Of a stretch of 64,000 nucleotides of DNA, positions 1-64,000 are shown one piece after another; positions within the stretch are counted from its first letter, which is position 1; every line of letters begins with the position of its first letter. The stretch lies in the NCBI GenBank assembly GCA_019751945.1, contig JAIEMT010000016.1:62001-126000 (forward strand), given 5' to 3'. Origin of the DNA: a bacterium. GTDB lineage: Bacteria > Bdellovibrionota > UBA1018. The notes under the pieces are model-generated. The model had not been told where the DNA came from and did no database searches. It saw only the letters and a list, made by a program, of their open reading frames with translations. The position numbers were made by a program, and so were the translations under genes.

Positions 1-1572
1 TTCCATCTTGGAGCGTTCGACCTTCCCTAGTTTCTTACCGAGAATGCTTGCGAGCTTTTCAGCCACTTGCGGGCTTGAAATCACAAAGGTCAGGCTCGCC
101 GTGTTGTCGGTAATTTGAGTAAAGGGCGTGCTGCTCGCAGACGCACCGATTTGAGTTTGAATCAGATCCACCACTGTGTCTTTCGGAATGGACTCTGAGA
201 GATCCTTCACGAAATTGAGCGGCGTTTTTGGGTTCGGGCCTAGGAGGCGGGCCAATTCCCGTTGGCGCGTGAGTTCCTTATTTATGGTGGTGCGGAGCTT
301 GTCGATATCCGAAAGATAGGTGCGAACGGCGCCAGAAGAAATCTGGCCGAAGAACCCTTTCAGCGCCTTCTCGACCTGCGTGTCGGTTTCTTGAATTCGA
401 GATTTATAGACGCTGCTTTGAATCATCAAGCTGAGTGCGAGCGAAAAAGTCACTACTCCGGCTGCAGTGAGCGGAGCTCGAAGTGCCTTGAGATCCATCT
501 GCTTGGATTTGGTTCGCTTCAAGAACCCACCCTTGCGTAAGTTGATCGAGGTGGATCGTTCGCTTCCTGCAAGGCAGAGTCCAACGGAAGCAGCCAGAAC
601 GAAGTTCGCGTCAGTCAGTTCCGAGTAGCGAACTCCCGCCGCTGAAAGGGAGCTGAGGGGATGCAGGAGTTGAGTGGGAAGTTGAAGTTCTTCTTCAATC
701 ACCTGTGCCAAGCCAGGGAGTAACGAAGTTCCCCCGCCTAAGTAGATAGCGCTCAAGTTGTCCTGGGTTTGATTCTTACAGGTCAGACGCGCTTGTTTCA
801 GATGCCAGAGCAATTCTGAAAGGGGTTCCAATAAGGTAGCTGAAAACTGCACTTGTTCAGCCGTGGCTTGCTCGCGCTGAGATTGGGGAATGACGAAGCC
901 GTGCGCTGTTTTGGTCACTTCCGCTTGGTCGATGGGTACGCTGTACTTTTGTCCGAGGGCCAAAGTGACGTCGCGACCGCCCCAAAGCACTTGGCGGCAC
1001 ATCACCGGAATACCCTTTTTGTGAATGTAGAAGGTGGTGTGTTCGTGACCAATCTGAACGAAGAGCACCGGCTTTTCCTGCGTCGGAGCGCTGATAATTT
1101 TGTTGAAGAGGGTGCGGTACGCCCACGCTTCGGTCGTGATCATGTCCGGATCGATTCCGGCCGCAGTGCAAACGGCGAAAAGTTCCTCGATGTATTTTCC
1201 TAGCGTAGCGGTGGCGTGAACCTGGCTGGTTTGTCCGGCAGTAGAAAGAACGGAGTAGTCGAAGGCCGCATCATCGAGGGAAAACGGCAGGTCATCTTCG
1301 AGTTCAAAACCAATGCTGGCTTGGATTTTCTTTTTGTCGCGAGTGGGAAGCGCCAGATTGCGGAAAGTCATTTTTCCCGCAGGCAAGCAGAGGGCGACTT
1401 TGTCGGGAGTTCGAGGAAGCGCTGCCAGCAGAGTCTTTAAGGCTTCCGCATGAGTTCCACCGGTGGGAACCTTTTGTTCGTAATAATCTCGAATTTCGTA
1501 GCGCCCGAAGGAAGAGTCAAAATCCACTGCTTTGACGCTGGTGCTTCCTAAGTCGATTCCTAAGATTCGCAT
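1..1572 (-). CDS. gspL: T2SS inner-membrane platform protein GspL (partial)
   Basis: GspL links the cytoplasmic ATPase GspE to the inner-membrane platform of the type II secretion system. The frame opens with ATG at 1572 and stays open through 524 codons to the left edge, so the C-terminus is missing. The N-terminus (MRILGIDLGSTSVKAVDF) is the phosphate-1 motif of the actin-like ATPase fold used by GspL/PilM. One hydrophobic segment lies near residues 367-385, followed by a periplasmic part with a coiled-coil-like stretch and a ferredoxin-like region. It begins 10 nt after the gspK stop and is the last T2SS gene in view; gspM would be expected next, outside the window. PilM is the alternative, but the gene order and the fused TM/periplasmic part favour GspL. 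Confidence 0.88.
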   Translation of the reverse strand, partial: MRILGIDLGSTSVKAVDFDSSFGRYEIRDYYEQKVPTGGTHAEALKTLLAALPRTPDKVALCLPAGKMTFRNLALPTRDKKKIQASIGFELEDDLPFSLDDAAFDYSVLSTAGQTSQVHATATLGKYIEELFAVCTAAGIDPDMITTEAWAYRTLFNKIISAPTQEKPVLFVQIGHEHTTFYIHKKGIPVMCRQVLWGGRDVTLALGQKYSVPIDQAEVTKTAHGFVIPQSQREQATAEQVQFSATLLEPLSELLWHLKQARLTCKNQTQDNLSAIYLGGGTSLLPGLAQVIEEELQLPTQLLHPLSSLSAAGVRYSELTDANFVLAASVGLCLAGSERSTSINLRKGGFLKRTKSKQMDLKALRAPLTAAGVVTFSLALSLMIQSSVYKSRIQETDTQVEKALKGFFGQISSGAVRTYLSDIDKLRTTINKELTRQRELARLLGPNPKTPLNFVKDLSESIPKDTVVDLIQTQIGASASSTPFTQITDNTASLTFVISSPQVAEKLASILGKKLGKVERSKME

Positions 1573-1582
1573 AGAGTCTCCA

Positions 1583-2938
1583 TCATAGCATCCGCATGTA
1601 AGTAATTTTCAGCCCCGGGCTGTTTTTTTTCGGCTCCAGGGGGTTGGTGTTCGAAGTGATAGGCGTAGGGGTTGGAACCGGTGTCGGGTTCGTTCCCGGC
1701 TGAGGATTTCCACCGCTGCCGGGGTTCGGGTTTGCCGATTCCTCGAAGTTCACCCACGCTTCGATCAGGCGAGTGGCATTTCCCACCTGGGCCTGAACGG
1801 TCACTTTGAAACTGGTTTCTTCCACGATAAAAACGATTCCGCGCTTCTTTAAATTCTCTTTATAGGTGTTGATCTCTGACGAGCTGTTGTGAAAGCTGGC
1901 CACGTTTTGTTGGAGGTATTTGAAAAAGTTTTCTGTTTCCTTGAAAAGGTTGTCCTGATCCGTGGCATCCCTGAATTTGAAGAAGAGGTCGGCCTCGTCT
2001 TTCGTCATTCCAGTGACGAGCGCCATTAATGTCACTTTATTCACTTTGTTGACGTTGATCCCGGAGGTGGGGAGCACCGTTAAGTTGGGTGAGAAGAGAT
2101 CGTAAAGCTTGTCGTCCATTTTCGGAATCATGTGAAGTTCGCTGAGCGAGTAGAAGGGCGCTTTCTTGGGCTTGTAGTCGATAGCCGCTCCACTGGGGCG
2201 AGCTTGGTACGTCCGATCGACCCACGCGATAATATTGTCGACGAGCTCCTCAATTCGAAAGTCTCGGTACTCCACTGCAAAGTCCTGGTCCGTTTCAAAT
2301 CGGTTCTTCATGATGTCGGAAAGGAACTGACCTAAGCTCTCTTGCTGGGCCTTGGGATCTGAGGATGCCGAAGGGCTAGGGGTGGGTGCGGGAGTCGGAT
2401 TAGGATTGGGATTGGTGCCGGGTGCGGGAGGGGGTGGAGGCTGTGCCGGCACGTAAGCCTGAAGAAGCGAGTTCAGATTGTACTTCGAAGACTCAGAATC
2501 AATATTGGCTGTGAATTTTCCAGGTAGGCCGGATTCTTTCTGAAATTTTTTCAGAGAATCTTTTTGAGTCATCGTCATGCCGGGCAGTTCTGGGAACGGG
2601 TAGATAAATGGGAAGCTCCAAATCTTGTCGAGCATTCCAGGCGTGATTCCCATGGCGGCACCGACTGCTGCTCCAGCGCCTCCGCCCTGTCCCATCATTC
2701 CTTTGGCCGACTTGTAAGCTTTCAAACGCAGGAGCGAAATTTTGAGAGCACTCTTTGCGACATAGTGCGCACGGATTTGGTCGAGGCCATCGTAAGCAAG
2801 GCGCGAGTTCACCTGAGTGACGTAAGTAAATTCCGTGACGAGCACGGCGAGCATGGTCATCGCTGCAATCACTAAGAAGAGTGCAATGCCTGAAGATTCG
2901 CCAGACTCATTCATCGGGGGTTTCTTAGGAGCTGGCAT
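1583..2938 (-). CDS. gspK: T2SS minor pseudopilin GspK
   Basis: GspK caps the pseudopilus tip together with GspI and GspJ. The prepilin-type N-terminus reads SSG|IALFLVIAAMTML. As is usual for GspK, the conserved Glu at position 5 of the mature protein is absent (Phe here). The body has the large alpha-helical region of the family (451 aa in all). Two low-complexity Pro/Asn/Thr-rich segments stand out: one near residues 163-190 (PPPPPAPGTNPNPNPTP) and one near 410-440 (NPNPGSGGNPQPG, TPVPTPTP). The gene overlaps gspJ by 14 nt and precedes gspL by 10 nt, as expected for translational coupling. Confidence 0.93.
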   Translation of the reverse strand: MPAPKKPPMNESGESSGIALFLVIAAMTMLAVLVTEFTYVTQVNSRLAYDGLDQIRAHYVAKSALKISLLRLKAYKSAKGMMGQGGGAGAAVGAAMGITPGMLDKIWSFPFIYPFPELPGMTMTQKDSLKKFQKESGLPGKFTANIDSESSKYNLNSLLQAYVPAQPPPPPAPGTNPNPNPTPAPTPSPSASSDPKAQQESLGQFLSDIMKNRFETDQDFAVEYRDFRIEELVDNIIAWVDRTYQARPSGAAIDYKPKKAPFYSLSELHMIPKMDDKLYDLFSPNLTVLPTSGINVNKVNKVTLMALVTGMTKDEADLFFKFRDATDQDNLFKETENFFKYLQQNVASFHNSSSEINTYKENLKKRGIVFIVEETSFKVTVQAQVGNATRLIEAWVNFEESANPNPGSGGNPQPGTNPTPVPTPTPITSNTNPLEPKKNSPGLKITYMRML

Positions 2939-3788
2939 CGATCCCCCAAAGTGGAATCTCTGGTTTCATCCAGTAGGTTCCTTCAAACATCAATTGGTCG
3001 GTGCCTTTGACTTCTAATATGACCTGAATCACTTCAGGAAAGGTCGGGAGTGTGGCCTTAAAATCACCGCGTTCACTGTCCCAGCTTTCGACGCAGAACT
3101 CTTGCTTCTGCCGACAATATTTGAATTGAATCTTCGTGATGCCGCGGAGGAGCGGATAACTTCGAATGTTTTCTTTTCTTCCGTCGTCGTCTTCAAAGGC
3201 GTGAGTGTTGTAGGACTTCACCAGCATCTTTGCGCCCTGTAGGTCCGGATTCGACCGATCGTCTTCCAAAGTGTAGGTCACCTTAGAAAACTCGGACTCT
3301 GGTGCCTCTTTATAGATGCGCATGTTGGAAATCGTAACGAAGCTCATTTTATCGACAGAGCCTTGAAAGCGGGAGGGCTTGAGACCTGTTTTGTCGACTG
3401 GAATTCCCCAGAAGTCGTTGACCCGCCCATCGTCGCTGGAAAGTAGCGCCTGAAAGTCTGCATCGACGGGTTGAGCGGGCTGAGTTCCTGGAACCGGGGG
3501 GGGGGCATTGGGATCGGTCGCGGTTTTTTTATCCGGAGGCAGGCTCATTTGAGGGGAATAGAGAAGTGTCAGATCTCGGTTCAAAATTCCCATGGCTAAG
3601 CGAATCTCATTATAAAATTCGCCTTGGGTTTTCAGGCGATCGCGCAAGCGAAACGTGCTGTTGATGGCCTTCGAGATGCTGATGGTAATGAGGACGAGCA
3701 AGAAGATCGAAATCAAGATTTCGATCAACGTAAAACCCTCGGTTCCGCCTTCGCGGAGATTATTGCTGTTCAGCCGGCGAAAGTTCAT
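2925..3788 (-). CDS. gspJ: T2SS minor pseudopilin GspJ
   Basis: Minor pseudopilin of the tip complex. The prepilin motif EGFTLIEILIS near residue 18 has the conserved Glu5, followed by a hydrophobic helix (IFLLVLITISISKAI). The 287-aa length is somewhat above the typical 200-230 aa, partly because of a Pro-rich stretch (NAPPPVPGTQPAQPV) near residue 93. The 5' end overlaps gspI by 29 nt and the 3' end overlaps gspK by 14 nt. Assignment to J rather than H or I rests on order and size; the prepilin motif itself is certain. Confidence 0.9.
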   Translation of the reverse strand: MNFRRLNSNNLREGGTEGFTLIEILISIFLLVLITISISKAINSTFRLRDRLKTQGEFYNEIRLAMGILNRDLTLLYSPQMSLPPDKKTATDPNAPPPVPGTQPAQPVDADFQALLSSDDGRVNDFWGIPVDKTGLKPSRFQGSVDKMSFVTISNMRIYKEAPESEFSKVTYTLEDDRSNPDLQGAKMLVKSYNTHAFEDDDGRKENIRSYPLLRGITKIQFKYCRQKQEFCVESWDSERGDFKATLPTFPEVIQVILEVKGTDQLMFEGTYWMKPEIPLWGIDASS

Positions 3789-4278
3789 GGTTTAAGTTCA
3801 CCCAGTAAGTCGTAATTGCAAAACTCTGTTCCTTGTCCGCACGCTTCCAAGAAATAGTGACGGTGATTTCTCGAATCGCTTTTGAGAGAAAAGTTGTAAT
3901 GAGGCGTGTGATTTTATTGATGCCTTCGGTCTCCCCGCCATCGGGACTTGCGGGAAGTTCTAAGCTCGGGAATTCCACTTCCTTGATTTTTCGCGTCCAC
4001 TTGTATTCTTGATAAGGAGCGGCGTATTCGCCCGAATCTTCCGTCTTAATTTCTTCGAAGGTTTTGCCTTCAACCAGCTGCTCGGTCTCAATCATGGTTT
4101 TCTCTACGAGCATGCCGACGATGTTGGCGTTCTTCCCTTTGATCGTGGTGGTGATGCTGGAAGATTGCACCATCATGATGGCAGCAAAAGCCACGAGCAT
4201 GATGGAAACGGCAATCATCGTTTCCAAGAGAGTGAAGCCTTCGTTCGAATGGAGGAGGGAGGGCTTACTTCGGTCCAT
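3760..4278 (-). CDS. gspI: T2SS minor pseudopilin GspI
   Basis: Minor pseudopilin. The prepilin motif EGFTLLETMIAVSIM has Glu5. I chose the ATG at 4278 (MDRSKPSLLHSNEGF) over an in-frame ATG at 4326: a strong ribosome binding site (GGAGGAGG) sits 4 nt before 4278, this gives a short leader peptide typical of pseudopilins, and the overlap with gspH falls to 14 nt, the same as between gspJ and gspK. The C-terminal half has alternating beta-type sequence (REITVTISWKRADKEQSFAITTYW), as in GspI. Confidence 0.88.
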   Translation of the reverse strand: MDRSKPSLLHSNEGFTLLETMIAVSIMLVAFAAIMMVQSSSITTTIKGKNANIVGMLVEKTMIETEQLVEGKTFEEIKTEDSGEYAAPYQEYKWTRKIKEVEFPSLELPASPDGGETEGINKITRLITTFLSKAIREITVTISWKRADKEQSFAITTYWVNLNHELSPAEQQ

Positions 4279-4882
4279 AGGCCTCCTCCGGTCCGACGTA
4301 ACGTTGAAAGACTTGGGTTCTTCCAAGTAAGGGCGAAATCACCAAAGTCATTTTGTGATCAGCATTATCTTTTAAGTGAATGATGGTTTGTTCCGTCATT
4401 CCGTGTGGAAAGAAGTGAGTGTAAGCGATGCCGTTTTTAACGGGCTCCTTGCCTTGTTCCGTGATGATGTCTTCGAATTCCACACCGCGAGGTAGGGCGT
4501 TCTTTTTTCGATTGATAGTTTTATCGAGAGAGAAAACCGAGGCAGGCTTTTTTTCGCTCAGAGATGCGAATTTTTTCCGGATCTCTTCTTTTTCTAAAGA
4601 TTCATTCGTGTCCAGAAGAACGGTGGCCGGGCCACGCTCAGCCCAATATTCGCCATTTTTAAAGTCATAGACCAGGCGATGAACTTTTCCGAGCATGACA
4701 GCTCCGTTGTAGGCTTCCTTGACTGTGGAAGCCATTTCTCGAGCCGTCGAATTGAGTGAGATTTTTGTATAGCTGTTGATTTGAGGAATAGCGATGACGG
4801 TGATCATCCCGATGAGGGCAACTACAACGACCATTTCGATCAATGAGAAGCCCTTTTCGGGATGATCGACCACCAGTTTCAT
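4265..4882 (-). CDS. gspH: T2SS minor pseudopilin GspH
   Basis: Minor pseudopilin bridging the tip complex and the GspG filament. A short leader is followed by KGFSLIEMVVVVALIGM with Glu5 and a hydrophobic helix. At 205 aa it fits GspH. It starts 3 nt after the gspG stop and overlaps gspI by 14 nt. The segment AREMASTVKEAYNGAVMLGKVHRLVYDF resembles the GspH pattern that follows the pilin helix (split here: AREMASTVKEAY, then NGAVMLGKVHRLVYDF). Confidence 0.9.
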   Translation of the reverse strand: MKLVVDHPEKGFSLIEMVVVVALIGMITVIAIPQINSYTKISLNSTAREMASTVKEAYNGAVMLGKVHRLVYDFKNGEYWAERGPATVLLDTNESLEKEEIRKKFASLSEKKPASVFSLDKTINRKKNALPRGVEFEDIITEQGKEPVKNGIAYTHFFPHGMTEQTIIHLKDNADHKMTLVISPLLGRTQVFQRYVGPEEAYGPK

Positions 4883-4885
4883 TCA

Positions 4886-5332
4886 TTACTCCAAAGCGTC
4901 CGAACGGATGTCGGCGTTATTGCCTTCACCACCAGCGCGGTTATCCGCGCCGAGCGAGATGATGACGTACTTCTGTCCGTCCGATTCGAAATTGAATTCG
5001 TTTCCCCAAGCATCTTTGGGAAGTTTTCCGGAGGAAATATAGCCCTTCGGATCGTAAGCCTTACACTCCGGCGGCATTTGCGGTTTGGTGACCAATGCCT
5101 GCAAACCCTGCTCGGTGGAAGGATAGAATCCGCACTCGCGATTGAAGTCATCCAACACGACGCCAAGCTGGCGCATCTGGATCTTCGTGCTATCGATCTT
5201 TGCTTTGTTGAATCGGTTCATGATTTGCAGCCCCGCGAAGGTGGCCACGAAGCCGATCAAGGTGATCACGATGACCATTTCGATCAAGGTGAACCCTTCT
5301 TCTTTACGTTCTGTATTACTAAGTACGGACAT
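4886..5332 (-). CDS. gspG: T2SS major pseudopilin GspG
   Basis: Major subunit of the pseudopilus. Prepilin motif EGFTLIEMVIVITLIGF with Glu5. The C-terminal domain has family landmarks: YPSTEQGLQALVTKP, then DAWGNEFNF and a Ca2+-loop-like region near GADNRAGGEGNNADI. At 148 aa it has the usual length. A strong ribosome binding site (AGGAG, 7-8 nt before the ATG) fits the need for many copies relative to the minor pseudopilins. It lies 12 nt after gspF. Confidence 0.96.
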   Translation of the reverse strand: MSVLSNTERKEEGFTLIEMVIVITLIGFVATFAGLQIMNRFNKAKIDSTKIQMRQLGVVLDDFNRECGFYPSTEQGLQALVTKPQMPPECKAYDPKGYISSGKLPKDAWGNEFNFESDGQKYVIISLGADNRAGGEGNNADIRSDALE

Positions 5333-5344
5333 TTTATTTCTCCT

Positions 5345-6565
5345 TTATTTAATATCACTCATGTCTAGTAGCGGTACGAAGATTGCGATGACAATAAATC
5401 CCACGATGATGCCCATGAAAATGATCATCATCGGTTCCAGAAGGGACGTCATGCGTTCGATCCTGGCGTTGACCTGCTCTTCGATCACTTCCGCCACGTT
5501 CGAGAGCATGTCGGGGAGTTCCCCGGTCTTCTCCCCAATGGTGATCATATGAATCACCATCGGAGGGAATTCTCCGCTCTTCTTGAGCGGATCCGCAATC
5601 GATTGCCCTTCTGTAATATTTTCGCGAGCATTTTGAATCGCATTGGCGATCGGTATGCTTTCCACAAGGTTTTTTGAAATGGCCATGGCCGAAAGAATCG
5701 GCACACCGCTGCCTAAGAGCGTCGCCATTGTGCCTGAAAAGCGAGTCATAGCAATGAGTCGAATGAGCGGGCCAAAGAGGGGAGCGCGCAGCTTGAAGGC
5801 ATCCCACTTGGGCCGACCTACAGCCGATTTGATGTAGCTTCTGAAAGAGCTGAGGCCAATGATCGTGGCGGCCAATAAGATGTACCAATAGTTGATGACG
5901 AAGTCGCTCGTGTTCATGAGCATCTTGGTCATGGGCGGAATGGGTTTGTTCATCGACTCAAAGACTTTGGCGAGCTGGGGAATGACGAAGGCAAAGATGG
6001 CAATCAACAGAATGCCTGCAATGCCCATCATTAATACCGGATAAGTCATCCCGCTGATCACTTTGCCACGCAGGCGCATCTGGGCTTCCTTCAGTTCCGC
6101 CAGGCGAAGCATGACGAGTCCCAGGGTACCGGAGCTTTCACCCGCTTCCACCATGTTCACAAAAATGTTGTCGAAGGCCTTCGGGTGCTTCACCAACGCC
6201 TTTGCCAAGCTCGACCCTTCGTTCACATCTTGGCGGACCTGAGCAAGAATCACCTTCAGTGTGGGCTTTTCCATCTGCTCCACCAAAGCATTCAGTGCTT
6301 CAACGAGGGGAATATTGGCTTTAATGAGGCTAGCCAACTGGCGGGTCATCATGGCGACGTCTTGTTGGCTCACTCTTCCAGAAAGAAAGGGAACGCCGCC
6401 GGCAGCCGCGCCCGGCTTAGCCGCGTTCTTTTCATGGATGCCCGTGACCGTCAGACCTTGCTTCTTGAGCTTGAGGCGCGCAGCTTTAGAGTTCTCCGCT
6501 TCGACCAAGCCGCGGCGACTCTTGCCATCCATTGAAAGTGCATCGTACTCAAAAATCGGAGCCAT
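5345..6565 (-). CDS. gspF: T2SS inner-membrane platform protein GspF
   Basis: Polytopic core of the inner-membrane platform. The 406-aa protein starts MAPIFEYDALSMDGK, the usual GspF/PilC opening. It has two T2SSF repeats (about residues 68-190 and 270-395), each followed by hydrophobic segments (near 170-190, 220-245 and 375-400). It is flanked by gspE (3 nt away) and gspG, so GspF rather than PilC is indicated. Confidence 0.96.
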   Translation of the reverse strand: MAPIFEYDALSMDGKSRRGLVEAENSKAARLKLKKQGLTVTGIHEKNAAKPGAAAGGVPFLSGRVSQQDVAMMTRQLASLIKANIPLVEALNALVEQMEKPTLKVILAQVRQDVNEGSSLAKALVKHPKAFDNIFVNMVEAGESSGTLGLVMLRLAELKEAQMRLRGKVISGMTYPVLMMGIAGILLIAIFAFVIPQLAKVFESMNKPIPPMTKMLMNTSDFVINYWYILLAATIIGLSSFRSYIKSAVGRPKWDAFKLRAPLFGPLIRLIAMTRFSGTMATLLGSGVPILSAMAISKNLVESIPIANAIQNARENITEGQSIADPLKKSGEFPPMVIHMITIGEKTGELPDMLSNVAEVIEEQVNARIERMTSLLEPMMIIFMGIIVGFIVIAIFVPLLDMSDIK

Positions 6566-6568
6566 TCA

Positions 6569-8299
6569 TTACACCTCGGCGTGTGTCGCCCTCATCAGTT
6601 CGTCGATCGTTGTAGCGCCGGAAAGAACTTTGGCCACGCCGTCTTCACGTAAGGTGGTCATTCCAGCTGCGATCGCCGTTTTCTTGATGGTGTTTGCGTC
6701 CGTGCTCCGCACGATCAAGGTTCGAATTGCATCGTCTACAACTAAGAGTTCGTGAATGACCGTTCGACCCGAGTAACCGCTTTGCGAACAGCGCGGACAA
6801 CCCTTGGCGCGATAAATAGTAGAACCTGGCGGGATGCGATCCATTGCCAACTCCTGCATTTCAAATTCAGTAGGAGTATGGGGTTCACGGCATTCCTTAC
6901 AAACTTTTCGGATCAGGCGCTGAGCAACAATTCCCAAGAGCGAGCTTGCTACTAGGAAGGGCTCAACCCCCATGTCGATCAAGCGAGTCGCAGCACCCGC
7001 AGCGTCGTTGGTGTGAAGGGTGGAGAGCACCATGTGACCGGTGAGCGAAGCATTGATAGCAATTTCCGCCGTTTCTTTATCACGAATTTCACCGACCATG
7101 ATGATGTCGGGGTTTTGTCGCAAAAAGGCGCGAAGGGCTCGAGCAAAGGTGAGCTCGATCTTCGTGTTCACTTGTACTTGGTTCACTCCGTGAATCTGAT
7201 ACTCGATCGGATCTTCGACAGTCAGGATGTTGCGCTCGGGGCTATTCAGTTTCACTAAGCACGCAGAAAGCGTGGTCGATTTACCGCTACCCGTAGGACC
7301 GGTCACCAGAATGATGCCGTATTTCCGGAAGATGAGCTTCTCAATCACCTTGCGGCTGGCTTCCGAAAATCCCAGTTGCTCGAGCTCAAGCACGGTGCTG
7401 GATTGCTCCAAGATACGCATGACGATTCTTTCGCCGAAGTTCGTGGGAACCGTCGAAAGACGAATATCGATATCCTTGCCTGCAATTTTGATCTTAATAC
7501 GACCGTCTTGCGGCAAACGCTTTTCAGCGATGTCCAAGGTGCCCATGACCTTAATACGCGAAGAGATCGCGGCGTGGGCCCGCTTGGGTTGACGAATGAC
7601 ATCGTAAAGCACCCCGTCGATGCGATAGCGTACGACAAACTCGCGCTCAAACGGTTCAATGTGAATATCGGAAGCCTTTTCTTTCACCGCACGGAAGATG
7701 AGCGAGTTCACGAATTTAATGACCGGAGCGTCGTGTTCGGTGGCTTCTAGAATGTCGATCGGGCCTTCGAGATCGTAGGTTTCATCGAACTCGCCTTCGA
7801 TTTTGCCGACAAGGTTGGCTGTGCCGCGCTCGTATACTTTATTGATGGCGTCGGCGAGCCGCATGCTGGTGCTGACTACTACTTTGATGGGCTTTCCGGT
7901 AAGAACTTGCAAGTCATCGAAGATGGCTTCGTGAAAGGGGTCAGAAGTCGCAACGACCAGAACTTCACCCTTCGCAGTTTGCTCTACCTTAATCGGTAGA
8001 ACCTCTCTCGACTTGGCGTAGTTGATCGAGATTCCTTCCACGAGCTTCGGGTCAATTTCGTTCGGCTTCAGATCGTCGATGAACGGAAGACCGATCTGAA
8101 TACAGATGGCACGCATGATTTCATGCGGAGCCACGAAATTCTTTTTCACCAGAACTTCGCCGAGAAGGCCGCCTTCGGTTTTCTGGATCAGCAACGCTTC
8201 ATCCAGCTGTTGCTGGGTGAGCGAAGTATGCTTCATCAGGATTTCCCCGAGTTTCGGCTTCTTCGCTTTCGGTGCTGCAGTCGGAGTCATGTTACTCAC
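6569..8299 (-). CDS. gspE: T2SS assembly ATPase GspE
   Basis: Cytoplasmic hexameric ATPase that powers pseudopilus assembly. The N-terminal T2SSE domain covers residues 16-160. Walker A is GPTGSGKS at 334-341, Walker B region IIMVGEIRD near 399-407, with Asp- and His-box sequences between and after them. The tetracysteine zinc element typical of GspE is present (C467, C470, C501, C504). The GTG at 8299 overlaps the gspD stop (GTGA); an ATG three codons later at 8290 is an alternative start. Length (576 aa) is normal. Confidence 0.96.
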   Translation of the reverse strand: MSNMTPTAAPKAKKPKLGEILMKHTSLTQQQLDEALLIQKTEGGLLGEVLVKKNFVAPHEIMRAICIQIGLPFIDDLKPNEIDPKLVEGISINYAKSREVLPIKVEQTAKGEVLVVATSDPFHEAIFDDLQVLTGKPIKVVVSTSMRLADAINKVYERGTANLVGKIEGEFDETYDLEGPIDILEATEHDAPVIKFVNSLIFRAVKEKASDIHIEPFEREFVVRYRIDGVLYDVIRQPKRAHAAISSRIKVMGTLDIAEKRLPQDGRIKIKIAGKDIDIRLSTVPTNFGERIVMRILEQSSTVLELEQLGFSEASRKVIEKLIFRKYGIILVTGPTGSGKSTTLSACLVKLNSPERNILTVEDPIEYQIHGVNQVQVNTKIELTFARALRAFLRQNPDIIMVGEIRDKETAEIAINASLTGHMVLSTLHTNDAAGAATRLIDMGVEPFLVASSLLGIVAQRLIRKVCKECREPHTPTEFEMQELAMDRIPPGSTIYRAKGCPRCSQSGYSGRTVIHELLVVDDAIRTLIVRSTDANTIKKTAIAAGMTTLREDGVAKVLSGATTIDELMRATHAEV

Positions 8300-11058
8300 T
8301 GTTGTTGAAAGCCTCCGTCAGGAAAGGATTGAGGTTGTTGCGGGGGCGGTTGCATTTCTTGCGGAGCCTGCTGCGGATAGGGCACGTAACCTTGATACTG
8401 AGGTGCAGGAGGCGGCGGCGGTGCAATAGACACTGGATCTGCCGGAATGGCCGGAGCATTCGTGCCCAAACCTTGGCTGCTAATTCCGCCCAAACCACCC
8501 TGGTCTTTCAGCTTGCTGGTATTGGTTTCAGGATCCACGGGAGCTGCGCCTGGATAATCCTCATCGATCGAAATGGCTTTCTTCGGACGATAATTGCTGA
8601 GCTCCTTCGCATCAGGCAGTGAACGAATCATGCGATCCCGATATTTGCGGAGCGGATCGTTTCCACCCGCGCCCGACTCCAAGAACTCGTCGCGTTCCTT
8701 GAGTTTGCGATCCAAGATCTGGCGCACTCTCTCGTAAGGACGAATGATGTGAGGGGTAATGAAGACCAACAGATTGCTCTTATCGATCCCGGTTTGGCGA
8801 GCTTTGAACAGCCAGCCCAAGAGCGGGATGTCGCCCAAGACCGGAACCTTGGTTTCGTTGACGGTGATATTGTCACGCATCAATCCGCCGATAACGACGG
8901 TGTCTTTGTCTGCAACAGTGACCGAGGTCACGCTCGAACGTTCTTGGAACGCCTGCGCCTGGCCTTGAATCGCCTGCGGAAGATCGCGCTGAATGACCGA
9001 CGAGATCTTCACCGTAATGTCCATCTTGATCAGGTTGGCCATCTTGTTGATTTGCGGCTTGATCTTAATCGAAAGTGGCAGCGGGTATTGGTCGAACGAT
9101 GTTTGTGACGGACCGTTTGGAACCACCGTCACTTTCGGAATCGGAATCTTCTCGGTCGATTCAAACGAGGCTTCCGTGTTGTCGAGAGCCAAAATCTGCG
9201 GAGTCGCCAGAACGTTTGCGCCGGAGTAGGTTTGAATCATCTTCACCAATCCCATCACGCTTGAAACCGTGATCGGAGTCGACGTTCCCGGGGGTGTAAT
9301 GGTGAAGTTCTTTCCAGCGCGCCCACTCAAGATCAATCCGTTCTGAGTGAAGTTGCCAGCCAAGAGGTTCGCGAAGTCCGTGGCCTTGGTCATGTAGCCA
9401 ATGCCACCGGGGCTGATCAGGTTGGCGCTGAACTCCGCCGCGCGGTTCATGGACACTTCCATGAGCACGACTTCTGCGTAAACTTGGTCCCTCGGAATAT
9501 CCAAGCGGTTGATCACACGCTGAACCGTCACGTAATCCGTTGGCGATGCTGTAATGACCAGGGAGTTCGTCGCCTTGTCCGGAGCAATCTTGATTTGACC
9601 TTCAAACAAGCTTTGCTGAACCGGGTTCACTCCCGTACCACCTTGCGTGTTCATCATGGGCGCCTTCAGCGCGCTCGAGCTCTGCGAGATATTGTTCAAA
9701 GTGTTGGCAATCTGTTCAGATTCGGCAAACTGCAAGTAGATGACGTGCACACGTCCGCCACCGGTAGAAGCCGGTAGCTTTTGGTCAAGACGAGCCACAA
9801 GTTCTCGAACCTGGTCTGCACCTTTACTATTGGCGTGGACGATCAAAGTATTCGTGCGTTCATCCCCGATGATCGTATTAATGACACCCCCTTCTTTTGT
9901 ACGGCGAGCACTAAATCGGGAACCGGTCGGACCACCTCCGAAGCGAGGCATGCCGCCCGGAGATTGAGTTTGAGTGCCCGGCAAAAGAGTGTCGATCAAC
10001 TTTGAGAGTTCCACAGCCGAAGCCCATTTTACCGGAATCACTTCGATGCCGGCGTCGTAGCCTTCGACGTCCAAGATTTCGAGGAGCTTCACTAACTTCT
10101 GAATGTTCGCACCCGTGTCCGTCACGATAATCGTATTGGTCTGTTCGTAGGGAACAATACGGGAGTTGAGCGGCATGAAGCTCTTCAAGTTCCGAGTCAC
10201 TTCTTCAGAGCTCAAATATTTCAAGGGAATCACGCGAGTGATGAGGGCATCGGTATCCGGAGAAGTTTCACCCGTGTACGCCGGAATTTGCTTTTCTCGA
10301 GCGTCGCGCTGACGAGCAATACGAATGAATTTGCCCGACGGAATCAACGCAAATTGGTTGATGTCCAACGCAGTCAAGAACGCGCGCCACGCATCCCCAA
10401 CAGTGATCGGGCCATTTGAAATAATCGTGATGCGGCCTTTCACGTCCTTATCCAAGATAAAGTTTTTGCCCGTGAGTTTCCCGAGGGCCTTCGCAATGTC
10501 CATGATGTCCGCATCGGGGAAGTTGAAGTCGGTCACCGTTTGTTTGCTGCCATCTCCCGTGTCGGTGTCGACGTGTAAGAAGGGGACCTCGTTGTGGCCC
10601 ACGATACCGCCGCCAGCAGACCCGCCTAAGGCCACACCAGGATCGGAAGGTTTAGAGACTTTCACGTTATTTGAAGACGGAAGGGGCGTCGCCGGACGAG
10701 CTGGGGCGCTCATTCCAGCTCCACCTGTCACGGTCTGTCTCGGAGCTGCAAAATCTTCTTCTTCCTCTTCTTCATCACCGGCTCCTGCTGCAAACGGTGC
10801 CGGTGCGGGTTGAGCCGGAAAAGGTTTGTTGCCCGAAGAAAGCCCGGACGGAGCATTTCGAATCTGAGAAGGAATTGGCATGGGGCCCGGCGGGGGAGAA
10901 ACCTGAGCCCCTCCTGGAGCTGCCCAGCTCGAGTAAGATGCAATCAATGCCAGTAATCCGATCAGCCCCGTGAGGCTACAGATGACTTTGAGCCAATTCC
11001 AAAGAGTCTTGGCTTCAATTTCTTCCTCGTAGGAATGCTGCGTGGATGTTGGATTCAT
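8296..11058 (-). CDS. gspD: T2SS outer-membrane secretin GspD
   Basis: Forms the outer-membrane channel. At 920 aa it is longer than the usual 650-750 aa. After the N-terminal hydrophobic segment (residues 24-45) comes a linker of about 120 residues rich in Pro, Gly and acids (EEEEEED near 97). N0 starts near residue 178 (DFNFPDADIMDIAKALG), then three N1-N3 repeats (GANIQKLVKLLEILD; ERTNTLIVHANSKG; ATNSLVITASPTDY) and the secretin domain (VADKDTVVIGGLMRD, VPVLGDIPLLGWLF). The last 100 residues form a Pro/Gln-rich tail (PPPPPAPQYQGY, MQPPPQQPQSF). The start has 35 residues before the hydrophobic core, so the signal peptide is atypically long or the true start lies further in. Confidence 0.94.
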   Translation of the reverse strand: MNPTSTQHSYEEEIEAKTLWNWLKVICSLTGLIGLLALIASYSSWAAPGGAQVSPPPGPMPIPSQIRNAPSGLSSGNKPFPAQPAPAPFAAGAGDEEEEEEDFAAPRQTVTGGAGMSAPARPATPLPSSNNVKVSKPSDPGVALGGSAGGGIVGHNEVPFLHVDTDTGDGSKQTVTDFNFPDADIMDIAKALGKLTGKNFILDKDVKGRITIISNGPITVGDAWRAFLTALDINQFALIPSGKFIRIARQRDAREKQIPAYTGETSPDTDALITRVIPLKYLSSEEVTRNLKSFMPLNSRIVPYEQTNTIIVTDTGANIQKLVKLLEILDVEGYDAGIEVIPVKWASAVELSKLIDTLLPGTQTQSPGGMPRFGGGPTGSRFSARRTKEGGVINTIIGDERTNTLIVHANSKGADQVRELVARLDQKLPASTGGGRVHVIYLQFAESEQIANTLNNISQSSSALKAPMMNTQGGTGVNPVQQSLFEGQIKIAPDKATNSLVITASPTDYVTVQRVINRLDIPRDQVYAEVVLMEVSMNRAAEFSANLISPGGIGYMTKATDFANLLAGNFTQNGLILSGRAGKNFTITPPGTSTPITVSSVMGLVKMIQTYSGANVLATPQILALDNTEASFESTEKIPIPKVTVVPNGPSQTSFDQYPLPLSIKIKPQINKMANLIKMDITVKISSVIQRDLPQAIQGQAQAFQERSSVTSVTVADKDTVVIGGLMRDNITVNETKVPVLGDIPLLGWLFKARQTGIDKSNLLVFITPHIIRPYERVRQILDRKLKERDEFLESGAGGNDPLRKYRDRMIRSLPDAKELSNYRPKKAISIDEDYPGAAPVDPETNTSKLKDQGGLGGISSQGLGTNAPAIPADPVSIAPPPPPAPQYQGYVPYPQQAPQEMQPPPQQPQSFPDGGFQQQ

Positions 11059-11085
11059 AATAGCGTCCTCGTGCCGTTTCTCTTT

Positions 11086-12312
11086 TTATCTCGGCGGTAT
11101 GTCATACGAATAACTCGATTGTTTGCCATCTCGCTTTACACAAAGGTCGAGATGGTTCGCAGATTTCAAATCATTAAATTGTCGGAAAGCCTCACCTGGG
11201 TCGTTGATGGATTGGCCGTTCACACCACAAATCGTATCGTTGTCTTTCAGTCCCAGTTTGTCGAAGATGCTGCCTGGAACAATCTGGATGAGGCGATAAC
11301 CGTTGGCCACGCCGTTTTCAAAATTAGGAATAGCGCGCGCTTGGGTCAGAACTTGCGGAAGATTTGCCAGCGCCTTCTCCACTTCCGTGCGCGGAATAGA
11401 AAACTGAGTTTCAGACAGGCGGTTGATTCCATCCCCCGCTGCAGCGACTTTCGTACGGAAGTTTAAACCTATTGCTGCGGTTGGATCTTCAGGAAGATCG
11501 ACAAACTCTCTGCGCCCCGTGCTCTGATTGACGAACACTACTTTGTTTGGCTCAATCGCGATGACTTTAATCTTGCTCGGAATCTCGTCTTGAATGCGAA
11601 CAGGGTAAACAATATTGGCCGACTTGTCTTCGATGGTCGCAATCGACTTCAGTTCGTCACGCAGAATGATCGTTCCAATCAAATTCAGCGGAAGCGTCGT
11701 GCGAATCGGGACCCCGCCGGAGTCGCGACCCGGGACGTTTGAGTTTTCATCGCCTGGAATCAGGCCGTGGCTATTAAACAAATTGCGGGTAAAAATAACG
11801 GCGTAGTCGTCGATGCTCTTAGTCGCATTCTTGGGACGGAAAGAGCGAAAAGTGTGAAGCGTCGGCGGCTCCGGAATATATTTTTCGACAATCAAAGCCG
11901 TGAGATCAGCCAAGAAGTAACTGCTTAGTAAAATCGTCAGACCTGTTCCGTAAACGCGAGCGCCCTGGCGTTGTAGTGCTTTGCCGGTCCAGTCCGCCAA
12001 CGCCACTGGATCGAGCGTACGCGGAAAAGTCTTTGCCAAATCTTGCGGAAGCAGATTCGTGATTTTCTGATGCAGGTCGAGTTGCTCGATCTTGCGACCA
12101 AAGGGCTTCAGAATTTTTTCGTTAAAAAAGCTTCCGCCTTCACTGGATGTGAGTCGGGGTTCTGAAGTTCCATCGGTTGAAGTGTCATTTTTTTTACGGC
12201 GAAGGTTTTGGACGAATTTCGGAACGGCTTTGGCGCCCTTTGCGAGCGTATTTCCTGCTTGAGAGAGACCTCGTTTCAAGTTTTCCTTGATCGAGTCAAA
12301 GCGATTGGCCAT
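11086..12312 (-). CDS. gspC: T2SS inner-membrane/secretin coupler GspC
   Basis: GspC joins the inner-membrane platform to the secretin. The 408-aa protein has a long basic N-terminal cytoplasmic region (about 135 aa), one membrane segment near residues 140-160 (LTILLSSYFLADLTALIV), the homology region (IFTRNLFNSHG; LPLNLIGTIILRDELKSIATIED) at about 175-270 and a C-terminal PDZ domain (YRLIQIVPGSIFDKLGLKDND). It is the first gene of the gspC-L operon. No Shine-Dalgarno is visible before the ATG at 12312, and the predicted sigma-54 start site would leave a leader of about 6 nt. Confidence 0.93.
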   Translation of the reverse strand: MANRFDSIKENLKRGLSQAGNTLAKGAKAVPKFVQNLRRKKNDTSTDGTSEPRLTSSEGGSFFNEKILKPFGRKIEQLDLHQKITNLLPQDLAKTFPRTLDPVALADWTGKALQRQGARVYGTGLTILLSSYFLADLTALIVEKYIPEPPTLHTFRSFRPKNATKSIDDYAVIFTRNLFNSHGLIPGDENSNVPGRDSGGVPIRTTLPLNLIGTIILRDELKSIATIEDKSANIVYPVRIQDEIPSKIKVIAIEPNKVVFVNQSTGRREFVDLPEDPTAAIGLNFRTKVAAAGDGINRLSETQFSIPRTEVEKALANLPQVLTQARAIPNFENGVANGYRLIQIVPGSIFDKLGLKDNDTICGVNGQSINDPGEAFRQFNDLKSANHLDLCVKRDGKQSSYSYDIPPR

Positions 12313-12328
12313 GGCGTTGTGTTTCTAA

Positions 12329-12344
12329 AGCAAGGCCGGTGCCA
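12329..12344 (-). promoter_or_regulatory. Sigma-54-type -24/-12 promoter for the T2SS operon
   Basis: Read on the minus strand, TGGCAC at 12344-12339, five bases, then TTGCT at 12333-12329. This differs at one position from the consensus TGGCACGrNNNTTGCW. The -12 C is at 12330, giving a start near 12318, only about 6 nt before the gspC ATG. A related element precedes the sigma-54 activator gene at 56661; both continue TTGCTTTAG. The match is seen directly; its use as a promoter is inference. Confidence 0.55.
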
Positions 12345-12866
12345 GGGTGGGGGATGGTATGGGCTCTCACTCCAGCGATTTCAGAGAGAAATTTTCAAAA
12401 TTAACGCATCGCTTCTGACAATTTGTCGGAGGGTATTTTTGATCCACCAAAATTTCGCGACAATTTGTCAATCGTTGCTCTCGCCACTCCCTACTATTCT
12501 CAATGCCTCTGGGCAATTTTCGGGTTTCATCGGGTTTTCGAACATGAACTCGACCAGAAATCTCATTAGCAGTAGCTTGATCTCTAGGGTGTTCGAAAAC
12601 CCGAAGAAACCCGAAAATTGCCCACGCTGGGGGGTGTTGATCTTCTGGGCAGTGGGGGGAAGTTTGACGCTTTTTAGGATTCGAACTCCCCTGGTGCATT
12701 CAGGCCCCAGAGATCTCCGGGGGTTGAACCCCCCTTGTTCATGAGTTTTCGGCACCCTAATTGCTCTAGTCCGTGCGCCCAATGCGGGTTTTGGACGGAC
12801 AGAAGTGGTCACGAAAGAAACCCATAAATTTTAAATAGTTATTCGATATTATCTACCGTCGGTTAA
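12345..12866. other. Gene-poor region between divergent gspC and carD
   Basis: No convincing gene here. Frames crossing it on both strands have no family resemblance, and several simply read through the inverted repeat at 12511-12623. Besides that repeat there are two small hairpins: GGGGGTT-G-AACCCCC at 12719-12733, and GTCCGT/ACGGAC arms at 12769-12774 and 12795-12800. The bases just before the carD promoter (12820-12866) are A+T-rich. Confidence 0.6.
12511..12623. repeat. 34-bp inverted repeat, one mismatch, 45-nt loop
   Basis: The left arm is 12511-12544 (begins GGGCAATTTTCGGGTTTC, ends TTTTCGAACA). The right arm is 12590-12623 and is its reverse complement with a single mismatch (left A at 12529 opposite right A at 12605). 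The loop is 12545-12589. Each arm also holds an internal near-repeat (CGGGTTTC and CGGGTTTTC). It sits between divergent promoters, so a terminator role is unlikely. It could be a small palindromic mobile element (MITE/REP-like), a regulatory cruciform or an RNA hairpin. I saw no second copy in the window. Confidence 0.9.
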
Positions 12867-12895
12867 TTGACTTCAAATGCCGTCCGTGGTAATGT
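12867..12895 (+). promoter_or_regulatory. Sigma-70-type promoter of carD
   Basis: TTGACT at 12867-12872, a 17-nt spacer, then TAATGT at 12890-12895. The likely start near 12902 leaves a leader of about 38 nt before the carD ATG at 12940. This may drive carD-gltX-cysS as one unit. Confidence 0.65.
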
Positions 12896-12939
12896 CCCGA
12901 GGCTCAAATTTCTGGGTTTACTTCGGAGGAAGTTCATCA

Positions 12940-13422
12940 ATGTTCAAAGTCGGTGACAGCGCAGTTTATCCCGCGCACGGCGTGGCGGTTATCAAGCGCA
13001 TCGAGGAAAAAGAAGTCGGCGGTAAGAAGAAGAAGTTTTACGTTCTTCAGGTCGTCGATAACCAAATGACCATCATGGTTCCGACTGACAACGCGGACTC
13101 CGTTGGCCTTCGTGCGATTATTTCTACCAAAGACGTGACGACCGTCTACAAAATTTTGAAGAAGCGCGATGTGAAGATTGACCAGACCACCTGGAATCGT
13201 CGCTATCGGGAGTACATGGAGAAGATCAAGACTGGATCCGTGTACGAAATCGCGGAAGTGCTCCGCAACCTGTTCTTGCTCCGCCATAGCAAGGACCTTT
13301 CGTTCGGTGAGCGCAAGATGCTCGACCAGGCGAAGAGCTTGCTGGTGAAGGAAATCTCCTTGGCCAAGCAGACCGATGAGAACATCATCGAGCAAGAAAT
13401 TCAGACAATTTTTGCTTCCTAA
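12940..13422 (+). CDS. carD: CarD/CdnL-family RNA polymerase-binding regulator
   Basis: CarD/CdnL proteins bind the RNA polymerase beta subunit and stabilise open promoter complexes, often at rRNA promoters. The N-terminal Tudor-like RNAP-interaction domain is clear (FKVGDSAVYPAHGVAVIKRI), and the C-terminal helical domain has WNRRYREYMEKIKTG and LSFGERKMLDQAKSLL. I chose the ATG at 12940 (160 aa), which has GGAGGA 9 nt upstream and the family's normal N-terminus; an in-frame ATG at 12877 would add 21 unrelated residues that overlap the promoter. Followed after 15 nt by gltX. Confidence 0.94.
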   Translation: MFKVGDSAVYPAHGVAVIKRIEEKEVGGKKKKFYVLQVVDNQMTIMVPTDNADSVGLRAIISTKDVTTVYKILKKRDVKIDQTTWNRRYREYMEKIKTGSVYEIAEVLRNLFLLRHSKDLSFGERKMLDQAKSLLVKEISLAKQTDENIIEQEIQTIFAS

Positions 13423-13437
13423 GCTATAGTCGGATCC

Positions 13438-14934
13438 GTGAAAACACGCGTCCGATATGCGCCTAGCCCGACGGGATATCTCCACGTCGGGGGTGCTCGC
13501 ACACTTCTTTTCAATTGGCTTTACGCCCAGAAGACCGGCGGCAAACTCATTTTGCGAATTGAGGATACCGACCAGGCTCGCAGCACCCGCGAATCTGAAA
13601 AAATGATTTTAGAAGACATCGAGGCACTCGGTCTCAAGTACGACGAAGGTCCCACTCGTCAGTCCGAGCGCCACGCCATCTACGCTGAACACGCAGTTAA
13701 GCTTTTAGAAAAAAATCAGGCTTACTACTGTTTTTGTTCCGACGACCTCCTCACCAAAAAACGCGAAGCTGCGATGAAGCTCGGACGCCCTCCCCATTAC
13801 GACGGCACTTGCTCGAAGCTTCCGGCCGATGAAGTGAAGGCTCGTTTAGCTAAGGGCGAACGCGCGGGTCTCCGCTTTCGCGCCTACCACAAGAACTACA
13901 AATTGAAGGACGAAGTCCGTGGCGACATTGAATTCAAAGAGGGTACCGTCGGCGATTTTTTTATCACCCGCTCTCCGACTGAGGCCGAGCGCAACTCGGG
14001 CACGGCTAATGCTCAGGTCGGAATGCCCGTCTACAATTTCTGCTGCGTGATCGACGACCACTTGATGGGGATGACCCACATCATTCGCGGCGAGGACCAT
14101 CTCTCGAATACGGCTCGTCAGCTCATGATCTACGATGCCTTTGGTTGGGAAACCCCGATCTTCGCGCATACGGCGATGGTGCTGGGTTCGGATCGCCAGA
14201 AGCTTTCGAAGCGAAGTGGCGACGTTTCTGTTCACGAGTATCTGGAAAAAGGATTTCTGCCAGAAGTCTTGCTGAATTTCTTGGTGCTGCTCGGTTGGTG
14301 GCCCGAAAAAGGATTTCAACCTAAAGCAGGGCATCCCGAAATTTTATCACTCGACGAGTTGAAGCAGATCTTCAATTTGAGTGGTCTACAAAAGGCCCCA
14401 GCTGTTTTCGATGTCACGAAGCTGAGCTGGATGAATTCTTTCTATCTCAAGCATCTTCCACTCAGCGACATCGCCGAGCGTGCGCGTCCTTTCTTTGAAA
14501 AGGCCGGTCATGCGGCCGCCCTGAAAGCCCACTCGAAAGATTGGTACGAGGGTTTGGTGGATACCGTGCGAGGGGAGGTTGCTTTACTCAGCGATCTGCC
14601 ACCTGCTACGGCAATTTTCTTCGAAACCACTCCGACGATTGAAGACGAAGCCATGACTGTTTTGAAGAATCCCAAATCCAAGCCCGTGGTGGAAACCTTG
14701 GTGAAGGAATTGGGGGCTCTTCCGTCGGCTCTCTCCGCTCAAGATGTGGATGTTCTGCAGAAGAAAGTGGCCCAGTTGACGGGGATGAAGGGCAAAGAGC
14801 TCTTCATGCCGATCCGTGCTGCCATCACAGGCCGTACTCACGGCAGCGAATTGAAGCGCATTCTTCCGCTTCTTGGACGGGAAGCAGTTGAGAAACGAAT
14901 CACAAAGATTACTCAGATGGCGGGAATTGGATGA
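13438..14934 (+). CDS. gltX: Glutamate--tRNA ligase
   Basis: Charges tRNA-Glu with glutamate. A GTG start at 13438 gives 498 aa, the normal length. The class I HIGH-type signature appears as APSPTGYLHVGG near residue 8, followed by LILRIEDTD. The KMSKS-type loop is KLSKRSG near residue 254. The C-terminal anticodon-binding domain is present (LTGMKGKELFMPIRAAITG). Some bacteria charge tRNA-Gln with a non-discriminating form; I cannot tell that from sequence alone. The stop overlaps the cysS ATG (ATGA). Confidence 0.96.
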   Translation: MKTRVRYAPSPTGYLHVGGARTLLFNWLYAQKTGGKLILRIEDTDQARSTRESEKMILEDIEALGLKYDEGPTRQSERHAIYAEHAVKLLEKNQAYYCFCSDDLLTKKREAAMKLGRPPHYDGTCSKLPADEVKARLAKGERAGLRFRAYHKNYKLKDEVRGDIEFKEGTVGDFFITRSPTEAERNSGTANAQVGMPVYNFCCVIDDHLMGMTHIIRGEDHLSNTARQLMIYDAFGWETPIFAHTAMVLGSDRQKLSKRSGDVSVHEYLEKGFLPEVLLNFLVLLGWWPEKGFQPKAGHPEILSLDELKQIFNLSGLQKAPAVFDVTKLSWMNSFYLKHLPLSDIAERARPFFEKAGHAAALKAHSKDWYEGLVDTVRGEVALLSDLPPATAIFFETTPTIEDEAMTVLKNPKSKPVVETLVKELGALPSALSAQDVDVLQKKVAQLTGMKGKELFMPIRAAITGRTHGSELKRILPLLGREAVEKRITKITQMAGIG

Positions 14935-16433
14935 AGACGTTCAGGCCCATCAAGCTGACCAACACTACCACTGGGAAGAAGGAGCTCTTCGAGCCGCGCA
15001 CTCCCGGCAAGGTGGGGTTCTATTCCTGCGGTCCCACTGTTTATAATTTCATTCACATCGGCAATCTTCGTGGCGGCCTTGTGGCCGACATGGTTTTCAA
15101 ATACTTCAAGCGCGTGGGTTACGACGTAAACTTTGTTCGGAACTACACCGACGTGGACGACAAAATCATCAATCGCGGCAAAGAAGAAAAGATCCCCGCT
15201 GAAGAAGTAGCAAAGAAATACACGCTAGAAGTTGAAAAAGACTTCGCTGTGGCGGGAATGGAAGAGCCCACTCATAAAACCACCGTCACGACCCATATTC
15301 CGGACATCATTACCTTGATTCAAAAGATCATCGCCAATGGGCAAGGGTACGTGGTGGACGGAGAAGTGTTCTTTTCTATCGAGAAATTTCCGACCTACGG
15401 CAAGCTCTCGCGGAAGCCGATCGAGGACCTGATCGCAGGAATCCGTGTCGAAGTTCGCGATAAGAAAAAGAGCCCACTTGATTTCTCACTCTGGAAGCCT
15501 GCAAAAGAGGGCGAACCGTTCTGGGAAAGTCCCTGGGGTAAGGGCCGCCCAGGCTGGCACATCGAGTGTTCGGCTATGGCCAGCCGATGGTTGGGCGATC
15601 AAATCGATCTGCACCACGGCGGCGAAGATCTCATTTTTCCTCACCACGAAAACGAAATCGCTCAGAGCGAAGCAGCATCGAAAAAAGCTCCCTTCGTCAA
15701 ATACTGGCTGCACCATGCGTTCCTCACTGTTTCGAAGGAAAAGATGTCCAAGAGCATTGGTAACGTCTTTTTAGCGCGCGAGTTTCTAACCAAATACGGC
15801 GGCGAGATTGCTCGTTATATTTTATTGGGAGTTCACTACCGCTCTATCATCGACTTCGATGAAGGCACCATTGATCAAGCGCTCACCAGCCTCCATCGAA
15901 TCTACGAAGCAAAGGCCAAGGCCCGAGAGCTTGCAGCAAAGAAGGCGGCTGTTCCGGATCTCCGCGCTGAAAGTGCGTGGGGCTCCTTCGTCGCAGATGC
16001 AGAACAGATTAAAACCAAGATCGATGACCATTACGCGAACGACTTCAACACCCCTGGCGTTTTGGGGGAACTCTTTTCTTTGATTCGCGAATTCAACAAG
16101 ACTCTCGCAACGCCGCTGGCTGAAAGCACCCCGAGTGCAGTGTTAGGTGCGCAAGCATTGCTTCAGGTGATGGAGCAAGATGTGGGCGGAGTTTTGGGCG
16201 TAGGTCGAGCCGATCCCAAGAAAATGCTCGGTGATATTGCCACCCTTCGTTCTGAGGGTAAGGACACGTCCGGTCGTCCTTCTGCTGAAGAAATTGAATC
16301 CCTGATTCAGGCTCGACTTGAAGCGCGCAAAGCCAAGAACTTTGCCGAGAGCGATCGCATTCGCGATGAACTCCTCGCCAAAGGTGTTGCCATCAAGGAT
16401 GGCCCCAAGGGCACGACCTGGGAATATAAATAG
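14931..16433 (+). CDS. cysS: Cysteine--tRNA ligase
   Basis: Charges tRNA-Cys. 500 aa, normal length. The HIGH motif occurs in YSCGPTVYNFIHIGNLRG, the KMSKS motif in EKMSKSIGN. Zinc ligands are visible: the Cys of YSCGPT, the Cys of HIECSAMA, and His/Glu in HHGGEDLIFPHHENE. The C-terminal helical domain includes the NFAESDRIRDELLAKGV motif. Coupled to gltX by a 4-nt overlap, so the two synthetases probably share the carD transcript. Confidence 0.96.
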   Translation: MKTFRPIKLTNTTTGKKELFEPRTPGKVGFYSCGPTVYNFIHIGNLRGGLVADMVFKYFKRVGYDVNFVRNYTDVDDKIINRGKEEKIPAEEVAKKYTLEVEKDFAVAGMEEPTHKTTVTTHIPDIITLIQKIIANGQGYVVDGEVFFSIEKFPTYGKLSRKPIEDLIAGIRVEVRDKKKSPLDFSLWKPAKEGEPFWESPWGKGRPGWHIECSAMASRWLGDQIDLHHGGEDLIFPHHENEIAQSEAASKKAPFVKYWLHHAFLTVSKEKMSKSIGNVFLAREFLTKYGGEIARYILLGVHYRSIIDFDEGTIDQALTSLHRIYEAKAKARELAAKKAAVPDLRAESAWGSFVADAEQIKTKIDDHYANDFNTPGVLGELFSLIREFNKTLATPLAESTPSAVLGAQALLQVMEQDVGGVLGVGRADPKKMLGDIATLRSEGKDTSGRPSAEEIESLIQARLEARKAKNFAESDRIRDELLAKGVAIKDGPKGTTWEYK

Positions 16434-16445
16434 ATTCCTAAGAAG

Positions 16446-16793
16446 CTATTTGCCGCAGGGTTTGCAAGACCACTTGCTGCGACCCGGGAAACTGCTCCGG
16501 CACCAGCGAGGTTTTGCGTTTCCTCGACATTTGATCTTCGGGACACGGTAACCTGGCTGAGAACCAGGGCCTTTGTTCGCCACGTCGATAAAGCCTTCCG
16601 CTTCGATAGAGTCATCATCAGGGGCGGAGTCGTCGTCACTCTCATCGGTGCGATCATCATCCCAGCCGTAGCCGTCGCCATTGTCTTCAGTGAAGGGCGT
16701 TTCTTCCTCAGCTTCGTGAGAAAACGATTTTTGATTCAGGCCGACTAAGCTGATGGCGGTCAATACACTCAATAGAACGATAGACTTTTTCAT
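16446..16793 (-). CDS. Small exported protein, acidic middle and basic Cys-containing tail
   Basis: Family not recognised. The 115-aa product has a signal peptide (MKKSIVLLSVLTAISLVGL...). The mature part is split by charge: residues 27-67 are very acidic (EAEEETPF, GWDDDRTDESDDDS), while the last 40 are basic with four cysteines (KIKCRG, RWCRS, WSCKPCGK). The four cysteines could form two disulfides or bind a metal. A ribosome binding site (AGGGGA) precedes the ATG. The gene lies 61 nt after the M2 peptidase on the same strand and ends 12 nt from cysS, in convergent orientation. Confidence 0.72.
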   Translation of the reverse strand: MKKSIVLLSVLTAISLVGLNQKSFSHEAEEETPFTEDNGDGYGWDDDRTDESDDDSAPDDDSIEAEGFIDVANKGPGSQPGYRVPKIKCRGNAKPRWCRSSFPGRSKWSCKPCGK

Positions 16794-16854
16794 AGGGTCC
16801 CCTGGTTTAAAACCGAGGCGTAGCTAACTCAGTCTGAGTCTCCAGACAAGGGAT

Positions 16855-18693
16855 TTATCGTCCGGTGGCGTGCTCTGAGGGCCCCTTTTGAGCGTCCCAA
16901 CCCACGGTTGTTCCCTTGTTTTGCTCGTCGAGCCACTTCTTGAGCGGCGCAAAATATTCCATGACGGCGCCGGCATCCAGTTCGGTTTTACCGGTGAGCT
17001 TCTTCAAGGTTTCAGGCCACGGTTTACTGCGACCTTCGGCCAACATTTCGCGGAACATCCTTCCGGCCTTTTCGTTGCCATAGATGGAGCAGCGATGCAG
17101 AGGCTCCGTACAGCCTGCCGCTTTTGCCAAGGACTGATGGAACTGGAACTGGAGAACGCGCGCCACGAAGTAGCGGACGTACGACACGTTTGCTGGAATG
17201 TGGTACTTCGCACCCGGATCGAAATCCGCTTCCGTGCGAGTGCGCCCAGCGGGAGCAATTCCTTGGTACTCGCGTTTCAAATCCCACCAAGCTTGGTTGT
17301 ATTGAGACGGCTTAATCTCACCGTTGAAAACTTTCCAACGCCACTTGTCCATCATGATGCCGAATGGGAAGAATACGAGGCGCTCCAACGCCATCGAAAG
17401 CAATTGGCCCGTATCCTTTTTCGGGTCGTTGGTGACTTTGCTGATCAAGCCGACTTTCTGCAAGTAAGCAGGCGTGATGGAGAGAGCCACCGTGTCGCCA
17501 ATCGCTTCGTGGAAACCATCGTTCGCCCCTTCGCGGAACATGAGTGGCTGATCTTTGTAAGCGCGCTGATAGAAGGTGTGACCTAGTTCGTGGTGGGTGG
17601 TTACGAAATCTTCGCCCGTTCCCTTGATGCACATCTTGATGCGGAGATCGTCTTTGGTGTCGATGTCCCACGCGCTAGCATGGCACACCACTTCGCGGTC
17701 CAAAGGTTTTACAAACTGGGAACGAGTCCAGAAACTTTCAGGCAAAGAGGGAAGGCCCAGTGAAGTAAAAAAACCTTCGCCGTATTTCATCATTTGCACT
17801 GGAGTGACTTTGTTCTTCGCCATGACTTCGTCCAAGTCATCACCCGGTTTCATGTCTTCTGGGATAACAATTGGGGCAACCGCGTTCCACTCTTGCGCCC
17901 AGAGATTTCCCAATAAATGGGCGGGAATTGGGCCGCTTTCTGGCACCACAGAAGCACCGTATTTTTCACGCAGCTTCTTGCGCGTGTAAGCATGCAAAGA
18001 TTCATAGAGAGGTTTCACCTGATTCCAAATTCTGTCGACGTCCTTTGCGAAAGCATCAGCAGGCATGTCGAATTGAGATTTCCACATGTCGCCAGTATCT
18101 TTAAAGCCCAGCTCACGAGCCCCCTTGTTGGCGAGTTCTACAAAGCGAGTGTAGTCCTTCTTCATGGGGCGCGAGATCTGATGCCAGCCATCCCATGCAG
18201 CAAGGAGTTCCTTTGGGTCTTGGCTGGTTGAAATAATTTTTGAAATTTCGGTGATATCCAAGCAGGGTTTGCCCGGCTCTTTGCACCATTTGCCTTTGCC
18301 GTAGGTGCCTTCCATGGAGGTCAGGAGGCGCGTGAGTTCCGCACTTTCCTTGGGGTTCGATGGGGCCGCGAATGGAAAACTCACTCGCAGAAGCTGCATC
18401 TTTCTTTCCAAGTCAGCCGGCAGCTTCGCGTTTTTATACTTCATGGATTTCTTTGCGAACTCCATGGTCTTGGTGATCCAAGCTTCGTTCGCCTTCGCTG
18501 CGATAATTTCGGTGTCGTCGGTGATGTAGGTGGATTTCACCCAGTCCGCCCGTCCGGAGTCCACGACGAGAGTTTCAATTTTCGCTTCCGCGTCGTTCAT
18601 GAAGTGGCGCGCTTCATCTATTACGCTGGCTTGTGCTCCCGAACTTCCCAGGATGATAAGACCAGCTAAGACTCCGTATTTTCTCAAACTCAT
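16855..18693 (-). CDS. Exported M2-family (ACE-like) peptidyl-dipeptidase
   Basis: Zinc metallopeptidase of family M2 (angiotensin-converting-enzyme-like), predicted to remove dipeptides from peptide C-termini in the periplasm or outside the cell. Signal peptide at residues 1-22 (ends GAQA). The zinc site HHELGH gives H368, E369 and H372; the third ligand E396 (GFHEAIGD) is 28 residues after the first His, the same spacing as in ACE. At 612 aa it fits bacterial M2 enzymes. Its own transcript is likely, as the gene upstream is on the opposite strand. It is a candidate T2SS cargo, which is inference. Confidence 0.9.
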   Translation of the reverse strand: MSLRKYGVLAGLIILGSSGAQASVIDEARHFMNDAEAKIETLVVDSGRADWVKSTYITDDTEIIAAKANEAWITKTMEFAKKSMKYKNAKLPADLERKMQLLRVSFPFAAPSNPKESAELTRLLTSMEGTYGKGKWCKEPGKPCLDITEISKIISTSQDPKELLAAWDGWHQISRPMKKDYTRFVELANKGARELGFKDTGDMWKSQFDMPADAFAKDVDRIWNQVKPLYESLHAYTRKKLREKYGASVVPESGPIPAHLLGNLWAQEWNAVAPIVIPEDMKPGDDLDEVMAKNKVTPVQMMKYGEGFFTSLGLPSLPESFWTRSQFVKPLDREVVCHASAWDIDTKDDLRIKMCIKGTGEDFVTTHHELGHTFYQRAYKDQPLMFREGANDGFHEAIGDTVALSITPAYLQKVGLISKVTNDPKKDTGQLLSMALERLVFFPFGIMMDKWRWKVFNGEIKPSQYNQAWWDLKREYQGIAPAGRTRTEADFDPGAKYHIPANVSYVRYFVARVLQFQFHQSLAKAAGCTEPLHRCSIYGNEKAGRMFREMLAEGRSKPWPETLKKLTGKTELDAGAVMEYFAPLKKWLDEQNKGTTVGWDAQKGPSEHATGR

Positions 18694-18834
18694 GAATTCT
18701 CTCCGATTCGTTTTTTAGTAAGCAGAAACGACGGGTTACCCTCTTTGTCGGGGGCAGTCAAGCTGATCAAATGTGAAGGGGGAAATCGGATTTAATCATC
18801 AAAATTTCTAATGATCTCCGATTATTTTAAATCA

Positions 18835-18864
18835 TTGGCCGGTAGGGAAGTGACTCGATATAAC
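18835..18864 (+). promoter_or_regulatory. Sigma-70-type promoter of the 46-aa peptide gene
   Basis: TTGGCC at 18835-18840, an 18-nt spacer, then TATAAC at 18859-18864. The likely start near 18871 leaves an 80-nt leader before the ATG at 18952. The upstream 18694-18834 is A+T-rich in part (UP-element-like ATTATTTTAAAT) and holds no gene that I can see. Confidence 0.5.
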
Positions 18865-18879
18865 TAGCGCATGTCCTGA

Positions 18880-18928
18880 TTTTTAATTCTGGGCCGCGTC
18901 CACTGGGGCCGCGACGTAGAATCAAAAA
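18880..18928 (+). other. Leader stem-loop before the 46-aa peptide gene
   Basis: TTTTTAATTCT (18880-18890) pairs with AGAATCAAAAA (18918-18928), 11-nt arms with one A-C mismatch. The enclosed G+C-rich loop carries two direct copies of GGGCCGCG. It lies in the predicted 5' leader, 23 nt before the start codon. It may stabilise the message or control translation. Confidence 0.45.
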
Positions 18929-18951
18929 GCAAGACAAGAACCGGAGTTCGT

Positions 18952-19092
18952 ATGAAGAGTTACTGGGAATTGACTCTTGTTTTTGCTAGCTTGGTCTTTG
19001 TAGCGACGATGACAAGCAAAATTGGACACGCAGGTTACATCATTCCAGCCTGCGCGTCGAATGGACCTGCTCTGCAGGTAAGCTGCCGATAG
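18952..19092 (+). CDS. 46-aa secreted two-cysteine peptide precursor
   Basis: Short gene, M-K-S-Y-W-E start, 46 codons. Residues 1-27 look like a signal peptide (hydrophobic core LTLVFASLVFVATM, cleavage after GHA). The mature peptide would be about 19 residues, beginning GYIIPACASNGP and ending with LQVSCR, with two cysteines able to form one disulfide loop. GGAG lies 5 nt before the ATG. The unit has a promoter, a structured leader and a strong terminator 48 nt after the stop, so it looks like an independent gene. No family recognised; it could be a signalling or bacteriocin-like peptide, or a small RNA that also encodes a peptide. Confidence 0.65.
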   Translation: MKSYWELTLVFASLVFVATMTSKIGHAGYIIPACASNGPALQVSCR

Positions 19093-19139
19093 AATTGGTC
19101 TTCGACTCGGTAGTTTAGTCAGTCGTCCGTTCCGATAAG

Positions 19140-19197
19140 GGGTCCATCAGGAGAGGCAAGCCCCCCTTGCTCTTGTTGATGGACCCTTTGTTTTTTT
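19140..19197 (+). terminator. Rho-independent terminator
   Basis: GGGTCCATCA (19140-19149) pairs perfectly with TGATGGACCC (19177-19186). The stem nearly continues inward (AGAGGCAAG with CTTGCTCT around a C-rich loop). It is followed by TTTGTTTTTTT to 19197. This ends the 46-aa peptide transcript on the plus strand. Confidence 0.9.
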
Positions 19198-19293
19198 CCG
19201 TACATAAAATCTCAAAAACTTGCGTTGAAAGGCCGCTCTTGTTAATGCGCCGCATTATTGCGTTTCCCGATCCTGGGAACGAGAGAGGGACCT

Positions 19294-19545
19294 ATGAAGA
19301 AATCTATTTTGTTGGTGGCTTTGATGTTTGCTGCTCCGGCGATGGCCGATATTCCGAACAAGAATGCAGTGACTGTCAACGGTGCAGATGCTGAGAATGT
19401 TTATCAGAAGATTGTAGATGTTACGAAGCAAAGGCCGAAGAATGATCGTCATGGACGAGCGACTGTCAGCGCTTCCGCTACGGTAACCTGCAAGCAGCAC
19501 GGCAGCCCGAAAGACGTGGCTTGCATCGTGAGCGTAAATAAATAA
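19294..19545 (+). CDS. Small exported protein, unknown
   Basis: 83 aa with signal peptide (MKKSILLVALMFAAPAMA|DIP). The mature part of about 65 residues has two cysteines (VTCKQHG, DVACIVS) and beta-rich sequence (RATVSASATVTC). I chose the ATG at 19294: it has GAGAGGGA upstream and starts a clean signal peptide; an ATG at 19258 would add 12 residues. A possible promoter is TTGCGT-17-TAATGC ending near 19248. The leader contains TTAATGCGCCGCATT (19242-19256), similar to one before the secreted protein at 25304. No family recognised. Confidence 0.72.
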   Translation: MKKSILLVALMFAAPAMADIPNKNAVTVNGADAENVYQKIVDVTKQRPKNDRHGRATVSASATVTCKQHGSPKDVACIVSVNK

Positions 19546-19547
19546 GC

Positions 19548-20588
19548 ATGACTTTAGTTTTAGCGAGGCTCGATACGGTTCGGGCCTCGCTTTTACGCTT
19601 TACGCTTTCGTTTGATTTTGCTCGCGAGGTTTTCGTTTCGCGCGCGAACCGTCTGCTCGTTTCCTTTTTATTCTCCTGCGCGTTGAGCTTCGCTCTGGCG
19701 GTAGTCGCTCCGGTTTGGATGATTGCGTTGGCGCCGCTCCTACTGGGCATTCCGCATCTCTTCGCGGGCTTTCGGTACATCCCTAAACTTTCAGGGCTGA
19801 ACGGTCGCCAGTGGGTTTGGTTTTTTACGGCTGCATCCTTTGGCGTCTCCATTTTGCGGCTGACTGGAGTGAGTACCCCGATCCCGCTTTCCAATGAATG
19901 GGAAGTCTTAGCGCTAGTTCTGGTGCTAGGCGCTTTTTCTTTTGCGCTGCCTCGCCGAGTATTTCTGTCGGCAGCGCTTTTACTGGGTGTCTTTGCTGGC
20001 TCTTGGTTTTATCCACTTTGGACCTTAAGCATACTGGCTTTTGCTCATCATTTTGTAGCGTTCATGTTTTGGTTGCGGTCGGCGAAAAGTCTTCAAGAGC
20101 GCCGCACGGTTTGGGTATCGCTCGGAATTTTTACGGCAGCCACGACGTACATTTTAGCGGGTGGGGTCGACTCCATCGCTCCTTGGATGGCGCTGCCTTC
20201 GGGTTGGGGTTTTGATCCGGACTTCCTAATACGCGGAATTTTTCCGGCGGCTTCTCAAGCTGATTTTGTTTGGGGCGGGCGTCTGATTTCTGCTTACGCT
20301 TTTGGTCAGTCCCTTCACTACTTTGTTTGGCTGAAGGCCATTCCGGAACAAGATGCGCTGCAGAGTGTGCCGCTGAGTTTCGTTCAGTCGGGTCGGGAGA
20401 TTCAAAAAGACCTGGGACCGGGGGTGGCTCGAGCTGCAGTGGCGATGAGTGTGGGCCTTGTCGGAATGATGGCTTGGTGGAATTTAGAATATCTTCGGGA
20501 CCTTTACATTTCTCTCTCCACCGCTCATGGGTATTTGGAATTGGCGAGCCTTCCCTTTTTGGTGGGAATGTCCCGAGCACGTGCATGA
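19548..20588 (+). CDS. Polytopic membrane protein with conserved-looking histidines
   Basis: 346 aa with about eight hydrophobic segments. Several histidines lie in or near membrane segments: GIPHLFAGF, FAHHFVAFMFW, GQSLHYFVWLK and AHGYLELA. This layout is reminiscent of integral membrane metal- or haem-dependent enzymes such as Brp/Blh carotenoid oxygenases, but the resemblance is weak and I do not assign a function. It starts 2 nt after the stop of the small secreted protein and overlaps the next membrane gene by ATGA, so the two membrane proteins may form a complex. Confidence 0.75.
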   Translation: MTLVLARLDTVRASLLRFTLSFDFAREVFVSRANRLLVSFLFSCALSFALAVVAPVWMIALAPLLLGIPHLFAGFRYIPKLSGLNGRQWVWFFTAASFGVSILRLTGVSTPIPLSNEWEVLALVLVLGAFSFALPRRVFLSAALLLGVFAGSWFYPLWTLSILAFAHHFVAFMFWLRSAKSLQERRTVWVSLGIFTAATTYILAGGVDSIAPWMALPSGWGFDPDFLIRGIFPAASQADFVWGGRLISAYAFGQSLHYFVWLKAIPEQDALQSVPLSFVQSGREIQKDLGPGVARAAVAMSVGLVGMMAWWNLEYLRDLYISLSTAHGYLELASLPFLVGMSRARA

Positions 20589-21010
20589 CCTGCATAACGC
20601 CGCTCGATCTGTTGATGCCGCTTCCCTCTGTAGCGTGTTCGTTGATTCAGGACAGTCCTGTTGAAGCACCGACGTTGTCCATCAGTCGCTACTTTCTTCT
20701 TTTGGTGCTGACCTGTTTTTTAGAGGCTCCAGTTTATTGGTTCTTTGCAAAAGGGTTATCGGCACGTGCGCGAGTAGTTCAGAATCTGCTTCTCAATTTG
20801 GCGACTCACCCGGCGGTGACTTGGGGGCTTCCGTACCTCTTTTTAAAGGCTCGATTCAGCACCTATGTTTGGGGGGCCGAAGCCTTTGCCTGGTTCGTCG
20901 AAGCGTTGATTTTGTTTAGACTTTATCGCTACCCGAAAGGGAAGGCCTTGGCAGTTTCGGCACTAGCCAACCTCACATCTTGGTGGGTGGGGCTCCTCAT
21001 CCTGGGCTAA
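20585..21010 (+). CDS. Membrane protein coupled to the preceding one
   Basis: 141 aa with about four hydrophobic segments. The ATG at 20585 overlaps the preceding stop (ATGA), so I prefer it to the longer open frame that extends upstream within the previous gene. Features: [35 protein letters not shown] (a His in a membrane segment), and [16 protein letters not shown] with two acidic residues in the membrane. Family not recognised; the Glu/His pattern could suggest a transporter or an enzyme subunit. uvrB starts 20 nt downstream. Confidence 0.7.
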
Positions 21011-21030
21011 ATAGGTTATATTCCCGAGTT

Positions 21031-23196
21031 ATGCCGATTTTCACAAATCGCAAGTTTTCACTGAAGACGCCGTTTGAACCTACGGGGGATCAGCCAGATG
21101 CCATCGATGCGTTGGTGCGGGGGCTGGAGAACGGGCAGAAATCTCAGGTGCTCTTGGGGGTGACGGGATCTGGAAAAACCTTCACCATGGCAAACGTCGT
21201 GGCCAAGGTGAACCGGCCTACGCTCGTGCTCTGCCACAATAAGACTTTGGCGGCTCAACTCTTTTCAGAGTTTCGAGAATTTTTTCCGGAGAACGCAGTC
21301 GAATATTTTGTCAGCTACTATGATTACTACCAGCCCGAAGCCTACATCCCGTCTACGGATACGTTCATTGAAAAAGATTCTCAGATCAATGACGAGATCG
21401 ACAAGCTTCGCCATTCCGCGACTCGTTCGTTGTTAGAACGCAACGATGTCCTGATCGTTTCTTCGATTTCCTGCATCTACGGTTTGGGTTCACCGCAAGC
21501 GTATGAGGGAATGTTACTCTACTTAGAAGTAGGCAAGGAGATCAAACGTCAGGACATGCTCCGTAAGCTCGTTGAAATTCAGTTTCGTCGAAACGACGTG
21601 GATTTTCATCGCGGCACCTTTCGCGTCCGTGGCGATGTGATCGAAATTTTTCCGTCCTACGAAGAAGAGCGCGCTATTCGCGTGGAGTTTTTCGGGGATG
21701 AAGTAGAAAGCATTTCCGAAGTCGACCCCCTTCGTGGAGTGAAGTTGCAGAAACTTCCGCGAGTCACGATTTTTCCGGCCAGTCATTATGTGACTTCGGT
21801 TGAAAACCGGCGCCGAGCCATTGAAACCGTCCGCGTGGAGTTGCGAGAACGGCTCATGCAATTGAACGCCGAAAATCGACTAGTGGAGGCCCAGCGTCTC
21901 TCTCAGCGAACTCTTTTTGATTTAGAAATGATTGAAGAGCTCGGTTTTTGCCAGGGAATCGAGAACTATTCGCGACACCTCACCGGAAGAGAGCCGGGCG
22001 CGCCTCCTCCGACTCTGCTTGAATACTTTCCAAAAGACTGGCTTCTCATTGTCGACGAGAGCCATGTTTCGGTTCCGCAAATCGGAGGGATGTTTCGCGG
22101 GGATCGGGCTCGCAAAACTACCTTGGTGGAACACGGCTTTCGGTTACCTTCGGCATTAGACAATCGCCCTCTCAGTTTTGAAGAATGGGAAAAGTGTCTG
22201 AACCAAACCATTTATGTTTCTGCGACGCCTGGAGTTTACGAACTCGATCAGGCAAAGGGGGAAGTGGTTGAGCAAGTGATTCGCCCCACGGGACTGGTGG
22301 ATCCCCAGGTGGAGGTTCGCAAAGCCCAGACTCAGGTGGACGATCTCCTCACAGAAATTCGAAAGCGAGTGGAGCGGCAAGAGCGAGTGTTGGTCACCGT
22401 GCTGACGAAACGCTTGGCCGAAGAGCTTACGCGCTATTACCAGCAGCAGGGCATTCGAGTGAAGTACCTCCATTCGGATATTGAAACCCTCGAGCGAATT
22501 GAAATTCTTCGGGATCTGCGCTTAGGAGTTTTTGACGTGCTGATTGGGATTAACTTGCTTCGAGAAGGTTTGGACTTACCCGAAGTTTCTCTGGTCGCGA
22601 TCCTCGATGCGGATAAGGAAGGCTTCTTAAGAAGTGAGCGATCGCTGATTCAAACGATTGGTCGTGCGGCGAGAAATTCGAACGGTTTTGTGATTCTCTA
22701 TGGCGATAAAATCACCGACAGCATGAATAAAGCCATCCATGAAACAAATCGTCGTCGTGGTATTCAGGAAGAATATAATAAAGAACACGGAATTGTTCCG
22801 AAGACGATTACGAAAGCCATCCACGATCGCATTACACCTCAGGGCGGGGATGATGTTGAAATCGACTATTCCTCGAGAAGCCCGAAAGATACCGCTGCAC
22901 TGGCGAAGCGGGCATTGAATACCGGGAAGGGATCGGGGCATGGCAAGAGTCTCTGGTATGCGGCTCAGTCGGATGCTCAGGTCATCAGCGATCTCGACCT
23001 GACAGATAGAAGTGGTTTAGAAGAGGAAGTGCGCTCCTTGGCCGGCGAGCATTTCACGGACATGAGCGAAGTCCATAAGACCATTGCGAAGATGGAAAGC
23101 GAAATGAAGGATCTTGCGAAGAGCATGCTCTTCGAGAAGGCCGCCGAGATGCGTGATCGAATCAAGCGCTTGAAAATAGTGTCGCTTTCGCTTTAG
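21031..23196 (+). CDS. uvrB: Excinuclease ABC subunit B
   Basis: DNA damage verification helicase of nucleotide excision repair; loaded by UvrA, it recruits UvrC. Walker [10 protein letters not shown] near residue 44, beta-hairpin region [17 protein letters not shown], helicase motif DESHVS, and motif VI region [12 protein letters not shown]. The C-terminal UVR domain that binds UvrC is present ([30 protein letters not shown]). The start at 21031 (MPIFTNRKF) gives 721 aa; an in-frame upstream ATG at 20980 would lie inside the previous gene. Confidence 0.96.
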
Positions 23197-23215
23197 CAAT
23201 TGCTATACCTAGGCC

Positions 23216-25216
23216 ATGCCTAATCGTCTTGCCAAAGAGACTAGCCCCTATCTGCTTCAACATCAGGACAATCCGGTCGATTGGTACCCTTGGGGCGAAG
23301 AAGCACTGGCTCGTTCGCGTGCTGAGAACAAACCCATTTTACTGAGCGTCGGATACTCTGCCTGCCACTGGTGTCATGTCATGGCCCACGAAAGTTTTGA
23401 GAACGCCGATACCGCTCAGATCATGAATCAGCATTTCATCAATATTAAGGTGGATCGGGAAGAGCGCCCCGACCTGGATCAGATCTACCAGAATGTAGCG
23501 ATGATTTTTACGCGTGGCGGAGGTTGGCCGCTGACCGTTTTTCTCACTCCTGACTTAAAACCATTTTACGGCGGAACTTATTTTCCACCTCAGAGCATGC
23601 ACGGCCGAATTGGATTTCCAGATTTATTGCGGATGTTGACGGATGCTTACCATTCCCGCTCCCAGGAAATTTCTGAGAATGTTGAAAAGATTGCGGACTA
23701 CATTCAGTCGGCGGAAAAAATTGGAGTACCCGCGGTGGGTGCCAGCTTTGAAGCGGCCTCTTTTGAAGCGGTGACTGTTGAAGTGCTGGGCTACGTAGAT
23801 TGGAACAATGGCGGATTGGGCCATGCTCCGAAGTTTCCAAACTCTTCGGTTTTCGCCTACCTCTGGCGTTATGGAACATCCAAAGCGCGCGAGGCGGTAG
23901 TGCATACGCTGACGCAAATGGCGCGCGGAGGAATTTACGATCAGCTTCGCGGAGGGTTCTCTCGCTATTCCGTCGATGAGCGTTGGGAAGTTCCGCACTT
24001 CGAAAAAATGCTCTACGACAATGGGGTGCTCTTAAAGCTTTACTCCGAAGTCGTTCTCTCAGGAGAAAAGTCAGAGCTCTTTGAGCGAGTCGTTTCTGAA
24101 ACAGTCGACTACGTTTTGGCCGAGATGTTGAGTCCGGAGGGCCTGTTCTACGCGGCTCAAGACGCGGACTCTGACGGAGAGGAAGGCAAATTCTTTGTCT
24201 GGACCAAGAAAGAAGTCGAAGAAATTCTGACTCCAGAAGAGGCGCGAGCAGCTTGCCTTCGCTGGGGAATCGATGAGACTGGAAATTCTGAACATGCCGG
24301 TCAGTGTGTGCTTCAGCTTCGGTCACCCGTAGATGGAATCGCCAAAACATTGCTGAAAGAAGAAGCCGAGGTTGAAGAACTTTTGGTTTCGGCCAAATCG
24401 AAACTTTTGAAGCGTCGAGAGACTCGCGTTCGCCCGGGGTTAGACGACAAGGTTCTCACCAGCTGGAATGGAATGATGATCAGTGGTTTATCTTGGGCAA
24501 GTCTGGCTTTGAAGAAGTCGGGCCAGGTCGCGCAAGCAGAGCGTGCGGCGCAAGCTGCCCAGAAAGCCTTTCAACGCTTGGTACAGACCTCTCAGGATGG
24601 CAGACTGTTCAGTACAATTCAAAGGGGGGAGCCCAAGTATGCGGCCTATCTGGACGACTATGCTTTTCTCTCCATGGCTGCGCTGGATCTCTGTCGAACT
24701 TTAGAAAGCCCTCAGGAGATCCAGAAATGTATCGACCTTGCGCAGGGATGGATTCGGATTCTTCTCACCCATTTTAAAGACACAGCGGAGCCCGGTTTCT
24801 TTTTCACGTCAGACGACCATGAGAAACTCATTCAACGCCCGAAATCCCTTTTCGACCAATCCGTGCCCTCGGGCACTTCGGTAGCTCTTCAGGTGATGAT
24901 GGTCTTGCAAGAGATCGATCCTTTGAAGTCGAATTTCAAATCTGAATTGGATCGCCAAATGGGACCCCTCTTCGGAATGGTTCGAAACAGTCCGTATGGT
25001 TACGGAGAGTTTCTCTGCGCGGCACTTCTTTATTCTCGCGGACCGATCACGGTGTCTGGGAAAGGTGCGGTCGAGCTGAGCCAGAATTTCCAAGTGTTCC
25101 AAAAGAATTCGGAAGCGGAGACTCGGCTATTGGTTTGTCATCAGTCGGTTTGTAGTGCGCCCTTTTCCTCGCTCTCAGAGGCTAGAAATCGGCTCCTGGA
25201 GCTAATCTCCCGGTAG
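23216..25216 (+). CDS. YyaL-type thioredoxin-domain protein (DUF255)
   Basis: 666 aa, full length for the YyaL/SPATA20 family. The N-terminal thioredoxin-like DUF255 domain opens with [19 protein letters not shown] and has the CxxC pair at C50 and C53 (SACHWCHVM). The C-terminal part is an alpha/alpha-barrel like that of N-acylglucosamine 2-epimerases ([33 protein letters not shown]). The exact substrate is unknown in this family. It lies 19 nt after uvrB and has no signal peptide, so it is cytoplasmic. Confidence 0.92.
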
Positions 25217-25303
25217 AAGTCCCCGTCTGATTTAATGCGTTGCATTGACGTTTGCTCTCTGTTAACCACCTGCGGCAATTTGAACTTTCGAGAGAGGACC
25301 AAA

Positions 25304-25792
25304 ATGAAAAATCTGATCTTAGTTTTGACTTTGGGAATGGGTGGTTGGGTTTGGGCTGAAGAAGCCAAACGAGAATTCCAACTTCCTGACGAAGTGAGAT
25401 GTCTCAGAGCAGTCAGCCATGTTCGCTGCGAAGCCACTGGGAATGCGAATCATACTCAGGCTACTTGCAGTGCAAAAGTGGCGTTTAAACTAGTCAATGA
25501 TGAGATATCCCAGATTGATTTAGATGCTAAGGAATCCAACTCAACGAGTGACGTGAATATTTTTACTCCCTTTCGCGTTATCGCCTACATCGGAACTTTG
25601 AGTTCTTCAGAAGACCTCATTGCAAGCACTTCGGGTAAGACATCGATTAACAAGGCACAGTCGAATCTCCAGGATCGGCTTCGAACTTTGCGAGAGCAGC
25701 TGGCCCTTCGAAACATTCCCGACTGTACCGATTTCAAAGATGACAGCAAAGAGAAGCCTTTCATCGAAAACAAGGCCACCGGAACGGATTGA
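25304..25792 (+). CDS. Exported protein, unknown
   Basis: 162 aa. Signal peptide MKNLILVLTLGMGGWVWA|EE. The mature part has four cysteines, three of them clustered (VRCLRAV, VRCEATG, ATCSAKV), and one near the C-terminus (IPDCTDF), followed by a Lys/Asp-rich tail. The start at 25304 has AGAGAGGACC just upstream; an ATG at 25235 would place 23 extra residues before the signal peptide. Its stop overlaps the TTG of the next gene (TTGA), so the two are probably made together. No family recognised. Confidence 0.7.
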   Translation: MKNLILVLTLGMGGWVWAEEAKREFQLPDEVRCLRAVSHVRCEATGNANHTQATCSAKVAFKLVNDEISQIDLDAKESNSTSDVNIFTPFRVIAYIGTLSSSEDLIASTSGKTSINKAQSNLQDRLRTLREQLALRNIPDCTDFKDDSKEKPFIENKATGTD

Positions 25793-26424
25793 ACTCGATT
25801 TTCACCGTCCTCTTGCTCGTGGGCTATTCGGATTTAAATCCTGCCAAAGGGTTTGAGGACCTGTATTCGCATATTTTCCAGTACGACAACGGCGCTCTGG
25901 TTGAGGCCGAGGTTCGGAGTCTGCTCGCTTTGAAAGATTTCGAAGAGGATCCAGTCGACCCTCATGCGCTTGAAAAAGATGGCCTGCGGTTCGTGATTTG
26001 GAATGCGAATGTGAATTGTCCTGGGGAGGACACTTACCAAGTTCGGAGAACGCGAGTCTGTGATCAGCAGGTTCAGCGTTCCCGCGAGATTAGAAGAAAT
26101 CTCGACGAGAAGCTCACACGGCAATTCAAGGAGTTTATTTACTTGGGGCATGCCCGGCATGGCAACGGACTGGGTATTGGGCCCTACTTCGAAGAGTTCA
26201 CCTACAAGCTAGCGTTCTACAATACGCGCGAGGCTGGAGAGTTGGAGCGGGTGGTGATGGCGACTTGTGATGGTAACAAGTACTACCGATACAACGTGGC
26301 TGGTCGAACGAAGATCGACTTCGAGGGAACCGATGGCACCAAGAGTTGGATTACCGATGACCTACCTATGGTTTTAAAAGAGGTCGATACGCTCACCCGG
26401 CAGTTCCGGCGAACTGCGCAGTGA
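25789..26424 (+). CDS. Exported protein with a clan CD-like His/Cys pair
   Basis: 211 aa, starting at a TTG that overlaps the previous stop. A short hydrophobic N-terminus (FTVLLLVGYS) may be a signal peptide. The middle has FIYLGHARHGNGLGIGP, with the first His at 121, and then VVMATCDGNKYY, with Cys at 160. A hydrophobic strand ending in GH-x-x-x-G and a second strand ending in a Cys is the catalytic layout of clan CD (caspase/gingipain/CHAT fold) peptidases. The protein at 62238 has the same His-to-Cys spacing of 39. Overall it is short for a full caspase fold. The 3' end overlaps the AMP-binding gene on the other strand by 32 nt. Confidence 0.7.
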   Translation: MNSIFTVLLLVGYSDLNPAKGFEDLYSHIFQYDNGALVEAEVRSLLALKDFEEDPVDPHALEKDGLRFVIWNANVNCPGEDTYQVRRTRVCDQQVQRSREIRRNLDEKLTRQFKEFIYLGHARHGNGLGIGPYFEEFTYKLAFYNTREAGELERVVMATCDGNKYYRYNVAGRTKIDFEGTDGTKSWITDDLPMVLKEVDTLTRQFRRTAQ

Positions 26425-27910
26425 GTTTGCTGCGCATGACGCTGCCGCCGGCGTCACGTGGAATGGAATCCGTAAAGACGACCATCGTCGGCCGCATTTC
26501 CATCGGTACGCGCATCGCACAGTGATCGATGATACTTTTTTCATTCACTGTACTTCCGGGCGTCTTGATTACCGCACAGGCAAATACGGTCTGATTCTTC
26601 ATCGTCTTTAAAATAAATCCGGCCCCGTCTTGAATGCCCGTCATAGAGCGAAGGGGAGTGTCGATCACATCTGGGGACAGAAGCTGGTCGCCCATCATGT
26701 AGAGTTCTTCTTTGCGTCCTAAGTAGCGAATGCGGAGAGTTTCTGCGTCTCCGTCGAGTTCGGCGTAATCGCCCGTGTAAAGCCAAGTACCGCGAATAGC
26801 GTTCTTGGTTTCCTTTTCAGCTTTGAGGTAACCCGACATCACGCAAGGGCCGCTGACGGCGAGCAGTCCCTGGCGCGCGCCTTTGTCCAAAATTTCATCG
26901 CCGTTTGGATCCAGAACTTTGTATTTCATTCCCGGCAAGCCTTTGCCAACGTACTTCGGCGGGACTTCTTCAAACTCGCCCACGTCTTCCATGGAGATGG
27001 TCCAACCGGCTTCAGTCTTACCGTAGCATTGGCCCACATCCACTTTCAGAAGCCTGAAAGCTTTTCGAAGTTCGGGCGAGAGCATTCCCACTCCCACTGT
27101 GATCGATTTAGTTCCCGGAAGAACGCGCTTCTCGTTTCGACAGACGATAAGCAACTTGTAAAAGAATGGCGGACTTCCGACGAGGCGTGTGACGCGGTTG
27201 TCGATCAGAAATTCTAGGAACTCCTTATTTTCTAGACCGAGGTCTACCACGGTAGTCGCGCCATTCATGAGAGGGAAGAGCATCCCGTGCAAAAATGAAA
27301 ACGGATGATTCCAATTCATATTGGTGAGGATTCGGTCATTGACAGTGAGGTGATAGAGAGTGCGAAGAGAAGTCGCTGCCGCCAAAATCTGTTTGTGATT
27401 GAAGATCACGTACTTCGCTTTACCCGAGCCACCACCCGATTTGAAAATGAGGACCTGATCGCCGTCGATTGGGGTGTTGTCCGGAGCCGGAGTGAATGAA
27501 GAGTCGTATTCGCCGCCGTGTTTTTTTTCGATGTCGATGATGGGTAAATTGAGCTTTGCCTGCGATAAAACATCCCTGATTCGAGCCAGAACATCCGATG
27601 TCACTGCAACATGCGTGGCTTCGGTAAAACGCAGGGCTTCGACCAAATCATCCGGAGCCTGATCGGGATTCAGGGGAATGACCACGGAGCGGGTATTGGT
27701 CATTGCGAAAAAAGTAGCAGCCACAGCGGGGCTGTTGTGGGTCACGAAAGCGACCCGCTGCTGGTGACCAATTTCATGTCCGTAAAGATAACTGAGCTTC
27801 GAAACCTGAGTTTTAAACTGATCGAAGGTCAGTTCCTTTCCCAAATAGCGGAAGGCAGCTTTGGTGGCGTTCTTCGAAGCAGTAGCTGAGAGGTGTTGGG
27901 AGAGGATCAT
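26393..27910 (-). CDS. AMP-binding enzyme of the ANL superfamily, atypical motifs
   Basis: 505 aa, laid out like acyl-CoA synthetases. Recognisable parts: a diverged P-loop (FKSGGGSGKAKYV instead of the usual TSGTTGxPKG), GQCYGKTEAG, WLYTGDYAELDGD and YLGRKEELYMMG. Two key features depart from the family: the P-loop, and the C-terminal lysine motif, which reads PRDAGGSVMRSKL where PxxxxGKxxR is expected, so the catalytic Lys of the second half-reaction seems to be lost. It may form only acyl-adenylate, or have another role. It directly abuts the upstream lipoprotein gene and overlaps the plus-strand gene at its 3' end. Confidence 0.85.
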   Translation of the reverse strand: MILSQHLSATASKNATKAAFRYLGKELTFDQFKTQVSKLSYLYGHEIGHQQRVAFVTHNSPAVAATFFAMTNTRSVVIPLNPDQAPDDLVEALRFTEATHVAVTSDVLARIRDVLSQAKLNLPIIDIEKKHGGEYDSSFTPAPDNTPIDGDQVLIFKSGGGSGKAKYVIFNHKQILAAATSLRTLYHLTVNDRILTNMNWNHPFSFLHGMLFPLMNGATTVVDLGLENKEFLEFLIDNRVTRLVGSPPFFYKLLIVCRNEKRVLPGTKSITVGVGMLSPELRKAFRLLKVDVGQCYGKTEAGWTISMEDVGEFEEVPPKYVGKGLPGMKYKVLDPNGDEILDKGARQGLLAVSGPCVMSGYLKAEKETKNAIRGTWLYTGDYAELDGDAETLRIRYLGRKEELYMMGDQLLSPDVIDTPLRSMTGIQDGAGFILKTMKNQTVFACAVIKTPGSTVNEKSIIDHCAMRVPMEMRPTMVVFTDSIPRDAGGSVMRSKLTAQFAGTAG

Positions 27911-28537
27911 TTAGCTGAATTTTTCGAAAAATTTCCTAAATGCTTCGTTCGTTATGGTTTCCATAAACCGTAGTTTTGGAGGCAAATGGATTCCGCCGGT
28001 TTTGCCCTCGGCTTTGACGACTTGCTCTTCTTCGGCAATAGCCACGCGGGTGTCGTCCTGACTTAAATCCGAAAACTCCAATTCTACCTGGACGTGGCCG
28101 GTGAGAGATTTCTCTTTATAAAGGCGTTGGACCTTCCCGTCGCCGCCTTGCTCTTCTTCAATCACGCTGTCGTAGACTTCCTGCTTCGAATAGCCCTCTC
28201 GCGTATCCGCATCGAACTTTAAGACTTTGGCCTTGAGCGCGAACTCAGCGCCGGCCTTCCGAGCGATGCCCTTCCAATCGGTGGCAGCAATGCTGGAATC
28301 GTTTCGGGCAGCCTGAACATCTTGCTTGGAAATAAGAATGAAGGTGCCCCGCTTGACGAGCTGATTGATCAGCGCGACTTCGACGATAGACTTGGGGGTA
28401 TTCTCGCCCTGAATTTCAACGAGGGCGATCTTCTTGCCTTCGAGTTTGGAAAGCTCCGGAGTTGTTTTTTTAGCGCTGGCGCATCCGCCGGCGACGAAAA
28501 GGAAAGCAGTGACAAAAGCTAGATGACTTCGAACCAT
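27911..28537 (-). CDS. Lipoprotein, unknown
   Basis: 208 aa with a lipobox (FVAGGC|AS, Cys 19). The mature domain begins with KIALVEIQGENTPKSIVEVALINQLV and contains RGTFILISKQDV, a pattern seen in CsgG/LpoB/TolB-N-like domains that have a beta-strand, a helix and a strand. A more specific assignment is not justified. Asp at +2 is absent (Ala), so outer-membrane sorting is expected. Its stop is immediately followed by the ATG of the AMP-binding gene, so they are likely cotranscribed. Confidence 0.72.
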   Translation of the reverse strand: MVRSHLAFVTAFLFVAGGCASAKKTTPELSKLEGKKIALVEIQGENTPKSIVEVALINQLVKRGTFILISKQDVQAARNDSSIAATDWKGIARKAGAEFALKAKVLKFDADTREGYSKQEVYDSVIEEEQGGDGKVQRLYKEKSLTGHVQVELEFSDLSQDDTRVAIAEEEQVVKAEGKTGGIHLPPKLRFMETITNEAFRKFFEKFS

Positions 28538-28557
28538 CCAGACTCCTTACGTGCTTT

Positions 28558-29019
28558 TTAGAGTGTCGGAGCTCCGCCGTGAATGAGGACCTTGAGCTCG
28601 CTTCTAAAAATCACTTCGATCTTATTAGGATAGATCAAACGGCCAACAATTCCCTCACCAAAAGTGGGGTGGTTGATTTTGTCGCCAAGCGTAAAATTAC
28701 CCTTGGTGTTGTAGCTCTTAAAGGGATTGGCTTTGTGGGTGTTCATGAGCTTTTCCCATTCGAGTTCGATGGGGTTACCAGCAGCTTCAGCAGCCGCGGC
28801 TTTCTTGGACTTTCGAGCCGCTTTGGGTTTCTCAGCTGTCGGCTCAGTGATGCCCTTCGGAGCTTTGTAGGCATGCTCTTTTTTACATGTTTTGCATTGA
28901 ACCTTGGCAACGCGGTCGCCCTTCATGGCAACTACGGTATGAGCCAAATCCATCTTACAGCTAGTGCAGTAGGCCAAGGCCTCTTTTGCTACAGGGCTAT
29001 CGGTCGCTGCTTTGGCCAT
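28558..29019 (-). CDS. Zinc-ribbon protein with a CarD/UvrD-C-like SH3 domain
   Basis: 153 aa. The N-terminal zinc ribbon has CTSCKMDLAH and CKTCKKEH (C18, C21, C42, C45). A Lys/Ala-rich linker follows (about 55-80). The C-terminal 45 residues read FTLGDKINHPTFGEGIVGRL, then YPNKIEVIF: the SH3/Tudor fold found at the C-terminus of UvrD/PcrA and in CarD, which contacts RNA polymerase. Role unknown; a nucleic-acid- or RNAP-binding function is inferred. Divergently arranged with uvrC, 53 nt apart. Confidence 0.75.
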   Translation of the reverse strand: MAKAATDSPVAKEALAYCTSCKMDLAHTVVAMKGDRVAKVQCKTCKKEHAYKAPKGITEPTAEKPKAARKSKKAAAAEAAGNPIELEWEKLMNTHKANPFKSYNTKGNFTLGDKINHPTFGEGIVGRLIYPNKIEVIFRSELKVLIHGGAPTL

Positions 29020-29072
29020 ACAAAAATCTCCTCATCATATAGGTTGATCTTGTGGTTATAGTGGGAAGCGGC

Positions 29073-30782
29073 ATGGAAAATCAAGCAACTAAAGCCGAAT
29101 TTAGGGCCAAACTTCTAGAACTTGCCAAAGAAGTGAGTACTTCGCCGGGTGTTTACATCATGAAGGACACCGGGGGTTTGCCTTTGTATGTGGGGAAAGC
29201 CAAAAACCTTAAAAATCGGCTGGTGACTTACTTCCAAATCGGTCCGCACGAGTCGCCGCGCACCGAAATGATGGTTCTGAACGTTGAAAAGTTCGAGGTC
29301 ATCCTGACCGAGACCGAACCTGAGGCACTGATCTTAGAGTGCAACCTCATCAAGAAGTTCAAACCCAAATTCAACGTCCGTTTGAAGGACGACAAGGCCT
29401 ATCCCTATCTTAAGATCGCGGTGGGGGAGGCTTTCCCCCGGATTGAATGGACCCGCCGAGCGCCTAAAGATGGGGCCCGGTACTTCGGCCCGTTCCCCTC
29501 AGCGGGAGCCGCTAGGCAGGTGATGCAGCTTCTCAATGAAACACTGAGGTTAAGGGACTGTTCCGACAATACTTTTCGCCATCGAAGCAGGCCGTGCATC
29601 CTGTTCCAAATGGATCGCTGCACGGCTCCTTGCGTGGGAAGGATCTCGGCAGCCGATTATCGAGACTCCATTCAACAGGCGGTTTCTATTCTCGAGGGCC
29701 ATGGCGAGAAGTTTATACAAAGTTTACGTAAGGGAATGGAAGATGCTGCTTCCCGAGAAGAGTTTGAAGAGGCGGCCTTTTATCGCGATCAGCTCCGAAA
29801 TCTCGAGGTGGTTACTTCTACACAGGTTGTGGATGAAGCGGGTACCGAGCGCAATCGCGACGTCATTGGCATTGCGAGAAAGGGCGCTGACGCCCATGGG
29901 GCGATCTTGCAAATTCGCAAGGGTTTGCTCGAATCGGTTCGCCACTACCACCTCCAGAATACGGATCCCACCCTGCCGGATCACGAGCTACTCTTTGAAT
30001 TCCTGGCTCAGCATTATTTGGCGTTAACAAAGAAGGAGGGGGATGAGGCTTCGATTCCAAAAGATGTTCTATTGCCCTCCGTTCCGGATGACCCCGATTT
30101 GTTAGAACGCATGATGGGTTTCTCGATTCGAGTGCCGGAAACTCCGTCGGAAGAGCAGCTCATTCAAGTCGCTCGGGTGAATGCCGAGTCCGCGCTTGAA
30201 CAAAATTTGAAAAAAGTGGCCGGTCACAGCGCGCGGGCTTTGGAAGAAGTGCAGAGGAAATTGCACCTTCAGAAACTTCCGCAGCGAATCGAATGCTTCG
30301 ATATTTCCAACAACCACGGACAAGATGCGGTGGCGTCGCAGGTGGTTTTCATCGATGGGGCTCCGGATAAAAATCTCTATCGTCGCTATAAAATTAAAAC
30401 CGTCGAAGGTTCGAATGACTTTGCCATGATGAAGGAAGTCCTGGGTCGTCGCTTTTCCCACAAGGATGAACCCCTACCAGACCTCGTCGTGGTCGACGGA
30501 GGGAAGGGCCAGCTTTCTCAGGCTACTTCTATTTTGGAAGAGCTGTCCGTTCAGGGAGTAGGGGTGGTGGGATTGGCCAAGGCTCGTGTGAAGCGAGATT
30601 TCAAATCCGCCGAAGTCGAGTCTTCGATGGAACGCATATTCATTCCCAATAGAAAAAATCCGGTGTCGTTACTCCCACACACGGAGGCCTATAAGCTTTT
30701 GACGCATGTGCGCGATGAGGCTCACCGCTTCGCTATTGCCTACCACCGCCAGCTCCGCTCCAAGACCCTGCTGCAGAAGTAA
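29073..30782 (+). CDS. uvrC: Excinuclease ABC subunit C without the C-terminal HhH domain
   Basis: Makes the dual incisions of nucleotide excision repair. It has the GIY-YIG nuclease domain (SPGVYIMKD, PLYVGKAKNLKNRL), the CTAPCVG-type cysteine region (DRCTAPCVGRIS), a UVR domain (ASREEFEEAAFYRDQLRNLE) and the RNase-H-like domain (IECFDISNNHGQ; VVDGGKGQL). The protein ends at YHRQLRSKTLLQK, just where the tandem helix-hairpin-helix domain normally begins; at about 569 aa it is about 40 residues short. No HhH sequence is visible downstream. The start at 29073 has GGGAAG before it; a GTG at 29052 is also possible. Confidence 0.94.
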   Translation: MENQATKAEFRAKLLELAKEVSTSPGVYIMKDTGGLPLYVGKAKNLKNRLVTYFQIGPHESPRTEMMVLNVEKFEVILTETEPEALILECNLIKKFKPKFNVRLKDDKAYPYLKIAVGEAFPRIEWTRRAPKDGARYFGPFPSAGAARQVMQLLNETLRLRDCSDNTFRHRSRPCILFQMDRCTAPCVGRISAADYRDSIQQAVSILEGHGEKFIQSLRKGMEDAASREEFEEAAFYRDQLRNLEVVTSTQVVDEAGTERNRDVIGIARKGADAHGAILQIRKGLLESVRHYHLQNTDPTLPDHELLFEFLAQHYLALTKKEGDEASIPKDVLLPSVPDDPDLLERMMGFSIRVPETPSEEQLIQVARVNAESALEQNLKKVAGHSARALEEVQRKLHLQKLPQRIECFDISNNHGQDAVASQVVFIDGAPDKNLYRRYKIKTVEGSNDFAMMKEVLGRRFSHKDEPLPDLVVVDGGKGQLSQATSILEELSVQGVGVVGLAKARVKRDFKSAEVESSMERIFIPNRKNPVSLLPHTEAYKLLTHVRDEAHRFAIAYHRQLRSKTLLQK

Positions 30783-30907
30783 CCCCCAGCAGTTTCTGCC
30801 CATTCAGAATCCCCATCCAAGACCGAAACGCTCTATGTGGCCAGCGAATGATTCCTGACCACAACCACAACAGAGCCTAGGATTTTAATTTAGCTGGAGA
30901 GCGGAAA

Positions 30908-31141
30908 ATGGACGAGAACAACGATCTACCCCAAGAAGAGATGACCGAGCTGAACGAAGTCCTAGGCCAGTTTTTTGGTTCTGCCCAAGAAGTGGTTGAG
31001 CGTTACACGCACTGCTTACTCTGCGGAGCTCACTTGCACTTCAGTCATATTACGGACTTCCACCGCAACATTACTCACGAGACTTCGCGTTGTCCGGAGT
31101 GCGGCGTCAAAGTTCGAAAGTTCATTCACAAACTGCAATAG
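30908..31141 (+). CDS. Small zinc-ribbon protein
   Basis: 77 aa, cytoplasmic. Two CxxC knuckles (HCLLCGAHL and RCPECGVKV) make a probable zinc ribbon; the N-terminus is acidic. The ribosome binding site is GGAG near 30895. The region 30783-30907 after uvrC has no gene or terminator that I can see. No precise family recognised; such proteins are often nucleic-acid- or protein-binding adaptors. Confidence 0.7.
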   Translation: MDENNDLPQEEMTELNEVLGQFFGSAQEVVERYTHCLLCGAHLHFSHITDFHRNITHETSRCPECGVKVRKFIHKLQ

Positions 31142-31177
31142 CGCGCCTCGCCTTGTCGACACTGCGCCCTCCAGAGT

Positions 31178-31198
31178 AATTTCCCCGCGGGGGAAATT
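31178..31198. repeat. Short perfect hairpin just before dacB
   Basis: AATTTCCCC (31178-31186), a 3-nt loop GCG, then GGGGAAATT (31190-31198). It ends 6 nt before the dacB start codon and lies next to the G-rich likely ribosome binding site. It could end the upstream message or restrain dacB translation. No U-run follows, so a standard terminator is unlikely. Confidence 0.55.
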
Positions 31199-31204
31199 TG
31201 GGGG

Positions 31205-32698
31205 ATGGTCTTTTTATTGCTCTTGCTTGGCGTAACAACCGCTCAAGCTTCCATCACAAAAGAAGAGGCTCCAGAGTATTTTCCGGATGGCGGAGCTTGG
31301 TATCCTCGCGCCGAAGATTTCACGTTGAGCCGTCGGCAGGAGTTGGTCGATCTCGAAGTTGTTCCCGTAGAAAATCAAGCGGTCGCTTGGAACTGGGGCG
31401 ATGTATTTAAGATTTCCAAAGATCCCACGGCATTTTTCGGAGTGCGCTTCGACGGATACTCCGCAAGAGAGAATCAGCTCTTCACCTTAGCGTCGAATAC
31501 CAAGCTGTTTACGACTGCAGCGGCGTTGCATTTCTTGGGCGCAGACTATCGCTTTGAAACTCAGTTGAAATGGTCGCAGGGAAGTGACGCCACTCAAGCC
31601 GACAATCTGGTCTTGGTGGGTTCCGGAGATCCGACCTGGGGACTTCGTACGGTTGAGAAGGGCATTCGTACCCGCGTAGCCGCCATTGTCGAGGAGTTTG
31701 GAAGGGCGGGCATTCGGGAAGTCCGTGGCGAGTTTCAGGTGATGTCGGTGGACCCTCGCTGGGATCAGCTCGAGTTTCCTCCAGGGTGGTTGGAGTCGGA
31801 TAAGGACGAATGCTACGGGGCCCTTCCTCAGGGATTCAACTTACAGGAAAATTGTTCCACCTTTCGAGTGACTTCTCCCACCACCGGCTCTTGGTTGGAT
31901 GAAGGCGTGCCCACTCCGGTGAAATTAAAAATCACTTCCGGACCAAAAACTGCGCTGTCGTTGCAGCTGGTCCGCGATCAGAGGACGCGCGCATTCTCTT
32001 ACGTGGTTTCCGGAACGTGGAAGAGTGGAGCGAAGGCAGCAGACTTTTGGTTACCGGTTCACGATGTTCAGGGCTGGGTGAAAAATCTTTTCCTTGCAGC
32101 CTTGAAGAAAGAAGGCATTGCTTACAATCCCAGTTCTTCGGTGGCGCAGGCCGTGAGCCATCCGGTGATGACGTTTCAGTCCATTCCCCTGAGCAATATT
32201 TTGAGACCGATGAATAAGCTGAGCAGCAATCTCGTGGCTGGCGCTCTTTTTCAAGCCATCGGATCGCAGGCCCAGATCCAAGATTATTTTCAGCGCCTCG
32301 ATCCGACCCTCAACACGATGACCGTGTACGACGGACCTGGAATTTCGCGACTCAATCAAGTGACTCCTTCGGGCATGGCTCGGTTCTTAGAAATTCTCCG
32401 TGCGGATTCGAATTTTCCAGCAGTGTGGAATTCTCTTTCCATCGCGGGAGTGGACGGGACGTTGGCAAATCGAATGGAGAAGACTTCTGCAGAAGGGACC
32501 GTGCGTGGCAAGACCGGGACGTTGAGTGGGGTATACAATTTGTCGGGATTTGTCCCCAAGTACGACGCACAGCGCACGATAACCGACTACATACCGTTTG
32601 TTATCTTTGGTCGTTCTTCGCCTAACTATCGTTTAACGGTTCACGCCATTCAGGACCGCGCGGCTGCCCACCTCTTTGACGTTGTCAACGGACCTTAA
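31205..32698 (+). CDS. dacB: D-alanyl-D-alanine carboxypeptidase/endopeptidase (PBP4, S13)
   Basis: Peptidoglycan-trimming periplasmic serine peptidase. Motifs in order: S-x-x-K as ASNTKLF (S97, K100), S-x-N as LSSNLVAG, and K-T-G as GKTGTLSG. 497 aa is normal for PBP4. The signal peptide is short (MVFLLLLLGVTTAQA) and lacks a basic n-region; no other start is available because the only upstream in-frame stop is that of the preceding gene. Its position after a small zinc-ribbon gene is not informative. Confidence 0.92.
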   Translation: MVFLLLLLGVTTAQASITKEEAPEYFPDGGAWYPRAEDFTLSRRQELVDLEVVPVENQAVAWNWGDVFKISKDPTAFFGVRFDGYSARENQLFTLASNTKLFTTAAALHFLGADYRFETQLKWSQGSDATQADNLVLVGSGDPTWGLRTVEKGIRTRVAAIVEEFGRAGIREVRGEFQVMSVDPRWDQLEFPPGWLESDKDECYGALPQGFNLQENCSTFRVTSPTTGSWLDEGVPTPVKLKITSGPKTALSLQLVRDQRTRAFSYVVSGTWKSGAKAADFWLPVHDVQGWVKNLFLAALKKEGIAYNPSSSVAQAVSHPVMTFQSIPLSNILRPMNKLSSNLVAGALFQAIGSQAQIQDYFQRLDPTLNTMTVYDGPGISRLNQVTPSGMARFLEILRADSNFPAVWNSLSIAGVDGTLANRMEKTSAEGTVRGKTGTLSGVYNLSGFVPKYDAQRTITDYIPFVIFGRSSPNYRLTVHAIQDRAAAHLFDVVNGP

Positions 32699-32716
32699 AT
32701 CAAAGATATTCAGGGC

Positions 32717-33433
32717 ATGTCGAAATCCCAAACAACTCAGACTTGGAAGCGCTCGCTTCCAGCAAAAGCAGTAGTGATGGCGCGCAAAAGTTCTTCGAAA
32801 AAAGCGCTGCCAAAATCAGAGCTGCTGATTCAAGCGGCAGCTGCTCCTGCTGCAAATCGAAAATCGGAAACGTTGGATGAAATCTGCGCAGATCTGGGTG
32901 CGTGTCAGCGTTGCAAATTAGGGAAGTCTCGAACCAATATTGTTTTCGGTGATGGAAATCCCAAAGCCGAATTAGTTTTTGTGGGCGAAGCTCCTGGTGA
33001 AAACGAGGATCTAGAAGGTCGGCCGTTCATCGGACGTGCCGGTCAATTGCTTGAAAAGATGATTGAAGCCATGGGCCTGAGCCGCAGCGAAGTTTATATT
33101 TGTAATGTGGTGAAGTGCCGTCCTCCTGAAAATCGAAATCCTGAGACCGATGAAATTGAAAGTTGCAGTCCGTTTCTTTTCCGACAGCTCGACCAAATCC
33201 AGCCCAAGGTTGTTGTGGCGCTTGGAAAGTTTGCTGCACAAACCTTGCTCCAAACCGAGACTCGAATTTCTGAGTTACGCGGGAAGTTTTATCCGTATCG
33301 TGGAGCGAAACTGATACCGACGTTCCATCCCGCATACTTGCTGAGAAATCCTCCCTCGAAGCGTGAAGCTTGGGAAGATTTACAGCTCGTGGCAAAGGAG
33401 TTGGGACTTGAAATCCCCAAGAAATCTCCTTAA
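32717..33433 (+). CDS. Uracil-DNA glycosylase, family 4 (Fe-S)
   Basis: Removes uracil from DNA. Active-site motif [20 protein letters not shown] and the C-terminal HPAYLLR motif define the family. 4Fe-4S ligands are visible: [17 protein letters not shown] and a later Cys (ESCSPFLF). The N-terminus is extended by about 45 basic, Ala-rich residues; a second Met at residue 21 (MARKSS) is an alternative start. The 3' end overlaps the NfeD gene by 26 nt. Confidence 0.94.
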
Positions 33434-34715
33434 TCGCGGCCTACTCGGCCTCTTCGCTGTTGCGGTGGTGCCGAGTGTGGTTTTGCATTCTGAAATTCGT
33501 GGGACGATTGATCCCGCAACCTCGCAGTTCTTGAAGCAGTCCGTGAAAAAAGCGGAGGCGGCGAACGCAGAGGTTTTGATCATAGAATTGGACACTCCGG
33601 GTGGACTCCTCTCGAGCGCAAAAGAAATGGCACAGACGATTGGTCAATCCAAAGTGCCCGTGGTGGTTTATGTCTCGCCTCCAGGGGCGAGCGCTACTTC
33701 TGCGGGAGCAATTCTCACTTTGGCTTCGCATCGAGCAGCGATGGCTCCCGGAACAAATATCGGTGCCGCACATCCCGTTGAAGCGGATGGCAAAGATGTT
33801 CCAGGGGCGATGGGCGAGAAGGTGACGAACGACACCGCTGCCTTTGCGAAGAGCTTGGCCGAAACACGGGGCAGAAGTCTTGAGACGGCGGAGGCGATGG
33901 TTCGGAAGAGTCTGAGTTTGACTGCCCCAGAAGCTCTGAAAAGTAAAATCGTAGAATCGCTCGCGGATAATATTCCTGACCTGCTGAGACAGCTGGATGG
34001 AAAAGAAATCAAACTCACGAGCGGCGAAGTGAAGAAGCCACAAACATCGAACGCCACTGTTCAAAAAGAGCAGATGAGTTTGGGGCTTCGAATCTTGCAT
34101 TTCTTAGCGCATCCCAATGTCGCTACGATTTTAATGACGGTAGCGATGCTCTGTATTTACGTCGAGATCTCCAACCCGGGGGTTGTGATTCCGGGAGTAG
34201 TGGGAGCCATTGCACTGCTCTTAGCTTTCACCGCATTTCAGATGCTGCCCATTCGCACCACCGGCTTTCTTTTGATCGCTCTGGCGATGATTTTAATGAT
34301 CGGTGAGGCTTTCGCGAATACTCACGGAGTGCTCGGCGCAGGTGGAGTGATCTCCTTTATACTAGGTATTCTCTGGGTGATCGATCCGAACGAGACCACC
34401 TTACGAATCAGCCCTCAAGTCTGGGTGCCTGCTGCAGCTGCGATGGGGGGCGGTACTTTAGCAATCGGCTATTTTGCCACCCGCTCGCACCGACTTGCTG
34501 TGGTCGCTCGAGAAAAGATGGGAGGCTTTTCAGCTTCCGGCCTTTCTGGATATCGCGGACAGGTGGAGTCGATTTCCGCAGAAGGCCTTTCAGGCAAGGC
34601 CAGTTTTCGTGGTGAGATTTGGGATGTGTTCAGTTCAGAGCCCTTGCAAATCGGCGCTTCGGTGGAAGTCGCGAAGGTCGATGGCATGAAAGCTTTTGTG
34701 AAGCGGGTCCATTAA
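33408..34715 (+). CDS. NfeD family ClpP-class membrane serine protease
   Basis: 435 aa. I chose a TTG start at 33408 because AAAGGAG lies 7 nt upstream and it gives a signal-type N-terminus ([20 protein letters not shown]). Domains: ClpP-like protease ([15 protein letters not shown]; the nucleophile region [10 protein letters not shown]), four membrane segments (about 235-345), and a C-terminal OB-fold ([16 protein letters not shown]). Family members cleave stomatin-type proteins, and the next gene encodes a slipin, a known pairing. A GTG at 33363 is the longer alternative. Confidence 0.92.
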
Positions 34716-34735
34716 TAACAGAAGGAAGGTCAGCC

Positions 34736-35491
34736 ATGTTTTCAGGTGGTTTCTTTTTTATCTTTTTGGGTGTCTTGTTCCTGATTCTCAGCGTGAAAGT
34801 ACTCAATGAGTACGAACGCGGAGTGATCTTTCGTCTCGGACGAATCATTGGCGCGAAGGGCCCGGGTTTGATTATCCTGATTCCCATTTTGGACCGAATG
34901 GTTCGAGTTGATATGCGAACGGTGACGATGGATGTACCTCCTCAAGATGTCATTTCGAAAGACAACGTCACCATTAAGGTGAACGCGGTGGTTTATTTCC
35001 GCGTTGTGGATCCGAACCGCGCCGTCGTGGAGGTGGAAAACTTCTTGCTCGCAACTTCTAAGCTCGCTCAAACCACGTTACGATCGGTGCTGGGACAGGT
35101 GGAGTTGGACGAATTGCTGTCGTCGCGGGAGTCGATCAACCATCGTTTACAAACCATCTTAGATGGACAGACGGAGCCGTGGGGGGTGAAGGTTTCGAAC
35201 GTCGAAGTGAAGCAAATCGACTTGCCGGTGGAAATGCAACGAGCGATGGCGAAGCAAGCCGAGGCCGAACGTGAGCGTCGTGCGAAGATTATTGCGGCAG
35301 AAGGGGAGTTGCAGGCCTCTGAAAAACTCTCTGAAGCAGCAAAAGTCATGGCATCTCAACCCATCTCTTTACAGCTTCGCTACCTTCAAACCATTCGCGA
35401 AATGTCGAGTGAACATACGACGAATACCATTGTCCCGTTACCCATCGATCTTATTTCGCCTTTCTTGAAAATGATGAGTAAGAATTCATGA
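34736..35491 (+). CDS. Slipin/stomatin-like SPFH (band 7) protein
   Basis: 251 aa, membrane-anchored by an N-terminal segment ([15 protein letters not shown]) and followed by the SPFH domain ([28 protein letters not shown]). C-terminal coiled coil near residues 180-215 ([20 protein letters not shown]). AAGGAAGG sits 5 nt before the ATG. Forms membrane microdomains; NfeD-type proteases cleave such proteins, matching the neighbour 20 nt upstream. Its stop overlaps the next start (ATGA). Confidence 0.94.
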
Positions 35492-36189
35492 GAGCGGGGG
35501 ATTGGTTTAAAGAGGCCTTTCAAGAATTCAAAAAAGATCCCTTGGGATGCCTTTTGATTTTGCTCATTTATTCGGTCATTACGTTCTCTACGCGAATGAT
35601 TCCTAAGCTGGGCGTGGTTTTTGAAACGCTTTTGCATCCGCTGCTGATTGGGGGATTAATGATCGGTTGGAACCGTCTCCGCATTCAAGGCGAAGTTCGC
35701 GCTGGCGACGTGTTCTACGGATTTCAGAACAAGGCAAAAGAGCTCTTTACCATTGGGCTTCTTGCTCTGCCCATTTTGGGAAGCATTGTCGCAGTGATGG
35801 TCACTCTCTTTTTTCTGACGACACGATTGGAGCGATTCGATGCAGCGGCAATGGCTACGGCGATGACCGATCCCCTCTTTATTTTTGGTCTGGTAGTCGT
35901 GGCGCTCATTATTACTTGCTACCTGATTTTGATGCTCTTTGCGCCGCTTCTGGTGGTTTTCAAGGATTACAAGCCTTGGCAGGCCATGAAAGAGAGTGCT
36001 AACGCGTGTATGAAGCATTGGTGGCCGCTCACAGTGTACTCCCTTTGGGCGGTTCTCTGGTTCTTTGTGGCTTTAATTCCGTTGGGGCTCGGGCTTCTTG
36101 TATTTGTGCCTGTGGCTTCGATTTCCTTTTTAAAGGCATATGGCGCGATCTTCGGGCATCCCACACAACTCGCAAAAACTGAGCCTTGA
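35488..36189 (+). CDS. Polytopic membrane protein (BPSS1780-like)
   Basis: 233 aa with five to six membrane segments ([71 protein letters not shown]). The pattern [18 protein letters not shown], then KHWW, resembles uncharacterised BPSS1780/DUF2189-type inner-membrane proteins; that is a loose assignment. Coupled to the slipin gene by ATGA, so it may belong to the same membrane complex. Confidence 0.72.
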
Positions 36190-37342
36190 TCAGGCACGAA
36201 GCTTAGTCTTACATTCCCAGCGGCTCACTGCTCGTAAACCGTTTGGGACGGGAGTCGCTGCCACCCTTTCTGCCGTTGAGCATCTGGGCTACGTGCAGAT
36301 CGATACGATTTCAGTCGTGGAGCGCGCTCATCACCACGTGCTTTGGTCTCGCGTGCCGGACTACACTCCCCGGGTTTTGCATCAGCTTCAATTTGAGCAG
36401 AAAAAAATCTTTGAGTACTGGAGTCACGCCGCTGCGTTTCTCCCCATGCGAGACTATCGATTTTCTTTGCGCCGAAAGAATCAGTACCTCTCTGGAAGAA
36501 AGCACTACCGTTCGAAGAATAAAAAAGTTCGTGAACTGGTGCTGAAGAGAATTCAGAACGAAGGTCCGTTGCAGGCGCGTGACTTCGAAGCCCCTAAACG
36601 CTCGAAGTCGGGCCCCTGGTTCGAATGGAAACCCGCCAAGGTGGCCCTCGAGCAGTTGTTCTTGGAAGGCACGCTGATGGTGCCCGAGCGTCGAGGCTTT
36701 CAAAAAGTTTTTGATCTCACCGAGCGAGTTCTCTCGGGTGTGAGTGAAGTGAATTGGAGTGCACCGACCGAGGCGGAATTTGCGCAGCATCTTATTCGAA
36801 ATGCCCTACGGTTTCAGGGATTCGCCTCCTTGGATGAGGTAAGTTACTTGCGTCAGGGGGTGAAGAGCATTGTCGCCAAGGAGTTGAGAAATTTGGAAGA
36901 AGCAGGGGAGCTTCAAAGAATTCAAATTGGAGGAGAAAAAGGTTCTGAAAGTTATGCTCTAAGCTCCCTCTTGGAAAAGATTTCGAACGAGAGTCTCGAC
37001 CAAGTTCGGATTTTGTCTCCCTTCGATAACTTTATAATCCAGAGAAAGCGTCTCCGCCGCCTCTTTGATTACGACTATGTCATTGAGTGCTACGTCCCTG
37101 AACCCAAGCGTAAGTTCGGCTACTTTTGTTTGCCTATTCTCTATGGCGACCGCCTAGTGGGACGAATCGATGCCAAGGCCGAACGGGATCAAAAGCTTCT
37201 GATTGTGAAATCTGCGTTCTTTGAGAAGGCGGCATCGAAGCTCCGAAAAGATCAGCGATTCATGACGGAGTTCATGCAGGAGCTGGAAGGTTTCGCTGAA
37301 TTCAACGGCTGTGAACGGGTTGAGGCTCGAGCTCTCGGTTGA
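36140..37342 (+). CDS. YcaQ/AlkZ-family winged-helix DNA glycosylase
   Basis: 400 aa. Members unhook interstrand cross-links and remove bulky alkylated bases. The catalytic Q-x-D motif is visible as VQIDTISVVERAHHHVLWSR near residue 50, followed by winged-helix repeats and a C-terminal beta-region (LSPFDNFIIQRKRLRRLFDYDY). The QxD form is that of E. coli YcaQ rather than the QxQ form of Streptomyces AlkZ. The ATG at 36140 overlaps the membrane gene by 50 nt; a TTG start further in, near 36187, is possible. Confidence 0.9.
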   Translation: MARSSGIPHNSQKLSLDQARSLVLHSQRLTARKPFGTGVAATLSAVEHLGYVQIDTISVVERAHHHVLWSRVPDYTPRVLHQLQFEQKKIFEYWSHAAAFLPMRDYRFSLRRKNQYLSGRKHYRSKNKKVRELVLKRIQNEGPLQARDFEAPKRSKSGPWFEWKPAKVALEQLFLEGTLMVPERRGFQKVFDLTERVLSGVSEVNWSAPTEAEFAQHLIRNALRFQGFASLDEVSYLRQGVKSIVAKELRNLEEAGELQRIQIGGEKGSESYALSSLLEKISNESLDQVRILSPFDNFIIQRKRLRRLFDYDYVIECYVPEPKRKFGYFCLPILYGDRLVGRIDAKAERDQKLLIVKSAFFEKAASKLRKDQRFMTEFMQELEGFAEFNGCERVEARALG

Positions 37343-37361
37343 ATCGTGCTAAGCAATCGCT

Positions 37362-38420
37362 GTGTATTCCCTGGAAGACTATGATTTCCTGCTCCCCGAG
37401 GGCCTGATTGCCGAACGCCCCATCGAACCTCGCGATGCTTCGCGATTGCTCGTTTTGAATCGAGCAACTCGGAGTTGGGAGCATCGGCGTTTCAATGACC
37501 TATTGGACTATCTGAACGATCAAGATGTGCTCGTGGCGAATTCCACTCGAGTGATTCCCGCTCGGTTTCGGGGATATCGAATTCTGCCTCGTGAAAAGCA
37601 GGGCGGGAAAGTTGAAGTTCTTCTTCTAAAGAAACAAGGTGAGAATCTTTGGGAGGCCGCCTTTCACGCCAGCGTGCGCGGACTCGTCGGAGTGCGATTT
37701 AAGTTTTCGATTCCTTCAGGCGGAGAATTACAAGGCGAAATCACTCGCGGTTCGGTGGATTCTCCTCATGGAACCGTTTGGGTTCAGTTCGATCGCGATC
37801 CTCTGACGTCGGGTGCGGGTTCGATTCCTTTGCCTCCTTACATCAATCGAGATCCCGAACAGTCCGACGAGAAGAGTTATCAAACCATTTACGCGAAGAC
37901 CCCGGGGTCGGTGGCGGCACCGACGGCGGGGTTGCACTTCACTCCTCAGATTTTAGAAAAACTGAAGAAACAGGGCGTGGGCTGGCAGGAAGTTCTCTTG
38001 AATGTGGGGCTGGGAACTTTCCGACCGGTGAAAGTTTCGGATATCCGCGGGCACGAAATGCATGCGGAGGACTTCGAGGTGGAAGACAGAGCTGCCCGGG
38101 CGATCACCGAGGCGAAGCAGGCCGGAAAAAGAATTGTGGCGGTGGGAACGACTTCGGTTCGTGTCCTCGAAACGGCTTGGGATTCTGAGGCCAAGAGGCT
38201 TCGAAGTGGGGCAGGGAGTACCTCGATTTTTCTCTACCCGGGAGGGCCGAAAATCCGGGCAGTAGACAGGCTGATTACGAATTTTCACCTCCCGAAATCG
38301 ACTCTTTTAATGTTGGTGAGTTCTCTCGCAGGACGGGACCTGACGCTGGCAGCCTATCAGGACGCGGTTAAAATGAAGTACCGCTTCTTCAGTTACGGCG
38401 ACGCCATGTTGATTCTGTAA
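37362..38420 (+). CDS. queA: S-adenosylmethionine:tRNA ribosyltransferase-isomerase
   Basis: Makes epoxyqueuosine in tRNA from preQ1-modified tRNA and AdoMet. GTG start; N-terminus YSLEDYDFLLPEGLIAERP is typical. Other family motifs: VLVANSTRVIPARF, KTPGSVAAPTAGLHFTP and TNFHLPKSTLLMLVS. 352 aa is normal. It works with tgt (39694 here) in the same pathway; two unrelated genes separate them. Confidence 0.96.
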   Translation: MYSLEDYDFLLPEGLIAERPIEPRDASRLLVLNRATRSWEHRRFNDLLDYLNDQDVLVANSTRVIPARFRGYRILPREKQGGKVEVLLLKKQGENLWEAAFHASVRGLVGVRFKFSIPSGGELQGEITRGSVDSPHGTVWVQFDRDPLTSGAGSIPLPPYINRDPEQSDEKSYQTIYAKTPGSVAAPTAGLHFTPQILEKLKKQGVGWQEVLLNVGLGTFRPVKVSDIRGHEMHAEDFEVEDRAARAITEAKQAGKRIVAVGTTSVRVLETAWDSEAKRLRSGAGSTSIFLYPGGPKIRAVDRLITNFHLPKSTLLMLVSSLAGRDLTLAAYQDAVKMKYRFFSYGDAMLIL

Positions 38421-38497
38421 ATTATTCAATAACATAGCTATATTAAATAGTAATTGTGCATTGCGCTCAGCTAGGCGAAAATAGAGCTGGGGGCAAC

Positions 38498-38989
38498 ATG
38501 TTAAAACTACACTCTTTTTTAAAAATACCGGCCTGCATCATGGGGTTTTCCATGCTGGCTACCCCAGCTTTTGCGGGACAGGGAGAGGTCGAAAACAATC
38601 CGTCACAAAAGGTATCCTGTGGAAGAACTCCCGCCGACGACACTGTTGTTGACGAAGTCCTGAGAAATGGAACCCGACAGGCCATCATTAAACATGATTC
38701 TCAGGGGAATCCGACTTTTGTCGAAATGGTCACCAAGATCAATGGCAAGAAGGACGAGAAGAAGTCCATCAACATGCAGGACCAGAAGAAGAAGCGGGAC
38801 GCAGAACCCTATCTTCGTATCGAAAAAGACTGCGACAATCCTCCACCTGAAAGCTCTTTTTCAAGAAAACGAAGAGAGCTGCTCGAGAAGTTCAAGAGGA
38901 AGTCTCACGAAAATCGTCCCAAAATCGAAGAGGAAGCTCGTCAACTCGGCAAGGATTTCGGCGTGGACCCCGCGGGCATTCCTAAATAA
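38498..38989 (+). CDS. Exported protein, unknown
   Basis: 163 aa. I start at ATG 38498 (MLKLHSFLKIPACIMGFSML), which begins a signal peptide ending TPAFA|GQ; an ATG at 38456 would add 14 residues before it. The mature part has two cysteines (VSCGRTPADD, KDCDNPPPES) and a basic coiled-coil-like C-terminus (SRKRRELLEKFKRKSHENR). No family recognised. It sits between queA and the MBL hydrolase with its own 77-nt upstream gap. Confidence 0.68.
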   Translation: MLKLHSFLKIPACIMGFSMLATPAFAGQGEVENNPSQKVSCGRTPADDTVVDEVLRNGTRQAIIKHDSQGNPTFVEMVTKINGKKDEKKSINMQDQKKKRDAEPYLRIEKDCDNPPPESSFSRKRRELLEKFKRKSHENRPKIEEEARQLGKDFGVDPAGIPK

Positions 38990-39010
38990 TCTGTGCTATG
39001 ACCTGGCTCC

Positions 39011-41260
<2,250 letters not shown>

Positions 41261-41290
41261 GTTTCAGGAAGTTTTCGTAGGAGAGAGTGT

Positions 41291-43024
41291 ATGGGTCGTG
41301 CGTGGTGGAGTCGTTTCTTATTACTGATTTTCTTTGTCGTTTTGGCTACCGTTTACGTCATTCCGACGGTGGGCGGCCTCGATCCTGAGAAAACCAAGTT
41401 TCCGTTCACTAAGAAAATTAATTTAGGTTTGGATCTACAAGGCGGGCTCTACCTGGTTTTGGGCGCTGACTTTAATAAGGTGATGCGCGATGTGGTTCAT
41501 CGTCAAGGCCCCGGCGTGGAAACCGATTTGAAAGAGAAGGGTGTTGTCGGAGCTCGCGCTCAAGGTGTGCACGATGGCTTTCCGGTCGACGATCCGCGAA
41601 TCGTCGTGGACTTCGAACCGTCGAAGCGAGACGAAGTCTATAAAATCATCAAGACCGATTACACGTATTTACGTTTGGCCGCAGAGAAGCCGGGTCATTT
41701 CGAATTCGGTTTGACTCGCGAATATAAAAACGAAATTCGTGAGCGCACGATCAATCAAAGTAAGGAAGTCATTCGAAACCGTATCGATGAATTCGGCGTG
41801 GCCGAGCCGGCGATTACCACTCAAGGTGTTGATCGCATCGTGGTCGAGCTTCCTGGTATTCGCGAAGTCGACCGCGCAAAGGCATTGATTGGTCAGACTG
41901 CTCGCTTGGAGTTCAAGCTGGTAGATACGAAGCAGATGTCTCCCGATAAGCTGATGCAGCTCATTGCCGACATCGAGAAGCAGCACAACGTTACCTTTAA
42001 AGAAGGTCAGAAGTTTTCGGACTATGTGAATAAGATTAACGAACACGCCAAGGGCAAGATCCCGGCAGGTTTGGAAATCGCGTTCCAGCGCGAGAACATG
42101 CCAGGCCAGGCCGCTGAAGCGGGAGCAAGTCGTTTCCCGTACCTTTTAAAGGCGAAGGCTGAAATTACTGGGGAAGATTTGCAAGACGCTCAGGTCACCT
42201 TTGATCGGGAGCGAGGCAATCAACCGCAAGTCGCTTTCCGTCTCACTCCCCGTGGGGCAGGTCTCTTCGATAAAGTCACGACCGAGCATACGCGTGAACA
42301 GTTTGCCATCGTTCTCGACAACGTCGTGAAGTCGGCTCCCGTCATTAACGAACGTATCCCGAATGGGAGCGGCGTGATTTCCTTGGGCCGAGGCGGCGGG
42401 GATCAGCTTTTGAAAGAAGCAAAAGATTTGGCCATCGTGCTTCGAGCCGGTGCGCTTCCCACTCAGTTGGATTTCTTAGAACAACGCGTGGTGGGTCCGT
42501 CGTTGGGACAAGACTCGATTAAGAAGGGCGCGTTCGCCAGTTTGATCGGCTGTTTGGCGGTATTTGTTTTCGTTCTGATTTACTACCGAGTGAGCGGCGC
42601 CATCGCTGTCCTTTCACTGGTGCTGAACGTCCTATTCGTGTTGGCTATCTTAGTGGGGCTGGATGCGACGTTAACTCTTCCCGGTATCGCGGGGATTGCG
42701 TTGACGGTGGGTATCGCGGTCGACTCGAACGTCGTGATCTACGAACGTATTCGAGAAGAATTGCGGCACGGGAAAAGTCCCCATGGCGCAGTGGAGTCGG
42801 GGTTCCAAAAAGCTTTCCGAACCATTCTCGATGCGAACGTCACTAACGCTGCAGCAGCGCTTGTGTTGATGGTTTACGGAACAGGCCCCATCAAGGGTTT
42901 CGCAGTTACGATGATGATCGGGATTGTGACCACGCTGTTTACGGCAGTCTTTGTTTGTAAGTTGATCTTCGATTGGTACCTCCGAGTCCTCGAAGGAAAA
43001 CGTACGGCTGAAATTAGTATCTGA
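41291..43024 (+). CDS. secD: Protein translocase subunit SecD
   Basis: Uses the proton gradient to pull exported proteins through the Sec channel. 577 aa; N-terminal TM, GLDLQGGLYLVLGAD, then the large periplasmic P1 domain and five C-terminal TMs with the typical GIAVDSNVVIYERIREEL segment. GGAG in the leader lies 8-10 nt before the ATG. secF starts 10 nt after the stop. Confidence 0.97.
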   Translation: MGRAWWSRFLLLIFFVVLATVYVIPTVGGLDPEKTKFPFTKKINLGLDLQGGLYLVLGADFNKVMRDVVHRQGPGVETDLKEKGVVGARAQGVHDGFPVDDPRIVVDFEPSKRDEVYKIIKTDYTYLRLAAEKPGHFEFGLTREYKNEIRERTINQSKEVIRNRIDEFGVAEPAITTQGVDRIVVELPGIREVDRAKALIGQTARLEFKLVDTKQMSPDKLMQLIADIEKQHNVTFKEGQKFSDYVNKINEHAKGKIPAGLEIAFQRENMPGQAAEAGASRFPYLLKAKAEITGEDLQDAQVTFDRERGNQPQVAFRLTPRGAGLFDKVTTEHTREQFAIVLDNVVKSAPVINERIPNGSGVISLGRGGGDQLLKEAKDLAIVLRAGALPTQLDFLEQRVVGPSLGQDSIKKGAFASLIGCLAVFVFVLIYYRVSGAIAVLSLVLNVLFVLAILVGLDATLTLPGIAGIALTVGIAVDSNVVIYERIREELRHGKSPHGAVESGFQKAFRTILDANVTNAAAALVLMVYGTGPIKGFAVTMMIGIVTTLFTAVFVCKLIFDWYLRVLEGKRTAEISI

Positions 43025-43034
43025 GGCAACGACC

Positions 43035-44018
43035 ATGAAAAAAATGTTTGAAATCATTCGGCCGGACACCAACATCAACTTCGTAGGACTGAGAAATTTC
43101 TATCTCGGCCTCTCAGTTTTTTTGATCGCCGGAACTTTGGTACTTTTCTATACCAAGGGGTTGAACTACGGCATCGACTATACGGGCGGTGCAGAAGTTC
43201 AGATCCGAGTTCCTCAAGCCTGGGATATTAGTAAAGTTCGTAGTGAATTAGAAAATGCAGAGATTAAAGGTCTTAAGGTTCAACAGATTGGTGAGCCTAA
43301 AGATTCCCAGTACCTGGTGAAAGCTCAAGGGGATGAAAGCTCTTTGAATAAAGTCGCGGGACAGGTTTCTGCGGCGCTTTTGAAATCTCTGAAGGCTAGC
43401 GATTTCGAAATTCAGCGAGCAGACGTGGTCGGTCCTGCTGCAGGTGAAAGTCTGCGCATGAGCGGTTATCTCTCCATGCTCTACGCCCTGCTTTGCATCT
43501 TGGTTTACGTCACCATTCGATTTGATTTGAGATACTCGCCCGGTGCCGTGTTGGCGTTGTTCCACGACAGTGTGATCACCATGGGCGTGTTCATTGTGAC
43601 TCAGAAGCAGTTTGACCTTCAGATTTTGGCCGCCGTCTTGGCGTTGATCGGTTATTCGAATAACGACACGATCATCGTTTACGACCGAGTTCGTGAAACC
43701 TTACACAATCACCCAGGCATGGATATCGAGAAGGCCGTGAATAAAGCGGTGAACGAGACCTTGGGACGAACTATTCTGACCTCGGCTTGTACCTTCCTGA
43801 CTGTGTTCTCGCTGTGGATGTTCGGCGGAAAAGTGATTGAGGACTTCGCATTTACATTGATGGTGGGCTTGGTGGTCGGAGCTTATTCGTCCATCTTCGT
43901 TGCCAGCTCGTTCGTGATCACGATGACTCATTATTATGAGCGTCGGGCTGCGAAGCAAAAGTCGTCGGGCAGCAAGCGCCGCGTGCACGTCAAGCCGGAG
44001 CCGAAGTTCGAATCGTAG
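43035..44018 (+). CDS. secF: Protein translocase subunit SecF
   Basis: Partner of SecD. 327 aa with six TM segments, N-terminal NYGIDYTGGAEVQIR motif and the SecF hallmark LIGYSNNDTIIVYDRVRE; C-terminal basic tail. SecD and SecF are separate genes, not fused. recJ follows after 21 nt. Confidence 0.97.
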   Translation: MKKMFEIIRPDTNINFVGLRNFYLGLSVFLIAGTLVLFYTKGLNYGIDYTGGAEVQIRVPQAWDISKVRSELENAEIKGLKVQQIGEPKDSQYLVKAQGDESSLNKVAGQVSAALLKSLKASDFEIQRADVVGPAAGESLRMSGYLSMLYALLCILVYVTIRFDLRYSPGAVLALFHDSVITMGVFIVTQKQFDLQILAAVLALIGYSNNDTIIVYDRVRETLHNHPGMDIEKAVNKAVNETLGRTILTSACTFLTVFSLWMFGGKVIEDFAFTLMVGLVVGAYSSIFVASSFVITMTHYYERRAAKQKSSGSKRRVHVKPEPKFES

Positions 44019-44039
44019 TTCAGGGGTATTGGGGGAAAA

Positions 44040-45836
44040 TTGGGGAAGACGTTGGAACCGAGGCCTTGGAAGCTTCGTGCGCCTGAGGACCAGGCCGAAC
44101 AAGATGCGCTCGCATCGAGGGTTCAAAACCTTCAGGCCGAGACCGGTCTTTCGCGTCTGACCTTACAAATCAGTCTTTCTCGGGGACTGGAGTCCGCCGA
44201 AGCCATCCAGCACTTTCTTTCTCCTCGTTTAGAAGAGCTCAAAGATCCGTTCACCATTCAGGACATGTCCAAGGCGATCGAACGTCTGAGTCTCGCTCGG
44301 GCTCAGAAGGAAAGGCTCCGAGTTTTTGGGGACTACGACGTCGATGGCACCACGGGTGCCGCGCTCTTTACCTGGATCTTTCGGGAGTTCGGTTTTGAGT
44401 TCGATGTGCGCCAGCCCGATCGTTTCAAAGATGGTTATGGGTTGAACGTTGCTGCCGTGGAAGATGCCAAGGCAGCCGGTGTTCAGATCTTAGTGACCGT
44501 TGATTGCGGAATCACCAGCTTCGATGCCATTCGAAGAGCAGGGGAGTTGGGAATCGAAGTCATCGTGGTGGATCATCATCAGATTGACTCTACCAAGGGA
44601 GTGCCGCCTGCCTACGCCGTTTTAGATCCGCAGCGCGCAGACTGTCCGAGTGGTTTGAAACAGCTCTGTGGATGTGGTTTGGCATTCTATGTGGCGCGGG
44701 CTCTGCGATCGCACGGAAGGCAGCAGGGATGGTGGGCGCCCGGAGCCGAACCCAATTTAAAACAACATCTCGATTTAGTGGTTCTCGCTACAGCAGCTGA
44801 CATGGTTCCGCTGACGGGTGACAATCACACGCTCGTTCGCCACGGGCTACAAATTCTGAAGCACAGTAAGAAGCCAGGAGTGCGCGCATTGCTGGAGTCT
44901 GCGGGCTTAGCGGGTTCTGCTGTTTCGGGAACTCGAGATCTGACACCTAGTCACCTGGGTTTTGTTCTGGGACCGCGAATCAATGCCTCGGGTCGCTTAG
45001 GTTCTGCTTCAACAGCTTGGGAATTGCTCACGACGGATGATCCTCTCCGTGCAGCCGAATTGGCTCAGACTCTCGATCAGATGAATCGCGAGCGGGCGCA
45101 GATTCAGAATCAGATTTGGGACGAAGTCCGTCGCAAGGTCGAAACCGGCTTGGCTGCAGGAAAATTTCGGCATGGAATTGTGGTGGGTGATCCTGGTTGG
45201 CACGAAGGGGTGATTGGAATTGTCGCTTCAAGAGTGGTGGAGGCTTTCAGAAAACCAGCGGCCATACTCTCACTTCGAGAAGATTACGGCAAGGGCAGTG
45301 TTCGCACTTACGCTGGAAAAAATGTTTTAGAAGCGCTGAAACGGTCGTCCCGATTCTTACGGACTTTTGGTGGGCACCAGCATGCTGCGGGTTTGAGCGT
45401 CGAGCTCGATCAGTTCGACGCCTTTGCAGAAGCCTTCGATCAAGCGCTCAGTGAGATTGAAGTCGATGCAGGCGCGTTGCCCCTTCTCATTGAAGGTCCT
45501 TGCGAAGTGGAAGAGCTTGATGTGAAGGCGTTGCAGGAGATCGAAGCGCTCGGGCCGTTTGGTCCAGGAAATCCCGAGCCTGTTTTTACGATGCGTGCCT
45601 CTGTAAAAAGCAAAAGAGTACTAAAAGAGCGTCATTTAAAACTCAATCTTGCACCAGCAGGATCGGGACGGGCCCGTACCATCGAAGCCATTTGGTTTCA
45701 CGCTGCCGAGATGATGGAAGAGTCGGGGGAAAGCTTGGAGACAGCGGATTCCGAGTGGGCCGGAGTTCCTGAATTGAATCGTTTTCGAGGGCGGGTCACG
45801 CCGACTTTTCGCGTCCGCGATTGGCGAAAAATCTAA
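44040..45836 (+). CDS. recJ: Single-stranded-DNA-specific exonuclease RecJ
   Basis: 5'-3' ssDNA exonuclease in RecF-pathway recombination and mismatch repair. DHH phosphoesterase motifs: FGDYDVDGTTG, TVDCGITS, VVDHHQID, and in the DHHA1 domain GGHQHAAGLSV. C-terminal OB-fold near residues 490-598. A TTG start at 44040 gives 598 aa, with GGGG just upstream. The only queA-tgt-sec neighbour in DNA repair, a frequent arrangement. Confidence 0.94.
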   Translation: MGKTLEPRPWKLRAPEDQAEQDALASRVQNLQAETGLSRLTLQISLSRGLESAEAIQHFLSPRLEELKDPFTIQDMSKAIERLSLARAQKERLRVFGDYDVDGTTGAALFTWIFREFGFEFDVRQPDRFKDGYGLNVAAVEDAKAAGVQILVTVDCGITSFDAIRRAGELGIEVIVVDHHQIDSTKGVPPAYAVLDPQRADCPSGLKQLCGCGLAFYVARALRSHGRQQGWWAPGAEPNLKQHLDLVVLATAADMVPLTGDNHTLVRHGLQILKHSKKPGVRALLESAGLAGSAVSGTRDLTPSHLGFVLGPRINASGRLGSASTAWELLTTDDPLRAAELAQTLDQMNRERAQIQNQIWDEVRRKVETGLAAGKFRHGIVVGDPGWHEGVIGIVASRVVEAFRKPAAILSLREDYGKGSVRTYAGKNVLEALKRSSRFLRTFGGHQHAAGLSVELDQFDAFAEAFDQALSEIEVDAGALPLLIEGPCEVEELDVKALQEIEALGPFGPGNPEPVFTMRASVKSKRVLKERHLKLNLAPAGSGRARTIEAIWFHAAEMMEESGESLETADSEWAGVPELNRFRGRVTPTFRVRDWRKI

Positions 45837-45863
45837 AACCGGGCATCAGTCGCCGGTGGGAAG

Positions 45864-45892
45864 TTTCTGCATCTTTAACGCAGAAATTTATT
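45864..45892 (+). terminator. Weak hairpin after recJ, possible terminator
   Basis: TTTCTGC (45864-45870) and GCAGAAA (45880-45886) around a 9-nt loop, followed by TTTATT. The stem is short and the T-run is interrupted, so it is at best a weak terminator before the GTG of the subtilase gene at 45909. Confidence 0.3.
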
Positions 45893-45908
45893 AAATTAAC
45901 ATTGAATA

Positions 45909-47621
45909 GTGTCCAAAGACCTTCGTCAGCAAATCTTCGTAGCTGGAGTTATTTCGTTCGCTCTTGTCTCGGCCACTTTCGCGGCAAAGTCGGGAAAAAG
46001 TCTTGGAGTCGCTCAACGACCGGACTACGTTCCAGGCGAAGTCCTTGTGAAACTGAATGCTGAGACCGTTCGTACCTTGAACAACGACGCCATGTCGGGA
46101 GTGGTTGGCCAGTTAGTTTCCCAGAAACTGAGCGGTGCGGCGGTTCTCTCGGTAAACGCATTGAAGACCGATCGAAGCCTCTTTAAAGTTCAGATCGAAA
46201 CCCGCGATGTGGAGTTAGCCAGTGAAAAAATCGCAAGCCATCCTTCAGTCGAGTACGCTGAACCGAACTATTACTTTTATGCCACAGGACTTCCGAATGA
46301 CCCGGACTTCAGTAAAACTTGGTCATTAAAAAACACCGGCCAAAGTGATTCTCGCCAGGTTGCCGGCACTCCGGGAATGGACCTCGATGTCACTCGTCTT
46401 TGGGATGAAGGGATCACCGGAAGTGAGAACGTCTTAGTAGCTGTTGTCGATACGGGGGTGGATTGGACTCATCCCGATCTCGCAGCAAATCTTTTCACCA
46501 ATCGAGCCGAATCTGGCGCCCAAGCCATCGATGGCGTCGACAATGACCGCAACGGCTTCATTGATGATGAACATGGTTGGAACTTCGCCGCGAAAACGAA
46601 TAATTCTCGCGACGACAACGGCCACGGTACTCACGTTTCAGGGACCATCGGCGCGGTCGGTAACGATCGCGTCGGTATTCCGGGTGTGAACTGGAATGTT
46701 TCGATTCTTCCAGTGAAGTATCTCACCGCAGCCGGAGTAGGTACCACCGCTGACGGTGTGGATGCCATTAACTACGCCCACAAGATGAACGCCCGAATCA
46801 TTAATTGTAGCTGGGTGGGGCGCAATTTCTCACAAGCTCTCAATGACGCCATTGAAAGTGCTGGTAAAGACGGAATACTGGTGGTGGCTGCCGCTGGTAA
46901 CAACGGCTCGAGCAATGACTCCGTTCCTCTCTATCCCGCAAACTATCCACTCGACAATATTGTGTCCGTCGCGGCTCTCGATAATCGTGGCTTGCTGACG
47001 GGTTTCTCGAACTTTGGGAAGTTCTCAACAGACGTCGCGGCTCCCGGAAATGATATTTGGAGCACGCTCCCCGGCGGGAAGTACGGCGCAAACAGTGGAA
47101 CTTCGATGGCAGCACCTCACGTTGCGGGTGTGGCAGCGTTGATGCTCTCTCAGAACCCCGGTGCCACTCCGACAGATTTAAGGCAGCGTTTGATCAATGG
47201 AAGCATTCCCTCCGATACGCTTCGATCTAAACTCTTAGCAAAAGGTCGAGTGAGCGCTTACAACTCGGTTCACGGAATTGTCGCCAAAAAACCAGATCCT
47301 TTAGAATCCGATTGGATCGACGAATCCTTTAGCGCAGATAGCGCGCATCCGTATGCGAACGGCACTGATCAATCTTTTGTCGTGTCTCATCCGGGGGCTA
47401 CGGCTATTCGTGTGATATTTGAACAACTCGATACGGAACGACGATACGATCAAGTGTTCATTCAGGACGGACAAGGGAAGGTTGTCGAGGAATTGTCTGG
47501 ATCTTTTACCCGCTACGCTTCAGAGTATGTACGAGGCGATAAACTCGTCGTTCGACTTAAATCCGATGGAACGAACAATGCCTATGGTCTCAAAATCAAC
47601 ACCCTTCAGTATACGAAATAA
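45909..47621 (+). CDS. Secreted subtilisin-like serine protease (S8)
   Basis: 570 aa, GTG start. A signal peptide (IFVAGVISFALVSATFAA) is followed by an I9-type propeptide (about residues 40-125), and the S8 catalytic domain: D181 (VVDTGVDWTHPDL), H239 (NGHGTHVSG), oxyanion Asn in AAAGNNGSS, S399 (SGTSMAAPHVAG). A C-terminal beta-rich domain (about 470-570, with SYDQVF-like YDQVFIQDGQGKVV) resembles CUB domains. Expected to be exported via Sec then T2SS. It may serve in prey or host protein degradation if the organism is predatory, which is inference. Confidence 0.93.
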   Translation: MSKDLRQQIFVAGVISFALVSATFAAKSGKSLGVAQRPDYVPGEVLVKLNAETVRTLNNDAMSGVVGQLVSQKLSGAAVLSVNALKTDRSLFKVQIETRDVELASEKIASHPSVEYAEPNYYFYATGLPNDPDFSKTWSLKNTGQSDSRQVAGTPGMDLDVTRLWDEGITGSENVLVAVVDTGVDWTHPDLAANLFTNRAESGAQAIDGVDNDRNGFIDDEHGWNFAAKTNNSRDDNGHGTHVSGTIGAVGNDRVGIPGVNWNVSILPVKYLTAAGVGTTADGVDAINYAHKMNARIINCSWVGRNFSQALNDAIESAGKDGILVVAAAGNNGSSNDSVPLYPANYPLDNIVSVAALDNRGLLTGFSNFGKFSTDVAAPGNDIWSTLPGGKYGANSGTSMAAPHVAGVAALMLSQNPGATPTDLRQRLINGSIPSDTLRSKLLAKGRVSAYNSVHGIVAKKPDPLESDWIDESFSADSAHPYANGTDQSFVVSHPGATAIRVIFEQLDTERRYDQVFIQDGQGKVVEELSGSFTRYASEYVRGDKLVVRLKSDGTNNAYGLKINTLQYTK

Positions 47622-48144
47622 GCTTCCTCTCATTTTTCTTTTGGTTTTTGCAACCCAGCTCGCTTTCGCGAACGATGGGGTCAAAGAATCTGCGGCTGAT
47701 GTAGCGGCGAAGGAAAAGGCGGCGAAAGCGGCTGCGAAGGAAGCGGCAAAAGAGGGCAAGGTTCTTCTCAAGCTTTTTAAGAACGCCCAAGACATTGAAA
47801 TGAAGGCGCAAGACCATCGTTTTAAAGTGGAGTTGAAGGAGTTTGATCAGGCTCAAGCTGCGAAGCGAAAGGAATTTCAAACCACCGAAACGGCTAAACG
47901 TCGAAAGTTTTTTGATGAGAATACGCGCGGTCCTGAGCGTCGCAAGTACATGCACGAGTTGATCGATCGCCGGAAAGAATTAGAAGCGAGCTTGAAAGAT
48001 GAGCGCACTAGAAAAACCCAGGAACAAACGGATGCTCGTCTCAGCATGAAGCAAAAGCACGAAGATCATCTGAAAAAGTTCGAAGAAAAAATTCAGAAGG
48101 GGGAACGCCCCTCGGAAGACCTCTGGCCAAAACTAGGCCGATAA
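47578..48144 (+). CDS. Exported coiled-coil protein rich in Ala, Lys, Glu
   Basis: 188 aa. Start chosen at 47578 (MPMVSKSTPFSIRNKLPL), so it overlaps the subtilase gene by 44 nt; nearby ATGs at 47566 and 47584 are alternatives. Signal peptide: NKLPLIFLLVFATQLAFA|ND. The mature protein is almost entirely charged helix (AAKEKAAKAAAKEAAKEG; RRKYMHELIDRRKELEAS), a long coiled coil. No family recognised. The overlap suggests coupled expression with the protease. Confidence 0.68.
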   Translation: MPMVSKSTPFSIRNKLPLIFLLVFATQLAFANDGVKESAADVAAKEKAAKAAAKEAAKEGKVLLKLFKNAQDIEMKAQDHRFKVELKEFDQAQAAKRKEFQTTETAKRRKFFDENTRGPERRKYMHELIDRRKELEASLKDERTRKTQEQTDARLSMKQKHEDHLKKFEEKIQKGERPSEDLWPKLGR

Positions 48145-48151
48145 TTGATAA

Positions 48152-50359
48152 TTAGGATTTCACTCTCTCTACTGTAATCACGCCCTTCTTGCCCTCTAGG
48201 GCGCTCGTGACTCGCTGGAGCTGTCCGACGTTAAAAACTTCGACGTCAAAAATGGCGATCGCTTTGCGATCTTTCGTCGTACGAATATTCGCCGAGGCGA
48301 TGTTCACCCCACAGGAACTGATGGTTTGGGACATCAGTGCAAGCAAGCCGGGCTCATCCAAAGACAATACTCGAATTCGAACGTGGCGAGTGAAGCCAGC
48401 AGAACCCTTCTCGGGTTTTTCCTGAACGTTCCAGCGAACGTCCACGCGGCGTTCCGGGTCGTTGTCGTTGGCTTTCGGACAAGTGGCCATGTGAACGGTC
48501 ACGCCCCGTCCTCGGGTGATGAAGCCAATAATGCTATCGCCCGGAAGCGGGCTACAGCAGCGCCCAAATCGAATCAGCACGTCGTTCAGGTTCTCCACAA
48601 CAATGGCGTTTCGTGAGTCGGCTTTTTTCTTGGCCGAAGTGAAAACGCGCTTCAAGAAGCTGGCTTCTTCCTGCTTGGGAGGCTCTGCTTTTTTCGCGGC
48701 CGCCAGAACGTCCTTAGGTACTAAGGCTTCAATGATGGGTTCTGGAGTAAGACGTCCGTATCCCAGAAAAATATACAGTTCTTCAGGCGTGCGAATATTC
48801 ATGTTGGAAATAGCGCGTTGAATGTCGCCGTTTTTTTCCGCCTTGTTCAAGGAGATACTGTACTGGCGTAGAGCTTTGTCGAGTAACTCTTCACCCAGCT
48901 CGCGAGCTCGGACACGTTCTTGTTGTTTAATGAAGGCGCGAATTTTTGCCTTAGCGCGCGAACTCTTGACGATCTTCAGCCAATCTTTGGAAGGCGATTG
49001 AGAAGGAGCTGTGATGACCTCAATGGTATCGCCGGATTTTAAGCGATGCTTCAGAGGTACGATCTTCCCGTTAACCTTCGCGCCGACACACTTGTTGCCG
49101 ACATCTGTATGAACGGCATAAGCAAAGTCGAGGGGAGTGGCGTTGTAGGGAAGCTCTTTGACCTCGCCCTTGGGAGTGAACACGAAAACGTCGTCGGCAA
49201 AGAGATCGATCTTCACCGTCTCTAAGAATTCATTCGGATCTTGAAGGTCCTTATGCCACTCGAGCAGGCGATTGACCCACTCCACATTTTCGCGTGAACG
49301 AGTGTCGAACTTTCCTTCTTTATATTTCCAGTGCGCAGCAATCCCCTTTTCCGCCACCTGATGCATTTCATAAGTGCGGATTTGGATTTCCATTCGTTCG
49401 CCGTACGGACCAATCGCGGTGGTGTGAAGTGATTGATAACCGTTCGGCTTTGGCATGGCGATGTAGTCTTTGAATCGTCCAGGAACGGGCTTGTACTGGG
49501 CGTGAATCACGCCGAGAGCTTTGTAACATTCCGTAATATTGTCGACGAGAATACGAAATGCGATGAGATCTTGAATCTCTTCGTAATCGACATTCTGTCG
49601 TTCCATCTTTTTAAAGATGGAATAGAAGTGCTTCGCACGACCGACGATTTGCGCATTCATGTCGTATTCTTTGAGTTTCTCACCCAAAATGTCCGTCACT
49701 TCTTCAATGTATTTTTCGCGCTCCTTCTTAGTCTTCTGAACGGTGTTGGCCAGTTTGTAATAAATATCGGCGTGCAAATAGCGTAAGCAAAGGTCTTCGA
49801 GTTCTTGCTTGATCCAGCTAATTCCCAATCGGTTTGCGATCGGCGCGTAAATGTCGATGGTCTCTTGAGCGACAGCGATTTGCTTAGCCTTGGGAAGGTG
49901 CTCAAGCGTTCGCATATTGTTCAAGCGATCGGCGAGCTTAATCAGAATGACTCGAATGTCTTTGGCCATGGCCAAAATCATTTTTCGAAAGTTCTCGGCC
50001 TGCTTTTCTTCTGAAGTCTTAAAAGTAATTTTGGAGAGTTTCGTTACCCCGTCCACCAGTTCGGCGATGTCCTTGCCAAACTCTTTTTCAATCTGTTCCA
50101 GAGTGGCGTGAGTATCTTCAACCGTGTCATGTAAAAGGCCCGTGACGATGCTAGAAATATCGAGGCGCAATTCCGCCAAGGTTTGAGCGACATCGGCAGG
50201 GTGAACCATGTAGGGTTCCCCGCTTGAACGCAATTGCCCCTTGTGGGCATCTTCAGCAAATTTGAAGGCCTTTTGAATCAGGTCGGGTTTTGCTTCGGGG
50301 TAGTAACTGGCGACGGCGTCCCAGATGGTCTTGACCGTGGCCTCTTTATGTTTTGCCAC
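48152..50359 (-). CDS. Bifunctional (p)ppGpp synthetase/hydrolase, Rel/SpoT type
   Basis: Makes and breaks the alarmone (p)ppGpp. 735 aa. HD hydrolase domain intact (VHPADVAQTLAEL, GLLHDTVED), synthetase domain intact (GRFKDYIAMPKPNGYQSLHTT; YEEIQDLIAFRI), then TGS (VFVFTPKGEVKELP) and a C-terminal ACT domain (VRIRVLSLDEPGLLALMS). Both activities are therefore expected, as in a single Rel enzyme. It overlaps gmk by 14 nt. Confidence 0.95.
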   Translation of the reverse strand: MAKHKEATVKTIWDAVASYYPEAKPDLIQKAFKFAEDAHKGQLRSSGEPYMVHPADVAQTLAELRLDISSIVTGLLHDTVEDTHATLEQIEKEFGKDIAELVDGVTKLSKITFKTSEEKQAENFRKMILAMAKDIRVILIKLADRLNNMRTLEHLPKAKQIAVAQETIDIYAPIANRLGISWIKQELEDLCLRYLHADIYYKLANTVQKTKKEREKYIEEVTDILGEKLKEYDMNAQIVGRAKHFYSIFKKMERQNVDYEEIQDLIAFRILVDNITECYKALGVIHAQYKPVPGRFKDYIAMPKPNGYQSLHTTAIGPYGERMEIQIRTYEMHQVAEKGIAAHWKYKEGKFDTRSRENVEWVNRLLEWHKDLQDPNEFLETVKIDLFADDVFVFTPKGEVKELPYNATPLDFAYAVHTDVGNKCVGAKVNGKIVPLKHRLKSGDTIEVITAPSQSPSKDWLKIVKSSRAKAKIRAFIKQQERVRARELGEELLDKALRQYSISLNKAEKNGDIQRAISNMNIRTPEELYIFLGYGRLTPEPIIEALVPKDVLAAAKKAEPPKQEEASFLKRVFTSAKKKADSRNAIVVENLNDVLIRFGRCCSPLPGDSIIGFITRGRGVTVHMATCPKANDNDPERRVDVRWNVQEKPEKGSAGFTRHVRIRVLSLDEPGLLALMSQTISSCGVNIASANIRTTKDRKAIAIFDVEVFNVGQLQRVTSALEGKKGVITVERVKS

Positions 50360-50930
50360 CTGTCGACCCTCTCTTGAGATGTCCCGCGACGATCGTCTTC
50401 AATTCCTGAAACGCCTGGTCCAGATCATCATTCAAAATCTGATGATCAAAGAGGGGTGCTTGCTTCATTTCGTGTTGCGCATTCTCGAGGCGCTTAAGGA
50501 TCGAGGTTTCCGTTTCGGTTCCTCGTTTTCGGAGTCGCTCTTCTAACGCTTTAAAGTTTGGAGGAGCAATAAAGAAAGTCACACACTGAGATTTAAATTT
50601 TTGCCGAAGGGAGTGTGCTCCCTGAACGTCAATGTCTAGAAGTAGGGATTTTCCGGCGTTAAAGGCGTGGTCCACTTGGTCCATCGATGTGCCGTAATAG
50701 TTTCCATGCACTAAGGCCCATTCTGCGAAGCGCCCAATCTTGATCTGTCTTTCGAAGTCGTCTTTCCCAATGAAGTGGTACTCGACCTTGTCTTTCTCTT
50801 GCCCGCGCGGTTTACGAGTGGTTGAAGAAATAGAAAGGACGAGCTGATCTGGGAACTCTTCTAAGAGGCGCGAGCAGAGAGTGGTTTTTCCGGCCCCTGA
50901 GGGAGCAGAGAGAATAAAAAGTTTGCTCAT
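50346..50930 (-). CDS. gmk: Guanylate kinase
   Basis: Phosphorylates GMP to GDP. 194 aa. P-loop LSAPSGAGKTTL at residue 8; GMP-binding region SSTTRKPRGQEKDKVEY; later LLDIDVQGAHSLR. Its position between yicC and rel is a common arrangement (usually with rpoZ between gmk and spoT; none is seen here). The ATG overlaps the yicC stop. Confidence 0.96.
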   Translation of the reverse strand: MSKLFILSAPSGAGKTTLCSRLLEEFPDQLVLSISSTTRKPRGQEKDKVEYHFIGKDDFERQIKIGRFAEWALVHGNYYGTSMDQVDHAFNAGKSLLLDIDVQGAHSLRQKFKSQCVTFFIAPPNFKALEERLRKRGTETETSILKRLENAQHEMKQAPLFDHQILNDDLDQAFQELKTIVAGHLKRGSTGGKT

Positions 50931-51889
50931 TCGAGATTCATAACCTGTTCGCGAATTTGTTCCAGTTTCACCTTCAATTCAATGACATCTTCGCTGATAG
51001 GAATGTCATGAGATTTGGTGCCGAGAGTGTTGACCTCTCGATTCAATTCCTGAAGGATGAAGTCGAGCTTGCGTCCAACCGCACCCCCTTCGGATAGAAT
51101 TTTTCTAAAATGATCGATGTGCGCAGTGAGACGAACGATTTCCTCCTCAACATCGCTTCGATCTAAAATCATGGCGAGTTCCTGGGCAATTCTGCTTTCC
51201 ATCACCAGCTGCGTATCCGCACCCTGAATCGGGTAAAGTTCCCAGATCCCTTTTACTTTTTCTTGAGTCTTGGAGCGCAGAATTTCCTGGCACTCTCCAC
51301 GACGTTTTTTCACGCGTTCGGTAAGATCAGAAATTTCGCTGAGGAGTTCTAGGATCACTTTTTGAAGCGTCTTCCCTTCATGGTTGCGCATGTCGAGGAG
51401 CTGTTGAAAAGCCTGCTCTGCCAACGGTTCAATATGCTTCCATGCGGCTTCGGGTGATCCCGCATGAATTTCTTGAGATGCGATGCTCAGTACTCCAGGA
51501 AAAGTGGCGATGTCCATGCTCTTAATGGGATCCGTCATCCCTAGAGTCTTTTGCAGTTTTACAAACGCTTCATAATAGTTCGCAGCGAGCGAGAAATTAG
51601 TCTGTACCCCCTGCATCGGCGGTAATTCCGCGGGACCCCCACTGGAATCTTGAATGCGTTCTAGTTTGGCATCGAGAGCGCCTCGTCCAAACCGAGAAGA
51701 GATTGCCGCACGAAAAAGAATGTCCGCCGAACTGAGATCTCGGGGCAAGCGGATCTTGATGTCTAAGAAGCGGTGATTCAGGGTTTTAATTTCCAAGCGC
51801 ATGCGTTGACCGGCGACAAGCCCCTCTACAGAGGCAAAGCCCGTCATCGAAAAAATCGGTGAAGAGGAAGATCGAGGTGCTGGTGTCAT
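50927..51889 (-). CDS. YicC-family endoribonuclease-like protein
   Basis: 320 aa. N-terminal YicC domain (SMTGFASVEG, IKTLNHRFLDIKIRLP) and C-terminal DUF1732 (GRKLDFILQELNREVNTLGTKS). YicC proteins have been described as endoribonucleases; the target here is unknown. It overlaps accA and gmk by 4 nt each. Confidence 0.93.
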   Translation of the reverse strand: MTPAPRSSSSPIFSMTGFASVEGLVAGQRMRLEIKTLNHRFLDIKIRLPRDLSSADILFRAAISSRFGRGALDAKLERIQDSSGGPAELPPMQGVQTNFSLAANYYEAFVKLQKTLGMTDPIKSMDIATFPGVLSIASQEIHAGSPEAAWKHIEPLAEQAFQQLLDMRNHEGKTLQKVILELLSEISDLTERVKKRRGECQEILRSKTQEKVKGIWELYPIQGADTQLVMESRIAQELAMILDRSDVEEEIVRLTAHIDHFRKILSEGGAVGRKLDFILQELNREVNTLGTKSHDIPISEDVIELKVKLEQIREQVMNLE

Positions 51890-53022
51890 TGTGTTACGTG
51901 GTTTGAGCCTTCTTCTTCTACTGGAGCATAAGCCAAGCCCACGCTTCCCATTTTTCTAAACTTCTCACTGCGCGCTTCAATACGCGTGCGTGGTAGTTTC
52001 GCAGCCGTCTTTGCAGACGACTTAGAATTTTTAGCAGAAGATTTTGCTGGAGCCTTAGCCGGTACTTTTGGAAATTCACTGAGATCTTCGAATTGCTTAA
52101 TAATCGCTTTCTTCAAAAGTTTTGCAGCGCCAATCCAATCCCGATGAGCTCCGCCTTTGGGTTCCGGCACCACGGCATCAATGACGCCGAGCTTGAGCAG
52201 TTCGTGAGGATTCATTTTTAAGCGGTCTGCTGCGCGCTCTGCCAAACTCGAGTCGCTCCACAGAATGGAAGCGCAGCTCTCTGGCGAAATTACGGAATAA
52301 ATGCTGTACTCTTGCATCAGCACGCGGTCAGCAACTCCAATGGCAAGCGCTCCCCCGGATCCACCTTCACCGATCACCACCGAAACAATGGGAACTTCGA
52401 GAGTAAACATCTTGTGAATACTTTCAGCAATGGCTTGAGCCTGTCCGCGTTCTTCCGCATCTTGGCCAGGGTATGCCCCTGGAGTGTCAATGAAAGTGAG
52501 AATTGGCATCCTGCTTCGTTCAGCCAATTCCATCACACGCATGGCTTTGCGATAGCCGTCCGGTTTAGCCATCCCGAAATTGCGTTCCATCTTTTGCTTG
52601 GTACTGCGTCCTTTTTGGTGGCCAATAATCAAAATCGGAGTGCGGGTGAGATCGCTTTCCAAAGCCGAAGCATTGGGAGCATCTGAAGGATCAATTGGAG
52701 GCCAAGTCGCTACCCCGGTCAGAAGGGCTTGGTCATCCCCATAATAGCGGTCGCCTTGCAGTTCCATGAAGTCTGGGAAAAGCAGGTCGATGTAGTCGCG
52801 CGTGTAAGGACGGTTGGGATGGCGGGAGAGTTGAACCTTTTGCCAGGGCGTGAGCTTGGAGTAGGTTTCATCGATCAGCGTCGCAACCTTCTTTTCGAGG
52901 GTGGTCATTTCTTGAGAGAAATCGACCCCTCCTTGTTGAGCGAGCTCTCTTAAGTCGGAGAGTTTCTTCTCGAGATTGGCGATCGGTTTTTCGAATTCAA
53001 AGAAAGCTTCTAATGTGGCCAT
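51886..53022 (-). CDS. accA: Acetyl-CoA carboxylase carboxyltransferase subunit alpha
   Basis: Transfers the carboxyl group to acetyl-CoA in fatty-acid synthesis. Core of about 315 aa with the family motifs (FLEFEKPI-like FEFEKPIANLEKKL; FIDTPGAYPGQDAEERGQ; EGGSGGALAIGV). A tail of about 60 residues follows, with repeats of (K/S)SAK-type (VPAKAPAKSSAKNSKSSAK) and a basic end; the tail is not part of the catalytic fold. Begins the accA-yicC-gmk-rel operon. Confidence 0.95.
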   Translation of the reverse strand: MATLEAFFEFEKPIANLEKKLSDLRELAQQGGVDFSQEMTTLEKKVATLIDETYSKLTPWQKVQLSRHPNRPYTRDYIDLLFPDFMELQGDRYYGDDQALLTGVATWPPIDPSDAPNASALESDLTRTPILIIGHQKGRSTKQKMERNFGMAKPDGYRKAMRVMELAERSRMPILTFIDTPGAYPGQDAEERGQAQAIAESIHKMFTLEVPIVSVVIGEGGSGGALAIGVADRVLMQEYSIYSVISPESCASILWSDSSLAERAADRLKMNPHELLKLGVIDAVVPEPKGGAHRDWIGAAKLLKKAIIKQFEDLSEFPKVPAKAPAKSSAKNSKSSAKTAAKLPRTRIEARSEKFRKMGSVGLAYAPVEEEGSNHVTQ

Positions 53023-53075
53023 GGTGCCCTGAAGCTAGCACAGGAGAGGCTTCTTTTCTAAAGATTCTAGAGGGT

Positions 53076-53537
53076 TTAGCGGCTGCCAGTAGACCAGCCT
53101 ACGACGCGTCCATTTTCAAAAAAAACAACGCGTTGAGGGGTCAGGCTATTGGCTCCAAAGATGCTGTTGGAATAGACCCAGCGCTCGTTTCCAGAGTTCG
53201 AATCGCCTGCGGTTTCGATCGATCGAGGGCTTCCCCAAATGGATTCCACGTCCGAGGTTCCCATTCCCAAAACCAGGTCGCGACGGCGTTTGGCTTCGCG
53301 AATGCGCCAGAGTTCTTCGGATCGAGCCTCTTCCTCCGGGCTCCAATCATAGTAAGCCGAGCGGCGGGAGTGGATCTGCGGAGGAGAATCCTCCCAATAG
53401 GCGTCTCGTTCATCAAAATAGTCGTTGGCAGCGTTGATCAGTGCGCACCCCTGCAGAGTGCTTGCCGCACTTCCTAGAACCCCTAAAAGACCGATAAAAT
53501 AGATCGGAAATCGCAGTCTCATCTCTACAAGTCTCAT
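53076..53537 (-). CDS. BamE/SmpA-like outer-membrane lipoprotein
   Basis: About 153 aa with a lipobox (TLQGC|ALI). The domain LVLGMGTSDVESIWGSP, ERWVYSNSIFG and VVFFENGRVVGW fits the SmpA/OmlA fold of BamE. An inserted stretch of about 50 charged residues (ERDAYWEDSPPQIHSRRSAYY...) precedes it, so it may not be BamE itself. Start uncertain among 53543, 53537 and 53522; I chose 53537. It precedes accA on the same strand. Confidence 0.7.
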   Translation of the reverse strand: MRLVEMRLRFPIYFIGLLGVLGSAASTLQGCALINAANDYFDERDAYWEDSPPQIHSRRSAYYDWSPEEEARSEELWRIREAKRRRDLVLGMGTSDVESIWGSPRSIETAGDSNSGNERWVYSNSIFGANSLTPQRVVFFENGRVVGWSTGSR

Positions 53538-53570
53538 CGGCACCCTGCGAAATCCTTAAAATCGGCACTC

Positions 53571-53584
53571 GGCAAAATTTTGCC
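53571..53584. promoter_or_regulatory. Perfect 14-bp palindrome before the FliL-like gene
   Basis: GGCAAAATTTTGCC at 53571-53584, about 39 nt upstream of the ATG at 53623 and 33 nt from the start of the divergent lipoprotein gene. Its symmetry and location suggest an operator for a dimeric regulator. No regulator can be named. Confidence 0.4.
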
Positions 53585-53622
53585 CCCCGCCAAACCGGTG
53601 TTACCCTGAAAGAAGAGGACTT

Positions 53623-54540
53623 ATGGCTGAGTCAGATCTCGAGAAGGAACTCGAAGCCGCCGCCGCGGCACTTAGTACGCCTGCCAAAGAGAAACCTGTT
53701 CAAGGGGAGGCCCGACTTCCATTCATTGAAGCCGTTTTAGTCAAAGATGAGAAGAAGCCTGAAGGCGATGCGAAAAAAGCAGCGCCAGGTGAAAAAAAAC
53801 TTTCCATCATTCAGTCCATCGCCAATCTGATTCGAAAGATACTGGCCCCGATTACCAAATTTCTGCCCAAGCCGAAGCCTATAGATCCGAGCAAGGGCTT
53901 TGCAGCCACCGGCGAGATCGATCCAAAACTTCTCGAGTTTTCAAAAGGAATTCCGCCAGAAGTTGTTCCTCAACTTCACCTGGAGAAAGCTCTGGAAACG
54001 GTTTTGTTCGCACCTGTTTCAAAGGATCGCTACTCCCGTCGGATGTCGGTGCTTTTCTTTTTGGCATCGCTCGCAGCATTGACCACCACAGTGATGATCT
54101 GGGTGCACTATCGAAACAAGCCGGCTGGCAAGCATGTCAAAACGGCTTTTGAAGAAGGCTCCGAAAATCTCGGGGAATTTTTAAAGAAAGAAGCCGACAT
54201 TTCTCGAGAGCGCGCAAGTTGGACGGTGATGGGCAGCTTTCTCGTTCAGCTCACCACTCCAGAAACTCGCAGTGGGCAAAAAATTAAAGGAGTGTTCAAT
54301 CTGGCTGAATTGGAGCTCGTAGCCCAGTGTGATTTGAAGGCCACTTGTGAGTATGTAGACAACAATCTCACTTTGTTTCGCGACAAGATCATGGACATCC
54401 TTCACAACGTCGAACGCGATGAGATTATGACCGCCGAAGGGAAGCGAAAGATGAAGGTCGCTATCCTCGCTCGAATGAACTCGCTTCTTCCGAAGGGAAA
54501 AATTCGAGAAATTTATTTTACGAAGTTCCTACTGAGCTAG
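53623..54540 (+). CDS. FliL-like membrane protein with a long cytoplasmic extension
   Basis: 305 aa. A cytoplasmic region of about 140 residues (Lys/Pro/Ala-rich, LPKPKPIDPSKGF) precedes one TM (residues 141-162, SVLFFLASLAALTTTVMIW). The periplasmic part resembles FliL, which supports the flagellar stator ring: FLVQLTTPE, LFRDKIMDILHNVERDEI, EGKRKMKVAILARMNSLLP, YFTKFLLS. No other flagellar gene is in the window. AGAGGA precedes the ATG. The extension is not found in classical FliL (about 155 aa). Another role, such as a gliding or other motor, is possible. Confidence 0.78.
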   Translation: MAESDLEKELEAAAAALSTPAKEKPVQGEARLPFIEAVLVKDEKKPEGDAKKAAPGEKKLSIIQSIANLIRKILAPITKFLPKPKPIDPSKGFAATGEIDPKLLEFSKGIPPEVVPQLHLEKALETVLFAPVSKDRYSRRMSVLFFLASLAALTTTVMIWVHYRNKPAGKHVKTAFEEGSENLGEFLKKEADISRERASWTVMGSFLVQLTTPETRSGQKIKGVFNLAELELVAQCDLKATCEYVDNNLTLFRDKIMDILHNVERDEIMTAEGKRKMKVAILARMNSLLPKGKIREIYFTKFLLS

Positions 54541-55329
54541 AATTCTTTCCAGTTCTGAAAGCGTGACAAAGTTGAGGCGAATGTGTTTGGGACCAGTGCC
54601 CACAGATGGGCCTAGGCTCTTTCCATTTCTCTGAACTTCAAATGTAAAGGCCGTGAGCGGAAGTCGATCATCGAATTGAAACGGGGTCGGATATCGACAC
54701 AGAAACCCGGAGCTATTCCCGAGGAGGTTTTTATCCAAGTAGGAATAGAAGGAGTCTTTTTGAAGTTCTTCAGAGACCACTGAAACGGGAAGCTCCAATG
54801 TGCCGAACGTCTCTAATCGGGGGGTTTGAATGTCTTTGAGAACGGAGTCCACACGAGCGGAATAAGTGGCCTCGAGAACAAAGAGCATCTCGAGTGGTGC
54901 TGGATTTGCTGGGAGATGTGCGAGGATGTCGCTGAAAGCCGCACAAAGACAAGCGCTCAGATTTCCTCCCGAGAGAATCATTCTTCTCAGATTCGAAAAA
55001 ATCACCCCATTTTCCCCTCCCTGAGACAGGAGTGCGAAATCCCCTTTACCGGGCTGAACGAAGTTAGAAACTCCGAATTGGCTGGAAGCAATGAAAGCTG
55101 GAATCTTTTTCCGGTCTACCAATTCTTTTAACTGGATCGAGGCAGTTCGCGTTCTGGCCGGGCGATCCCACTCGGAAGAGTTGTGGTTGAAGTAGGCGTA
55201 GACAGATTCTGGTGCTTCGCACCGGGTGTCAGGTGGAAGAATGGTTTCGGGAATACATTGAGGAGCGCCGATATTCGCAAAGGCCAGGTGAGCGGCCAGC
55301 AAAGCTGAAAGGCAGACCATGATTTTCAC
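54529..55329 (-). CDS. Exported protein, unknown
   Basis: 266 aa. Signal peptide MKIMVCLSALLAAHLAFA|NIG. Six cysteines in the mature part (PQCIPE, TRCEAP, SACLCAAF, FLCRYP). The middle contains FALLSQGGENGVIFSNLRR, then ILSGGNLSACLCA; no match to a known fold. It overlaps the FliL-like gene by 12 nt at the 3' end, in convergent orientation. Confidence 0.7.
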   Translation of the reverse strand: MKIMVCLSALLAAHLAFANIGAPQCIPETILPPDTRCEAPESVYAYFNHNSSEWDRPARTRTASIQLKELVDRKKIPAFIASSQFGVSNFVQPGKGDFALLSQGGENGVIFSNLRRMILSGGNLSACLCAAFSDILAHLPANPAPLEMLFVLEATYSARVDSVLKDIQTPRLETFGTLELPVSVVSEELQKDSFYSYLDKNLLGNSSGFLCRYPTPFQFDDRLPLTAFTFEVQRNGKSLGPSVGTGPKHIRLNFVTLSELERILAQ

Positions 55330-55362
55330 GGCGAGGGAATTACTCGAACTTTGATGATGAGT

Positions 55363-56661
55363 CTAGTCCTCAGCTTTAGGTCCTTTGATTTTGTGGCGCT
55401 TCAGCATCTCGAAAAGTGTACTTCGAGCAACACCCAAAATTTTTGCGCTCTTCGTGCGATTCCCTTTGGCGATTTTCAATGCTTTGAGAAGGAGGATTCT
55501 CTCCATCTCATCGATGGTTAGAACTGGGGCCCCCAATTCTAGTTCGGGAGATTCGCTCACGGCATCGGAGTTCAGTAAGAAATCAAAGTCGCTCTGGTTG
55601 AGGAGTGGACTGAAGGGACTTGCGAGTCCGCTAGCTCGCTCTACGGCGTGTCGAAGTTCGCGAACATTGCCGGGCCAGGAGTAGGCTTGAAGTCTCAAGT
55701 GAGCATCGGATGAGAGGGTTCGCTTCATTTCCGTCGCGAACTGATTTGAAAGGAGCTCGATGTCTTCAGGACGAGCTCGAAGCGTCGGAATTTCAATCGT
55801 GATGGAAGCCAGGCGGTAGTAAAGATCCCGACGAAACTTTCCTTCCTCCACGAGTTTCTTCAAACTGTGGTGAGTGGCGCAGACAATTCTGACGTCGGCG
55901 CGGGAGGAGTGATCCGCGCCGACGGAACGGATTTCTCCGTTTTCCAAAAATCGCAAAAGTTTGACCTGAATATCGGGGGAGAGATCTCCAATTTCATCTA
56001 AGAAGAGGGTCCCGCCGTGGGCTTGGAGTAAGGCTCCCGGGCGATGGTGAGAAGCTCCCGTAAACGCTCCTTTGACGTGACCGAAGAGTTCGCTCTCAGC
56101 TAGGCTCAGAGGAAGGGCCCCGCAATGAAGGGGAATGAACGGACCGGAGGCGCGTGGACTCCAAAGATGAACCAGGCGAGCCAGGACTTCCTTTCCAGTC
56201 CCGGTCTCGCCCGCGAGGTAGGTAGAGAGCTGCGTGCTTGCAGCTTTTTTGGTCATCCAAAGAACTTTTTTTCCAGATTCGGCTTGAGTCAGCCAAGGGC
56301 GCACGCCACTGGGCTGTTGAGGTAAATCTTGAATTTCATTTTCAGGAACGAGGGTGAGAACCGTCTCACCCAAAGTCATCGGCAAGTAGGCTGGCACTTG
56401 GGCTTCTTTCACCGGCAGATCGCCCAGTTTTCCAAAGGGAGTATCGGAAAGAATTCTGAGCCAGTAGGGGGATCGTTCGCTTCCTCCGCGACCGACCTGG
56501 GGACCCGGCCAGAGCATCGCCGCTTCCTGCGGGACTGTCGGATCGCGGAGCAAGACGTTGGCCGTCTCGCCTCGACCTAGGAGTAAGTTCGAAGCAAGAC
56601 GACCACGGAGGGGGATTTTTCGAGTTTCACCAGAGGGATCCTGAATTTTTAAAAGCCACAT
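55363..56661 (-). CDS. Sigma-54-dependent transcriptional activator with degenerate FHA domain
   Basis: 432 aa. N-terminal FHA-like domain (LLLGRGETANVLLRD; residues 1-105) in which the phosphothreonine-binding S-x-x-H part is not clear. AAA+ domain: Walker A GETGTGKE, GAFTGA loop intact (GHVKGAFTGASHH), Walker B LFLDEIGDL, sensor region DLYYRLASITIEIPTLRAR. The C-terminal Fis-type helix-turn-helix is GNRTKSAKILGVARSTLFEML. It lacks a response-regulator domain, so a protein partner or FHA-like binding may control it. A sigma-54-like promoter directly precedes it. Confidence 0.93.
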   Translation of the reverse strand: MWLLKIQDPSGETRKIPLRGRLASNLLLGRGETANVLLRDPTVPQEAAMLWPGPQVGRGGSERSPYWLRILSDTPFGKLGDLPVKEAQVPAYLPMTLGETVLTLVPENEIQDLPQQPSGVRPWLTQAESGKKVLWMTKKAASTQLSTYLAGETGTGKEVLARLVHLWSPRASGPFIPLHCGALPLSLAESELFGHVKGAFTGASHHRPGALLQAHGGTLFLDEIGDLSPDIQVKLLRFLENGEIRSVGADHSSRADVRIVCATHHSLKKLVEEGKFRRDLYYRLASITIEIPTLRARPEDIELLSNQFATEMKRTLSSDAHLRLQAYSWPGNVRELRHAVERASGLASPFSPLLNQSDFDFLLNSDAVSESPELELGAPVLTIDEMERILLLKALKIAKGNRTKSAKILGVARSTLFEMLKRHKIKGPKAED

Positions 56662-56674
56662 GGGGAATTCCTAA

Positions 56675-56690
56675 AGCAATGCTCGGGCCA
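56675..56690 (-). promoter_or_regulatory. Sigma-54-type -24/-12 promoter of the activator gene
   Basis: Minus strand: TGGCCCG at 56690-56684, AGCA, then TTGCT at 56679-56675, one mismatch from TGGCACGrNNNTTGCW. The start would be near 56664, leaving only about 3 nt before the ATG at 56661, so the message may be leaderless or the ATG mis-set. This suggests autoregulation by the activator it precedes. Confidence 0.5.
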
Positions 56691-56776
56691 TTCTCTCCCG
56701 TGTTTAAATCCGAGGTGGCGGGGTTTTCCGTTTCAATCTTGAACTGTTTGGTGCGAAGGTAAGCAGAGAGTTTAAA

Positions 56777-57385
56777 ATGAGCGCAAAATTTCTAATCACC
56801 TTGGCGGATCCCTCGAATTTTCAGGGCGTCTTCAAAGGCGAATATATGAAGGGCAATCGAGAACCTCGAATCATCATGGTGGGGAGATCGAATGTCGGGA
56901 AGAGCAGCCTGATCAACGTGCTGCTCGGAACGAAGCTCGCCCGCGTGAGTAACAAACCGGGTAAAACCGCTGCGATTCATTTCTACCTTTGGCCGGAGAT
57001 TGGAAAGATCATCGCCGACCTTCCAGGTTTCGGTTACGCCCGCGTCTCGGGAGGGGAGCAAGCCCGTTGGGATAAGACGGTCGATCTCTATTTAGAAGAG
57101 GACGAAGGGTTGGAGCGCGCCGTGGTTCTCTTAGATGCGCGTCATGGCCCGACAGATCGAGACATCGACCTGATTCAGTTCCTGGCTTCGCGCTATGTTC
57201 CGATGACGTTTGTCTTCTCAAAAGTGGATACTTTAAAGACCCAATCAGAAAATGCGCTGCGTCGACGAGAGGCGGGTGAAGCCCTTCGGAAGTTAGGGTA
57301 TGATCCCAAATACGCCTTTTGGGTTTCCAGTCACACGAAGGACGGCCTGAAAGAGCTCACCGAAGAATTGAGTAAAAAAGAATGA
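56777..57385 (+). CDS. engB: Ribosome biogenesis GTPase EngB (YsxC/YihA)
   Basis: Assembles the large ribosomal subunit. 202 aa. G1 GRSNVGKSS, G2/T region NKPGKTAAIHFYL, G3 DLPGFGYA, G4 FSKVDTL. EngB's usual G4 TKxD appears as SKVD. Divergent from the sigma-54 regulator gene. The stop overlaps the start of the next gene (ATGA). Confidence 0.95.
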   Translation: MSAKFLITLADPSNFQGVFKGEYMKGNREPRIIMVGRSNVGKSSLINVLLGTKLARVSNKPGKTAAIHFYLWPEIGKIIADLPGFGYARVSGGEQARWDKTVDLYLEEDEGLERAVVLLDARHGPTDRDIDLIQFLASRYVPMTFVFSKVDTLKTQSENALRRREAGEALRKLGYDPKYAFWVSSHTKDGLKELTEELSKKE

Positions 57386-57612
57386 TGGATATGCCGCCGA
57401 AACAAGTGCTTTTCGCCATGATCATTCAAGCTGTGATGATGGTGTTCACTCTCATGCTTCTGGTTCCACCACGTGCGATTGCGGATGGGAAGTCCCCACA
57501 GTGGCGTGCGGTTGTTCGCACCGGGGGCTGGGTAGCGCTTTGTCTGACATTTTGTTGGTCAGTGGTTTTAGGAATTGTTCTGGCCCTTCACCGGATGACT
57601 ATTTCCATTTAG
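57382..57612 (+). CDS. Small two-TM membrane protein, unknown
   Basis: 76 aa. Two hydrophobic segments, MIIQAVMMVFTLMLLV and GGWVALCLTFCWSVVLGIVLAL, joined by a short basic loop. ATG 57382 overlaps the engB stop; nearby Mets at 57385 and 57391 could also be starts. ldcA starts 8 nt downstream. No family recognised. Confidence 0.65.
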   Translation: MMDMPPKQVLFAMIIQAVMMVFTLMLLVPPRAIADGKSPQWRAVVRTGGWVALCLTFCWSVVLGIVLALHRMTISI

Positions 57613-57619
57613 GAACCGA

Positions 57620-58531
57620 ATGACCCGAAATACAAAGATCGGCATCGTAGCTCCTTCTTCTCGCGTTCCCCAAAAAGAATTGAAACAAGGTTTAGCTCGA
57701 TTGAAGGCGGCGGGGTATTCGCTCCAAGTTCATCCGCAGGTGAAAAAGAACCATTTATTTTTTGCGGGCAACGACACTCAGCGCGCTGCTGCTTTTTGGG
57801 AATATGCATTGAACCCGAAACTGCCGGTGCTTTGGTCGGCGCGGGGAGGTTGGGGGGCTGCGCGCATTCTTCCTCAGCTGGAAAAGTACACCCGCCAGAA
57901 TGGGATTCCTCCACGCAAATTATTGGTGGGGTACTCGGACACGACTTCGTTGCATGAATTTGTTCGGTCAGAGTGGGGATGGGTCACATTGCACGCACCG
58001 ATGCCGGGCCTCGGCGAGTTCACGCGGATGAAGGAAAAAGATTTTCGGAACATCTGCCAGTTTGTGGATGGCACTTGGGGCGCGAAGCAGTCTCAGTACA
58101 AAGTGAAGTTCTTGGGAGCAGCTCCGAAGTCGGCTATCGAAGGCGAGTTGGTGGGAGGAAATCTTTCGGTTTGGACTGCGCTCTTGGGAACGCCCTACGC
58201 TTCAAAAGCCTCAGGAAAAATTTTATTCTTTGAAGATGTGAGTGAAGCCTTTTACCGGATTGATCGCTTGCTCTACCAATGTTTGAGTTCTCGTTCGTTG
58301 GAAGGTGTGAAGGCGATTGTGCTGGGGACTTTTGAAGACTGTGGCGATCGCATCATGGCTCCGCAGAAAGCTCTGCGTGAAGTTTTCGGCGCCTTGGGTG
58401 CGGCGTTGGGAGTTCCGGTGGGCTATGGGTTAAAGGTGGGCCATGTTTCGGGGCAGACTCCGCTTCCGCTCGGCGGGCGGTATCGCTTGGAAAAAACGGG
58501 GCAGCTGGTTCTACAGAGTTGGGACTGGTAA
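57620..58531 (+). CDS. ldcA: LD-carboxypeptidase (S66 family)
   Basis: Removes terminal D-Ala from tetrapeptides for peptidoglycan recycling in the cytoplasm. 303 aa. S66 features: IGIVAPSS, VLWSARGGWGAARIL, the nucleophile region LVGYSDTTSLH, a Glu segment ILFFEDVSEAFY and His in LKVGHVSGQTPLPLG. No signal peptide. The MccF branch is an alternative in the same family. Confidence 0.9.
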   Translation: MTRNTKIGIVAPSSRVPQKELKQGLARLKAAGYSLQVHPQVKKNHLFFAGNDTQRAAAFWEYALNPKLPVLWSARGGWGAARILPQLEKYTRQNGIPPRKLLVGYSDTTSLHEFVRSEWGWVTLHAPMPGLGEFTRMKEKDFRNICQFVDGTWGAKQSQYKVKFLGAAPKSAIEGELVGGNLSVWTALLGTPYASKASGKILFFEDVSEAFYRIDRLLYQCLSSRSLEGVKAIVLGTFEDCGDRIMAPQKALREVFGALGAALGVPVGYGLKVGHVSGQTPLPLGGRYRLEKTGQLVLQSWDW

Positions 58532-58538
58532 GTTTTTT

Positions 58539-58624
58539 TGGTGCCGAAGGAGAGACTCGAACTCTCACACCCTTGCGGATACTGGATTTTGAGTCCAGCG
58601 CGTCTACCATTCCACCACTTCGGC
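58539..58624 (-). tRNA. tRNA-Leu (CAA)
   Basis: 86 nt including an encoded CCA (58541-58539). Acceptor GCCGAAG / CTTCGGC, D-arm region AATGGTAGACGC, anticodon stem CTGGA/TCCAG with loop CTCAAAA (anticodon CAA, reads UUG), long variable arm, T-arm with GTTCGAGTC. The sequence is close to E. coli tRNA-Leu(CAA). It converges with ldcA, ending 8 nt from its stop. Confidence 0.95.
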
Positions 58625-58643
58625 ACAAAGGGATAGGGCTGAG

Positions 58644-58672
58644 TTTTTAGCCGATTCCGGGACGGTTGTCTA
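58644..58672 (-). promoter_or_regulatory. Promoter of tRNA-Leu
   Basis: Minus strand: TAGACA (58672-58667), a 17-nt spacer, TAAAAA (58649-58644), followed by a G+C-rich discriminator (CTCAGCCC), as in stringently controlled tRNA promoters. Confidence 0.55.
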
Positions 58673-58700
58673 TTCCAAGCTGTTTTGCTAACAGGTCCGC

Positions 58701-59156
58701 ATGAAAATTTTTATCTTATTGGTTTTAGCTACTTCTCCTGCCAGGGCCTTGGATTACCAGGTGACGAAATGCAACACCCAGCCGGATTATCAAGGGAAGA
58801 TCGACCTTCCCGTCGGGCGGTCCACAGTGGGCTCCATCAGTGAAGCGATTTTTAGACGAGATAGCATTCCTTACGTCGGTTCAGAGGCTGGAATGAACTC
58901 GATCTTAGGAACTCCGACTGGGGACGATGCGATCGATGTTCTCTCCGACGAGGAAATGTTGGTTTATGGCTGGTGCTATGAAGTGGATGGGGTTCAGCCC
59001 TCCGCAATGCCGGGAGATTTTCTGCTCACTGGGAAGGAAAAACTCCTGCACTGGTTCTATGCTTCCAGTCATTATAAGGCAGGGGCGTGGTTGTCCTACT
59101 GCGATCCTGCGCATCTGAATAAGGCTCCACTGGGTTGCTCCGCGAATTTTAAATAG
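58701..59156 (+). CDS. Exported protein with DUF4430-like domain
   Basis: 151 aa; signal peptide MKIFILLVLATSPARA|LD. The C-terminal half has VYGWCYEVDGVQPSAMPGDF, LLHWFYASSHY and WLSYCDP, with a Cys early in the block and another at the end. The layout resembles DUF4430 (transcobalamin-C-like) proteins; moderate confidence only. Two of the five Cys could form a disulfide across the domain. Confidence 0.68.
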   Translation: MKIFILLVLATSPARALDYQVTKCNTQPDYQGKIDLPVGRSTVGSISEAIFRRDSIPYVGSEAGMNSILGTPTGDDAIDVLSDEEMLVYGWCYEVDGVQPSAMPGDFLLTGKEKLLHWFYASSHYKAGAWLSYCDPAHLNKAPLGCSANFK

Positions 59157-59211
59157 ATCCTATATATTAAAGTTGATAATTTTAGTTTTTTCGTGGTAGT
59201 CACAGCTTGTC

Positions 59212-60180
59212 GTGACACCTTATTTTCTGCTGGTTTTGGGCCTCTTTGTCCCACTGCTGGCCTATCCACAATCGAGTTCTGAAGGGCTGAGCTTAGCGCT
59301 CTTTGGCGATAGCCTTAGTACTTCCTTTCATCTGGATTCGAAGTGGAAGGTGCTTGTTCAGTCTCGGAGTTCCGGTTTGAAGGATCAGAACTGGTACCTC
59401 GACACTGATCCTTCCATGCAAAGTATTTTTAGCCTTACGGAACAGATCTCACAGCTTCTGGGGCAGCCGGTGGTTTCTTCCAATCTTTCCACCGTTGGTG
59501 CGTTTGTTCCGAATCTAGATATTCAACCGGGGATGAAGGAAAGCATTCTCGGATCTTCCTCTCTTGTTGAGCAAGTGGGCTCCGTCTTGAAGATGAGAAA
59601 GCTTCCCTCTTTGATTCTGAGTTGGGTGGGGCACAACAATCTCGACTATCGCAACTGGCAGGGAGTCACCGCTGCGAATCGACGCGCCCTTTTCGAGGCG
59701 CATGCTCAGAAGTTTGCCAAGGAGTATGTCCAAGATTTGGAGTCTTTGTTCGTACGGGCTGCGAGGGAAAAGGAGCGGTTAGCAATTCTGGTTCTGGGTC
59801 TGGTGAATTTCGAATCCTTTTTTGAGGCGAGATCCCGGATCGAGAAAGAACGAGTACCAGGAACTTATCCCTTTCTCGAGGAAAGTATGAAGGTGTTTCA
59901 GTCGATGGCGGTCGAATCTCGGGCAGGGATGGTGGAGTTGGCAACTCTCTTGAACCAGGAGCTCAGAATGGCAATTCAAAATCGAGCCAAGACTCTTCCT
60001 GAGAATATTCTTCTCATTTATTCGGATGCTCTAGCCGAAGTGGACCTTCATTTAAAAGAGACCTTGAGCTACGAGGATGCTTGGCATCCTTCTGCTCTGG
60101 GACATGGGATTTTTGCCAACGCTGTGTTCAGATCGAACGAATTTCAAAGCGGTGTCTTGCCGTTTCTACAAAGAAAATAA
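59212..60180 (+). CDS. Secreted SGNH/GDSL hydrolase
   Basis: 322 aa, GTG start, signal peptide (YFLLVLGLFVPLLAYPQ). Catalytic blocks: LFGDSLSTS (Ser), VGHNN (block III, with N in place of the usual N-D), DAWHPSALGH (Asp/His). Esterase or lipase activity on an unknown ester. It may use the T2SS for export. An A+T-rich intergenic stretch of 55 nt precedes it. Confidence 0.88.
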   Translation: MTPYFLLVLGLFVPLLAYPQSSSEGLSLALFGDSLSTSFHLDSKWKVLVQSRSSGLKDQNWYLDTDPSMQSIFSLTEQISQLLGQPVVSSNLSTVGAFVPNLDIQPGMKESILGSSSLVEQVGSVLKMRKLPSLILSWVGHNNLDYRNWQGVTAANRRALFEAHAQKFAKEYVQDLESLFVRAAREKERLAILVLGLVNFESFFEARSRIEKERVPGTYPFLEESMKVFQSMAVESRAGMVELATLLNQELRMAIQNRAKTLPENILLIYSDALAEVDLHLKETLSYEDAWHPSALGHGIFANAVFRSNEFQSGVLPFLQRK

Positions 60181-60186
60181 CTTCGC

Positions 60187-60576
60187 TTAAACGCAGTTGA
60201 TGGTCACCGTATGCGAATGAATTCCGCTGGTGGTCGATGCAATGGACACACCCTGATTTGCTTGCAGGCTAGTGAAGTGAGCCGCAGTGACTGTCACTGT
60301 GTGGGTGTGGCCGGAGCCATTGGCTGTCAGAGTGTACGTCTGTTGCGTTCCTGCAGTAACGTCGGCGAGGGGAACGGTAAGCGTGTGGTTCGGAGTGTGC
60401 CCTTCCGAAACGATGGTGGAGGTTCCGTTCGCCAGGCAATTGCCTCCATTGACGGCGCTGCCGGATCCGTCAGAAGAAGAGCTGGTTCCGCAGGCTTGAA
60501 AGAGGACCTGCGCCCCACTGATGGCGGCGAGTGCTCCGAGGACCTGCTTCAAAAAGTTTCTTCTCGCGGGCTTCAT
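60187..60576 (-). CDS. Tat-exported His-rich lipoprotein
   Basis: 129 aa. The N-terminus carries a twin-arginine motif (RRNFLKQVLG) and a lipobox (FQAC|GTSSSS, Cys 29), so it should be folded before export and then lipidated. The mature domain is Ser/Thr-rich with spaced histidines (SEGHTPNHTL, GSGHTHTVTVTAAHF, GIHSHTVTINC), a possible metal site. Convergent with the GDSL gene (6 nt apart). Confidence 0.75.
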   Translation of the reverse strand: MKPARRNFLKQVLGALAAISGAQVLFQACGTSSSSDGSGSAVNGGNCLANGTSTIVSEGHTPNHTLTVPLADVTAGTQQTYTLTANGSGHTHTVTVTAAHFTSLQANQGVSIASTTSGIHSHTVTINCV

Positions 60577-60687
60577 CTGACGCGCTGCTATCCCGGGTTT
60601 CTTAGCCTGTCAATGGTTCAGGTGGTGAAAGTTTCCTTCGGCAAAATCCATTGAATCCTCAGGGTCCCTGAGTTAAGCCAAAAGAGA

Positions 60688-61725
60688 ATGAAAAATTTCT
60701 CTTGGATCGTGTTGGGGGTTTCTTTTTCAACGACTTTTGCCATGGCCGCTCCGCCGGACGTTCGATGTCCGCAAGCGGTGGTGAATGACCAGATCGATAC
60801 AACGGTGCTGGAAAAGTGCATGTCGAATGAAGGGTTGCTCTTGGAAGTGCACGGAGCGGTTCCGGATAATTCGATCTACGTCGCGACTTATCGCGATCCG
60901 AATAACTTCTTTTTAAATCTCAACATGTCTTTGTTGGCGGGCTCAGCAGAAGTGAAGGCACTGCTTCCGACTCTACACCGCCATGATTTTATTTTGGTAA
61001 GGGGGGCTTTCGAGCCCGTGAAAGTTGCGCAGAAACATATTCGCGCAACGACCGTGGAAGTGGTCACGGCTTGGGACGGTTACAAGAGTTTGCCGCCCTA
61101 TGCTCGCGAAGTGATTTTGCCGGGCGATTTGTTGGGTAAGACTGAATTTATCGGCAAGGTGCACGCGCAACTGTCAGACGGAGAGATTCTGGTTCTCGAA
61201 TATAAAGATGCGGTGATTCCGCTCTTTGTTCAGGACAATTTGCGAACCTTCACCAAAGATCTGGCTCGGGGCGACAAGGTGAAGATTCACTATCAATTGC
61301 AATCCAAGCCCAAGCGTCCGCAGCACATGAATTTGGACGACTCGGTGAAAAACCCGGTGGAAGTCCTTCAAAGTGTCATGGCGATGCACGGAACGCAAAA
61401 GACGGTCGAAGGGACCTTGGTAATGTTCCCGAAGAGTCCGCAGGTGATTTTCAATGTCTTCGCTGTGAAGACGGACATCGGCGATGGTGTAGGGTTGATT
61501 TACACCTTGGTGAACTTTACGGATCCCGCTCTTTTCAAGCAGCTTCGTGAAAAGTGCCAAGCCAAGTGGGATCAAAACCTGAGCACCATTCGCAACGACC
61601 GTAACAAGATGGTAAACGATGCGATTCGTGTGAAAGTAACGGGCACCATTAATATGGTAGACCCGACGCAAGCAAACCCGCAGGTGCTTATCGATCAAGT
61701 CACGGACTTGCAGCTGACGCCGTAG
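60688..61725 (+). CDS. Exported protein, unknown
   Basis: 345 aa; signal peptide MKNFSWIVLGVSFSTTFAMA|AP. Mostly beta-rich, with two OB-fold-like stretches (EFIGKVHAQLSDGEILVLEY; DKVKIHYQLQSKPKR). Two early cysteines (VRCPQAV, EKCMSNE). No family recognised. Only 3 nt separate it from the convergent lipoprotein gene. Confidence 0.7.
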   Translation: MKNFSWIVLGVSFSTTFAMAAPPDVRCPQAVVNDQIDTTVLEKCMSNEGLLLEVHGAVPDNSIYVATYRDPNNFFLNLNMSLLAGSAEVKALLPTLHRHDFILVRGAFEPVKVAQKHIRATTVEVVTAWDGYKSLPPYAREVILPGDLLGKTEFIGKVHAQLSDGEILVLEYKDAVIPLFVQDNLRTFTKDLARGDKVKIHYQLQSKPKRPQHMNLDDSVKNPVEVLQSVMAMHGTQKTVEGTLVMFPKSPQVIFNVFAVKTDIGDGVGLIYTLVNFTDPALFKQLREKCQAKWDQNLSTIRNDRNKMVNDAIRVKVTGTINMVDPTQANPQVLIDQVTDLQLTP

Positions 61726-61728
61726 TTT

Positions 61729-62127
61729 TTAAATTCCCGGAGCTTTCACGTCATCGGGACCTGCTTCAGGTGCCCCCGATTCAATCCAAGCCGCCAGGGC
61801 TTCTAAATCCTTTTTGCCAGGTTTGTTTGGACCTCTGGGCATGGACTTGGCGATAAAGACGGCCACGCGAATGGCATCCAGTTCAGAAGCAATTCCGTCG
61901 TAAGTTTCAAAGTTGGTGTGACAGAAGGTGCAATACTTGCCGAAGAAGTCGCGCTGAACGTCTTTGTACATCACTTTGCCTAAGAGTTCGGGTGGAGGAA
62001 TGATTTCCGCATATGGAAATTTTTCCACCGTACCGTCGCCCTTGGATTTTCGATAATTACAGCCGTTGAGAACAATGGCTGCGGTTAAGACACCTGCGAC
62101 AATGACAATTCCCCTGAGTGTTGTCAT
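61729..62127 (-). CDS. Lipoprotein with a c-type cytochrome CxxCH motif
   Basis: 132 aa. Lipobox VLNGC|NYRKS (Cys 23). One haem-binding motif KYCTFCHTN, then SMPRGPNKPGK, where a distal Met ligand is possible, and LEALAAWIESGAPE: the mono-haem layout of cytochrome c, or a haem-binding DUF. Divergent from the clan CD-like gene at 62238; 110 nt lie between them. Confidence 0.82.
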   Translation of the reverse strand: MTTLRGIVIVAGVLTAAIVLNGCNYRKSKGDGTVEKFPYAEIIPPPELLGKVMYKDVQRDFFGKYCTFCHTNFETYDGIASELDAIRVAVFIAKSMPRGPNKPGKKDLEALAAWIESGAPEAGPDDVKAPGI

Positions 62128-62192
62128 CTGATCCCTCTTATTTCCCCAAGAACTGCTTAACCAAAGGGGCGCAAAAATGCAAAATTCGGGAT

Positions 62193-62221
62193 TTGACTGG
62201 CATAACGCGCACTGGTAAGTC
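62193..62221 (+). promoter_or_regulatory. Sigma-70-type promoter of the 62238 gene
   Basis: TTGACT at 62193-62198, a 17-nt spacer, TAAGTC at 62216-62221. The start near 62228 leaves about 10 nt of leader, with GAGG near 62229 as a ribosome binding site. Confidence 0.5.
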
Positions 62222-62237
62222 GCGACGCGAGGTAGAT

Positions 62238-63653
62238 ATGACAGGTTTCAAAACGCGGCGGCTTTTGGCTCTGGGTTTGGCTTTTGCGTTAGTGAGTTTT
62301 GGGATTTCCACGGACTCCTTTTCGGCAGGGGCGAAGAAAAGAAAGTCTGCCTACCCGCGAAAACTTTTGACCGCTCCAACAACAGCGAAAGAAACGGTCA
62401 TCTCCCTCACTTCAGTCGAAATGCATTTTGAATTCGATGCCGAGTTTGAAACCAGTTTAGAAGATGGTGCGAAATCGACCATCGACCTCGCCATTCAAAA
62501 TCACTATCAACACCTCTTAGGATATTTTCAGAATCGGAAGGTGGTGGAAGATTTCGGGATCAGCTTCGCCCTTTCTCAAGGGGTGGCGATGCCGCGTTTG
62601 CCGTTGCTGGTGACGAACGTTCAAACAGAGAAGACGAATAAGAAAATATCTTACGCAGGCCAGGTAAGTAGAATTTCTTACCATGCTGCCGGCAGACTTC
62701 TGGTTCACAAAGAGGCGTACGAACAGTTGAAGAAAGTGGGGGTCTGGAATGTGACCATGCCCTACGATCTGGATCATTATTACGACATCAAATGTACTTC
62801 GCCGGATTACACGGGCATTGAAGATTTCTGGTATTTCTACAACCCGTTCCGAAATGGCTGCCGCAAGCTGAACGACGTTCCGCTTGCGTTGCCAGTGACT
62901 TTGCATTTGAAAGACCTGGGGCAGCCGTCCGCGGATTTCAGCGCTGGTTTGAAGGAACTCCGCCTAGCACCAGGGAAGGACACGCTCAAAATTTACAGCG
63001 TCAACGGGTTTGCGGACGACGCTTCGGTTCGCGGCGATGAAGGTCGTAGATCATACGACGACATCAACAAGTACGTTGTGGAGAAGATGGGTTTTACGCA
63101 CGACGCGATGAGAAGTTCCAAACACGGCAATCGTCCGATGAATGTCTTTACGAAAGATTACGTTGTCGAAGGCCGGATGATTCGAGTGGAGATTCTGCGC
63201 CTGCTCGCAGATACGAGCATCGATAAGCCGAACATTACATTTGCGAAATTCTTTAAAGAAGCTGTCGAAGATGGCGATGTCATCATTTACGCCGGTCACA
63301 GCGGCTTGGGCGGAAATTTAGATTTTGAAAATCTGAATGCCAAACTTCGCGAAAACAAGATTGCACCGATTCAATTCAGTAAAACAAAGAAGCAGATTTA
63401 CTATCTAGATGGTTGCTCGAGCTACTCGTATTACCTCCTGCCATTTGGTCAGAAAAAGAAGGACGCTTCCAGAATCGACATTCTCACGAACGGCTTGGAG
63501 AGTTTGTTCGACAAGGAGTTTTACCTTCAAACCGCTTTCTATGAAGTCCTGGTGGACTTCAGTGAAGAAGATCCATCCTGGACTCGAGTCCTAGAACGAA
63601 TGGAAGCTAAAATGCAGGGGCAGACCTTTTTGCTAAATGTGGGCCCCCTCTAA
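62238..63653 (+). CDS. Exported protein with caspase-fold-like His/Cys dyad
   Basis: 471 aa, start at ATG 62238 (MTGFKTRRLLALGLAFALVS); an ATG at 62118 would add 40 residues. Signal peptide ends near TDSFSA. Residues 340-440 hold DVIIYAGHSGLGGN (His 354) and KQIYYLDGCSSYSYY (Cys 393), the strand-GH and strand-Cys pattern of clan CD peptidases (gingipain, caspase, CHAT). H-to-C spacing is 39, the same as in the protein at 25789. The first 300 residues are unassigned and may be a prodomain or substrate-binding region. A non-peptidase role is possible. Confidence 0.74.
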   Translation: MTGFKTRRLLALGLAFALVSFGISTDSFSAGAKKRKSAYPRKLLTAPTTAKETVISLTSVEMHFEFDAEFETSLEDGAKSTIDLAIQNHYQHLLGYFQNRKVVEDFGISFALSQGVAMPRLPLLVTNVQTEKTNKKISYAGQVSRISYHAAGRLLVHKEAYEQLKKVGVWNVTMPYDLDHYYDIKCTSPDYTGIEDFWYFYNPFRNGCRKLNDVPLALPVTLHLKDLGQPSADFSAGLKELRLAPGKDTLKIYSVNGFADDASVRGDEGRRSYDDINKYVVEKMGFTHDAMRSSKHGNRPMNVFTKDYVVEGRMIRVEILRLLADTSIDKPNITFAKFFKEAVEDGDVIIYAGHSGLGGNLDFENLNAKLRENKIAPIQFSKTKKQIYYLDGCSSYSYYLLPFGQKKKDASRIDILTNGLESLFDKEFYLQTAFYEVLVDFSEEDPSWTRVLERMEAKMQGQTFLLNVGPL

Positions 63654-63669
63654 AAATAGGAGAAGCAAA

Positions 63670-64000
63670 ATGACGAAGTATGTGTGGATGTTGGTTTTGG
63701 GCTTAGGGAGTGTTCTTTCCTCGGCTCATGCATCGGAAGATAAACTGATTTGTCGCCATGACTACTATAAGGACTGGAATAATCCTCTTTTAGTGGCCCG
63801 GATTGGACACGGAGAGGTGCTGAAGGACATTCAGATGACCTTCAACAAAACTTGGAACAACTATTTTGTAAATAGCACTTCCGGAAAAGGGGATCTCAAA
63901 GCGGTTCGAAAAAGTACGATCAGTGCTCCGGATGGGGAACTCGGTCCGCAGGCGCTTTCTTCGAGATCTCCCTATAACCAGGGTCGGCACGAAAATATGA
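63670..64000 (+). CDS. Exported protein, partial at right edge
   Basis: ATG at 63670 with AGGAGAAG before it; 110 codons in view and open to the right edge. Signal peptide: VWMLVLGLGSVLSSAHA|SE. The start lies 17 nt after the previous stop, so it is probably in the same operon as the caspase-like gene. No family recognised. Confidence 0.68.
   Translation, partial: MTKYVWMLVLGLGSVLSSAHASEDKLICRHDYYKDWNNPLLVARIGHGEVLKDIQMTFNKTWNNYFVNSTSGKGDLKAVRKSTISAPDGELGPQALSSRSPYNQGRHENM

Follow-up and report, generated by a model that had tools for sequence, protein, structure and literature searches.

A probable small gene for an exported two-cysteine peptide in an intergenic gap of a bacterial genome

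Export-sensing leader peptides that bear signal sequences, such as SecM and VemP, are known. In Enterobacteriaceae, microproteins encoded by intergenic small ORFs of 15-70 codons have been catalogued, and these are hydrophobic and of unknown function (PMC11188072). Lineage-restricted sRNAs without homologues have been reported in Bdellovibrio (PMC3627812). The locus described here occupies a 600-bp gap in a window of 64 kb, i.e. the whole stretch of DNA that was analysed, and contains a 46-codon ORF whose parts are listed in Table 1; these parts and the statistics given for them below were observed directly. The locus is probably a small monocistronic gene, specific to its lineage, whose product is exported by Sec as a two-cysteine peptide of ~19 residues. 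Genes of this kind, namely orphan intergenic microproteins, are common, and the evidence reaches as far as this kind and no further. An isolated transcription unit encoding a signal peptide and a two-cysteine mature peptide had been proposed in an earlier, sequence-only reading, and this is still the best reading of the anatomy.

Table 1. Features of the 46-codon unit, with positions counted from the first nucleotide of the window.
Feature	Position	Strand	Basis
Sigma-70-like promoter TTGGCC-18-TATAAC (TTGGCC, 18835-18840; 18-nt spacer; TATAAC, 18859-18864)	18835..18864	+	consensus match in sequence
5' leader hairpin, 25 pairs	18870..18936 (or 18872-18936)	+	MFE -23.8 kcal/mol, z -3.1
Shine-Dalgarno-like GGAG, 5 nt before ATG	18943..18946	+	sequence
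46-codon ORF, MKSYWELTLVFASLVFVATMTSKIGHA/GYIIPACASNGPALQVSCR (slash, predicted cleavage after residue 27; ATG at 18952, TAG at 19090-19092)	18952..19092	+	translation, heuristic signal peptide
Predicted mature peptide, 19 residues, Cys34 and Cys45 (C-x10-C)	19033..19089	+	inferred from cleavage site
Strong intrinsic terminator (stem, 19137-19189; T tract, 19187-19197)	19137..19197	+	24-nt arms, z -5.6

The GGAG and the 46-codon gene were found in the sequence where the earlier reading had placed them. Within the 600-bp gap, this ORF is the sole short frame on the plus strand that combines a ribosome site with a signal-like start. When the gap was shuffled, a frame of 30-80 codons with a ribosome site at its start codon and a signal-peptide-like start arose by chance in 0.3% (ATG) or 0.8% (any start codon) of the shuffles; because the signal-peptide rule is our own heuristic and was drawn up with the ORF in view, these figures are optimistic. 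The 64-kb window contains 1042 short frames; of these, 109 have a ribosome site and 16 a signal-like start, and the two properties coincide only in the 46-codon ORF. If they were independent, ~1.7 such frames would be expected in 128 kb (both strands), so that one such frame anywhere in the window would be no surprise, yet its occurrence within this single short transcript is improbable. Codon usage is neutral on whether the ORF is translated and does not discriminate: the overall codon log-likelihood ratio (LLR) is -2.8 bits, which places the ORF at the 3rd percentile of coding segments, and the synonymous codon LLR is ~0, a value at the 11th percentile of genes and within the top 12% of the null. 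Taken together, the ORF is likely to be coding, as judged from its sequence features.

The terminator is the best-supported part of the unit. The strong terminator claimed in the sequence-only reading was found in place, its stem exceeding chance with a z of -5.6 (0 of 300 shuffles), although the gap between the stop codon and the terminator is 44 nt and not 48 nt as had been given. Its T tract is present on the plus strand only, with none on the minus strand, and the presence of a plus-strand terminator with no other convincing plus-strand gene ahead of it counts for the 46-codon gene. In addition, with the upstream gene pointing away from the gap and only one qualifying short frame within it, this terminator provides independent evidence of a plus-strand transcript starting inside the gap, and a short transcript of this kind is likely. 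The promoter motif also lies where it had been reported, and is a modest match (9 of 12 consensus positions); when the 258-nt upstream region was shuffled, 4.2% of the sequences contained a match of this grade, and taken alone the promoter is weak evidence. It is the sole relaxed hit on either strand between 18601 and 19300, and a standard, stricter scan misses it owing to the C at its final position. A transcript start near 18871 is probable, and the resulting leader of ~80 nt contains the stem-loop previously noted there, whose stability is above chance (1 of 300 shuffles as stable). The occurrence of promoter, hairpin, Shine-Dalgarno sequence, ORF, and terminator in working order and spacing also counts for the gene reading.

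The divergent gene upstream of the unit (16855-18693, minus strand) encodes an M2-family (ACE-like) peptidase. It was not found in the 34 other genomes of the family and was possibly acquired horizontally; its best matches (about 55-60%) are in Acidobacteria. A search with this peptidase for near relatives by synteny gave mostly Acidobacteria, and it is therefore useless as a syntenic marker. Downstream of this gene, on the same strand (16446-16793), a 115-aa protein is encoded that is secreted and acidic, has a basic tail containing cysteine, and has no family match. Between the divergent genes, an imperfect dyad, AATCGGATTTAATCAT...ATGATCTCCGATT, was identified at 18784-18823, with a partial direct repeat, TCTCCGATT, at 18700. 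The dyad folds no better than chance and is a possible candidate for a regulator site. Elsewhere in the window, an inverted repeat (12510-12624; 35-nt arms, 97% complementary, 45 nt apart) was found in the gap upstream of a 181-aa ORF (12877).

The predicted precursor has a K in its n-region and a hydrophobic 10-mer with a mean of 2.86. The h-region is ~14 residues long and is followed by G-H-A, a combination more in keeping with a signal that is cleaved than with an anchor in the membrane. A lipobox reading was rejected, as the IPAC motif is located ~14 residues past the hydrophobic stretch. A single-sequence structure model gave an N-terminal helix with low confidence and was otherwise uninformative.

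Beyond the terminator, the region 19294-20588 contains a gene for an 83-aa secreted protein (from 19294), directly followed by a gene for a 346-aa membrane protein (from 19548); neither product has a Pfam match. Homologues of the membrane protein are found in seven relatives, and in all seven a small, highly diverged secreted protein, the mature part of which mostly starts with an A-D-[IF]-x-P-like or A-D-I-P-like sequence, is encoded close upstream. To judge from these sequences, the small secreted protein and the membrane protein form a conserved pair. The 83-aa protein ends in the loop CKQHGSPKDVAC, and the corresponding loop of the 46-aa peptide is CASNGPALQVSC; both have C-x10-C spacing and are identical at C1, G5, V10, and C12. 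By shuffling, this likeness has a p value of 0.026, or 0.055 with the cysteines fixed in place. The two proteins are possibly related via the loop, which counts for the gene reading but may be taken as a lead and not as proof of kinship. An origin by DNA duplication of the neighbouring unit was rejected, the alignment score being within the range of shuffles.

The whole-genome collection shows no other genome from the genus. No significant homologue of the peptide was found in 57 other genomes of the same class or among the 368 further genomes of the phylum that were searched. The weak matches in the same-class genomes (best E value, 0.014; 29-55% identity) have partial coverage, and several lie within much longer frames. 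At the DNA level, the 57 same-class genomes yielded nothing significant except the window's own locus. The peptide has no paralogue in its own genome, where it is present in a single copy, and no homologue was found among plasmids; one insignificant match of 24 residues (E value, 0.5) was obtained with phages. Searches of Pfam, NCBIfam, PADLOC, and PHROGs returned no family at E<=1, and nothing significant was found among PDB chains.

The RNA itself folds better than shuffled sequences, with a z of -5.6 including the terminator and -3.5 without it, and the combined leader, ORF, and 3' part have a fold that is somewhat better than in synonymously recoded sequences (z -2.3); these values leave room for a structured non-coding or dual-function RNA. 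In the non-coding case, the stable hairpins and terminator would themselves be the product, a regulatory RNA of ~325 nt that carries a chance ORF and acts by base pairing or protein binding. The stability of the leader hairpin and the low codon score of the ORF (not gene-like) would agree with this, and the sRNAs of Bdellovibrio (PMC3627812) offer a precedent by analogy only. However, the co-occurrence of a Shine-Dalgarno sequence and a signal-peptide frame with a cleavage site would then be a 0.3-0.8% chance event in the gap. Furthermore, no Rfam covariance model scored at the gathering threshold (the top permissive hit, a microRNA model, was far below it), and the leader hairpin, modelled by covariance from a single sequence and searched with strict filters, had no significant hit beyond its own locus in the 57 same-class genomes. 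A purely non-coding RNA is regarded as unlikely. The suggestion of a dual-function RNA in the sequence-only reading was not upheld: its one support is the folding in excess of shuffles, the leader hairpin was not found in the 57 relatives, and antiterminator pairing is at the level of chance. Nor was that of an abundant product, which would have to be inferred from the stable 5' hairpin and strong terminator.

The 83-aa and 346-aa genes follow the unit and share its strand, and a promoter scoring 9 of 12 was not found in the interval from the terminator to 19294. It is conceivable that the 46-aa product is a leader peptide whose translation or export decides read-through of the terminator, i.e. 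an attenuator for this gene pair, in the manner of the export-sensing leader peptides mentioned above. This is highly unlikely, since the 5' arm of the terminator pairs with upstream RNA no better than shuffles do (17% of these pair as strongly) and the fold that prevails is that of the terminator, the peptide contains no recognisable arrest motif, and no comparable unit was found in the inspected regions upstream of the same gene pair in the seven relatives. The size of the peptide, its single hydrophobic stretch, its structured mRNA, and its orphan distribution also recall type I toxins, in which a short hydrophobic membrane peptide is encoded by a stable structured mRNA under antisense RNA control. 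Against this, the peptide matches neither Hok/Gef nor any other toxin family, a consensus scan detected no 9/12 antisense promoter on the minus strand over the unit, the genome contains one copy only, and the short hydrophobic stretch leads into the cleavage-like G-H-A; a toxin of this type is very unlikely.

In the preferred reading, that of a gene for an exported peptide, we infer the transcription, translation, cleavage, disulfide, and role of the 46-aa product. RNA polymerase would start near 18871 and stop at the terminator at ~19196, and the ~325-nt transcript would probably be stabilised by its 5' hairpin. Ribosomes would initiate at 18952 to produce a 46-residue precursor, which its hydrophobic N-terminus would direct to the Sec machinery, and signal peptidase I would cleave after Gly-His-Ala to release a 19-residue peptide. 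Once in the periplasm or outside the cell, its two cysteines could form a loop, and it may act there as a small, lineage-specific envelope or extracellular peptide, possibly tied to the neighbouring 83-aa secreted protein, whose cysteine loop has the same spacing. A more specific version, in which a stable lineage-specific mRNA yields an exported, disulfide-looped 19-mer that either pairs with the neighbour's cysteine loop or competes with it, as a partner of, or signal to, the adjoining secreted/membrane pair, is very unlikely. If real, the gene would add another secreted microprotein, of a size often missed by annotation, in a poorly studied bacterial lineage, and its own promoter and terminator would make expression of the unit simple to test; on present evidence it opens no new mechanism.

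In comparison with known systems, the unit resembles SecM and VemP in having a signal sequence, a terminator downstream, and genes beyond it, but differs from them in that no arrest motif was recognised, antiterminator pairing is at chance level, and the downstream genes do not encode export machinery. With Hok it shares its size, an N-terminal hydrophobic stretch, and a structured mRNA, whereas it has a predicted cleavage site and neither a family match nor an antisense RNA signal. The adjacent 83-aa protein of the secreted/membrane pair is similar in its location, its Sec signal, and a C-x10-C loop in which G and V coincide, but is longer than the 46-aa peptide and is encoded by a separate ORF downstream of the terminator, and the likeness has a p value of about 0.03-0.06. 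Like the catalogued microproteins of Enterobacteriaceae (PMC11188072), the 46-codon ORF is small, intergenic, and hydrophobic; unlike these, which were chosen for purifying selection across genomes, it yielded no homologue in the collections searched, and it differs from them further in its dedicated terminator and in a signal that looks cleavable.
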